A stretch of DNA of 38,899 nt from NCBI RefSeq assembly GCF_018069755.1, contig NZ_JAGQDE010000033.1, positions 1-38,899 of the forward strand, in the 5' to 3' direction. Positions 1-38,899 of this stretch are shown one piece after another (the stretch's first letter is position 1; each line of letters begins with the position of its first letter). A program made the translations under genes and the position numbers. The notes beneath the pieces were generated by a model. That model saw nothing but the letters and a program-made list of their open reading frames with translations. It was not told where the DNA came from and did no database searches. The DNA comes from Ideonella aquatica. Lineage in GTDB: Bacteria; Pseudomonadota; Gammaproteobacteria; Burkholderiales; Burkholderiaceae_C.

Positions 1-390
1 GCCGGGGACCATTCCCCAACCCCGAAGGCTTCTCCTGCTCGCCTTCCCAGGCAAGCTCCCCCATCAACGTCAAACGCGGTGACCACCCTGCGCAGGCAGC
101 CACCGCGTCAGCGGTTTAGTTCAACGTGTTTTAGGGATCAACAGCCTGCGCCACTATTGGACCACTGCGCCCTAAGATGGCCGCCACGGGCGGCCGCAAG
201 TGTCTGTCGCATCTGTCTTTTTCCCTGGTCTGACTGGATGTTTATCCAGTATTAATTCGGGCGCGAAAACCGGCGCCTGTTACAAACCATTCTGCAGTCC
301 TGGCCTGCGTTTGCCAAGGGCGGCCCGCGGGCTCGCGCGGGGCTGACAGATCGACTCAGAACCTGAACCGGTTCAAGGCCAGTCGGGTCG
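1..390. other. Non-coding left edge before nirN
   Basis: I see no convincing gene here. The stretch contains a perfect 7-bp hairpin (GGCCGCC, loop ACG, GGCGGCC) at 179-195 and an 18-bp palindrome with 7-bp arms (ACTGGAT, gttt, ATCCAGT) at 233-250. The second matches the general CTG-N10-CAG form of a LexA site, but the core differs from CTGT/ACAG and no SOS gene start is visible. A gene lying outside the window may use it. The right end holds the FNR-type box of nirN. Confidence 0.5.
363..376 (+). promoter_or_regulatory. FNR/DNR-type box before nirN
   Basis: CTGAACCGGTTCAA is a near-perfect copy of the 14-bp box found before napA and norC. A -10-like TAGAGT lies at 399-404, 22 bp after the box, which is the spacing of a class II FNR promoter with the site centred near -41.5. 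Transcription would then begin at about 411-412, essentially on the ATG at 412. Confidence 0.75.
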
Positions 391-411
391 GTGATGCCTA
401 GAGTCCGCGGC

Positions 412-2019
412 ATGAGCCCATCAACACTGTTGGCCCGGCTTGGCCTGGCCCTGATTGGCGCGCTGCTGGCGCCCCTGGTGCTGGCGCAGGCGCTGCCCGA
501 CGCCGCGGCCTTGTTTCGTCAGCACTGCGCCAGTTGCCACGGCGAGCAGCGCACCGGCGGCATGGGCCCGGCCCTGTTGCCTGAGAGCCTGGAGCGCCTG
601 CGTCCGGCCGAGGCGCAGCGCACCATCGCGCAGGGCCGCGTGGCCACGCAGATGCCGGGCTTTGGCTCGCAGCTGTCGGCCGATGAGATCGCGGCGCTGG
701 CGCAGTGGGTCTACCAGCCGGTGCTGCAGGCGCCGCGCTGGGCCGAGGCCGACATCCGCGCCTCGCGCGTGGCGCTGGCCGGTGCCGATGCGCTGCCGGC
801 GCGGCCGCTGTGGCAGGCCGATCCGATGAACCTGTTCGTGGTGGTGGAAGGGGGCGATCACCATGTGTCGCTGGTCGATGGCGACCGCTTCGAGGTGATC
901 CACCGCTTTGCCAGCCGCTATGCGCTGCATGGCGGGCCGAAGTTCACGCCCGAGGGGCGTTATGTGTTCCTCGGCTCGCGCGATGGCTGGATCACCAAGT
1001 TCGACCTGTGGAACCTGGCAGTGGTGGCCGAGGTGCGGGCGGGGCTGAACATGCGCAACATCGCGGTCAGCGGTGACGGGCGCTATGTGATGGCGGCCAA
1101 CTACCTGCCGCGCACACTGGCGCTGTTCGATGCCGACCTGAACCTGGTGCGTACCTATGACGCCAGCACGCTCGATGGCAAGGCGGCCAGCCGTGTCTCG
1201 GCGGTGTACGACGCGGCGCCTCGGCGCAGCTTCATCGTCGCGCTGAAGGACCTGCCCGAACTGTGGGAGATCTCCTACGACCCGCAGGCCGCGCCCATCC
1301 ACGATGGCCTGGTGCACGACTACCAGATGGGCGAGGCGATCGCCAAGCCGGGCTTCCTGGGCGTGCGCCGCACACCGCTGGACGAGCCGCTGGACGACTT
1401 CTTCTTCGACCAGGGCTACCGCCATGTGCTGGGGGCTACACGGCCGAAGGCCGTTCCCACATCCGGGCCCAGGACCGAGGCCGGCGCGGCCACCGCGCAG
1501 GTGGTGAACCTGGACATCCGCCGCAAGGTGGCCGACCTGCCGCTGGCCGGCATGCCGCACCTGGGCTCGGGCATCACCTGGGCCTGGAAGAACACCACCG
1601 TGCTGGCCAGCCCCAACCTCAAGGGCAACGGCGTCGATGTGATCGACATGGCCACCTGGAAGCCGGTGGCCACGATCACCACGCCGGGCCCGGGCTTCTT
1701 CATGCGCAGCCACGAACGCAGCCGCTACGCCTGGACCGATTCGATGATGAGCCCCACGGCCAAGGACACGCTCACGCTGATCGACAAGGCCACCCTGCAG
1801 CCGGTGGCCACGGTGCGCGAGCCGGGCCGCACGCTGGCGCACATCGAGTTCACCAAGGATGGCCGCTACGCGCTGGCCAGCCTGTGGGAGATGGACGGCG
1901 CGCTGATCATTTATGACGCCACCACGCTCAAAGAGATCAAGCGCCTGCCCATGAGCAAGCCAGTGGGCAAGTACAACGTGTGGAACAAGATCAGCCGCAG
2001 CGAAGGCACCTCGCACTGA
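412..2019 (+). CDS. nirN: NirN-type cytochrome c / d1-domain protein
   Basis: This is a secreted 535-aa protein. A signal peptide (about 1-27) precedes a small cytochrome c domain with CASCH at residues 39-43 and a possible Met ligand at M81. The rest is an eight-bladed d1-type propeller that ends in the family's KPVGKYNVWNKI motif. GGDHH (about 147-151) and GMPHLGSG carry the histidines expected near heme d1. NirN dehydrogenates the d1 precursor in the periplasm during maturation of nitrite reductase NirS. The N-terminal cytochrome domain distinguishes it from NirF, and the propeller lacks NirS-type sequence around the conserved blades. In-frame starts also exist at GTG 391 and ATG 394; I prefer ATG 412 because the signal peptide begins there and the predicted transcription start is at 411-412. 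About 15-18 extra residues near 343-360 may come from a REP-like insertion. No nirS or other nir gene is in view. Confidence 0.86.
   Translation: MSPSTLLARLGLALIGALLAPLVLAQALPDAAALFRQHCASCHGEQRTGGMGPALLPESLERLRPAEAQRTIAQGRVATQMPGFGSQLSADEIAALAQWVYQPVLQAPRWAEADIRASRVALAGADALPARPLWQADPMNLFVVVEGGDHHVSLVDGDRFEVIHRFASRYALHGGPKFTPEGRYVFLGSRDGWITKFDLWNLAVVAEVRAGLNMRNIAVSGDGRYVMAANYLPRTLALFDADLNLVRTYDASTLDGKAASRVSAVYDAAPRRSFIVALKDLPELWEISYDPQAAPIHDGLVHDYQMGEAIAKPGFLGVRRTPLDEPLDDFFFDQGYRHVLGATRPKAVPTSGPRTEAGAATAQVVNLDIRRKVADLPLAGMPHLGSGITWAWKNTTVLASPNLKGNGVDVIDMATWKPVATITTPGPGFFMRSHERSRYAWTDSMMSPTAKDTLTLIDKATLQPVATVREPGRTLAHIEFTKDGRYALASLWEMDGALIIYDATTLKEIKRLPMSKPVGKYNVWNKISRSEGTSH
1436..1462 (+). repeat. 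REP-like palindrome inside nirN
   Basis: ACGGCC-GAA-GGCCGT (1440-1454) is followed by TCCCAC. On the reverse strand this reads GTGGGAACGGCC-TTC-GGCCGT, like the larger hairpin near nifE (38698-38724) and like REP elements of other proteobacteria. It stays in frame and encodes a proline/alanine-rich loop between two propeller strands. Confidence 0.4.
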
Positions 2020-2082
2020 GCGACCCGGGCCGGCCGGCGCAGCGACAGCCCAGGACATAAGCTGTATTCAATATGTAGGTTC

Positions 2083-2096
2083 TTGACAATCGTCAA
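2083..2096 (+). promoter_or_regulatory. FNR/DNR-type box before napD
   Basis: TTGAC-AATC-GTCAA is a perfect inverted repeat. A weak -10-like CACAGT (2119-2124) follows at 22 bp, placing the start of transcription near 2131, about 28 nt before the napD ATG. It probably drives the nap operon. Confidence 0.75.
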
Positions 2097-2158
2097 GGCA
2101 CGCTGGCGGCCGTCGGCGCACAGTGCAGCCTCAGAGACCCGACACTGAGGAGACCCGC

Positions 2159-2485
2159 ATGAGCATCCTGGGCACGGTGGTGCGCACGCGCCCCGAGCAC
2201 GCCGCCCCGGTGGCACAGCGCCTGGCCGGCCTGCCCGGCGTGGACCTGGCGCTGAACCCGGGCGACGGCCGCCTGGTGGCGGTGATCGAAGACGCATGGG
2301 CCGATGGCCGCCCCGTCAGCGCTGCCGCCACGCTGGCGCAGGTGGCCCAGTGGCCTGAGGTGATGGGCACCTCGCTGGTCTACGAGTACTCGGGCCCCGA
2401 CGCCCCGGCGCCCGAAGGCAGCGACGCCATGGACTACCGCGCCTGGCGCGACAGCCTGTCGCCGGTGCCCCGCACGCCGACTTGA
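2159..2485 (+). CDS. napD: NapD, NapA maturation chaperone
   Basis: NapD is a small cytoplasmic chaperone that binds the Tat signal peptide of NapA and holds back export until the molybdenum cofactor is loaded. The 108-aa product starts SILGTVVRTRPE, as NapD proteins do, and has the expected alternating beta/alpha ferredoxin-like pattern with the conserved VIEDA segment in the middle. ATG 2159 is preceded by GAGGAG at good spacing, whereas an upstream in-frame start at 2123 has none. It is the first gene of napDAGHBC. Its stop codon (2483-2485) lies inside the next FNR-type box, so napA can also be transcribed separately from napD. Confidence 0.9.
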   Translation: MSILGTVVRTRPEHAAPVAQRLAGLPGVDLALNPGDGRLVAVIEDAWADGRPVSAAATLAQVAQWPEVMGTSLVYEYSGPDAPAPEGSDAMDYRAWRDSLSPVPRTPT

Positions 2486-2495
2486 ACCGGTTCAA
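2482..2495 (+). promoter_or_regulatory. FNR/DNR-type box before napA
   Basis: TTGAACCGGTTCAA is a perfect palindrome (CTTGAACCGGTTCAAG at 2481-2496) overlapping the napD stop codon. TAGTCT at 2518-2523 stands at the same 22-bp spacing seen at the other boxes. It predicts a transcript with a leader of about 67 nt before napA. Confidence 0.75.
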
Positions 2496-2596
2496 GGACA
2501 GCCCCAGGGTTGTTCCCTAGTCTCGACCCTGAACCCCTTTTCCCCTTCCCCGTGATGCCCACCGCGCCCCGCGCGGCCCCGGCAGGAGACCTCACC

Positions 2597-5146
2597 ATGC
2601 AAGCCAACCGCCGTGATTTCCTGAAGTCCCAGGCTCTTGCCGCCAGCGCCGCTGCGGCCGGCATTCCCCTCGTCGCCGAGGCCGCGCCGCCCCCCGACAA
2701 GGCCGCCGCCGCCACCGGCGTGCGCTGGGACAAGGCGCCCTGCCGCTTCTGCGGCACCGGCTGCTCGGTGATGGTGGGCGTGCAGGACGGCCGCGTGGTG
2801 GCCACCCAGGGCGACCCGGAAGCCCCGGTCAACCGCGGGCTGAACTGCATCAAGGGCTACTTCCTGTCCAAGATCATGTACGGCAAGGACCGGCTGCAGA
2901 CGCCGTTGCTGCGCAAGAAGAACGGCGTCTACGACAAGGACGGCGAGTTCACGCCCGTCAGCTGGGACGAGGCCTTCGACACCATGGCCGCCAAGTGGAA
3001 GGAGGCCATCAAGGCCGAGGGCCCGAACGCGGTGGCGATGTTCGGCTCGGGCCAGTGGACGATCTGGGAAGGCTATGCCGCCAGCAAGCTGTGGAAGGCG
3101 GGCTTTCGCACCAACAACATCGACCCCAACGCCCGCCACTGCATGGCCAGCGCGGTGACCGGCTTCATGCGCACCTTCGGCATCGACGAGCCGATGGGCT
3201 GCTACGACGACATCGAGCAGGCCGACGCCTTCGTGCTGTGGGGCAGCAACATGGCCGAGATGCACCCCATCCTGTGGAGCCGCATCACCGACCGCCGGCT
3301 GTCGGCGCCGCACGTCAAGGTCGCCGTGCTGTCCACCTTCGAGCACCGCAGCTTCGACCTGGCCGACAGCGGCATGATCTTCACGCCGCAGACCGACCTG
3401 GCCATCCTCAACTTCATCGCCCACTACATCATCACGAACAAGAAGGTGAACACCGAGTTCGTGAAGAAGAACGTCAACTTCAAGAAGGGCGCCACCGACA
3501 TCGGCTACGGCCTGCGCCCGGTCCACCCGCTGGAGAAGGACGCCACCGCCAACGGCTACCCCGGCGCCGACGGCAAGCCCAAGGGCAGCCCGAACGACGC
3601 TACGCCGATCAGCTTCGAGGACTACGCCAGGTTCGTCAGCGAGTACACCGCCGAGAAGGTCAGTGCGCTGTCGGGCGTGCCCGTCAAGCAGCTGGAGGAA
3701 CTGGCCAAGCTCTACGCCGACCCGAAGGTCAAGCTGGTGTCGTTCTGGACCATGGGCTTCAACCAGCACACGCGCGGCACCTGGGCCAACAACATGGTCT
3801 ACAACATCCACCTGCTGACCGGCAAGATCAGCACGCCGGGCTCGGGCCCGTTCAGCCTGACTGGCCAGCCCAGCGCCTGCGGCACCGCCCGCGAAGTGGG
3901 CACCTTCGCGCACCGCCTGCCGGCCGACATGGTGGTCACCAACCCCGAGCACCGCCACCACACCGAGGAGATCTGGGGCGTGCCGGAAGGCACCATCCCC
4001 GACAAGATCGGTCTGCACGCCGTGGCCCAGAGCCGCGCACTGAAGGACGGCAAGGTCCGCTGCTACTGGACCAGCACCACCAACAACATGCAGGCCGGCC
4101 CCAACATCAACGGCGAGATCCTGCCGGGCTGGCGCAACCCGAAGGCCTTCGTGGTGGTCAGCGACCCCTACCCCACCGTCAGCGCCATGGCCGCTGATCT
4201 GGTGCTGCCCGCGGCCATGTGGGTGGAGAAGGAAGGCGCCTTCGGCAACGCCGAGCGCCGCACCCAGTTCTGGCGCCAGCAGGTGGCCGCACCGGGCCAG
4301 GCGCGCTCGGACCTGTGGCAGATGATGGAGTTCAGCAAGCGCTTCAAGATCGAGGAGGTCTGGCCGGCGGAGCTGATCGCCAAGATGCCGTCGGTCAAGG
4401 GCAAGACGCTGTTCGACGTGCTATTCAAGAACGGCAAGGTCAACAAGTACCCGGTGGCCGACCTGGGCAAGGTCAACGGCAAGTACATCGCCGGCTACAA
4501 GAACGCCGAGTCCGAGGCCTTCGGCTTCTATGTGCAGAAGGGCCTGTTCGAGGAATACGCCGAATTCGGCCGTGGCCACGGCCACGACCTGGCGGCCTTT
4601 GATGTGTACCACGAGGCCCGCGGCCTGCGCTGGCCGGTGGTGGGCGGCAAGGAAACGCTGTGGCGCTTCCGCGAGGGCTACGACCCCTACGTCAAGGCCG
4701 GCGAGGGCATCAAGTTCTACGGCCACAAGGACGGCAAGGCCAACATCTTCGCCCTGCCCTACCAGCCCGCCGCCGAGTCGCCCGACAAGGACTTCGATCT
4801 GTGGCTGTGCACCGGCCGCGTGCTCGAGCACTGGCATACCGGCAGCATGACGCGCCGCGTGGCCGAACTGCACCGCGCGGTGCCCGAGGCCGTGGTCTTC
4901 ATGCACCCCGATGACGCCCAGGCGCGCGGCATCCAGCGCGGCATGCAGGTCAAGGTGGCCTCGCGCCGTGGCGAGATCACGCTGGCGGTCGAGACCAAGG
5001 GCCGCAACAAGGTGCCGCGCGGCCTGGTCTTCGTACCCTTCTTCGACGAGGGCCGGCTGGTCAACAAGCTGACGCTGGACGCCACCTGCCCGATCTCCAA
5101 GGAGACCGACTTCAAGAAGTGCGCCGTCAAGGTGGTGCGCGCCTGA
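2597..5146 (+). CDS. napA: Periplasmic nitrate reductase catalytic subunit NapA
   Basis: NapA reduces nitrate to nitrite in the periplasm at a bis-MGD molybdenum centre. The 849-aa protein begins with a twin-arginine signal (NRRDFLK at residues 4-10). Four cysteines (49, 52, 56 and 84) bind the [4Fe-4S] cluster, and Cys182 in NARHCMAS is the predicted Mo ligand. The C-terminal dinucleotide-binding domain begins around [18 protein letters not shown]. Length and motifs are those of full NapA enzymes. ATG 2597 follows AGGAGA; the reading frame runs upstream to 2510 without a signal-like start. The gene lies between napD and napGHBC, the layout of a NapGH-linked quinol pathway. Confidence 0.97.
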
Positions 5147-5181
5147 GGCCTGAGCTGATGCGAGTCGAAGCGTTTTCGCGC

Positions 5182-5230
5182 GCCCGGCGCCGGGCCGCCC
5201 CAAGGCGGGCGCGATCCCCCCGGGGGATCG
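5182..5230. repeat. Double palindrome between napA and napG
   Basis: The 114-bp gap holds the perfect palindrome GCCCGGCGCCGGGC (5182-5195) and a perfect 9-bp inverted repeat CGATCCCCC-c-GGGGGATCG (5212-5230). No T-run follows, so a rho-independent terminator is unlikely. A REP-like extragenic element that attenuates or protects the upstream mRNA is more plausible. Confidence 0.6.
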
Positions 5231-5260
5231 ACCGGCGTACCTGCTGGGCGAGGGGCTGAC

Positions 5261-6055
5261 ATGAACCGTCGCGAACTGATGCAAGGCGCTGCCAGCGCCG
5301 CCACCGCCGGCCTGATCGCTGGCGGCGCGGCCCTGGCCGGCCGCCCGGCACTGGCCCGACCGGCCCAGGCGCTGCGCCCACCCGGTGCGCTCGACGACGA
5401 GCGCTTCCTGGCCGCCTGCGTGCGCTGCGGCCTGTGCGTGCGCGACTGTCCGCCCCAGAACCTGAAGCTCAGCCAGTGGGGCGCCGGCCTGGCCGCCGAC
5501 GTGGCCATCGGCACGCCCTACTTCGTGGCGCGCGAGATCCCCTGCGAGATGTGCGAGGCCGTGCCCTGCGTCAAGGCCTGCCCCACCGGGGCGCTCGACC
5601 CGGCGCTCACCGACATCGCCCAGGCCCGCATGGGCACCGCGGTGCTGATCGACCAGGAGAACTGCCTGAACTTCCTGGGCCTGCGCTGCGATGTCTGCTA
5701 CCGCGTGTGCCCGCTGATCGACCAGGCCATCTCGCTGGTCAAGGTCAGCAACCCGCGCTCCGACCGCCACGCCATGCTCCTGCCCACGGTCAACGCCGAG
5801 CAGTGCACCGGCTGCGGCAAGTGCGAGAAGAGCTGCGTGCTGGAGCAGGCCGCGATCAAGGTGCTGCCCACCCAGCTGGCCCGCGGCGAACTGGGCCACC
5901 ACTACCGCAAAGGGTGGGATGCCGCCAACCGCGCCGGCCGCCCGCAGTTTGATGCCCCCGTGCAGCGGCTGCCCGAGCACCCGGTGCCCGGTGACCTGAA
6001 CCCGTTGCGCTCGGGCGCAGCGCCCTATGCCAGCGCTTCGGAGGCCGCGAAGTGA
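5261..6055 (+). CDS. napG: NapG, periplasmic ferredoxin-type quinol dehydrogenase subunit
   Basis: NapG carries electrons from the membrane protein NapH toward NapC/NapB/NapA. The 264-aa protein has an N-terminal Tat-like signal (MNRREL followed by an Ala-rich hydrophobic stretch). Four [4Fe-4S] motifs follow in order: [24 protein letters not shown], a [12 protein letters not shown] type and [11 protein letters not shown]. The 114-bp gap before it is filled by palindromes, unlike the tight joints that follow. The end overlaps napH by 4 bp (GTGA). Confidence 0.94.
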
Positions 6056-6966
6056 GCAGCACCCCGCTGTCGCCCGCCGAGTCGCGCAGCTTCGGCCTGA
6101 AGCGCAGCGCCATCGTGGCGCGCCCGGGTGCGGCCGCCGTGCACGACAAGGGCTGGCTGGCCGCGCACCGCTGGTGGCTGCTGCGCCGCCTGACCCAGCT
6201 GGCCCTGCTGGCCCTGTTCCTGGCCGGGCCGTGGCTGGGCGTGTGGATCGTCAAGGGCAACCTGGCCAGCAGCCTGACGCTGGGCGTGCTGCCGCTGACC
6301 GACCCCTTCGTGCTGGCGCAGACCCTGGCCGCGCGCCATGTGCCCGAGTTGTCGGCGCTGGTGGGTGCGGGCATCGTCATCGCCTTCTATGCGCTGGTGG
6401 GTGGCCGCACGTTCTGCGCCTGGGTCTGCCCGGTCGGCGTGGTCACCGACACCGCCGCCTGGCTGCGCCGGCGCCTGGCCATCAGCACCGGCCGCGCACC
6501 GCGTGGCACGCTGCGCCACTGGCTGCTGGGCGCGGTGCTGCTGGCCAGCGCGGTGTTCGGTCTGCCGGCCTGGGAAGCCGTCAACCCAGTCAGCATGACG
6601 CAGCGCGCACTGGTCTTTGGCGGCGGCATCGCCTGGGGCATCACCGCCGCGGTGTTCCTGTTCGACCTGCTGGTGGCGCCGCGCGGCTGGTGCGGCCATG
6701 TCTGTCCGCAGGGCGCGCTGTATGCGCTGATCGGCCAGGCCTCGCTGCTGCGCGTGTCGGCCCGCCACAGCAGCCGCTGCAATGACTGCGCCGACTGCTA
6801 CGCCGTGTGCCCGGAGCCGCAGGTCATCCCGATCGCGCTGAAGGGCAAGGGCGGCGCCTCGCCCGTGATCCTGGACGCCGCCTGCACCAATTGCGGCCGC
6901 TGCATCGATGTCTGCGGCCCCGACGTCTTCACCCTGACCCACCGATTCGACACCCGGAGATCCTGA
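6052..6966 (+). CDS. napH: NapH, membrane polyferredoxin quinol dehydrogenase
   Basis: NapH is an inner-membrane iron-sulfur protein that, with NapG, takes electrons from quinol. The 304-aa sequence has about four hydrophobic spans, with two CxxxCP motifs typical of NapH/NosR-type proteins ([16 protein letters not shown]). Two C-terminal ferredoxin motifs follow ([22 protein letters not shown]). It starts with GTG at 6052, coupled to the napG stop, and its TGA overlaps the napB ATG by one base, so translation of G, H and B is probably coupled. Confidence 0.94.
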
Positions 6967-7442
6967 TGAGCACGCTGTTCAACACCTTTGCCAAGTTGCT
7001 GCTGGCCGCCGGGCTCGTGTGGATGGGCGCCGACCTGGCCAGTGCCGCCGACGCGCCCGCGCCCACCGGCCCGGTCAAGCTGCAAGGCCTGCGCGGCGGC
7101 ACGCCGCTGAACCAGGACAACGCCCCCACGGCCATCAAGCAGGAGCGTGACCATGCGCCCGCGGACCGCGACTTCATGCAGCAGCCACCGCTGATCCCGC
7201 ACACCATCAGCGGCTACCAGATCACCAAGAATTTCAACAAGTGCATGGACTGCCACTCCTTCGGCAAGGCCAAGGCCAGCGGCGCCACCCGGGTGAGCGT
7301 GACGCACTTCAAGACCCGCGATGGCCAGGAACTGGACAACATCAGCCCGCGCCGCTACTTCTGCACCCAGTGCCACGTGCCGCAGACCGACGCCAAGCCG
7401 CTGGTGGAGAACACCTTCCAGCGCGCCCGCGGCATGCAGTGA
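6966..7442 (+). CDS. napB: NapB, diheme cytochrome c subunit
   Basis: NapB is the small electron-transfer subunit that passes electrons from NapC to NapA in the periplasm. The 158-aa precursor has a signal peptide ending near ASAAD and two heme-binding motifs, CMDCH and CTQCH, together with the conserved histidines of the family (for instance in PPLIPHTI and VTHF). ATG 6966 is set by the TGATG overlap with napH and the signal peptide; the longer open frame from 6807 is a shadow of napH. Confidence 0.94.
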   Translation: MSTLFNTFAKLLLAAGLVWMGADLASAADAPAPTGPVKLQGLRGGTPLNQDNAPTAIKQERDHAPADRDFMQQPPLIPHTISGYQITKNFNKCMDCHSFGKAKASGATRVSVTHFKTRDGQELDNISPRRYFCTQCHVPQTDAKPLVENTFQRARGMQ

Positions 7443-7452
7443 GGCCCACGCC

Positions 7453-8094
7453 ATGACCGACACCCCCCAAACCGGCCTGATCGCCCGCTGCTGGGCCTTC
7501 ATCAAGACGCCCGCCTTCGGCCTGCTGGCCATCGCCTTCATCGGCGGCATCATCTTCTGGGGCGGCTTCAACACCGCCATGGAGTGGACCAACCGCGAAG
7601 CCTTCTGCATCTCGTGCCACGAGATGAAGGACAACGTCTACGCCGAGTACCGCAACACCATCCACTACAACAACCGCACCGGTGTGCGCGCCACCTGCCC
7701 CGACTGCCACGTGCCCAAGGAATGGGGCCCGAAGATCGTGCGCAAGATCCAGGCGAGCAACGAGGTGCTGCACAAGATCCTGGGCAGCATCGACACGCCC
7801 GAGAAGTTCAACGCCAAGCGGGCCGAGCTGGCCGGCCATGAATGGGCGCGCATGAAGGCCAATGACAGCCAGGAATGCCGCAACTGCCACAACTTCGCCT
7901 ACATGGACTACGCCGAGCAGAACCAGCGCTCGGCCCGGCGCCACCAGGAGGCGGTCAACGCCGGCCAGACCTGCATCGACTGCCACAAGGGCATTGCCCA
8001 CACGCTGCCGGCGATCGAGCAGAACATCGGTGCGCCCAAGGAGGCGGCGGCCGAACTGCCGCCGACGGCACCTGCCGCCAGCACGGCGCGCTGA
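7453..8094 (+). CDS. napC: NapC, tetraheme cytochrome c quinol dehydrogenase
   Basis: NapC is anchored by one N-terminal helix (about residues 20-40) and moves electrons from the quinol pool to NapB. The 213-aa protein has four CXXCH motifs: CISCH (52-56), CPDCH, CRNCH and CIDCH, the NapC/NirT pattern. The start at 7453 was chosen because the membrane anchor follows directly; it lies 10 bp after napB. The cluster therefore carries both quinol routes, NapC and NapGH. Its stop is only 3 bp from the stop of the convergent gene on the other strand. Confidence 0.95.
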   Translation: MTDTPQTGLIARCWAFIKTPAFGLLAIAFIGGIIFWGGFNTAMEWTNREAFCISCHEMKDNVYAEYRNTIHYNNRTGVRATCPDCHVPKEWGPKIVRKIQASNEVLHKILGSIDTPEKFNAKRAELAGHEWARMKANDSQECRNCHNFAYMDYAEQNQRSARRHQEAVNAGQTCIDCHKGIAHTLPAIEQNIGAPKEAAAELPPTAPAASTAR

Positions 8095-8097
8095 GCA

Positions 8098-8364
8098 TCA
8101 GCGGCCGCTGTTCAGCTCGGGAATCACCACCAGCCCGAAGGCGCCATAGCTCACCACCCGGTCGTTGATGGTGGTGTACGAGGCCACGCCCAGCGTGTGG
8201 TAGGTGGACACCAGCGCCGCCAGCCCGCCCAGACCCAGCACACCAGCGATCTGGCTGCGCTCGGCGATCTCGGCCTTGAGCTTGGCACGGTGGGCATCGG
8301 CGCCCGGGTTGCTGGCCAGGGCCGCACCCAGCGCCACCAGCAGCACGATCAGGAACCGGGTCAT
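8098..8364 (-). CDS. Unrecognised 88-aa small exported or membrane protein
   Basis: I do not recognise this gene. It encodes an 88-aa protein with a hydrophobic N-terminus (TRFLIVLLVALGAAL), a charged segment (HRAKLKAEIAERSQ) and a second hydrophobic stretch (IAGVLGLGGLAALV). It ends with SYGAFGLVVIPELN. It could span the membrane twice or be secreted with one anchor. The ATG overlaps the previous stop by 4 bp, so translation is coupled with the gene before it. It is last in the dnr-napF group and may be a membrane accessory of the nitrate or NO system; that is inference from position only. Confidence 0.7.
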   Translation of the reverse strand: MTRFLIVLLVALGAALASNPGADAHRAKLKAEIAERSQIAGVLGLGGLAALVSTYHTLGVASYTTINDRVVSYGAFGLVVIPELNSGR

Positions 8365-8855
8365 CGGCCCACAGCAGCGGCCGGCGCACGCTGGAACTGG
8401 TTGGCCCGCAGCGCCGGCTGCCCGGCGTCGTTGAAATAGGCCACGGTTTCGGTCATCGACTGGCCATCGGCCGAGACGGTGTAGATCCGCGTGGAGGCCG
8501 GCTGGCCGCCCCGCGCCAGCTGCATCACGAGCACGCCCGGCGCCGGCTGCGTGAACGCGGCCGTGTCGGCCTCCAGGTTGCCGCTGACCGGCGTGGCACG
8601 ACCATCCAGCGTGCTGGTGCTGTCGGCCCGCAGCACGGTGCCGCGCGGATCGACCACCTCCACGGTGGTGGACAGCCGCTGCGGCCCAGCGTCGGCAAAG
8701 CGGATCATGACGCTGCGGGGCCGCATGGCCTCGGGGATGGGCAGGCGGGTCAGATCGACCGACCAGTGGCCCAGCAGCGGCGATGGCGCGGCCTGCTGGG
8801 CCCACGCCCCGGGCGCCAGCAGAGCCAGCGTGAGGGTCACGACGAGTTTGCGCAT
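8361..8855 (-). CDS. Unrecognised 164-aa secreted protein
   Basis: The product has a clear signal peptide (MRKLVVTLTLALLAPGAWAQ) and a mature part of about 144 aa that looks like a single beta-rich domain: GHWSVDLTRLPIPEAMRP, then alternating strands, then STRIYTVSADGQSMTET. Similar proteins are usually annotated as hypothetical; I can name no function. There is no cysteine and no heme motif in the mature part. The start was placed at the signal peptide; the frame is open further upstream to 9074. It lies 64 bp behind napF and overlaps the next gene by 4 bp. Confidence 0.75.
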   Translation of the reverse strand: MRKLVVTLTLALLAPGAWAQQAAPSPLLGHWSVDLTRLPIPEAMRPRSVMIRFADAGPQRLSTTVEVVDPRGTVLRADSTSTLDGRATPVSGNLEADTAAFTQPAPGVLVMQLARGGQPASTRIYTVSADGQSMTETVAYFNDAGQPALRANQFQRAPAAAVGR

Positions 8856-8919
8856 GCCCTGACCATGCCATGCCACGGCGGCGGCGTCCAGTCGGGCCAG
8901 CCACAGGCGGCCCAGCCGC

Positions 8920-9423
8920 TCAGCCCGCCACTGCGCCCTGCGAGCGCTCGCGCAGCGTGATCGCCCCCACCGGACACGGCGCCACGCAGGCGCCGCAACC
9001 GGTGCAGGCCCCCAGGTCCACCTGCAGCCGCCAGACGCCGCCGGGCTGCGGCCGAAAGCGCAACGCCCGCGCATCGCAGGCTTCAGCGCAGACGCGGCAC
9101 TCCACGCCGCGCTCGGCCAGGCAGTGACGGGCCACGCTCACGCGCGCGGTGAAGGCGTCGGTGGCCTGCGGGTCCAGCGCGCCGCTGGGGCAGGCGCGTC
9201 GGCAGTCGCCACACAGCGTGCAGCCCTGGCGCGTGAAGGCAATCTGCGGATAGCCGCCATCGCCCGCCGACAGCAGCGCGTGCGGGCAGGCGCGCACGCA
9301 ATCGCCGCAGCGGGTGCAACGCTCGGTGAAGGCGCGCTCAGGCCGCAGCGCCCAGGGCGGCCGCGGCGGCGTGACCACAGCGGGCTGCGCACCGCGCAGG
9401 AACAGACGGCGGCTCGGGTCCAT
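8920..9423 (-). CDS. napF: NapF-type ferredoxin
   Basis: NapF is a cytoplasmic iron-sulfur protein that helps mature NapA. The 167-aa sequence opens with the NapF-style basic start MDPSRRLFLRG and has three [4Fe-4S] motif groups: CTRCGDCVRACP, CTLCGDCRRACP and CTGCGACVAPCP, with an extra CRVCAEAC group between the second and third. The ATG is 4 bp after the regulator stop, so it is probably co-transcribed with dnr. napF is usually found next to napD and napA; here it has moved to the regulator's operon on the opposite strand. Confidence 0.9.
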   Translation of the reverse strand: MDPSRRLFLRGAQPAVVTPPRPPWALRPERAFTERCTRCGDCVRACPHALLSAGDGGYPQIAFTRQGCTLCGDCRRACPSGALDPQATDAFTARVSVARHCLAERGVECRVCAEACDARALRFRPQPGGVWRLQVDLGACTGCGACVAPCPVGAITLRERSQGAVAG

Positions 9424-9427
9424 CCAC

Positions 9428-10174
9428 TCACTGCAGCGGGTGACCGGCCAGGCGGGCCGGGTCGGGGATCAGGATATCGCGCTTGTCGATCGTGATCAGG
9501 CCCTGCGCGGCCAGCTCGTGCAGCACGCGCGAGAAGTACTCGGGCGTCAGCGACAGGCGCGAGGCGATCGTGGCCTTGCTGACCGGCAGAGACACGCGGT
9601 GCTCGCGCGGCGGCAGCGGCATCGGCGTGCCACCGGCATCGGCCAACGTCATGCCGGCGGCATCGTCGGCATGGTCGGGCAGGTCGCGCAGCAGGTAGCC
9701 GATGACGCGCTGCATGCCGCTGTGCAGCGCATAGGCCTGCACATCGTGCACCAGGCCGTGCAGGCGGCGCGAGATGCCGGCCAGCATGCGCAGCGCAAAG
9801 CGCGGGTCGTTCTCGATCTCGCGCAGCACCGCCGCCTTGCCCACCGACAGCAGCAAGGTGTCGTTCAGCGCCTGGGCGTTGATGATGTAGGGCTTGCCGG
9901 TGAACATCAGCGCCTCGGCAAAGCTGTTGCCGGGACCGATCAGCTCGATCACCTTTTCCTGGCCGGCCGGCGACAGCGCAAACAGCTTGACCTGGCCCAT
10001 CACCGTGACGTGCAACTCGTCGCAGGGCTCGCCCAGGCGGAAGACATCCTCGCCGCGCGCAAAGCGGCGCAGCCGACAGCCTTCGGCCAGGCGCTGCAGC
10101 TCCGGCGGCGTCATCTCCTGGAACAGCGGCAACACGGCCAGGTAGCGGGGTATGTCGAAGTGGCGCGCTTCCAT
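9428..10174 (-). CDS. dnr: Crp/Fnr-family regulator, DNR/NnrR-like
   Basis: The 248-aa protein has an N-terminal cyclic-nucleotide-type beta barrel, a dimer helix around residues 110-140 and a C-terminal winged helix (SKATIASRLSLTPEYFSRVLHEL). The recognition helix keeps the E-x-x-S-R contacts of FNR, which read TTGA half-sites. The N-terminus has no FNR-like cysteine cluster (only scattered Cys), so it is not an FNR-type oxygen sensor; heme-based NO sensing as in DNR is the likely alternative. ATG 10174 follows GGAG; codons upstream lack a start signal. A box TTGAC-TCGC-ATCAA lies before it, so it may control itself. It stands between nor and nap, its probable targets. Confidence 0.88.
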   Translation of the reverse strand: MEARHFDIPRYLAVLPLFQEMTPPELQRLAEGCRLRRFARGEDVFRLGEPCDELHVTVMGQVKLFALSPAGQEKVIELIGPGNSFAEALMFTGKPYIINAQALNDTLLLSVGKAAVLREIENDPRFALRMLAGISRRLHGLVHDVQAYALHSGMQRVIGYLLRDLPDHADDAAGMTLADAGGTPMPLPPREHRVSLPVSKATIASRLSLTPEYFSRVLHELAAQGLITIDKRDILIPDPARLAGHPLQ

Positions 10175-10234
10175 CGGTGTCTCCTGCGGCCTTGCGCCGA
10201 GGCGCCATTGTGGTGCGTCGATGCCGCTCAAGTC

Positions 10235-10248
10235 TTGACTCGCATCAA
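10235..10248 (-). promoter_or_regulatory. FNR/DNR-type box before the dnr regulator gene
   Basis: TTGAC-TCGC-ATCAA (+ strand reading) has one imperfect position between arms. On the - strand, CACAAT at 10212-10207 lies 22 bp downstream and matches four of six -10 positions. This gives a transcription start near 10200 and a 26-nt leader, which suggests autoregulation. Confidence 0.65.
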
Positions 10249-10256
10249 GCCACGCA

Positions 10257-12104
10257 TCAAGCACCTGCCAGCCGCGCCTGCACCGCCGCCAGCCGTTGCA
10301 CCAGCGCCTGCGGCCGGTGCACCAGGGCCCAGCCGTGCTCGCCGAAGAGCATCGGCAGGTAGTCGTGGGCCTGCTCGTCGATGGTCACGGCAAACGGGGT
10401 CAGGCCCAGCGCGCGCGCCTCGTGCACCGCGTGGCGCGTGTCCTCCAGGCCCCAGCGGCCCTCGTAGTGGTCCAGGTCGTTGGGCTTGCCGTCGGTGAGC
10501 AGCAGCAGCAGACGCTGGCGTTCGGGGCGCTGGGCCAGGCGCGCGCTGGCATGGCGGATCGCGGCGCCCATGCGGGTGTAGTAGCCGGGCTTGATCGCGC
10601 CCACGCGGGCCTGCGCCGGCGCGGCCCAGCGCTCGTCAAAGCCCTTGAGGTGCTGGATGCGCACCTGCTGGCGGCGCACCGACGAGAAGCCCAGCATCTC
10701 GAAGGCATCGCCGCTGGCCTGCAAGGCCTCGCCGAACACATACAGCGCGTCGCGGATCACATCGATCACGCGGGCGCTGCGCTGCTGGTCGCCGCCACCC
10801 AGCCAGACATGGGCGTCGGTGGACAGCGACAGGTCGGCCAGCAGCAGCGTGGCCAGGCTGCGGCCGCTGCGGCGGGCGCGCTGGAACACCCGCGGCTCGC
10901 CGCTGACCGCGCCCGTGGCGGCATCGATGCGGTGGCGCACCCAGGCGTCGAGGTCGATCTCATCGCCCTCGGCCTCGCCGCGTTGGCGCTCAGGGGCCGC
11001 GCGCAGCAGCTCCAGCCGACGGCGCACCTGGCGCGCGGTGCGGCGCAGCTCGGGCGTGGGCACGAAGGCGGCCGGCGCCGGCGCCACCACCCGCTGCACC
11101 GCGCAGTGGTCGGCCAGCAGGCGCTGGCGCTTCCAGTCCCATTCGGGCAGGCGCTCGGGCGCGCCCAGCGGCTGGTCGTCCACCGCGGCGCTGGGCAGGT
11201 CCAGGTCAAAGCGCACCCGCGAGGCGCTGCGCTGACCATCGGGGGCGATGGCCAGGCGGTCCATGTCGTTGGCGGCCTGCAAGGCATCGGGGTTGTCGTC
11301 GTCATCGGTGGCGCGGTTCACGCGCACGAACTCGCCCCAGCTGAGGATGGACTCGGCGCGGAAGAACATCATCAGCGGCGCGCGCGGGGTGTCGTGGGCC
11401 ACCCGCTCGGCGCGGCGGCGCGTGCGGTCGCTGACGGTGTCGCCGGCCGCGGGGGCATCACCGCTGGGGTCGCGGCGGCCGGACGCCGCGGCCGCCGGCA
11501 CGGCGCTCGCCTCCAGCCACAGCCACACCGGCGCCACGTCGGCCGGGCCGATGCCGGTGTCCAGCGGCACCGGCTGGCCGCGCAGGGTCTGTTGCACCAG
11601 GCGCTCGGCGCGGGCCGCGCCGCCACGCAGCGTGCCGGGCGCCGGGCGCTGGGCCAGGTGGGCCGCCAGCAGGCGCGCATGGCGCTGGCGCAGGCCGGGC
11701 CATTGCTGCAGCGCGGCGGCGCTGGCGCGGGTCTGGTCCACCAGCCAGTCGCCCGTTGGCGCGTCGTGCGCCGCCAGGGCCGCGAGCCAGATGTAGAGGT
11801 CACGGTTCAGGGAGCGCTCAGCGAACACCGCCAGGCGCGGCGGCAGGGCCAGCACCTGTTCGCTGAGCTGACCCACGGCAGCGCGCTGGCCGCTGCCGGC
11901 CAGGCGCTGCAGCCAGTCTCGCGGGCCGCCCACGGCACGCTCGCCCACGGGCGCCAGGCGCACCGCGCTGTCACCACCCCCGGCGCGGAACAGCAGCGCC
12001 AGTGTGCGCTGCACCTCTTCCAGCGTGACCGCCGCTGCCGCATGCTCGCGCGAGGCGGCCTGGGTGACCAGGCGATGCCACTGCCGACCAATCCACTCTT
12101 CCAC
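10257..12104 (-). CDS. norD: NorD, VWA-domain NO reductase activation protein
   Basis: NorD works with the AAA+ protein NorQ to activate the NorBC NO reductase, probably by helping insert its non-heme iron. The 615-aa protein ends in a von Willebrand A domain with a MIDAS-like DLSLSTD and LLLTDGKPND; the N-terminal two thirds are the poorly characterised NorD region. I chose GTG 12104: it follows GGGGAG at suitable spacing and sits one base after the stop of the previous gene. The open frame continues upstream to 12434 but only as a shadow of that gene. Confidence 0.9.
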   Translation of the reverse strand: MEEWIGRQWHRLVTQAASREHAAAAVTLEEVQRTLALLFRAGGGDSAVRLAPVGERAVGGPRDWLQRLAGSGQRAAVGQLSEQVLALPPRLAVFAERSLNRDLYIWLAALAAHDAPTGDWLVDQTRASAAALQQWPGLRQRHARLLAAHLAQRPAPGTLRGGAARAERLVQQTLRGQPVPLDTGIGPADVAPVWLWLEASAVPAAAASGRRDPSGDAPAAGDTVSDRTRRRAERVAHDTPRAPLMMFFRAESILSWGEFVRVNRATDDDDNPDALQAANDMDRLAIAPDGQRSASRVRFDLDLPSAAVDDQPLGAPERLPEWDWKRQRLLADHCAVQRVVAPAPAAFVPTPELRRTARQVRRRLELLRAAPERQRGEAEGDEIDLDAWVRHRIDAATGAVSGEPRVFQRARRSGRSLATLLLADLSLSTDAHVWLGGGDQQRSARVIDVIRDALYVFGEALQASGDAFEMLGFSSVRRQQVRIQHLKGFDERWAAPAQARVGAIKPGYYTRMGAAIRHASARLAQRPERQRLLLLLTDGKPNDLDHYEGRWGLEDTRHAVHEARALGLTPFAVTIDEQAHDYLPMLFGEHGWALVHRPQALVQRLAAVQARLAGA

Positions 12105-12105
12105 C

Positions 12106-13038
12106 TCAAGCTCCCCGGTCTTCGCGCCGCTGGCGCAGGGTTTCGCGCACCGCATCGGCACCGATGCGCCACTCCAGCACCGGCGCGCGACCGCGCGCCG
12201 ATTGCGACTCGTCGCAGGCCTGCAGGCACTGGCCGCACTGCACGCAGCTGAACATGCGGCGCTTGATGTCGCGCGGGTGCAGGCGCATCGGGCAGCCGCG
12301 GTCACAGGCGGCGCCCTGGCCGAAGCGCTGTGTCGCGCAGCCCTGGCAGTCGCGCGCCTTCGCGCGGTCAAAGGCCACCACCAGGCCCTTGGGGTTGGCC
12401 ATCCAGACCAGGCTCTGGAACAGGCCCACGGCACAGCCGAAACGGCAGAACAGGTGGCGCGCCAGCACGAACTCGGCGGTGAACACCGCCGTGGCGATGG
12501 CCAGGAAACGCGCCTGGTTGGGGGTCAGCGTGCCGTGCACAAGGCCGCCCCAGACTTCGGCGGGCGGCAGCAGGTAGCTCAGCAGCGTGATCGCCCACAA
12601 CGCACCGCACAGGGCGCTGAGCAGGAAGAACACCGGCCACCAGCGCGCATCCGCCGGCCGGTCATCGCGCGGCGTGGCCGAGCGGTCCCACAGGCTCCAC
12701 TTGGCACAGGCGCGGTGCAGCGTGGCATTGAGCAGCTCGACGATCGAGAAGTGCGGACACAGCCAGCCGCAGTACACCCGGCCCCAGCGCCAGGCCACGG
12801 CCAGGAACGCGGCCACGGCCAGCAGCCCCGGCAGAAAGCCCTTGAGCAGGATGCCCAGCGCGGCCTGGGTGGCGTCGATGCGCCCGGCGCGGAAGTCGTC
12901 GATGCCCAGCGTCCAGCGCTGACCCAGGAACCACAGCTGCGCCTCGTGCAGGTCGAAGCGCAGCCAGTCCAGGGCCGGCGCGATCAGGAACAGCGCAAAG
13001 AACGCGAGTTGGAAAAGGCGACGGTGGCGGGGCGGCAT
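12106..13038 (-). CDS. NapH/CcoG-like membrane polyferredoxin in the nor operon
   Basis: The 310-aa protein has about four hydrophobic spans and two CxxxCP-type membrane motifs (CGWLCPHF, CRFGCAVG). It ends with the cysteine groups CQGCATQRFGQGAACDRGCP and CVQCGQCLQACD. This is the layout of NapH, NosR C-terminal and CcoG proteins, which move electrons across the membrane or reduce metals. It lies between norQ and norD (gap 65 bp before, 1 bp after), so it probably serves NO reductase assembly or electron supply; the exact role is not known to me. ATG 13038 is likely, though a TTG at 13050 is possible and neither has a strong ribosome site. Confidence 0.8.
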   Translation of the reverse strand: MPPRHRRLFQLAFFALFLIAPALDWLRFDLHEAQLWFLGQRWTLGIDDFRAGRIDATQAALGILLKGFLPGLLAVAAFLAVAWRWGRVYCGWLCPHFSIVELLNATLHRACAKWSLWDRSATPRDDRPADARWWPVFFLLSALCGALWAITLLSYLLPPAEVWGGLVHGTLTPNQARFLAIATAVFTAEFVLARHLFCRFGCAVGLFQSLVWMANPKGLVVAFDRAKARDCQGCATQRFGQGAACDRGCPMRLHPRDIKRRMFSCVQCGQCLQACDESQSARGRAPVLEWRIGADAVRETLRQRREDRGA

Positions 13039-13103
13039 GGGGTTACGCAACGAAGAAGGAGAGCGGGCCGCACCCAGGAAAGGCCACTGTCGCGCAAAAG
13101 GGT

Positions 13104-13904
13104 TCAGAGACTGGCCTCGACCACCTCGGCCAGCGCCGCCGCGGTGTCGGCGTCATCGGTCAGCGCATCGACGATGGCGGCGCGGCAGGCCGCCCGCAGC
13201 GGCAGGCCATCGGCGGACAGACGTGCGGCCATCACCAGCAGGCGGGTGGAGGCGGTCTCCTCCAGGTCGTGGCCGGTCAGGCGGCGCAGGCCCTGCGCCA
13301 GGTGCACCAGCTGGGCAGCCACGCCGGCATCGACGCCCGCCTCGGCCTGCACGATGGCGCGCTCGGTGGCCGCATCGGGGTAGCCGAAGTCCAGGGCCAC
13401 GAAGCGCTGGCGCGTGCTGGGCTTGAGGCTCTTGAGCAGGTTCTGGTAGCCCGGGTTGTAGCTGATGACCAGCATGAAGCCGGGCGGCGCCTGCAGCTGC
13501 TCGCCGGTGCGCTCGATCGGCAACTGGCGTCGGTCGTCGGCCAGCGGGTGCAGCACCACGGTGGTGTCCTTGCGCGCCTCCACCACCTCGTCGAGGTAGC
13601 AGATCGCACCGCTGCGCACCGCGCGGGCCAGCGGGCCGTCATGCCACTCGGTGCCCTGCGGGCCGATCAGGTGGCGGCCCACCAGGTCGGCGGCGCCCAG
13701 GTCATCGTGGCAGCTCACCGTCACCAGCGGCCGGCCCAGGCGGGCCGCCATGTGCTCGACGAAGCGGGTCTTGCCGCAGCCGGTGGGGCCCTTGATCAGC
13801 ACCGGCAGGCGCTGGCGCCAGGCGTGGGTGAACAAGGCCACCTCGCCGCCCTGCGGCGCATAGAAGGGCAGCCCGGCCAGGTGCTGCTGTTCGGCGTGGT
13901 CCAT
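13104..13904 (-). CDS. norQ: NorQ, MoxR-type AAA+ ATPase
   Basis: NorQ is a cytoplasmic ATPase that pairs with NorD to make NO reductase active. The 266-aa protein has Walker A GPTGCGKT, Walker B ICYLDEVVEA and the sensor-like SYNPGYQ, with the length usual for NorQ/CbbQ. The ATG begins one base after the norB stop, so norB and norQ are probably translated together. The upstream reading frame to 13955 overlaps norB and is not used. Confidence 0.95.
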   Translation of the reverse strand: MDHAEQQHLAGLPFYAPQGGEVALFTHAWRQRLPVLIKGPTGCGKTRFVEHMAARLGRPLVTVSCHDDLGAADLVGRHLIGPQGTEWHDGPLARAVRSGAICYLDEVVEARKDTTVVLHPLADDRRQLPIERTGEQLQAPPGFMLVISYNPGYQNLLKSLKPSTRQRFVALDFGYPDAATERAIVQAEAGVDAGVAAQLVHLAQGLRRLTGHDLEETASTRLLVMAARLSADGLPLRAACRAAIVDALTDDADTAAALAEVVEASL

Positions 13905-13905
13905 C

Positions 13906-15809
<1,904 letters not shown>

Positions 15810-15868
15810 GGACAAGCCCTCCTCGTTGGACGATGGGCGAATCCTCCTGTTTTGCTCGGGTTCTTTCC

Positions 15869-15882
15869 TTGAACCGGTTCAA
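15869..15882 (-). promoter_or_regulatory. FNR/DNR-type box before norC
   Basis: TTGAACCGGTTCAA lies inside an 18-bp perfect palindrome (15867-15884). Its 14-bp core is identical to the napA box. On the - strand, GAGGAT at 15846-15841 stands at the 22-bp spacing used at the other boxes; transcription would start near 15834, with a leader of about 25 nt. Confidence 0.8.
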
Positions 15883-15902
15883 GGATGCGGACGACGTTGC
15901 GT

Positions 15903-16958
15903 TCAGAGCCGCGCGAGCGCGGTGATGACGTCGGTCTGTGTGAGGATGCCGACCAGGCGTCGGTCGGCGCCGATCACCGGCAGGTGGTGGTGGCCCTCAT
16001 GGCTGAACAGCGGCAGCAGATCGGCCAGCGGACGCTCGGCGCTGGCCACCCGCACCTGGCGCGACATCACCTGGGCGACGGTGGTGGTGGCCGGATCTGC
16101 GGGGCCGCGCAGATCGGCCCGGGTGACGATGCCCACCACATGCTCGTCGGCATCGACCACCGGCAGCGCCTTCACCTGGGCCTCGGCCAGCACGCGCAGG
16201 GCCTGTTCCAGCGTGGTGAAGGTGCGCGCCCGCAGCGGTTGGGCGGTCATCACGTCCTGGCAGCGGATCGCGCGCAGACGGCGCGACACCGCCTGCTGCT
16301 CGGCATCGGCCAGCAGACCGCGCAGATCGTCGCGCGGCAGATCGACGATCTGGTTGTAGTGGGCCAGCGCCGTGTCCAGGTCGCTGTCGCTGAAGTCCCA
16401 GGCCCGGGTGGGGGCCGGCGCTGCCTGGGGTGCGTGGGGATAGGGTCGCCCGGTGGCGCTGTTCCAGGCCCAGCCGGCCAGCACCAGCACCAGCGAGTCC
16501 AGCAGCACCGGGTCGAGCGCATAACTGGCCTGGTGGGCTGGCAGCAGCACCGCCAGCAGCGCCACTGCACCGCCCGGGGGGTGCAGGCAGCGCAGCGCCA
16601 GCATCGCCGCCATCGCGCCGCCCACGGCGACCGCCGCGGCCAGCGCTGGCCAGGGCAGCCAGCTCGCGCAGGCCCAGCCGACCAGGGCCGACACCGCGTT
16701 GCCCGCCAGCACCGGCCAGGGTTGAGCCAGCGGACTGGCCGGCAGCGCGAACACCAGCACCGCGCTGGCCCCCAGCGGCGCCATCAGCCAGGGCAGGCCG
16801 GGCGCCGGCGGCCACCACGGCGCCAGCAGCGCGGCCAGCGCGACGCCCAGCAAGGCGCCGGCCACGACGCGCAACCGCTCGCGGGCATCAATGGCCAGCG
16901 CGGGCGGGCGCAGGCGTTGCCACCAGGATGGCGTGGACGAGGTCGGCAGCGGCGTCAT
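15903..16958 (-). CDS. HPP-family membrane protein with CBS pair
   Basis: The 351-aa protein has an N-terminal HPP domain of about four hydrophobic helices (MAPLGASAVLVFALP and the diagnostic LHPPGGAVAL). A C-terminal pair of CBS domains follows (VMTAQP...VVGIVTRADL and VMSRQV...LVGILTQTDV). CBS pairs bind adenine nucleotides and regulate transport or enzymes. HPP-CBS genes recur near denitrification genes, and some HPP proteins have been linked to nitrite transport; the role here is inference. ATG 16958 was preferred over the open frame up to 17018. It ends 20 bp before the norC box and is divergent from nnrS. Confidence 0.85.
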   Translation of the reverse strand: MTPLPTSSTPSWWQRLRPPALAIDARERLRVVAGALLGVALAALLAPWWPPAPGLPWLMAPLGASAVLVFALPASPLAQPWPVLAGNAVSALVGWACASWLPWPALAAAVAVGGAMAAMLALRCLHPPGGAVALLAVLLPAHQASYALDPVLLDSLVLVLAGWAWNSATGRPYPHAPQAAPAPTRAWDFSDSDLDTALAHYNQIVDLPRDDLRGLLADAEQQAVSRRLRAIRCQDVMTAQPLRARTFTTLEQALRVLAEAQVKALPVVDADEHVVGIVTRADLRGPADPATTTVAQVMSRQVRVASAERPLADLLPLFSHEGHHHLPVIGADRRLVGILTQTDVITALARL

Positions 16959-17044
16959 GGCCCCGCACTTTATAAGATATATGTACGGGTTTGCTTTTAG
17001 ACGCGCCACCCGGGACAATCGGGTTCTCCCTGATCTCTCCCGCC
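16959..17044. promoter_or_regulatory. Divergent control region of HPP-CBS and nnrS, possible NsrR half-site
   Basis: The 86-bp gap is AT-rich for this genome, with TATAAGATATATG at about 16970-16982. AAGATATAT resembles the AAGATGCATTT half-site of NsrR, whose gene lies two positions downstream. The match is short and the second half is unclear. A -10-like TATAAG lies in the same spot. Confidence 0.35.
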
Positions 17045-18244
17045 ATGGCCACTGTCTTCATTCCCCTCACCGAGCCCATCGGCCGCGCGCCGCGGCCCGG
17101 CCAGTTCGCGCTGTGGGCGCTGGGCTTTCGCCCGTTCTACCTGCTGGCGGCGGCGCTGGCGGCGCTGTCGGTGCCGCTGTGGGCGCTGCAGTTCAGCGGC
17201 TGGCTGGGCACGCCGGTGCTGCGCGGATCGGTCTGGCATGCGCACGAGATGCTGTTCGGCTTCACGCTGGCGGTGGTGGTGGGCTTTCTGTTCACCGCCG
17301 GGCGCAACTGGTCGGGCCAGCCCACGCCGCAGGGCCGTGGGCTGATGGCGCTGGCTGGTCTGTGGCTGCTGGGTCGCGTGCTGGTGCTGACGCCCTGGGC
17401 GGTGGCGGCCCTGGTCGTCAATGTGGCGTTTCCGCTGCTGGCCGCCTGGGGACTGTGGCGCGCCCTGCGGGCCGGAGGCAGCCGACGCAACTATTTCTTC
17501 GTCGGCCTGCTGGTGGCCTTGGCCGTGGCCTGCGCGGCGCTGCACCTGACGCAGATGGGCGCGCTGGTGCTGCCCGCGCGTCTGGGTCTGCCGGTGGCGC
17601 TGGACCTGATGATGTTCATCGTCGCGGTGATGGCCGGGCGCGTGGTGCCGATGTTCACCAACAACGGCATTGCAGGACTGCAGGCGAGCCGCCATGCACC
17701 GCTGGAGCGGGTGGCGCTGGGCAGCGTGCTGGCCTTGCTGGCCTGCGACCTGCTGGGCGCACCCGGCCCGCTGCCCGCGGTGGTGCTGCTCACGGCGCTG
17801 GCGGCGCACACCGCCCGCTGGTGGTGTTGGCAGCCGTGGCGCACCGCCTCCAACCCGCTGGTTTGGGTGCTGCACCTGGCCTATGCCTGGCTGCCGGTGC
17901 ACCTGGCGCTGCGCCTGGGCAGCGAGCTCGGTGGGGTGCCGCCGGGGCTGGCCACGCATGCGCTGACCGTGGGCCTGATCGGCGGCATGACGCTGGGCAT
18001 GATGACCCGCACCGCGCTGGGGCACACCGGCCGGCCGCTGCGTGCGGGCCGGTTGGAGGTGACCGCCTACCTCAGCGTCACCGCCGCGGCGCTGGTGCGC
18101 GTGGGGGTGCCGCTGTTGTGGCCGGCGCTGCTGCCGCAGGCCGCGCTGGTGTCGGCACTGCTGTGGTCGCTGGCCTATACCTTGTACCTGTGGCGCTACG
18201 GGCCTTGGCTGTGCCGCGCGCGCGTGGACGGCCAACCGGGCTGA
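17045..18244 (+). CDS. nnrS: NnrS, heme-copper membrane protein of NO stress
   Basis: NnrS is an inner-membrane protein that protects cells from NO stress. The 399-aa protein has about 12 hydrophobic spans and the family's hallmark segments: LGFRPFYLLAA near the start, WHAHEMLFGF, GRVVPMFTNN and LGHTGRPL. ATG 17045 opens at the conserved N-terminus; the frame is open from 16991 but without start signals. The stop lies 10 bp before nsrR, so the two are probably one transcript. Confidence 0.94.
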   Translation: MATVFIPLTEPIGRAPRPGQFALWALGFRPFYLLAAALAALSVPLWALQFSGWLGTPVLRGSVWHAHEMLFGFTLAVVVGFLFTAGRNWSGQPTPQGRGLMALAGLWLLGRVLVLTPWAVAALVVNVAFPLLAAWGLWRALRAGGSRRNYFFVGLLVALAVACAALHLTQMGALVLPARLGLPVALDLMMFIVAVMAGRVVPMFTNNGIAGLQASRHAPLERVALGSVLALLACDLLGAPGPLPAVVLLTALAAHTARWWCWQPWRTASNPLVWVLHLAYAWLPVHLALRLGSELGGVPPGLATHALTVGLIGGMTLGMMTRTALGHTGRPLRAGRLEVTAYLSVTAAALVRVGVPLLWPALLPQAALVSALLWSLAYTLYLWRYGPWLCRARVDGQPG

Positions 18245-18254
18245 CAATCACGCC

Positions 18255-18707
18255 ATGCGCCTGACCCAGATGACCGACTATTCGCTGCGCCTGCTGATCT
18301 ACGTGGGCCGGCAGCGCGGCGACCGCCTGTGCACCATCGCCGAGGTGGCCGAGGCCTTCGAGCTGTCGCAGGCCCACCTGATGAAGATCACCCACCAGCT
18401 GGGCCTGGCCGGCTGGCTGCAGACGGTGCGCGGCAAGGGCGGTGGCATGCGGCTGGCGCTGCCGCCCGAGCAGATCAACCTGGGCGCACTGGTGCGCAGC
18501 ATCGAGCCCGATTTCGCGCTGGTCGAGTGCCTGGGCGATCACCCCGAAGGCTGCAAGCTCACCGGTGGTTGCCGCCTGACCGGCGTCTTCAACCGCGCGC
18601 TGGCGGCCTTCATGGCCGAACTCGACCAGCAGACCCTGGCCGATGTGCTGCCGGTGGGCCGCGCCGCCTGGGCGCGCGTGTCTCCGCCCGTGGCCCGCGC
18701 CGGCTGA
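18255..18707 (+). CDS. nsrR: NsrR-type Rrf2 regulator
   Basis: The 150-aa protein is an Rrf2 winged-helix regulator starting MRLTQMTDYSLRLLIYV, the common NsrR beginning. Three cysteines (C-x7-C-x5-C in ECLGDHPEGCKLTGGC) provide the cluster ligands. NsrR holds a [Fe-S] cluster that NO destroys, which lifts repression of detoxification genes. It sits directly behind nnrS, a known type of NsrR target. No full operator could be fixed, only a possible half-site before nnrS. Confidence 0.9.
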   Translation: MRLTQMTDYSLRLLIYVGRQRGDRLCTIAEVAEAFELSQAHLMKITHQLGLAGWLQTVRGKGGGMRLALPPEQINLGALVRSIEPDFALVECLGDHPEGCKLTGGCRLTGVFNRALAAFMAELDQQTLADVLPVGRAAWARVSPPVARAG

Positions 18708-18738
18708 GCGGCTCCGCGCCCGTCCCTCTTTGATTTCC

Positions 18739-18757
18739 GGCCCGCCTGTGGCGGGCC
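18739..18757 (+). other. Perfect hairpin just before ccoG
   Basis: GGCCCGCC-TGT-GGCGGGCC is an 8-bp stem with a 3-nt loop, ending 10 bases before the ATG at 18768. There is no T-run after it. It could act as an nsrR 3' stabiliser or fold over the ccoG ribosome site. Confidence 0.6.
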
Positions 18758-18767
18758 TGCTGTGCTG

Positions 18768-20168
18768 ATGTCCCCGAACCCTCCCCCCGCTCCCCTGCTG
18801 CAGCTCGCCCCGCGCGAGCGCATCCACCCGCGCGCGATTGACGGCCTGTATGCCCGTTGGCGCATCGCGCTGGTGTGGGTCACCCAGCTGTTCTTCTATG
18901 GCGTGCCCTGGCTGCAGTGGAACGACCGCCAGGCGCTGCTGTTTGATCTGGAGGCCGGGCGCTACCACGTCTTCGGCCTGCTGCTGTACCCGCAGGACTT
19001 CTTCTACCTGACCGCGCTGCTGGTGCTGTGCGCGCTGGGGCTGTTCTTCGTCACCGCGGTGGCCGGGCGCATCTGGTGCGGCTATGCCTGCCCACAGACG
19101 GTCTACACCGAGATCTTCCTGTGGATCGAGCACCGCTTCGAAGGCGACCGCAGCGCCCGCCTGCGCCTGGACAACAGCGGCTGGGGCCTGGACAAGCTGT
19201 GGCGCCGCGGCGGCAAGCACGCGGCCTGGCTGGGCTTCTCGCTGTGGACCGGCTTCACCTTTGTCGGCTACTTCACGCCGATCCGCGACCTGGCGCTGCA
19301 CACGCTGGCCGGCGCGATGGGCCCCTGGGAGCTGTTCTGGGTGATCTTCTACGGCGGCGCCACCTACGGCAACGCCGGCTTCCTGCGCGAGCAGATGTGT
19401 ACCTACATCTGCCCCTATGCGCGATTCCAGAGCGCGCTGATCGACCGTCACTCGCTGATCATCGGCTACGACGTGGCGCGCGGCGAGCCCCGCGGCGCCC
19501 GGCCGAAAAACGCTGATGCCGCCGCGCTGGGCCTGGGCGACTGCATCGACTGCACGCTGTGCGTGCAGGTCTGCCCCACCGGGATCGACATCCGCAATGG
19601 CCTGCAGAACGCCTGTATCGGCTGCGCCGCCTGCATCGACGCCTGTGACAGCGTGATGGACCGCATCGGCGCACCGCGCGGCCTGATCCGCTACGGCACC
19701 GAGGCCGGCATCGAGGGCCACCTGAGCCGCTCGCAGATGCTGCACCATGTGCTGCGGCCGCGGGTGTTCATCTACGCCGCGCTGATGGCGGTGCTGGTGG
19801 GCCTGTTTGCCTGGAGCCTGTCTCAGCGGCCGCCGCTGCGCCTGGACGTGGTGCGTGACCGCGCTGCGCTGGCGCGCTGGGACGATCAGGGGCGGCTGGA
19901 GAACGTCTACCGGTTGCAGGTCAGCAACCAGACCGAGCTGGCGCAGACGCTGTCGCTGACCGTGGAAGGCCTGCCGGGGCTGGTGGTGTCCACCTTGCCC
20001 GCCGTGGCGCTGCCGCCCTCGGGCATCGTCAACCACACGGTGCAGGTGGCCCTGCCAATGGAGGCGGCGCAGCCGCTGAGCCCCGGCTCGCACCCGATCA
20101 CGCTGCGCCTGCGCGCCGGCCAGGGCGCACCGGCCGAGGCAGCCACCACCTTCTACGTGCCGCGCTGA
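18768..20168 (+). CDS. ccoG: CcoG (RdxA/FixG family) membrane iron-sulfur protein
   Basis: CcoG is a membrane cupric reductase involved in assembling cbb3 cytochrome oxidase. The 466-aa protein has membrane motifs CGYACPQTVYTE and MCTYICPYARFQS, two ferredoxin groups (CIDCTLCVQVCPTG, CIGCAACIDAC), further hydrophobic spans and the C-terminal Ig-like FixG domain (from about 350). ATG 18768 is likely; a GTG two codons earlier is possible. No ccoNOP gene is in the window, so here it stands apart from the oxidase and beside NO-defence genes. Confidence 0.94.
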   Translation: MSPNPPPAPLLQLAPRERIHPRAIDGLYARWRIALVWVTQLFFYGVPWLQWNDRQALLFDLEAGRYHVFGLLLYPQDFFYLTALLVLCALGLFFVTAVAGRIWCGYACPQTVYTEIFLWIEHRFEGDRSARLRLDNSGWGLDKLWRRGGKHAAWLGFSLWTGFTFVGYFTPIRDLALHTLAGAMGPWELFWVIFYGGATYGNAGFLREQMCTYICPYARFQSALIDRHSLIIGYDVARGEPRGARPKNADAAALGLGDCIDCTLCVQVCPTGIDIRNGLQNACIGCAACIDACDSVMDRIGAPRGLIRYGTEAGIEGHLSRSQMLHHVLRPRVFIYAALMAVLVGLFAWSLSQRPPLRLDVVRDRAALARWDDQGRLENVYRLQVSNQTELAQTLSLTVEGLPGLVVSTLPAVALPPSGIVNHTVQVALPMEAAQPLSPGSHPITLRLRAGQGAPAEAATTFYVPR

Positions 20169-20185
20169 GCGGGCGGGCTCAGCGC
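20162..20185. terminator. Hairpin shared by convergent ccoG and yceI ends
   Basis: GCGCTGAGC-gggcgg-GCTCAGCGC has a perfect 9-bp stem and contains both stop codons (TGA at 20166-20168 and the reverse TGA at 20179-20181). Neither side has a T-run, so it may be a weak bidirectional or rho-assisted end. Confidence 0.5.
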
Positions 20186-20748
20186 TCCGCCAGCGCCTCC
20201 ACCTGGATGCGCAGCGTGACCGCCATGTCAAAGCCGAAGGCCTTGCCGGCGTCGATGCCAAAGGCGTCGCGCTGCAGCGTGGCCAGCGCGTCGGCGCCGC
20301 ACAGTTCGCGCTTGTTCAGTGGGTGCGGCTTGCAGGCGAAGTGCTGGATCTCCAGCACCAGCGGCCGCGTCACACCGCGCAGCTGAAGCTCGCCATCCAC
20401 GCGCGTGGGGCGGCCGTCCTGCCAGCCGGCCAGCGTGCCGCGGTAGCGGGCGTACGGGTGGCGCTCGACATCGAACAGGCTGTCGCCGCGCGCCACGCTG
20501 TTCATCTGATCGTGGCCGAAGTCGACGCTGTCGGTGTGCACGATCAGGTCCACGCTGCCGCTGGCGGCGGCGCGGTCCATCAGCACCAGGCCCTCGCTGC
20601 GGTTGAACTTGCCGCGCCAGGTGGACAGGCCCATGTGGTCGGCCTCGAAGCTGGGATAGGTGTGGGCGGGGTCGATCTCGTAGCGCATCGGTGCGGCGTG
20701 TGCCGAGGCACACAGCACGGCCGCGGCGATCAGGGTCAACAGCTTCAT
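20179..20748 (-). CDS. yceI: YceI-family periplasmic lipid-binding protein
   Basis: YceI proteins are secreted lipocalin-like barrels that bind polyisoprenoid lipids such as quinones. The 189-aa precursor has a signal peptide (MKLLTLIAAAVLCASAHA) and the family pattern YEIDPAHTYPSFEADHMGLSTWRG, the FxVERHPYARY region and LRGVTRPL. Its ATG overlaps the stop of the gene upstream by 4 bp (ATGA), so the two are translated together. Confidence 0.93.
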   Translation of the reverse strand: MKLLTLIAAAVLCASAHAAPMRYEIDPAHTYPSFEADHMGLSTWRGKFNRSEGLVLMDRAAASGSVDLIVHTDSVDFGHDQMNSVARGDSLFDVERHPYARYRGTLAGWQDGRPTRVDGELQLRGVTRPLVLEIQHFACKPHPLNKRELCGADALATLQRDAFGIDAGKAFGFDMAVTLRIQVEALAER

Positions 20749-21425
20749 CGGGTTCTCTCCAGTCGGGGATGCAGCTCGCGCCAGGCGTCGCTGCCGATCC
20801 AGCGCGCGCTGCGCTCGGGGCGCTGCTTCAAGGCCAGGGCGATGTCCAGCGCGGGGACCAACAGCGCAGCATTGCGTTTGCCGATCTGGCGCAGCGCCCA
20901 GTTGACGGCTTTCTTGACGAAGTTTCGATCGTCGTCGGCGTGGGCCTCGATCAGCGGCAGCTGGGCCAGGAAGCGCTCATCGGGCGCGCGCTTGTCGTGC
21001 ACCGCCAGCGCGGCCAGCAGCGCGAAGGCGGCGCGCCGCACGAACTCGCGCTCGTCCGCCGCCCACACTGGCACCCGCGCCCAGGCCAGCGGGCTGGGCG
21101 CAAAGGCGTTGGTGCAGGCCTGGTCGCAGGTGTCCCACGCGGTGAAGCGCGCCGCCCAGGTGTTCATCTCGCTGACGCTGAAGTGCTTCGGCTCGGCCAG
21201 GTAGGCGGCCAGGATCTGCGCGTCGGGCACGCCGGTGGCGTGCATTGCCAGCGCCAGGCTGTGTTCACGGCCCAGGTCCTTGGCCAGCGCGCGCAGCGAG
21301 GGCACGCTGGCGCCCAGGCGGTGCTCGGCGGTCATGCCGAAGCGGGCCATGCCGGCCAGCTGATCGGGCCGCGCCAGCGCCTGCAGGCGCTGCATCGCAT
21401 CGGCCAGGCGCGGGTGCTCGTCCAT
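20745..21425 (-). CDS. DNA alkylation repair protein (AlkD-like HEAT-repeat family)
   Basis: The 226-aa protein resembles the bacterial DNA alkylation repair (AlkD-like) family of HEAT-repeat solenoids. Seen are FGMTAEHRLGASVPSLRALAKDLGREHSLA near the start and RRAAFALLAALAVHDK and NFVKKAVNWALRQIGKRN further in, the last being a family signature. AlkD-type enzymes remove alkylated purines; whether this subfamily is active is not proven by the sequence. It forms a two-gene operon with yceI. Confidence 0.85.
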   Translation of the reverse strand: MDEHPRLADAMQRLQALARPDQLAGMARFGMTAEHRLGASVPSLRALAKDLGREHSLALAMHATGVPDAQILAAYLAEPKHFSVSEMNTWAARFTAWDTCDQACTNAFAPSPLAWARVPVWAADEREFVRRAAFALLAALAVHDKRAPDERFLAQLPLIEAHADDDRNFVKKAVNWALRQIGKRNAALLVPALDIALALKQRPERSARWIGSDAWRELHPRLERTR

Positions 21426-21434
21426 GGCGGGATG

Positions 21435-22457
21435 CTACGTGGACTCGCGCACCACCAGCTCGAAACCCAGGTCCACCTGCCGGGCATCCACCGCCTCGCC
21501 GCGCAGCAGCGCCAGCAGCATGCGCGCGGCGCGCTCGCCGATCTCGGCGCGCGGCGTGCGGATCGTCGTCAGCGGCGGCAGCCACTGGTCCGAGCCGGCC
21601 AGGTCGTTGAAGCCGGCCACGGCCACGCGCTGCGGCACCGGCAGGCCCAGCTTCAGCGCCGCCAACAGGCCGCCCTGGGCCAGATCGTCGTTGCAGAAGA
21701 AGATCGCGTCCACATCCGGCCGCGTCGCCAGCAGGCGCTGCAGCAGCACGCCGCCCAGCGCGATCGACGAGGGCGCCGGGTCCAGCAGCTCCAGCCCCGG
21801 GTCATGCAGGCCATGCGCCTGCAGCACGCGGCGGTAGCCGGCCAGGCGCTGCAGCACGCGCGGGTCGAGCTGGGCGCCAACGAAGGCCACGCGGCGGCGG
21901 CCGCGCGCCAGCAGGTGCTCGGTCATCGCGGCGCCGGCGGCGTCCTGCGACAGGCCCACCGCATAGGCCTCGCCCGCGGCCTGGGTCTCCATCAGGTGCA
22001 CACAGGGCACGCGGCTGCGCTCGATCAGGCTGCGCGCCGCCGGCGTGCGGTCAAAGCCGGTGACCAGCAGCCCGGCCGGACGATGCGCCAGGTAGCTGCG
22101 CAGCAGCGCCTCTTCCTCGGCGGGTTGGTAGTGCGTGACGCCGATCAGCGTCTGCAGCCCGGCCGGGCGCAGCACGCGCTGCACGCCTTCGAGCAGGTCG
22201 ACGAACAGCGCGTTGGACAGCAGCGGGATCAGCACCGCCACCTGGGAGCTGTGCGCCGAGGCCAGCGCGCGCGCCGCCGGGTCGGGCACATAGCCCAGCG
22301 CCTCGGCGGCCTCGCGCACGCGGGCGCTGAGCTGCTCGTCGACGCCGCGGGTGGCGCGCAGCGCGCGCGAGGCGGTGATCGGGCTGACGCCCGCGGCGGC
22401 GGCCACGTCGGCCAGCGTCGGCCGGCCGGTGGCGCGTTTGCGGGGAGAGGCGGTCAT
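21435..22457 (-). CDS. gntR: LacI-family repressor, gluconate type
   Basis: The 340-aa protein has the LacI helix-turn-helix at its N-terminus (TLADVAAAAGVSPITASRAL, hinge around GYVPDPAARALAS) and a periplasmic-binding-like effector domain. It is divergent from gntK and a TRAP transporter, so it probably represses that operon and responds to gluconate or a related sugar acid; the ligand is inferred from gntK. The palindrome GGATAGCGCTATCC (22500-22513) lies 43 bp before its ATG and could also control the repressor itself. Confidence 0.9.
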   Translation of the reverse strand: MTASPRKRATGRPTLADVAAAAGVSPITASRALRATRGVDEQLSARVREAAEALGYVPDPAARALASAHSSQVAVLIPLLSNALFVDLLEGVQRVLRPAGLQTLIGVTHYQPAEEEALLRSYLAHRPAGLLVTGFDRTPAARSLIERSRVPCVHLMETQAAGEAYAVGLSQDAAGAAMTEHLLARGRRRVAFVGAQLDPRVLQRLAGYRRVLQAHGLHDPGLELLDPAPSSIALGGVLLQRLLATRPDVDAIFFCNDDLAQGGLLAALKLGLPVPQRVAVAGFNDLAGSDQWLPPLTTIRTPRAEIGERAARMLLALLRGEAVDARQVDLGFELVVREST

Positions 22458-22499
22458 TAAGTGTTTACCCTGATGTCGGCGGTGCTGCCAACGGGTTTA

Positions 22500-22513
22500 G
22501 GATAGCGCTATCC
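22500..22513. promoter_or_regulatory. LacI/GntR operator 1
   Basis: GGATAGCGCTATCC is a perfect 14-bp palindrome with the central CG typical of LacI-family sites. It lies between the divergent gntR and gntK genes. TAGGAT on the + strand and TATCCT on the - strand could be -10 elements that the repressor would cover. Confidence 0.75.
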
Positions 22514-22599
22514 AATCCCTGATTCAAGCGCGCCGAGTGTGCCACGGCGCGGCGGGGACCGCGGCGGTCCACCGGACGGCCGATTTTTTCAGATCAACG

Positions 22600-22613
22600 G
22601 GACAGCGCTATCC
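22600..22613. promoter_or_regulatory. LacI/GntR operator 2, overlapping the gntK start region
   Basis: GGACAGCGCTATCC differs from operator 1 at one base and lies exactly 100 bp from it. It ends two bases before the gntK ATG (22616). The distance fits DNA looping between two bound dimers. Confidence 0.7.
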
Positions 22614-22615
22614 AA

Positions 22616-23119
22616 ATGTCAAACCTGGTTGTCATGGGCGTCTCCGGCTGCGGCAAGTCCAGCCTGGGCCGCGCCCTGGCCGACGCGCTGGGCTGGCCGC
22701 TGGTGGAGGGCGACGACCACCACCCCGCCACCAACCAGACCAAGATGCGCGCCGGCCAGCCGCTGACCGACGCCGACCGCGCCGGCTGGCTGGCCACGCT
22801 GGGCCAGCAACTGGTCGCGCGGCCGCAAGGCGCGGTGCTGACCTGCTCGGCCCTGAAGCGCGCCTACCGCGACCAGCTGCGCGCCGCCTCGCCCGGCCTG
22901 GGCTTCGTGCATCTGCGGCTGAGCCTGGACGAGGCCCGCGCCCGCGTGGCCGCCCGCCCCGACCACCTGTTCCCGGCGAGCCTGGTCGACAGCCAGTTCG
23001 CCACGCTGGAAGACCCGTCGGGCGAGCCCGGCGTGGTCAGCCTGGACGCCACCCTGCCGCTGGCCACGCTGCGCGAGCAGGTGCTGGCCTGGATGAAGGA
23101 ATCGCACGATGTCTGCTGA
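22616..23119 (+). CDS. gntK: Gluconokinase
   Basis: GntK phosphorylates gluconate to 6-phosphogluconate using ATP. The 167-aa protein has the P-loop GVSGCGKSS at residues 8-16, the conserved EGDDHHP segment, the TCSALKRAYRD motif and a length normal for GntK. Nearly no leader with a ribosome site is seen: the bases before the ATG are the operator itself. The 3' end overlaps the dctQ-type gene by 11 bp, which ties kinase and transporter into one operon. Confidence 0.94.
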   Translation: MSNLVVMGVSGCGKSSLGRALADALGWPLVEGDDHHPATNQTKMRAGQPLTDADRAGWLATLGQQLVARPQGAVLTCSALKRAYRDQLRAASPGLGFVHLRLSLDEARARVAARPDHLFPASLVDSQFATLEDPSGEPGVVSLDATLPLATLREQVLAWMKESHDVC

Positions 23120-23612
23120 CACCCCCACCCGCGCCGCGCCGCAGCGCTGGGCCGAGGCCGCGATGGCCGCTTGCCTGGCGGTGATGGCCGCGGCCGTCTT
23201 CGTCAACGTGGTGCTGCGCTACGGCTTTGGCAGCGGCATCGCCGCCAGCGAGGAGCTCTCGCGCCTGCTCTTCGTCTGGATGGTCTTCATCGGCGCCACC
23301 GCAGCCTACCCGCGGGGCGAGCACATGGCCTTCACCGCGCTGCTGTCGCCGCTGGCTGGCCGGCCGCGGGCGCTGCGCTGGGTCTCGCGCGGCATCCATG
23401 CGCTGGTCGTGCTGTCGTGCGCGCTGCTGGGCTGGGGCGCCTGGCAGCAGGTGGTGGTGGGCTGGGACAGCAGCAGCGTGGTGATGGGCTACCCCACGGC
23501 GCTGCTGCCGCTGCCGGCGCTGCTGTGCGCGGTGTCGATCGGCGTGATGGCGCTGCGCCAGCTGCTGCTGGGCCAGCCGATCGCGCTGGGCCATGAGGCG
23601 GAGGTGGAGTGA
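23109..23612 (+). CDS. TRAP transporter small membrane subunit (DctQ type)
   Basis: The 167-aa protein has four predicted membrane helices and the DctQ signature around ASEELSRLLFVWMVFIGA. It pairs with the large subunit to import a sugar acid driven by the sodium or proton gradient. It overlaps gntK by 11 bp and the large subunit by one base (TGATG). Confidence 0.92.
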   Translation: MSADTPTRAAPQRWAEAAMAACLAVMAAAVFVNVVLRYGFGSGIAASEELSRLLFVWMVFIGATAAYPRGEHMAFTALLSPLAGRPRALRWVSRGIHALVVLSCALLGWGAWQQVVVGWDSSSVVMGYPTALLPLPALLCAVSIGVMALRQLLLGQPIALGHEAEVE

Positions 23613-24901
23613 TGGGCCAGGGCGCGATCGCACTGAGTTTCGTGCTGGCGATGCTGGCGCTGATGGGCATTGGGCTGCCCATGGCCTTCGCGCTGGTGCT
23701 GACCGGCGCCTCGATGGCCTGGCTACTCGACTTCTGGGACACCCAGCTGCTGGCGCAGAACCTGGTGGCGGGCATCGACAGCTTCCCGCTGCTGGCCGTG
23801 CCCTTCTTCATCCTGGCCGGCGAGTTGATGAACGCCGGTGGCATCAGCCGGCGCATCATCGACATGGCGCGCGCCTGGCTGGGCCATGTGCATGGCGGCC
23901 TGGGCTTCGTCACCATTGGCGCGGCCATCCTGATGGCCAGCATGAGCGGCTCGGCGCTGGCCGACACCGCCGCGCTGGCCACCATCCTGCTGCCGATGAT
24001 GCGCAGCCAGGGCTACCCGATGGGCAGCTCGGCCGGGCTGATGGCCTCGGGCGGCATCATCGCGCCCATCATCCCGCCGTCGATGCCCTTCGTGATCTAC
24101 GGCGTCACCACCAACACCTCGATCTCGGCGCTGTTCATCTCGGGCATCGTGCCCGGGCTGGTGATGGGCCTGGGCCTGGTGCTGGCCTGGCTGTGGCAGC
24201 TGCGCGGCATGAATGTGCAGGCCGATGCGCCAATGCCGATGCGCCAGCGCCTGCAGGTCAGCGCCCGCGCCTTCTGGGCGCTGCTGATGCCGCTGATCAT
24301 CATTGGCGGCATGAAGAGCGGCGTCTTCACGCCCACCGAGGCCGCGGTGGTGGCCGCCTTCTATGCGCTGCTGATCGCCTTCGTCGTGCACCGCGAGATG
24401 CGCCTGGGTGATCTGTACGGCGTGCTCACCCGCGCCGCCAAGACCACCGCGATCGTGATGTTCCTGTGCGCCGGTGCCCAGGTGGCCAGCTACATGGTCA
24501 CGCTGGCCGACCTGCCGAACACGCTGACCGGCCTGCTGGGCCCGCTGGTCGACCACCCGCGCCTGCTGATGGCGGTGATGATGGTCGTGCTGGTGCTGAT
24601 CGGCACCGCGCTGGACCTGACGCCGACGATCCTGATCTTCGCCCCGGTGATGCTGCCGATCGCGGTGAAGGCCGGCATCGACCCGGTCTACTTCGGCCTG
24701 ATGTTCGTGCTCAATGGCGCGATCGGCCTGATCACGCCGCCGGTGGGCACGGTGCTGAACGTCGTCGCCGGCGTCGGCCGGCTGCGCCTGGACGAGGTCA
24801 TCAAGGGCGTCAACCCCTTCCTGGTGGTGTACCTCGCCATCCTCACGCTGTTCACTGCCTTTCCCGAGATCGTCACCGCGCCGGTGCGCTGGCTGCGCTG
24901 A
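23612..24901 (+). CDS. TRAP transporter large membrane subunit (DctM type)
   Basis: The 429-aa protein is the transport channel of the TRAP system. It has many hydrophobic helices and the DctM features FPLLAVPFFILAGELMN near residue 50, MSGSALADTAALATILLP, and GGIIAPIIPPSMPFVIYG. I start at ATG 23612, which shares one base with the previous stop; GTG 23609 is an alternative. Confidence 0.95.
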   Translation: MGQGAIALSFVLAMLALMGIGLPMAFALVLTGASMAWLLDFWDTQLLAQNLVAGIDSFPLLAVPFFILAGELMNAGGISRRIIDMARAWLGHVHGGLGFVTIGAAILMASMSGSALADTAALATILLPMMRSQGYPMGSSAGLMASGGIIAPIIPPSMPFVIYGVTTNTSISALFISGIVPGLVMGLGLVLAWLWQLRGMNVQADAPMPMRQRLQVSARAFWALLMPLIIIGGMKSGVFTPTEAAVVAAFYALLIAFVVHREMRLGDLYGVLTRAAKTTAIVMFLCAGAQVASYMVTLADLPNTLTGLLGPLVDHPRLLMAVMMVVLVLIGTALDLTPTILIFAPVMLPIAVKAGIDPVYFGLMFVLNGAIGLITPPVGTVLNVVAGVGRLRLDEVIKGVNPFLVVYLAILTLFTAFPEIVTAPVRWLR

Positions 24902-24944
24902 CGCCTTCCTGTTCCGCCCTGCCCTGTTCCCCTTGGAGACCACC

Positions 24945-25961
24945 ATGACCCTTCGCCGCACCCTGATCGCCACGCTCGCGCTGGCCGCCCTCGCCCCGCT
25001 GGCCGCCCAGGCCCAGGACATCAAGCCGCGCCTGATCCGCTTCGGCTACGGCCTGAACGAGCAGTCCAACCAGGGCCGCGCGGTCAAGCTCTTCGCCGAG
25101 GAGGTGGAGAAGGCCTCGGGCGGCAAGATGAAGGTGCGCGCCGTCGGCGCCGCCGCGCTCGGCCCGGACACTCAGATGCAGCAGGCCCTGATCGGCGGTG
25201 CGCAGGAGATGATGGTCGGCTCCACCGCCACGCTGGTGGGCATCACCAAGGAGATGGCGCTGTGGGACACGCCCTTCCTGGTCAACAACGCCAAGGAGGC
25301 CGACGCCCTGCTGGACGGCCCGATCGGCAGCAAGGTCAAGGACAAGCTGCAGGACAAGGGCCTGGTCGGCCTGGTGTACTGGGAGAACGGTTTCCGCAAC
25401 CTCACCAACAACAAGCGGGCGGTGGCCAGGCTGGAGGATCTGGACGGCATCAAGCTGCGGGTGATGCAGAACAACGTCTTCCTGGAGAGCTTCAAGACCC
25501 TGGGCGCCAACGCGGTGCCGCTGCCCTTCTCGGAGCTGTTCTCGGCGCTCGAGACCAAGGCGGTGGACGGCCAGGAGAACCCCTACAACACCATCCTCTC
25601 CAGCAAGTTCTACGAGGTGCAGAAGTACCTCACCGTGACCAACCACGTCTACAGCCCGTGGATCGTGCTGGTCAGCAAGAAGTGGTGGGACGGCCTGAGC
25701 AAGGACGAGCAGAAGGTGCTGATGGACGCCGCGAAGAAGAGCCGCGACTTCGAGCGCCAGGACACCCGCGCCGAGGCGGCCAAGGCGCTGGATGAACTCA
25801 AGGCCAAGGGCATGCAGATCAACGAACTGACCCCCACCGAGGCCGCCCGCATGCGCGACAAGCTCACCCGCGTCAACGCCAGCATCGCCGCCAACGTGGG
25901 CATGGACCTGTGGAACGAGACCCAGGCTGCGCTGGCCACGCTGCGCAGCGGCAAGAAGTGA
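24945..25961 (+). CDS. TRAP transporter solute-binding protein (DctP type)
   Basis: The 338-aa periplasmic protein has a signal peptide ending near AAQAQ and the DctP pattern: RFGYGLNEQSNQGRAVKLFAEEV, a GALG-like AAALGPDTQM, then GLVYWENGFRNLTNNKR and a conserved arginine in GIKLRVMQN that would bind the ligand's carboxylate. Together with gntK it points to gluconate or a similar sugar acid as substrate. ATG 24945 follows GGAGA; the open frame from 24933 lacks it. It is the last gene of the gnt operon. Confidence 0.95.
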   Translation: MTLRRTLIATLALAALAPLAAQAQDIKPRLIRFGYGLNEQSNQGRAVKLFAEEVEKASGGKMKVRAVGAAALGPDTQMQQALIGGAQEMMVGSTATLVGITKEMALWDTPFLVNNAKEADALLDGPIGSKVKDKLQDKGLVGLVYWENGFRNLTNNKRAVARLEDLDGIKLRVMQNNVFLESFKTLGANAVPLPFSELFSALETKAVDGQENPYNTILSSKFYEVQKYLTVTNHVYSPWIVLVSKKWWDGLSKDEQKVLMDAAKKSRDFERQDTRAEAAKALDELKAKGMQINELTPTEAARMRDKLTRVNASIAANVGMDLWNETQAALATLRSGKK

Positions 25962-25968
25962 GGCCGGC

Positions 25969-25997
25969 GGCGCGGCCGTTCATCCGGCGGCCGCGCC
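25969..25997 (+). terminator. Hairpin after the gnt-TRAP operon
   Basis: GGCGCGGCCG (25969-25978) pairs perfectly with CGGCCGCGCC (25988-25997), giving a 10-bp stem and a 9-nt loop 8 bases after dctP. No T-run follows. The loop holds GTTCATCCG, which may also be read as the far repeat of the next promoter. Confidence 0.55.
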
Positions 25998-26063
25998 GGT
26001 CAGCCCCCGAAATCGGCGCTTCGTCGCATCCCGCTGGGCGCTGCCGACGGCGCTCCCTACAGT
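25978..26063 (+). promoter_or_regulatory. Promoter of small protein 1: TTCGTCGC-type repeats and CTACAGT
   Basis: CTTCGTCGC at 26019-26027 is followed, after exactly 29 bp, by CTACAGT at 26057-26063 (TACAGT as -10). A weaker repeat GTTCATCCG lies 41 bp further up (25978), with a degenerate one between. The -35 position holds TGGGCG, a poor match, as expected for an activator-dependent promoter. The repeat resembles the AlgR site CCGTTCGTC. Confidence 0.6.
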
Positions 26064-26100
26064 GCACTCCATCGACACCGCACTGACCCAGGAGCCCGCC

Positions 26101-26292
26101 ATGACCACCCCCGCCTTCCAAGCCTCCAGCGTGTCGGCCCGCGCCAGCTTCCTGGCCCTGGCCGCGATGATCACCGTGACGCTGCTGGCCAGCGTCGGCC
26201 AGGTGGCCGACCGTCAGTACGACGCCGCACTGCTGGCCCAGGCCACGCCCGTGCAACTGGCCGCCAGCGCCGTGCCCGCCGCCAAGGTCTGA
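26101..26292 (+). CDS. Small single-span membrane protein, copy 1 of 3
   Basis: I know of no named family. The 63-aa protein has a polar N-terminus with an arginine (SVSARAS), one hydrophobic helix of about 20 residues (FLALAAMITVTLLASVGQVA) and the segment GQVADRQYDAALLAQ shared with the other two copies. A short alanine-rich tail follows. Positive charge before the helix suggests the tail faces the periplasm. ATG 26101 follows GGAG; the in-frame GTG at 26062 is not preserved in copy 3 (GTT) and is rejected. The gene has its own promoter region and terminator. Confidence 0.8.
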   Translation: MTTPAFQASSVSARASFLALAAMITVTLLASVGQVADRQYDAALLAQATPVQLAASAVPAAKV

Positions 26293-26318
26293 ACGCCCGT
26301 CGCCCGCTCCCCCCACGA

Positions 26319-26343
26319 ATCGCCCCGGCCCCGCCGGGGCGAT
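26319..26343 (+). terminator. Terminator of small protein 1
   Basis: ATCGCCCCGGC-ccc-GCCGGGGCGAT is a perfect 11-bp stem with a 3-nt loop. It lies 27 bp after the small gene and is followed by TTGCGTT, a poor T-tract. The same GCCCCG/CGGGGC core recurs after copies 2 and 3. Confidence 0.75.
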
Positions 26344-26394
26344 TTGCGTTCAGGCTCCCGTAGCATCGCAAGCACTGCACGACCTGGAGATCCC

Positions 26395-28335
26395 ATGCGC
26401 CGCACCCTGATCGCCGCGACCCTCGCTCTGGCCCTGAGCGCCTCGGCGGGGGCCGACACCACCTCGGCCGGCCACAGCTACACCCCGCCCGAGGCCTTTG
26501 CGATGAAGGCCGACGGCGCCCTGATCAGCGCCACCGCGCCCGAGGGCGATCTGCGCATCACCCTGGTCGACCTGGCGCAGGCCAGGGATGCGGCCGACGC
26601 CGTGACCCAGGCCTGGGCCCGCGCCAAGCCAGACTTCAACCGCACGCTGGAGCTGAGCACGGCGCGCGCCCCGCGCAACGGCTGGACCGACATCCGGGTC
26701 TTCGACTACCAGACCTCCCCCAACGAGAAGCTGGCGGTGTGGGCCGCGGCGTGGCGGCCAGTGCAGGGCGAGGGCTGGCTGGTGGTGCTGGTGGAAGGCT
26801 CGCAGGCCACGCAGGAGAAGCGCGGCGCCCCGATCGGCCTGCTCATCAACAGCCTGCGGCCCAAGGGCTACGAGCGCGAACGCTTCACCGGCCGCACGCC
26901 CAAGCCGCTGACACCCGAGCGCATCGAGCAGCTCAAGGCCTTCGTCGCGCAGGGCATGCGCGAGCTGCAGGTGCCCGGCGTGGGCCTGAGCTTCATCGAC
27001 CAGGGCCGCGTAGCCTGGGCCGGCGGCCTGGGCGTGCGCCGCCTGGGCCGCCCCGAGCCGGTGGATGCCGACACGCTGTTCATGGCGGCGTCCAACACCA
27101 AGACCATGACCAGCGCACTGATGGCCCAGGCCGTGGACGCCGGCAAGCTGCGCTGGGACCAGCCGGCACAGGACGTGTACCCGCGCTTCCGGCTGGCCGA
27201 CGCCGACACCACCCGCCAGGTCGAGGTGCGCCACCTGGTCTGCGCCTGCACCGGCATGCCGCGCCAGGATCTGGACTGGCTGTTCGCCGACGCCAAGGCA
27301 CCGGCCACGGCCACCTTCGACCAACTGGCCCGCATGAAGCCCACCAGCCGCTTCGGCGAGGTCTTCCAGTACAGCAACCTGATGGTGGCTGCCGGGGGCT
27401 ACATCGCCGCCGCCGCGCTCGAACCGGCGAAGGAGGTGGGTGCCGCCTACGACCGCCAGATGCGCCAACGCCTGTTCCAGCCGCTGGGCATGACGCGCAC
27501 CACCTTCGACTATGCGCAGGCCCAGCGCGGCAACCACGCCAGCCCGCATGGCGACGACATCGACGGCATCACCCGCGTGGCCGACATGGGCCTGAACTAC
27601 ACCATCATCCCGGCGCGCCCGGCCGGCGCCGTGTGGACCAGCCCGCATGACTTTTCACGCTGGGTGCTGATGGAGCTGAACAAGGGCCGCACGCCCGAAG
27701 GCCAACCGCTGATCAGCGAGGCCAACTGGGCCGCCCGCTACCAGCCCCAGGTGATGGTGGGCGAGGATGTGCATTACGGCCTGGGCCTGCTCATCAACCG
27801 CCAGTACGGCATCCCGATCGCGTCGCACGGCGGTGACATGCTGGGTTTTCACTCCAACATGATCTGGCTGCCCGAACACCAAATGGGCCTGACCATCCTG
27901 ACCAACTCGGACGCCGGTGTGCTGCTGCGCGGTCCGCTGCTGCGCAAGTTCCTGGAACTGGTCTTCGACGGCCGGCCCGAGGCGGATGCGCAGCTGGCCG
28001 TGGCGGTGGCCAACCACCGCGCCGAGCGAGCCAAGTTCAAGGAGCTCTACACCCTGCCGGTGCCGGCCAACGCGCGCCGCGCGCTGGCCCCGGCCTACCA
28101 CCATCCCGCGCTGGGGCTGATCCGCGTGAAGCAGCGCGGCGAGCGCGTCGAGTTCCTGGCCCGCGACTGGCACAGCCAGATGGCCTGGCGCCGCAACGCC
28201 GACGGCAGCGAGAGCTACAACACCATCGACCCGGGCCTGGAGGGTACCGAGTTCGTGCGCGACGACAGCACGCGCCCGGCCGCACTGGTGCTGCGCGACG
28301 CCCAGCATGAGTACTGGCTGACGCCGCGGCGCTGA
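26395..28335 (+). CDS. Serine hydrolase, beta-lactamase fold (family S12 type)
   Basis: The 646-aa secreted protein has a signal peptide (MRRTLIAATLALALSASAGA), an N-terminal domain of about 170 aa with no recognised motif, and a beta-lactamase/esterase domain. The domain has the SxxK motif in AASNTKTMTSA, the YxN motif in FQYSNLM and an HGG motif in IASHGGDMLG. A C-terminal segment of about 120 aa follows. Enzymes of this kind act as esterases, peptidases or D-Ala hydrolases; the substrate cannot be told. ATG 26395 follows GGAGA; the frame extends upstream to 26344 without a signal. It probably has its own promoter. Confidence 0.9.
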   Translation: MRRTLIAATLALALSASAGADTTSAGHSYTPPEAFAMKADGALISATAPEGDLRITLVDLAQARDAADAVTQAWARAKPDFNRTLELSTARAPRNGWTDIRVFDYQTSPNEKLAVWAAAWRPVQGEGWLVVLVEGSQATQEKRGAPIGLLINSLRPKGYERERFTGRTPKPLTPERIEQLKAFVAQGMRELQVPGVGLSFIDQGRVAWAGGLGVRRLGRPEPVDADTLFMAASNTKTMTSALMAQAVDAGKLRWDQPAQDVYPRFRLADADTTRQVEVRHLVCACTGMPRQDLDWLFADAKAPATATFDQLARMKPTSRFGEVFQYSNLMVAAGGYIAAAALEPAKEVGAAYDRQMRQRLFQPLGMTRTTFDYAQAQRGNHASPHGDDIDGITRVADMGLNYTIIPARPAGAVWTSPHDFSRWVLMELNKGRTPEGQPLISEANWAARYQPQVMVGEDVHYGLGLLINRQYGIPIASHGGDMLGFHSNMIWLPEHQMGLTILTNSDAGVLLRGPLLRKFLELVFDGRPEADAQLAVAVANHRAERAKFKELYTLPVPANARRALAPAYHHPALGLIRVKQRGERVEFLARDWHSQMAWRRNADGSESYNTIDPGLEGTEFVRDDSTRPAALVLRDAQHEYWLTPRR

Positions 28336-28337
28336 CC

Positions 28338-28423
28338 GCTGATCCGGGCGGACGTCGATTCATCGCCCGATTCCTGCGGTTCGTCGCCCGCCGGTGGCAG
28401 GGTGCGCGGCGGCTCCCTACAGT
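28338..28423 (+). promoter_or_regulatory. Promoter of small protein 2: three 20/21-bp repeats and CTACAGT
   Basis: GCTGATCCG (28338), ATTCATCGC (28358) and GTTCGTCGC (28379) are spaced 20 and 21 bp. The last ends 29 bp before CTACAGT (28417-28423). GCGGTTCGTC matches the AlgR site CCGTTCGTC in eight of nine positions. The -35 position holds TGGCAG. Confidence 0.65.
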
Positions 28424-28460
28424 GCACTCCATCGACAACGCACTGACCCCGGAGCCCGCC

Positions 28461-28664
28461 ATGACCACCACCGCCCAGACCACTGAATTCCGCGCCACCA
28501 CCGCCCCGGCCCGCGCCGGTGTCGCGGCCCTGGCGATGGCCATCACCTTCACGCTGCTCTACAGCGTGGGCCAGGTCGCCGACCGCCAGTTCGACCAGGC
28601 CCTGCTGGCCCAGGCCGGCAGCACCCAGCTGGCAGCGCAGGCCGACAGCGCTGTGCGCAGCTGA
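28461..28664 (+). CDS. Small single-span membrane protein, copy 2 of 3
   Basis: The 67-aa protein is a paralog of copies 1 and 3. It has an N-terminus with threonines and ARAG, one helix (VAALAMAITFTLLYSVGQVA), the shared GQVADRQFDQALLAQ and a tail AGSTQLAAQADSAVRS. The leader and first codons (GTGCACTCCATCGACA...ATGACCACC) are nearly identical to copy 1, so these two copies seem the more recent pair. It lies behind the serine hydrolase gene but has its own promoter and terminator. Confidence 0.8.
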   Translation: MTTTAQTTEFRATTAPARAGVAALAMAITFTLLYSVGQVADRQFDQALLAQAGSTQLAAQADSAVRS

Positions 28665-28705
28665 GACGATCATCACTCGGGGGGGCTTCACCGGCCCACT
28701 CCTTC

Positions 28706-28727
28706 GCCCCGCTCGTCGGGGCTTTTT
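28706..28727 (+). terminator. Rho-independent terminator of small protein 2
   Basis: GCCCCG-CTCGT-CGGGGC followed by TTTTT. The T-run touches the stop codon of the convergent S41-type gene (28727-28729). Confidence 0.85.
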
Positions 28728-30187
28728 CACGCCTGTGTCAGCAGCGCCAGCGCGCGCTCCAGCGCCACGTCGCGCCCAGCAGCGATGTCGGCAAGCGACG
28801 GGGTCACCCGGTGGTCGGGCTGCAGACCGGCGTCCTCGGGCAGCGGCGCGCCCTCGGGCGGGTAGTAGCCGATCAGCGGCAGGTCGAAGCTCAGACCCGA
28901 CGCCGGCAGCCGCACGAAGAAGAAGGCCCCGCCATTGATGCCGCGCAGGTTGCCGCCGGTGGGTTCGCCCACCAACTGACCCAGGCGGTCCTGGCGCACC
29001 CGCTGCGCGAAGCCGAAGGTGGCTGAGCTGTTCGAGGCGTCCACCAGCACCGCCATCGGCTGGGTGACGCGCGCGCCGCGGGGCGCCACCGTGGTCGGCC
29101 CAGGCGGCAGCGCCAGGAAGCGCTCATCCACCGGCCGGGCCGCCTCGCCCCAGTCCCGGAAGCTGTCGTCCCAGGTGTCGAGCACTGGGTTCAGGTGGGC
29201 CGGTGTGCGGCGGTAGCGCACCAGGCGGCGCTGCGGCAGCAGGCTGGGTGCGCGCGCCAGCCGCTCGATCACCGGGTGGCCGCAGTCCAGGCCGCCTTCG
29301 TTGCCGCGCAGGTCGATCACCAGGCCGCGCGCGGCGCGATCGGCGGCCAGTTCATCCAGCCGTTCGTTGAGCCAGCCCTGCCAGTCCCAGCGGCTGTTGT
29401 AGACCGCCCAGGTGGGCATGCGCAGCAGCACCACGCCGTCGGGCCGCACGGTCCAGGTCCAGGGCGTGGCGCTCGGTGCGGGCGCCCCTGCGCTGGCCTG
29501 GGCACGGCGCTGCTCGCCGGACCAGGCCGGCAGCGCCACCGTCGTCTGCCGCCCCTGCGGCGTGCGCAGCTGCAGCCGCCAGGCGCCGCTGGCGGGTCCG
29601 CCGATCAGCAGGCCCTGCAGCACGTCGAACAGCGGCCACTGACCCTCCACCTCTTCCAGCGAGAGCTGACGCCGCGCCTTGCCCAGGTTGTGGCCGTCGA
29701 CCCGCGCCAGCGGGGCCAGCCGGCGCCACCAGTCGTCGGGCGCGAGGCCGTCGATCGCCTCGATCACGCTGCCCGGCGCCACATCCGGCTGCAGCGGCGA
29801 AGGCAGCACCACCATCTGGCCGTCCAGCCAGCGAAAACGCAGCGGCAGCCGCGTGGGCCGATCGAACAGCGCCTGGGCCACGCGCCGGGACTGGTTGGCC
29901 GGGTTGGCGAAACTGTGGCCGCAGCGCAGCGTGGCCAGCGCGCGCGCCAGGGCCAGGTAGCGCGCGGCGGCATCGGCTTCGGGCGCCGTGAACGCACGCC
30001 GGAACTGCTGCAGCACCGCCGCCAGGCTGGCCGCGTCGTGGTAGCGCAGCGCGCCCGGGTGCAGCGTGGTCAGCACCTCGGCCACGATGTCGGCATCACC
30101 GGCCAGATCGGCCAGGGGCGGGTCCGCCGCCCAGCCGGCAGTGGCGGTGGTGCCGGCCAGGGCACTGAGCAGGGTTCGGCGGCGCAT
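28727..30187 (-). CDS. S41-family (tail-specific type) peptidase-like secreted protein
   Basis: The 486-aa protein has a twin-arginine-like signal (MRRRTLLSALAGTTATAGWAA). A long N-terminal helical and PDZ-like region contains PGSVIEAIDGLAPDDWW. An S41 core follows with VIDLRGNEGG and DASNSSATFGFAQRV, where a serine of NSSAT is the likely nucleophile. The end GLQPDHRVTPSLADIAAGRDVALERAL is typical for this group. The substrate is unknown. It runs toward the terminator of small protein 2. Confidence 0.87.
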   Translation of the reverse strand: MRRRTLLSALAGTTATAGWAADPPLADLAGDADIVAEVLTTLHPGALRYHDAASLAAVLQQFRRAFTAPEADAAARYLALARALATLRCGHSFANPANQSRRVAQALFDRPTRLPLRFRWLDGQMVVLPSPLQPDVAPGSVIEAIDGLAPDDWWRRLAPLARVDGHNLGKARRQLSLEEVEGQWPLFDVLQGLLIGGPASGAWRLQLRTPQGRQTTVALPAWSGEQRRAQASAGAPAPSATPWTWTVRPDGVVLLRMPTWAVYNSRWDWQGWLNERLDELAADRAARGLVIDLRGNEGGLDCGHPVIERLARAPSLLPQRRLVRYRRTPAHLNPVLDTWDDSFRDWGEAARPVDERFLALPPGPTTVAPRGARVTQPMAVLVDASNSSATFGFAQRVRQDRLGQLVGEPTGGNLRGINGGAFFFVRLPASGLSFDLPLIGYYPPEGAPLPEDAGLQPDHRVTPSLADIAAGRDVALERALALLTQA

Positions 30188-30214
30188 CGGCCCAGTATGC
30201 GGGCCGCGCGTCGT

Positions 30215-31069
30215 TCAGCGCAAGGCGGCGGCCATCGCCTGCGCCAGCGGTGTGGTCGGCCGCTGGATCAGCGCACTCAGCGCCCGGCCGCCATCGAACA
30301 GCGCGCTCTGCGCCGCACCGGCGTCGGAGTCGGCCAACAGCGCGGCCAGCGGTGCCGGCAGGCCGGCGCCGGCCAGCGCGGCCTCGAACTCGGCCTGCGG
30401 CAGGTTCACATAGGGCACGCTGCGGCCACTCTGGCGGCTCAGCTCCGCCGCGAACTCGGTCAGCGTGTAGGCCTCGTCACCGGTCAGTTCCAGCACCGTG
30501 CCACTGGCGGGCGGGGCCAGCAGCACCGCGGCATCGGCCTCGGCATAGTCCTGGCGGGTGGCTGAGGCGATGCGGCCCTCGCCAGCCGCACCAATGAACG
30601 CACCGTGCTGCAGCGCGGGCGGCAGGCTGGCCAGGTAGTTCTCGGTGTACCAGCCGTGGCGCAGGATGGCGTGCGGCAGGCCGCTGTCGCGCAGCGCCGC
30701 TTCCGTGGCCACATGCTCGGCGGCCAGGCCCAGCGGCGAGCGGTCGGCGCGCAGCAGGCTGGTGTAGGCCAGGAAGCCCACGCCAGCGGCCCGCGCAGCG
30801 TCGATCACCGCCTGGTGCTGGGGCGCGCGGCGACCCAGTTCGCTGGAGGAGATCAGCAGCAGGCGGTCGACACCGGCCAGTGCGGCGGCCAGCGTCTCGG
30901 GGCGGTCGTAGTCGGCCTCGCGCAGCGCCACGCCCAGCGCGGCCAGGTCGGCGGCCTGGGCCGGCCGGCGCACCAGCGCGGCGATCTGCGCGGGCGGCAC
31001 GCCGCGGGCGATCAGTTGACGGATGACGAGGCGGCCGAGCTGGCCATTGGCACCGGTGACGGCGTACAT
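30215..31069 (-). CDS. qorB: NAD(P)H:quinone oxidoreductase type 2 (QorB/YtfG-like)
   Basis: The 284-aa protein is an atypical short-chain dehydrogenase of the NmrA/QorB type. It has the nucleotide motif TGANGQLGRLV at the N-terminus, the YTSLLRAD segment and LRHGWYTENYL. Such enzymes reduce quinones with NADPH in the cytoplasm. In Escherichia coli the ortholog ytfG is divergent from the HxlR gene ytfH; the same layout here strengthens the call. Confidence 0.9.
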   Translation of the reverse strand: MYAVTGANGQLGRLVIRQLIARGVPPAQIAALVRRPAQAADLAALGVALREADYDRPETLAAALAGVDRLLLISSSELGRRAPQHQAVIDAARAAGVGFLAYTSLLRADRSPLGLAAEHVATEAALRDSGLPHAILRHGWYTENYLASLPPALQHGAFIGAAGEGRIASATRQDYAEADAAVLLAPPASGTVLELTGDEAYTLTEFAAELSRQSGRSVPYVNLPQAEFEAALAGAGLPAPLAALLADSDAGAAQSALFDGGRALSALIQRPTTPLAQAMAAALR

Positions 31070-31130
31070 GGAAATCTCCTTGGGACAGGGATGGCATCGG
31101 GATGACGGAGCGGATGATGCCGATTACACT

Positions 31131-31165
31131 CACTATTCGTAAGTACATACATAAAGGTAAGTACA
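31131..31165. promoter_or_regulatory. Candidate HxlR operators between qorB and the regulator gene
   Basis: ACTATTCGTAAGT (ACT-N7-AGT) resembles the TACT-N7-AGTA operator of YodB-type HxlR regulators. The direct repeat GTAAGTACA occurs twice (31139-31147 and 31157-31165), and the second copy ends one base before the regulator ATG. Confidence 0.55.
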
Positions 31166-31166
31166 C

Positions 31167-31556
31167 ATGGCCCGACCCTCTGCTGCCCGCCGGGGCGACC
31201 TGTTCGCCGCCGAATGCCCGTCGCGCCAGGTGCTGCAGCACGTCACCAGCCGCTGGGGCGTGCTGGTGCTGGTGGCGCTGCGCTCAGGCGAGCGGCGCCG
31301 CTTCAGCGAGCTGCGGCGCGAGATCGGCGGCGTCAGCGAGAAGATGCTGGCCCAGACCCTGCAGGGCCTGGAAGGCGACGGCTTCGTCGAGCGCACCGCG
31401 CATCCGGTGGTGCCGCCGCATGTGGACTACCGGCTGACGCGTCTGGGCCTGCAGGTGGCCGGCCATGTGCATGAGCTGGCCGATTGGATCGAGGCCTCGA
31501 TGCCGGCGATCGAGCACGCGCGGGCACAGCGCGGCGCGGCCACGAGCACAGGCTGA
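31167..31556 (+). CDS. HxlR-family regulator (YtfH/QorR-like)
   Basis: The 129-aa winged-helix protein has the HxlR pattern CPSRQVLQHVTSRWGVLVLVAL, FSELRREIGGVSEKMLAQTLQGLEGDGFVER and DYRLTRLG. The single cysteine at the start (AECPS) corresponds to the redox-sensing Cys of YodB and QorR. It probably represses qorB and itself, released by quinones or thiol stress. The ATG lies directly after the second GTAAGTACA repeat, so there is hardly a leader with a ribosome site. Confidence 0.88.
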   Translation: MARPSAARRGDLFAAECPSRQVLQHVTSRWGVLVLVALRSGERRRFSELRREIGGVSEKMLAQTLQGLEGDGFVERTAHPVVPPHVDYRLTRLGLQVAGHVHELADWIEASMPAIEHARAQRGAATSTG

Positions 31557-31563
31557 GCCCGCG

Positions 31564-31648
31564 GTTCGTCTGCGCGGGATGCGCTTCGTCGCAGCTGCTT
31601 GCGGTCCGTCGCCTGCCGGTGGCGGAGGGTGGATGGGATGCCTACAGT
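31564..31648 (+). promoter_or_regulatory. Promoter of small protein 3: three 20-bp repeats and CTACAGT
   Basis: GTTCGTCTG (31564), CTTCGTCGC (31584) and GTCCGTCGC (31604) are spaced exactly 20 bp apart. The last ends 29 bp before CTACAGT (31642-31648), as in copies 1 and 2. TGGCGG stands at the -35 place. The array begins 8 bp after the HxlR gene's stop. Confidence 0.68.
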
Positions 31649-31685
31649 TCATCCCATCGACACACGCCACCCCCAGGAGAACGCC

Positions 31686-31898
31686 ATGCAAGCCACCCGC
31701 CACACCGCCGCCACCACCGAATTCCAGGCCAGCAGCGCCCAGGCGCGCGCCGGCTTCCTGGCCCTGTCCGCGGCGATCACCTTCACGCTGCTGGCCGGCA
31801 TCGGCCAGGTCGCTGACCGCCAGTATGACGATGCCGTCCTGGCCCAGCTGGCCGTGGTGCCCATGGCCGCTGTCAGCGCCGACGCGCCGCGCGGCTGA
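31686..31898 (+). CDS. Small single-span membrane protein, copy 3 of 3
   Basis: The 70-aa protein shares ATTEFxA with copy 2 and the core GFLALSAAITFTLLAGIGQVA followed by DRQYDDAVLAQ with both. Its tail (LAVVPMAAVSADAPRG) differs. AGGAGA precedes ATG 31686; the distance from CTACAGT to the ATG is 37 bp in all three genes. The most divergent copy still keeps the whole promoter layout. Confidence 0.8.
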   Translation: MQATRHTAATTEFQASSAQARAGFLALSAAITFTLLAGIGQVADRQYDDAVLAQLAVVPMAAVSADAPRG

Positions 31899-31939
31899 TC
31901 CCGTCTTCCACTCCGCAGACCCTGCCAGGGTCCATGCTT

Positions 31940-31965
31940 CGCCCCGCTTGACGGGGCGTTTTTTT
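31940..31965 (+). terminator. Rho-independent terminator of small protein 3
   Basis: CGCCCCG-CTTGA-CGGGGCG followed by seven T. It also separates the small gene from the end of nifQ, which reads toward it on the other strand. Confidence 0.9.
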
Positions 31966-31974
31966 CGTCGGTGC

Positions 31975-32385
31975 TCAGTGCGGTGTGTCGGGCGCCTCGA
32001 AGCACAGCGGCCGGTCACTGCAGACGGCGCAACTGGGCGACTTGCAGATCAGGATCTCGGCCCGTTCGCACAGCGCACGGTAGAGGAACTTCTTCCACTT
32101 CATGTCGCTGTGGTTGGCGGCCACCAGCGAGGGGAACCAGTGGCGCAGCAGCGCGTTGAGCTGGTGCCGGTCCTCCAGCAGCAGGTCCTGCCACAGGTGG
32201 TTGTCACCCAGGCAGGCCACGGCCACCGCGGTGGCGGCCGCATCCAGCCACTCGTGCGGGCCGGCGGCCGGATCGGCGTGTTCCAGCAGCAGCGTGCGCA
32301 CGTCCTGCACCTCGTCCTCGCGCAGCGCGCGGCGCGCCGCGAAGTCCTCACGCAGCACCGGCCAGGGCGGCATGACGCGGCCCAT
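31975..32385 (-). CDS. nifQ: NifQ, molybdenum donor for FeMo-cofactor
   Basis: NifQ carries molybdenum into FeMo-cofactor synthesis. The 136-aa protein keeps the C-terminal cysteine motif C-x4-C-x2-C-x5-C (CKSPSCAVCSDRPLC) and the upstream KWKKFLYRALCERAE segment. It is shorter than many NifQ proteins (often about 170-200 aa), with the deficit at the N-terminus. ATG 32385 stands two bases after the ferredoxin stop; ATG 32373 is an alternative. It is the last gene of the nifN operon. Confidence 0.88.
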   Translation of the reverse strand: MGRVMPPWPVLREDFAARRALREDEVQDVRTLLLEHADPAAGPHEWLDAAATAVAVACLGDNHLWQDLLLEDRHQLNALLRHWFPSLVAANHSDMKWKKFLYRALCERAEILICKSPSCAVCSDRPLCFEAPDTPH

Positions 32386-32387
32386 GC

Positions 32388-32693
32388 TCAGACCTGCGCG
32401 GCGGCGTGGGTGTAGCACTTCTTCGGGCAGATCTTCGCGCAGGCGGTGCAGCCGATGCACTGCTCGCCGTGGGCGATGGTCATGACCTTCTTCTCGTACT
32501 CCTCGTCGTCGTCGCCGTCGAGGTCCACATGCACGCGCTCGCCATCCTCATCGAGGCCGACGAGTTCCAGCACACCGCGCGGACAGACCTTGAAGCAGCG
32601 GCCGCAGCCAATGCACTTGTCCTCGTTGATCGACTGCACGAAGGTGGGGGTCCAGGCGGCGCCGCTGGGCAGCGTGACACTGAAAGTGCTCAT
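32388..32693 (-). CDS. fdxB: Ferredoxin III, nif-specific (FdxB type)
   Basis: The 101-aa protein has two [4Fe-4S] motifs: CIGCGRCFKVCPRG near the start and CIGCTACAKICPKKC near the end, joined by an acidic loop (GLDEDGERVHVDLDGDDDEE). This is the layout of nif-specific ferredoxin III. ATG 32693 opens at the conserved MSTFSVTLPSG; upstream codons are a shadow. It lies 10 bp behind the DUF683 gene. Confidence 0.92.
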   Translation of the reverse strand: MSTFSVTLPSGAAWTPTFVQSINEDKCIGCGRCFKVCPRGVLELVGLDEDGERVHVDLDGDDDEEYEKKVMTIAHGEQCIGCTACAKICPKKCYTHAAAQV

Positions 32694-32703
32694 GTCCTGC
32701 TCC

Positions 32704-32907
32704 TCACGCCGCCGCCTGCGCCTGGGCCAAGGCCTCGCGGGCCTGCACCAGCGCGGCGTGCGCGTCATAGGCCACCTGGGCCACGTTCATGATGGCCTGC
32801 CAGTTGGTCGGCAGCTCCTCCGACAGGTCATGCAGGTCCATCTTGGCCTGCATGGCCTTGGCGTTGGCCTTCTTCACGTCGGCCTTGAGTTGGTCCAGAT
32901 CAGCCAT
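32704..32907 (-). CDS. CCE_0567/DUF683-family nif-associated small protein
   Basis: The 67-aa protein is a helical hairpin ([34 protein letters not shown]... with the second helix [14 protein letters not shown]). The family is found in nif clusters behind the NifX-associated gene and has been described as metal-binding. Its start overlaps the DUF269 gene by 8 bp. Confidence 0.88.
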
Positions 32908-33385
32908 AAGTCGCAACCTCCTTGTACTTCTCGACCATGCCGACGCCCTCGGCCACCAGCTTGTTGCCGGCCTCGGCCAGCTTGGCCAGGCTGGGGTAGC
33001 CGAAGCGGTGCACATCGCGCAGGTAGCGGTTGACGACGATCAGCCGGCCGGTGGTGAGGATGGCGCGGCCGAAGCCCTCGTGGCTCATCTTCATCATCGG
33101 GCTGACCATGCAGCCGGTGGCCTTCTCGATCGACAGGCCGATGGCGTTGTGGAACAGGTCCAGGCGCCACAGCGTTTCCGGGTCGGGGTCGCCCATCATC
33201 GGCAGCGCGCGGCGCTGCTCGGCGGTGAGGATGTAGGGCGCCAGCAGCTGCAGATCGCTCTTGCCCTCCCAGGTGCCGTGGGTGTCCTGGGCGCGCAGCT
33301 GCTTGATCAGCTCGCGGATGAAGCCGTCCTGCAGCCAGTCCTCGTCGGAGATGACCGGGGCGTCGGCGGTGGGGGTGTCGCTCAT
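32900..33385 (-). CDS. NifX-associated nitrogen fixation protein (DUF269)
   Basis: The 161-aa protein matches the DUF269 family by [42 protein letters not shown] and the end [16 protein letters not shown]. It always occurs behind nifX; its role is not known, though assistance in cofactor assembly is assumed. It begins 7 bp after nifX and overlaps the DUF683 gene. Confidence 0.92.
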
Positions 33386-33392
33386 GGGGTGT

Positions 33393-33791
33393 TCACTCGT
33401 CGTCGAAGTCGTGGGGGACCGGGCGGCCCTTGGCCAGGGCCTTGCGCAGCCAGGGCGGCGGGGTGCCCTTGAGCACCTCCTGCAGCTTTTCCAGGATGTC
33501 CAGAATGGGCTCGGGCTGCGGCACCTTGATCGGGTGGATCTTCAGCGCCACCACGCGCGCCGCACCGCTGCCACCGATGGCCGCCACATAGAGGATGGCG
33601 CAGTCGTGGATGGCCTCCAGCTTGGGCGCGAGCTTGTCCTCGTTGCCATCCTCGGCCAGGTCCTCGCCGAAGTGAATGTCCTGTATGAAGCTGTAGCCCT
33701 CGGGCTGCACGTCGTAGATGGCAATGTGCTTGGCCCAGCCGAAGTGGGCGTCGACACGCTGCTGGTCCTGGGTGGCGAAGGCAACCTTCAT
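33393..33791 (-). CDS. nifX: NifX, cofactor-binding carrier
   Basis: NifX holds the FeMo-cofactor precursor made on NifB and exchanges it with NifEN. The 132-aa protein has the dinitrogenase cofactor-binding fold: [25 protein letters not shown] at the start and [18 protein letters not shown] in the middle. It lies 23 bp behind nifN. Confidence 0.94.
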
Positions 33792-33814
33792 GGCGGGCTC
33801 CTCGGGTGGGGGTG

Positions 33815-35215
33815 TCAGAAACTGGCAGCGGCGATCGCCGGTGCGGTGGGGGCGGCGGTGTCGCCGCGGGCGGCGGCGCGCGCGGCGGGGCTGAGCGGCC
33901 AGTCGTTCGGGCCGTGGTGCGGGATCTGGTCGATGAACTGGTTGCCCAGCGCATAGACCAGGTTGCGGGTGCCGCGGTAGCCCACGCTCAGCACATGCGC
34001 GTTGCCGATGCGGTCGAACAGCGGCAGGCCCGCGCGGTACAGCGGCTTGCCCAGGCGCTCGGCGGCCTGGCGGCCGTGTGAGTGGCTGATCAGCAGGTCG
34101 GCGTCGGCGGCCTTGGCGGCCAGCTCGAAGTCCTCCAGGTCGCCGATCACCACCTCATTGCAGGGCAGCTGCGCCAGCAGCGGGCTTTGGGTGGTGGTCA
34201 CGGCCACCGACAGCTCGGCGCCCATCTCGGTGATGAAGTGGCCCAGTGCCCACAGCAGGTCGGGCTCGGCGGCGATGGCCACGCGCTGGTGGCCGAAATG
34301 GAAGTGGCCGTCCAGCATCGCATCGACCAGCTGGCTGCGCTGGCGCCGCCACCTCGCCGGCACCGGCTGGCCGCTGAGGGCCGACAGGTGCATCAACAGC
34401 TCGTCGCAGGCCGCCAGCCCAGTCAGCCGGTTGAACAGCCGGTAGGGCACGTCGCAGCGCTGCTGCAGCGCCTCGGCCGCGGGGCGCATCTGCTCGCCCA
34501 CGGCGATGCAGGCGCTGGCGCTGCCCAGCGCGCGCAGATCGGCCAGCGGCGTGCCGCCCAGCGTGGTGCCCAGCCAATCCTCGGGGATGTGGCCATCGAG
34601 CGAGCCCGAGACATCCGGCGCGATCAACACCTCCAGACCAAAGCTTTCGATGAGCTCGCGCAGCTCTTCCAGGTCGGCGGGCGTCAGGTGGCAGCCGGGC
34701 AGCAGGGCCACGCGCTGGGCCACCTTCTCGGCCACCGGCTCGGCCAGTTGCTCGACCAGGCCCTTGACGGCGATCGCCCAGCCGTCCTGGAAGGCGCCCA
34801 CGTAATCGGGCGTGCTGACGTAAACGATCGCCGTGTCGGCCAGCTCCGGGTGCTTCTGCCGCGCCAGCGTGATGAAGGCCGGCACGTCGTCGCCCTTGGT
34901 CTCGGTCAGGCCGGTGGAGCAAATCGCGATCAGCGCCGGCTTCGCCCGGCTGCGGATGTTCAGCAGCGCCTTCTCGATGTTCTCGTAGCCCCCCATGATG
35001 GTGGTGACCTCGTTCATCGCCGTGGTCTGCAGGGGGATGGCCTCCTTGAAGTGGCGCACCAGCAGCACCAGGCCGAAGGACGTGCAGCCCTGCGAGCCAT
35101 GCATCACCGGCATGCACGACTGCAACCCCAGGAAGGCGTAGCTGGCGCCCAGCGGCGCACTCATCTTGAGCGGGTTGACCGCACACGCCTTCTTGCTGTC
35201 GCTGACATGGGCCAT
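33815..35215 (-). CDS. nifN: NifN, FeMo-cofactor scaffold beta subunit
   Basis: NifN pairs with NifE to form the scaffold on which FeMo-cofactor matures. The 466-aa protein starts with MAHVSDSKKACAVNPLKMSAP, as NifN does, and has SCMPVMHGSQGCTSFG, ICSTGLTETKGDDV and HSHGRQAAERLGKPLYRAG. ATG 35215 follows AGGAG; an in-frame ATG 39 bp upstream lacks a ribosome site. It heads nifN-nifX-DUF269-DUF683-fdxB-nifQ and has its own sigma-54 promoter. nifE, its usual direct neighbour, is over 1.8 kb away. Confidence 0.95.
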   Translation of the reverse strand: MAHVSDSKKACAVNPLKMSAPLGASYAFLGLQSCMPVMHGSQGCTSFGLVLLVRHFKEAIPLQTTAMNEVTTIMGGYENIEKALLNIRSRAKPALIAICSTGLTETKGDDVPAFITLARQKHPELADTAIVYVSTPDYVGAFQDGWAIAVKGLVEQLAEPVAEKVAQRVALLPGCHLTPADLEELRELIESFGLEVLIAPDVSGSLDGHIPEDWLGTTLGGTPLADLRALGSASACIAVGEQMRPAAEALQQRCDVPYRLFNRLTGLAACDELLMHLSALSGQPVPARWRRQRSQLVDAMLDGHFHFGHQRVAIAAEPDLLWALGHFITEMGAELSVAVTTTQSPLLAQLPCNEVVIGDLEDFELAAKAADADLLISHSHGRQAAERLGKPLYRAGLPLFDRIGNAHVLSVGYRGTRNLVYALGNQFIDQIPHHGPNDWPLSPAARAAARGDTAAPTAPAIAAASF

Positions 35216-35255
35216 GGCCGCAGGCTCCTGGACGGGGGGACTTGCCAGGCTCATC

Positions 35256-35269
35256 GCAGGATCGATGCC
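35256..35269 (-). promoter_or_regulatory. Sigma-54 promoter of nifN
   Basis: On the - strand TTGGCATCGATCCTGCGA has GG at -24 and GC at -12 with exactly 10 bases between, against the consensus TGGCAC-N5-TTGCA. Transcription would start near 35244, about 29 nt before the nifN ATG. Confidence 0.75.
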
Positions 35270-35334
35270 AAGCTCGCACCCACGAAGAATCAAGGACTTA
35301 GCGGACTGCCCCTGGCTGGGCTCGCCACCGGGAA

Positions 35335-35351
35335 TGGCGGGTTTGCGACAA
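35335..35351 (-). promoter_or_regulatory. Candidate NifA upstream site of nifN
   Basis: TTGTCGCAAACCCGCCA (- strand) is identical over 17 bp to the motif before nifE. It reads TGT-N10-CCA, one base from the TGT-N10-ACA NifA site, and lies 66 bp above the -24 element. Confidence 0.55.
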
Positions 35352-35494
35352 ATCAACCCTGGAGTTCATAGGTCTTTTTGCGCCTTAGGTCCGCGGCAGG
35401 CCGGTCGATCATCCCGCCAGCTCTCCTTCGGGCCGAGGGGGGCAGGTGCGCTGGCAACACCAACCGGTCCGAACATCCACCCGAGAGACGCACG

Positions 35495-37096
35495 ATGCGC
35501 ATGGAATCCCTGTCCCTGAAGGCCCGCTTGAGCCTGGCCTTCGGCACCTTGGCCGCCCTGGTGGCGGCGATCGCCTTCCTCGCCATCTATGAGCTGGCTG
35601 ACAGCCACGACCAGCTGACCGTGCACGTTGAACAGTCCTCGGCCCGGTTGCAGAACGCCGCCGAGGTGGTGGACGCCACCGGCGCCCGCGCGATCGCCGC
35701 GCGCAACCTGGTGCTGGTGGAATCAGCCGAGGACCGCGCACAGGAGCTGCGCGCGGTGCAGGCGGCCAGCGAGAAGCTGGCGCATGCGCTGCAGACCCTG
35801 CGAACCCAGTTGGCCGAACACACCGCGGTGGCCGACCGCGAGCGGGCCCTGTTCAAGGCCCTGGAAGCGCGTGAGGCCCAGTACGCCCCGGTGGCCCAGG
35901 ACATTGTGGCCAAGGCCTCCGCCGGCGACCGCGCCGCCGCCATCCAGCGCATGAACGCCGAGTGCCGCCCGCTGCTGGCGGCGATGCAGCGAGAAGGCGA
36001 CGCCTACCTGCTGTACCTGGACGAGCGCGCGCGTGCCCAGGTGGACGAGGCCGAGGCCGACTACCACCACAACCGCAATGTCCTGGTCGCCACCGGGCTG
36101 GTGGCCCTGGCCATCGCCCTGTTCTCCGGCTGGTCCGTCACCCACTGGCTGCTGCGCATGCTGGGCGCCGAACCGCAGGCCCTGAGCGGTGCCGCCCAGC
36201 GCGTGGCCGACGGCGATCTGGGCTCGGTCAATGGCGCTGCCGTTGCGGTGGAGGGCAGTGTGCTGCGCTCGCTGGCGACCATGCAGACCAGCCTGGCCGG
36301 GATCGTCGGCGAAGTACGCCAGGCCTCCGAAGCCATCGCCACCGGCTCGTCGCAGGTGGCGGTGGGCAGCGTGGAGCTGTCGCAGCGCACCGAGGAACAG
36401 GCCTCGAACCTGCAGCAGACGGCCGCGTCGATGGAGCAGATCACGCAGGCACTGCAAGGCACGAATGAAACAGCGCGCCAGGCCTCGGTGCTGGCCCGCA
36501 CCGCCAGCGAATCGGCCGAGCGAGGCGGCGAGGTGGTGACCCGCGTCGTGCAGACCATGGGCGAGATCAGCGCCAGCTCGCGCCGCATCAGCGACATCAT
36601 CGGCGTGATCGACGGCATCGCCTTCCAGACCAATATCCTGGCGTTGAATGCCGCGGTGGAGGCGGCGCGTGCCGGCGAACAGGGCCGCGGTTTCGCGGTC
36701 GTGGCCTCCGAGGTGCGCACGCTGGCGCAGCGCAGCGCGGACGCCGCCCGAGAAATCAAGGGCCTGATCCTGGCCAGCGTCGAGCGGGTCGAGGCCGGCT
36801 CGTCCCTGGTGGGCGAGGCCGGTGGCGCGATGGGCGACATCGTCGGCCAGGTGCGCGAGATGGCCTCGCTGATCCAGCAGATGGGCCAATCCAGCGACGA
36901 GCAGTTCCGCGGCATCAGCCAGGTCCACCAGGCGATGGAGCAGCTCGACGAGGTCACCCAGCGCAACGCCGCGTTGGTCGAGGAAAGCTCGGCCGCTGCG
37001 GACAGCCTGCGTCAGCAGGGCGCGCGCCTGCTGCACACAATGCAGGCGTTCCGGCTGGACCACCACGTCCAGGCCGGCAGTCCGGCACTCGCCTGA
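35495..37096 (+). CDS. Methyl-accepting chemotaxis protein
   Basis: The 533-aa chemoreceptor has a first membrane helix (about 10-30), a periplasmic four-helix-bundle-like region to about 190, a second membrane helix (VLVATGLVALAIALF), a HAMP-like linker and a cytoplasmic signalling domain. The tip is the conserved IDGIAFQTNILALNAAVEAARAGEQGRGFAVVASEVRTLAQRS. No C-terminal CheR-binding pentapeptide is seen. The ligand is unknown. It lies on the strand opposite to nif, divergent from nifN and convergent with nifE (10-bp gap). ATG 35495 follows GAGAGA; ATG 35501 is possible. Confidence 0.93.
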   Translation: MRMESLSLKARLSLAFGTLAALVAAIAFLAIYELADSHDQLTVHVEQSSARLQNAAEVVDATGARAIAARNLVLVESAEDRAQELRAVQAASEKLAHALQTLRTQLAEHTAVADRERALFKALEAREAQYAPVAQDIVAKASAGDRAAAIQRMNAECRPLLAAMQREGDAYLLYLDERARAQVDEAEADYHHNRNVLVATGLVALAIALFSGWSVTHWLLRMLGAEPQALSGAAQRVADGDLGSVNGAAVAVEGSVLRSLATMQTSLAGIVGEVRQASEAIATGSSQVAVGSVELSQRTEEQASNLQQTAASMEQITQALQGTNETARQASVLARTASESAERGGEVVTRVVQTMGEISASSRRISDIIGVIDGIAFQTNILALNAAVEAARAGEQGRGFAVVASEVRTLAQRSADAAREIKGLILASVERVEAGSSLVGEAGGAMGDIVGQVREMASLIQQMGQSSDEQFRGISQVHQAMEQLDEVTQRNAALVEESSAAADSLRQQGARLLHTMQAFRLDHHVQAGSPALA

Positions 37097-37106
37097 GACC
37101 CGGGTG

Positions 37107-38558
37107 TCAGCCGGTGGCCGCCTCGGCCGCCAGCTGCGCCGCATCCTGCTCGCGCAGCAAGCTGTCCGCCGCATCCCACGGCGCAGGGGCGCGCACCTGG
37201 TCCCAGATCGGGTTGAACAGCGCCTTGTCGATCTCGGCAATCATGGTCACCATGCCCTCATAGCCCGCAAAGGCGTGGTGACGCTCCTGGTTGATGTCCA
37301 TCCAGGGCATGCGGGCCTTGAGCGCCACGAACTGGCTGCGGCCGCCGCTGAGCATGATGTCGGCCTTGGCCTCGCGCAGCATGGCGTACATCTGGCGCGG
37401 GGTCATGTCGTCAATCATGTGCGCATCGGCCTCGTCGCCCATGATGGCCTTGATCTTCTCCTTGTCCTCCTTGGTGGACTTCTTCACCGAGGTACCCACC
37501 ACTTCCAGACCGGCCTCCTGCAGCGCACTGACCACGCTCCAGCTCTTCACGCCGCCGGTGATCAAGAGCACCTTCTTGCCCGCCAGGCGCTCGCGGTAGG
37601 CGCGGATGCGCTCCCAGGCGCGCGCCTCTTCCACCGCGATCAGCGCCTCGGTGCGGTCCTTCAGGTCGGCCGGCGCGCCACGCTCCACCAGCAGCCGGGC
37701 GATCTCGCGCAGCGTGGTGCTCATGTCGGCGATGCCGTAGAAGCTGCCCTCGAAGTACGGAATGCCCCAGCGGTCCTGCATGCGCGTGGCGATGTTGATC
37801 ATCGACTTGCTGCAGACCATCATGTTGGCGCGGGCGCGGTGCGCGGTGGCGATCTCGTGGTAGCGGCCATCGCCGGCAATGCACGACAGCACGCGAACGC
37901 CCAGCGCATCAAGCAGCGGCTTGACCTGCCACAGCTCGCCCGACAGGTTGTACTCGCCGATGATGTTGATGTCGTACGGCGTGCTGGTGCTGGGCTCCTC
38001 GGTGCCGATCACATGGTCCAGCACGCTCTCGGCACCCAGCTTGTTGCCCAGGTTCTTCGGACCCGCAAAGCCCGGGGAATTGACCGGGATCACCGGCTTG
38101 CCAAACTTCTCGGCGGCCCGTGCGCACACCGCCTCGATATCGTCGCCGATCAGCGCAGTGACGCAGGTCTGGTAGACGAACACGGCGGGCGGGTCATGGC
38201 GCTCGATGACCTCGCGGATCGCCTTGAACAGCCGCTTCTCGCCGCCGTAGATGACATCCAGCTCATTGATGTCGGTGGTGAAGCCGGTGCGGTACATCTG
38301 CGAGCCGCTGCTGGCGCTGTGGCGGTTGTCCCAGCTGTTGCCCTCGCAGGCGATCGGCCCGTGCACCAGGTGCGCCACATCGACGATGGGCTGCAGCGCG
38401 ATCTTCGCGCCATCGAACGCACACCCCCCCGCAGCCGCGCCCGGTGTGAGCTGCTTGGTGCACCCCTTCTTGCGCTCCTTCTCGCTCTTCGCCTGGTTCT
38501 TGTCACAACCCGGCTCCTCGAACACCTGCAGGATCTTGTTCTTCAGCGAGGGCGACAT
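37107..38558 (-). CDS. nifE: NifE, FeMo-cofactor scaffold alpha subunit
   Basis: NifE forms the alpha2beta2 scaffold with NifN. The 483-aa protein has the N-terminal Cys pattern GCDKN...GCTKQLTPGAAAGGCAFDGAK, the HGPIACEGNSWDNR motif, TCVTALIGDDIEAVC and the late MLSGGRSQFVALKARMPWMDINQERHHAFAGYEGM signature. ATG 38558 follows AGGAG; the frame runs upstream to 38747 as a shadow. Its sigma-54 promoter lies 36 bp above. The stop is 10 bp from the end of the chemoreceptor gene, so transcription of nifE meets that gene rather than nifN. Confidence 0.96.
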   Translation of the reverse strand: MSPSLKNKILQVFEEPGCDKNQAKSEKERKKGCTKQLTPGAAAGGCAFDGAKIALQPIVDVAHLVHGPIACEGNSWDNRHSASSGSQMYRTGFTTDINELDVIYGGEKRLFKAIREVIERHDPPAVFVYQTCVTALIGDDIEAVCARAAEKFGKPVIPVNSPGFAGPKNLGNKLGAESVLDHVIGTEEPSTSTPYDINIIGEYNLSGELWQVKPLLDALGVRVLSCIAGDGRYHEIATAHRARANMMVCSKSMINIATRMQDRWGIPYFEGSFYGIADMSTTLREIARLLVERGAPADLKDRTEALIAVEEARAWERIRAYRERLAGKKVLLITGGVKSWSVVSALQEAGLEVVGTSVKKSTKEDKEKIKAIMGDEADAHMIDDMTPRQMYAMLREAKADIMLSGGRSQFVALKARMPWMDINQERHHAFAGYEGMVTMIAEIDKALFNPIWDQVRAPAPWDAADSLLREQDAAQLAAEAATG

Positions 38559-38593
38559 CACGGGCTCCTGGGGATGCGGATGTACGGCTGCTT

Positions 38594-38607
38594 GCACATT
38601 CGGTGCC
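38594..38607 (-). promoter_or_regulatory. Sigma-54 promoter of nifE
   Basis: On the - strand TGGCACCGAATGTGCA matches TGGCAC-N5-TTGCA with one mismatch and has 10 bases between the GG and GC. Transcription would start near 38582, 24 nt before the nifE ATG. Confidence 0.85.
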
Positions 38608-38660
38608 AGCTGCAGTTCCCTGGGAGAACCGGCGCCATGAGATCGCTGGCGCGAACGCAT

Positions 38661-38677
38661 TGGCGGGTTTGCGACAA
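38661..38677 (-). promoter_or_regulatory. Candidate NifA upstream site of nifE
   Basis: TTGTCGCAAACCCGCCA (- strand) is identical to the motif before nifN and lies 54 bp above the -24 element, a usual distance for NifA sites. Confidence 0.55.
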
Positions 38678-38697
38678 CAGCGAAGGGCGGCTTGCTG

Positions 38698-38724
38698 CCC
38701 ACAGCGGCCGTAGGCCGCTGTGGG
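38698..38724. repeat. REP-like perfect hairpin upstream of nifE
   Basis: CCCACAGCGGCC-GTA-GGCCGCTGTGGG is a perfect 12-bp inverted repeat with a 3-nt loop. The GTGGG...CGGCC order is that of REP elements. It lies about 20 bp above the candidate NifA site. Confidence 0.7.
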
Positions 38725-38899
38725 CCTCGACCGCTGCAGTATGCCAACGGTGGATTCAGCCAAGGACTGAGTGGCCTGGGGATGGCGGCGCTGTCGGGGG
38801 CGCCGAGGAGCGCAGACGCCCCGGGGCGCGCGCCGCAGGCGCGCTTCGTGAACTGACTTGGTCGACACTGTTTGACCGCAGCGAGCCGCAGGCGAGCGC
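38725..38899. other. Non-coding right edge with short palindromes
   Basis: No gene is supported here. The stretch holds the palindrome CGCCCCGGGGCG (38817-38828), the hairpin GCGCGCC-GCA-GGCGCGC (38828-38844) and a repetitive end (GCAGCGAGCCGCAGGCGAGC) that looks like an extragenic repeat running out of the window. Confidence 0.5.

Follow-up and report, generated by a model that had tools for sequence, protein, structure and literature searches.

In E. coli, the two-component systems YpdA/YpdB, acting on yhjX, and YehU/YehT (BtsS/BtsR), acting on yjiY, each combine a LytS-type kinase with a LytTR regulator that recognizes direct repeats, and both targets are transporters. In Gram-positive bacteria, comCDE and related loci place a gene for a small exported peptide, a kinase and a LytTR regulator behind one direct-repeat promoter. 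AlgZ/AlgR of Pseudomonas aeruginosa also has a LytTR regulator, with the 9-bp core CCGTTCGTC. According to two reports (PMC4847170, PMC4064291), LytTR sites consist of boxes of about 9-11 nt with a 20-21 bp period beside a poor -35 element, and the YpdB repeats GGCATTTCAT stand 21 bp apart in an oligonucleotide printed in the former. MgrB is reported (PMC8404706) to be a small membrane protein within the PhoQ/PhoP regulon.

Here we describe three promoters in a window of 38,899 nucleotides of Ideonella aquatica, the whole stretch of DNA analysed. Their box type GC[AG]GTTC[AG]TC resembles the YpdB repeat, and the system that we associate with them (clade C23, see below) likewise pairs a LytS-type kinase with a LytTR regulator. 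Unlike in the YpdB and BtsR systems, the targets here are multi-copy genes for small hydrophobic, possibly exported proteins, there are up to three boxes, and boxes also stand at the kinase gene. The likeness to MgrB lies in a small, probably membrane-bound protein in a candidate two-component regulon; unlike MgrB, there are several divergent paralogs.

Promoter layout before the small genes of the window

The original prediction, made from the letters of the window, held that the last repeat ends 29 bp before CTACAGT, and that CTACAGT lies 37 bp from the ATG. Both distances are exact in all three genes (3/3 each): a letter-by-letter check gave a common layout of a TTCGTCGC-like box, 29 bp, CTACAGT, 37 bp and ATG before three paralogous genes coding for proteins of 63, 67 and 70 aa. 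Extra boxes lie 20/21 and about 41 bp 5' of the proximal box. The features are as follows.

25979-25984, plus strand: gene 1 distal box TTCATC, within CCGTTCATC, 41 bp 5' of the proximal box
26020-26027, plus strand: gene 1 proximal LytTR-like box TTCGTCGC, core TTCGTC, end 29 bp before CTACAGT
26034-26039, plus strand: gene 1 -35-like element CTGGGC, 18 bp from TACAGT
26057-26074, plus strand: gene 1 -10 region, CTACAGT, then conserved CCATCG 5 bp on
26101-26292, plus strand: gene 1 (ATG at 26101), 63-aa protein with a hydrophobic segment
28339-28344, plus strand: gene 2 weak distal box CTGATC (by eye)
28359-28364, plus strand: gene 2 middle box TTCATC, 21 bp 5' of the proximal box
28380-28387, plus strand: gene 2 proximal box TTCGTCGC, core TTCGTC
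28394-28399, plus strand: gene 2 -35-like element GTGGCA
28417-28434, plus strand: gene 2 -10 region, CTACAGT and conserved CCATCG
28461-28664, plus strand: gene 2 (ATG at 28461), 67-aa protein with a hydrophobic segment
31565-31570, plus strand: gene 3 distal box TTCGTC, 40 bp 5' of the proximal box
31585-31592, plus strand: gene 3 middle box TTCGTCGC, 20 bp 5' of the proximal box
31605-31612, plus strand: gene 3 proximal box TCCGTCGC
31619-31624, plus strand: gene 3 -35-like element GTGGCG
31642-31659, plus strand: gene 3 -10 region, CTACAGT and conserved CCATCG
31686-31898, plus strand: gene 3 (ATG at 31686), 70-aa protein with a hydrophobic segment

The T[TC]CGTC words of gene 3 start at 31565, 31585 and 31605 (steps of 20 and 20 bp), and between the distal and proximal boxes of gene 1 we saw by eye just a poor GGTCAG. 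The spacings originally given, 20 and 20 bp in gene 3 and 21 bp in gene 2, hold, although the starts were one base off for several boxes. Overall, the window spacings of 20/21 and 40/41 bp fit those of LytTR sites (repeats of 9-11 nt, 11-13 nt apart, with a period of about 20-24 bp), and the proposed likeness to LytTR direct repeats, in box length, period and poor -35, agrees with the sites described in PMC4847170 and PMC4064291. The -35 element is degenerate as predicted; more precisely, a conserved nTGGC occupies the expected -35 place, 18 bp from TACAGT, at the same position in 38 promoters. CTACAGTGCACTCCATCGACA is identical between genes 1 and 2, and the other two paralogs in the window share 57 and 59% protein identity with gene 3. 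Since both genes and promoters are paralogous, the three promoters are not independent observations. The layout in the window promoters is confirmed as real, conserved and specific.

Occurrence of the layout in other genomes

Proteins of 50-100 aa that belong to no database family readily escape detection, and assigning them a function is harder still. The products encoded behind these promoters are of about 50-100 aa, contain a hydrophobic segment, end in a short tail, and are fast-evolving and often multi-copy; they are probably membrane-anchored or exported. In Pfam and NCBIfam, nothing above the curated cut-off came up for the three window proteins or for the relatives compared (2 in Pfam and 1 in NCBIfam alongside them, then a further 4 and 3, respectively). 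A plasmid collection returned four records, and in none did the match cover the small genes. Because a contig search with one protein yielded just two loci, we turned to profiles run against whole genomes. With profile A1 the size of the family is underestimated; profile A2 (17 rows) finds more, its matches above about 1e-4 being doubtful and several lying within frames of more than 400 aa.

Short patterns do not stand out in the window's own genome: the relaxed form GTCRC-N29/30-STAMAGT gave 6 sites versus 8 in the reversed control and is therefore not significant alone, and CTACAGT followed by ATG occurred 15 times, below the 30 of the control. It is the longer pattern and the cross-genome comparisons that make the layout significant. 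Four of the relaxed sites carry CTACAGT, namely those of the three window genes and one at a kinase gene that belongs to a LytTR two-component system. In the genus, the pattern had 19 matches in 9 of the 16 genomes and none in the reversed control, so that random occurrence, which the original prediction had named as its refutation, is contradicted at this level, though not by the relaxed form in the own genome. All 19 matches (the window's three and 16 others) precede small ORFs, including some small-protein genes that the protein profile missed. In the family, there were 36 matches in 22 of 399 genomes versus 5 in the reversed control; outside the genus there were 25, and among the 23 of these that we inspected, 17 precede small proteins, 2 precede larger ones at an identical 29-bp spacing, and 4 were judged to be noise.

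The spacing is exactly 29 bp in 38 of the 42 distinct matches from genus and family, with 26-32 bp permitted, and 36 of these 38 sit before small proteins. The four exceptions are the four noise cases: L130 and L131 precede a 364-aa frame, L132 a 450-aa frame, and L143 a 62-aa frame lacking a hydrophobic stretch by eye. In 37 promoters, many of them related and one (L143) being noise, we counted [CT]TC[AG]TC at two distances 5' of the proximal box: 13 copies fall at 20-21 bp and 16 at 40-42 bp, where about 0.03 per position are expected. At the order level, 6 matches to the exact-29 pattern turned up in 4 of 399 genomes, every one from a single other family, with no control matches listed; all six precede small proteins (57-106 aa), and [CT]TCAT lies exactly 21 bp upstream in four of them. 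This pattern under-counts, as it used N{3,5} before CATCG whereas the own genome's three sites need 6, which accounts for the zero in this genome. The layout occurs beyond the window far above chance. The expectation that matches should precede members of the protein family is likewise borne out, although some targets have diverged so far that they share just their size and a hydrophobic segment. Here, a rigid promoter signature picks out some small proteins that the profile missed, brings them together from several genera and from two families, and directs attention to specific two-component systems.

The LytTR regulators and the clade C23 pair

We found five LytTR (PF04397) regulators in the own genome, and at least two in each of the 16 genomes of the genus. 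The same promoter layout stands before the kinase gene of the clade C23 LytTR two-component system on another contig of this genome, whose regulator gene (G000:C23) lies on the minus strand near 25511-26344; this fits the earlier suggestion of a regulator acting in trans. The regulator carries PF00072 and PF04397 (in the own genome) and the kinase PF06580 (in G001), and the adjoining genes constitute a LytS/LytTR system. BtsR is the top NCBIfam match of the C23 regulator, with 143.4 bits against the equivalog NF008677, below its cut-off of 246 (the query lacked the first few residues); this match says little on the identity of C23, since a C11 regulator gets the same score. The PDB matches listed for the C23 regulator are mostly receiver-domain alignments. 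In literature searches, we found no paper combining LytTR and Ideonella, and none joining LytTR, betaproteobacteria, promoter and autoregulation, while one mentions both LytTR and Rubrivivax; among the titles listed for small proteins, LytTR and Oxalobacteraceae, none was on this subject.

Before the C23 kinase genes of the genus, CTACAGT with one or more boxes is visible by eye in 8 of 11 loci, G006 among them with a single clear box. With the promoter matrix, 21 of 30 kinase-regulator loci score at least 11, versus 0/30 antisense and 2/30 reversed controls, this cut-off having been chosen afterwards; at a cut-off of 5, the figures are 25/30 versus 9 antisense and 12 reversed. The kinase frame opens 3-44 nt past the -10 element, uninterrupted by a stop, in 20 of 23 loci checked. 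The spacing before kinase genes varies from 27 to 30 bp, whereas that before the small genes is fixed. All nine genomes whose kinase locus falls below 11 (G010, G014, G015, G068, G132, G153, G236, G281 and G343) have a small-protein or promoter match; the G010 kinase has a 27-bp site by eye, and the top matches of G068 and G281, weak as they are, fall directly ahead of the kinase gene.

The regulator and the small genes also co-occur. A C23 ortholog is present in 17 of 18 genomes with protein matches at E<=5.1e-5 versus 86 of 331 others (p=5e-9, with the cut-off chosen afterwards and relatedness uncorrected), in 25/37 versus 78/312 genomes at E<=0.01 (p=4e-7, relatedness uncorrected), and in 12/15 versus 91/334 genomes with respect to promoter matches (p=5e-5, relatedness again uncorrected). 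In G003 (99% complete), where boxes accompany the small genes, there are just two LytTR genes, of clades C23 and C11. On the other hand, G002, an assembly of 1220 contigs, has seven small-protein matches and no C23 member in the tree, and G060, G305 and G330 (86, 88 and 99% complete) have 29-bp promoter matches without a C23 ortholog. Among 349 family genomes, 103 carry the C23 regulator, which exceeds the number with detectable small genes.

Candidate regulators and a possible role of the small proteins

Control of the small-gene promoters by a LytTR regulator is well supported, but indirectly. We consider it probable that the window promoters are of the sigma-70 type, depend on an activator rather than being repressed, and are run in trans by a LytTR regulator, most likely that of clade C23 with its PF06580 kinase. 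The regulator would bind the direct repeats GC[AG]GTTC[AG]TCGC, which have a 20-21 bp period; as the proximal copy ends 6 bp 5' of the degenerate -35 (nTGGCn), itself 18 bp from TACAGT, a bound regulator could contact RNA polymerase, and the C23 pair would thereby drive all three promoters. The pair is probably autoregulated, because its kinase gene carries the same promoter layout. If true, this adds a LytTR system with a defined small-protein target set. The overall interpretation in the original prediction is partly supported.

The most serious competitor, though an unlikely one, is the sister clade C21 system of the own genome (G000:C21), alone or together with C23 as cross-regulated paralogous systems. 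C21 loci have boxes like CTGTCGATTCGTCG that repeat every 20 bp and stand 29 or 30 bp ahead of [CT]TA[ACG]ACT (best scores 12-32 in 8 of 9 loci), and judged by their TTCGTC core the small-gene boxes are closer to C21, C23 giving the better fit in just 9/36 proximal and 16/36 middle boxes. However, G003, G004, G008 and G010 have boxed small genes and no C21 member in the tree; the prefix TCGA occurs in 11/16 C21 boxes versus 1/72 small-gene boxes, GCAG in 18/72 small-gene and 19/44 C23 boxes versus 0/16 C21 boxes, and C21 sites end in ACT, small-gene sites in AGT. In whole-box comparison, C23 wins in 21/36 proximal and 31/36 middle boxes, where random sequence gives 74% and the C23 matrix was drawn from sites found by a matrix trained on the small genes; the box comparison does not settle the choice between C23 and C21. 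We regard control by a clade C11 regulator, provisionally labelled AlgR-like, or by a true AlgR ortholog, as improbable. C11 is present in 14 of the 16 genus genomes, including G003, and the boxes match, at 7-8 of 9 positions and without identity, the AlgR core CCGTTCGTC (consensus from PMC4064291). Yet the same paper describes AlgR sites as not necessarily spaced direct repeats, unlike the boxes here; G002 and G013 show no C11 member in the tree; and in 14 C11 loci we saw no convincing copy of the layout (the best, at 9.0, precedes a tRNA-like stretch by eye), although a controlling regulator need not be autoregulated. The label was not confirmed, as the matches listed for C11 contained no AlgR, with BtsR coming first.

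Direct repeats serve other families too, for instance BldC, but binding of the boxes by a non-LytTR protein, or conservation of the DNA as a core promoter lacking an activator, is very unlikely: the boxes agree in length and period with LytTR sites, for example GGCATTTCAT of YpdB (PMC4847170), the layout occurs at LytTR operons, and conservation extends to the far boxes about 41 bp away. Scarcely credible is the view that the shared spacing reflects mere common ancestry of duplicated genes, free of functional constraint. While the three genes are indeed paralogous with homologous upstream DNA, the 29 bp is exact across genera in 38/42 matches with a variable spacer, and the motif also precedes proteins that the profile missed.

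As to what the small proteins might do under C23 control, a bold and rather unlikely reading is a Burkholderiales (Gram-negative) counterpart of peptide-LytTR signalling, in which the PF06580 kinase and LytTR regulator would autoregulate and drive a diversified set of small exported or anchored proteins acting back on the kinase as feedback modulators or signals. Recognition would fall on the V-x-[VI]-x-[GA]-x-R tail at the C-terminus of many members. This raises the question, to be tested, whether small exported proteins and LytTR systems are coupled in Gram-negatives as in Gram-positives. Unlike comCDE, the kinase is of the PF06580 type (in G001), and in the window's genome the small genes lie on another contig. 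G211 and G346, which belong to one genus, come closest: they alone have a small gene, here coding for a protein of 84-88 aa, unlike comCDE, between a C23-type promoter and the kinase gene, so that small gene, kinase and regulator stand behind one direct-repeat promoter.

Three small genes with a shared promoter layout

The window, one complete contig of the 5.17-Mb genome of Ideonella aquatica (G000), carries three paralogous small genes, the other two proteins being 57 and 59% identical to that of gene 3. Their five neighbours have no evident tie to them:

24933-25958, DctP-type solute-binding protein
26101 (ATG), + strand, small gene 1, 63 aa
26395-28332, PF00144 serine hydrolase
28461 (ATG), + strand, small gene 2, 67 aa
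28730-30187, S41 peptidase
30218-31069, NmrA-like NAD(P)-binding protein
31167-31553, divergent HxlR-type regulator
31686 (ATG), + strand, small gene 3, 70 aa

With the gene 3 protein as query against its own genome (E≤10), only the window's small-gene paralogs matched; an Ideonella alba contig encodes an 86%-identical relative (L017). Each gene is preceded by a proximal box resembling TTCGTCGC, from which it is 29 bp to CTACAGT and then 37 bp to the ATG, with additional boxes 20-21 and 40-41 bp further upstream. The originally described layout of repeats, CTACAGT and ATG holds in all three genes, apart from one-base offsets and, in genes 1 and 2, a weak middle or distal box. The three promoters are homologous, and for this reason their mutual agreement is weak evidence.

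Recurrence of the promoter beyond the window

The genus pattern CGTCGC-N26-32-CTA[AC]AGT-N3-7-CATCG gave 19 matches in nine of the 16 genus genomes and none when reversed. The original prediction had asked whether such matches precede members of the small-protein family, and this was borne out, as all 19 (the window's three and 16 others) precede small open frames of 54-80 aa; these include three in G015, where the family's protein profiles A1 and A2 found nothing. When 399 family genomes were scanned with the same pattern, 36 matches in 22 genomes were obtained versus five with the reversed one. Twenty-five of the matches lie outside the genus, and 23 of these loci (all except G153:C12 and G364:C555, two genus g139 matches with 29-bp spacers) were inspected: 17 precede small proteins, two stand before frames of 147 and 260 aa, and four were judged noise, including L143, so counted despite its 62-aa frame on account of a 26-bp spacer and, by eye, the lack of a hydrophobic stretch. 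The 260-aa protein follows a 29-bp promoter at L145 (G305:C313, also genus g139), which the G153:C12 and G364:C555 matches resemble, perhaps in their target as well.

Although the pattern allowed 26-32 bp, 38 of the 42 distinct matches (19 and 23) have a spacer of exactly 29 bp, the other four being the noise matches. Across these 38 promoters the spacer is variable, apart mainly from a few positions, namely G6 (34/38), an nTGGC-type -35-like element at positions 7-11 (T in 34 and G in 35 at positions 8 and 10), and G25 (32), T27 (32) and C29 (38) before CTACAGT. In 37 promoters, occurrences of [CT]TC[AG]TC upstream of the proximal box peak at 20-21 bp (13) and at 40-42 bp (16), the chance expectation being 0.03 per position. 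A pattern fixed at 29 bp, which by design cannot catch the window's own sites, gave six matches in four of 399 genomes of the order, all in another family (f8), with no control matches in its table. All six precede small frames (57-106 aa) with a hydrophobic N-terminal part by eye, one of them (L264) with an overlapping 117-aa frame, and four have [CT]TCAT exactly 21 bp upstream. This pattern evidence from outside the window argues strongly against chance; the shared layout is real and more general than is visible from the window alone.

A candidate LytTR regulator

LytTR regulators are described in PMC4847170 as binding two repeats of 9-11 nt, 11-13 nt apart. Here the proximal box stops 6 bp short of the -35-like element, and if transcription starts 6-8 nt past TACAGT, it would lie at about -43 to -50, the other boxes being roughly two and four turns of the helix farther upstream. 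Such placement is as expected for an activator touching polymerase, the role predicted here for a LytTR regulator, and a rigid 29 bp across a variable spacer fits selection on this contact. Indirect evidence gives good support to control of the small-gene promoters by a regulator of the LytTR class.

I. aquatica has five LytTR genes. When 69 LytTR proteins of the 16 genus genomes were placed in a tree (many rows short, 19 forks open), clade C23 had members in 14 genomes, all but G002 and G005. The C23 operon of G000 (contig G000:C23, minus strand) encodes a kinase of PF06580 type (assignment checked on the G001 kinase) and the regulator, and between the two lies L172, a largely hydrophobic protein of 148 aa with no Pfam match at E≤0.01. 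Kinase and regulator are directly adjacent in G003 and G004, where no such protein separates them. The G000 kinase promoter reads TCTGCAATTCATC, 21 bp, GCGGCCTGTCAC, 30 bp, CTACAGT, and by eye CTACAGT with such boxes occurs in eight of 11 genus kinase loci with upstream DNA, G006 having one box. A matrix from the 38 promoters scored at least 11, a cut-off chosen post hoc, in 21 of 30 genus and family kinase loci, against 0/30 antisense and 2/30 reversed; L237 (score 0.3), whose contig begins within the kinase frame, was left out. The kinase frame opens 3-44 nt past the -10 region in 20 of 23 checked loci. Counting against a C23 link, all nine genomes whose kinase loci score below 11 have small-gene or promoter matches.

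With scores of ≥346 bits, C23 orthologs stand apart from the remaining LytTR regulators (≤309 bits); they occur in 103 of 349 family genomes by hand count, a draw that, from the numbering, we take to exclude G001 and handles above G359.

Table. C23 orthologs in genomes with and without small-gene or promoter matches; the p-values overstate the significance because related genomes are not independent.
Protein matches, E≤5.1e-5: 17/18 versus 86/331 others, p=5e-9
Protein matches, E≤0.01: 25/37 versus 78/312, p=4e-7
29-bp promoter matches: 12/15 versus 91/334 (including G121, G143 and G351, with noise matches only), p=5e-5

Of the two LytTR genes in G003 (99% complete), which has small genes with boxes, one belongs to C23 and one to C11; G002 (1220 contigs) has seven protein matches and neither a C23 nor a C11 member in the tree.

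Clade C11 was initially equated with AlgR, an identity that a follow-up check did not bear out, and none of 14 C11 loci has a convincing copy of the promoter. Possibly the sister clade C21, alone or together with C23, controls the small genes: their core TTCGTC fits C21 boxes better, whereas their prefix fits C23 better, TCGA occurring in 11/16 C21 boxes versus 1/72 small-gene boxes, and GCAG in 0/16 C21, 18/72 small-gene and 19/44 C23 boxes. Whole-box scores put C23 ahead in 21/36 proximal and 31/36 middle boxes, as they do for 74% of random sequence. C21 is missing from G003, G004, G008 and G010, all of which have small genes. Because of its presence across genomes and the identity of its promoter, we favour C23 as the putative regulator.

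The C21 loci (L171 at G000:C21, L259-L263, L178 and L182) form a second LytTR two-component system with two CTGTCGATTCGTCG-like boxes at a 20-bp distance, placed 29 or 30 bp ahead of [CT]TA[ACG]ACT, the best matches scoring 12 to 32 in eight of nine loci; it may be an autoregulated system that runs in parallel and uses a box variant of its own.

The small proteins

In two genomes of genus g97 (G211, L239; G346, L252), an 84- or 88-aa gene lies between promoter and kinase, with a LytTR regulator downstream of both, a layout compatible with a bolder idea, that of a circuit for feedback or peptide signalling. The small proteins scanned against Pfam/NCBIfam (the window's three and some relatives) gave no family match above cut-off. 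Every one of the 36 small proteins compared (for L135, the 60-aa rather than the 96-aa frame) has a 17-residue segment averaging at least 1.79 on the Kyte-Doolittle scale; Arg or Lys precedes the best such segment in 32, and in L136 most of the protein is hydrophobic. By a loose expression, 15 of the 36 have at the C-terminus a V-x-[VI]-x-[GA]-x-R-like motif, which may resemble TonB boxes; none of the window's three has it. The f8 proteins end in VVKVSAKR, VVTVSAKR, TVLIQGKR and similar, and two proteins of 104 and 106 aa (L266 in G612, L267 in G726) each contain two copies of a motif like V-x-[VI]-x-[AG]-[KRQT]-R, with a charged stretch, for example LTEEQK, after every copy.
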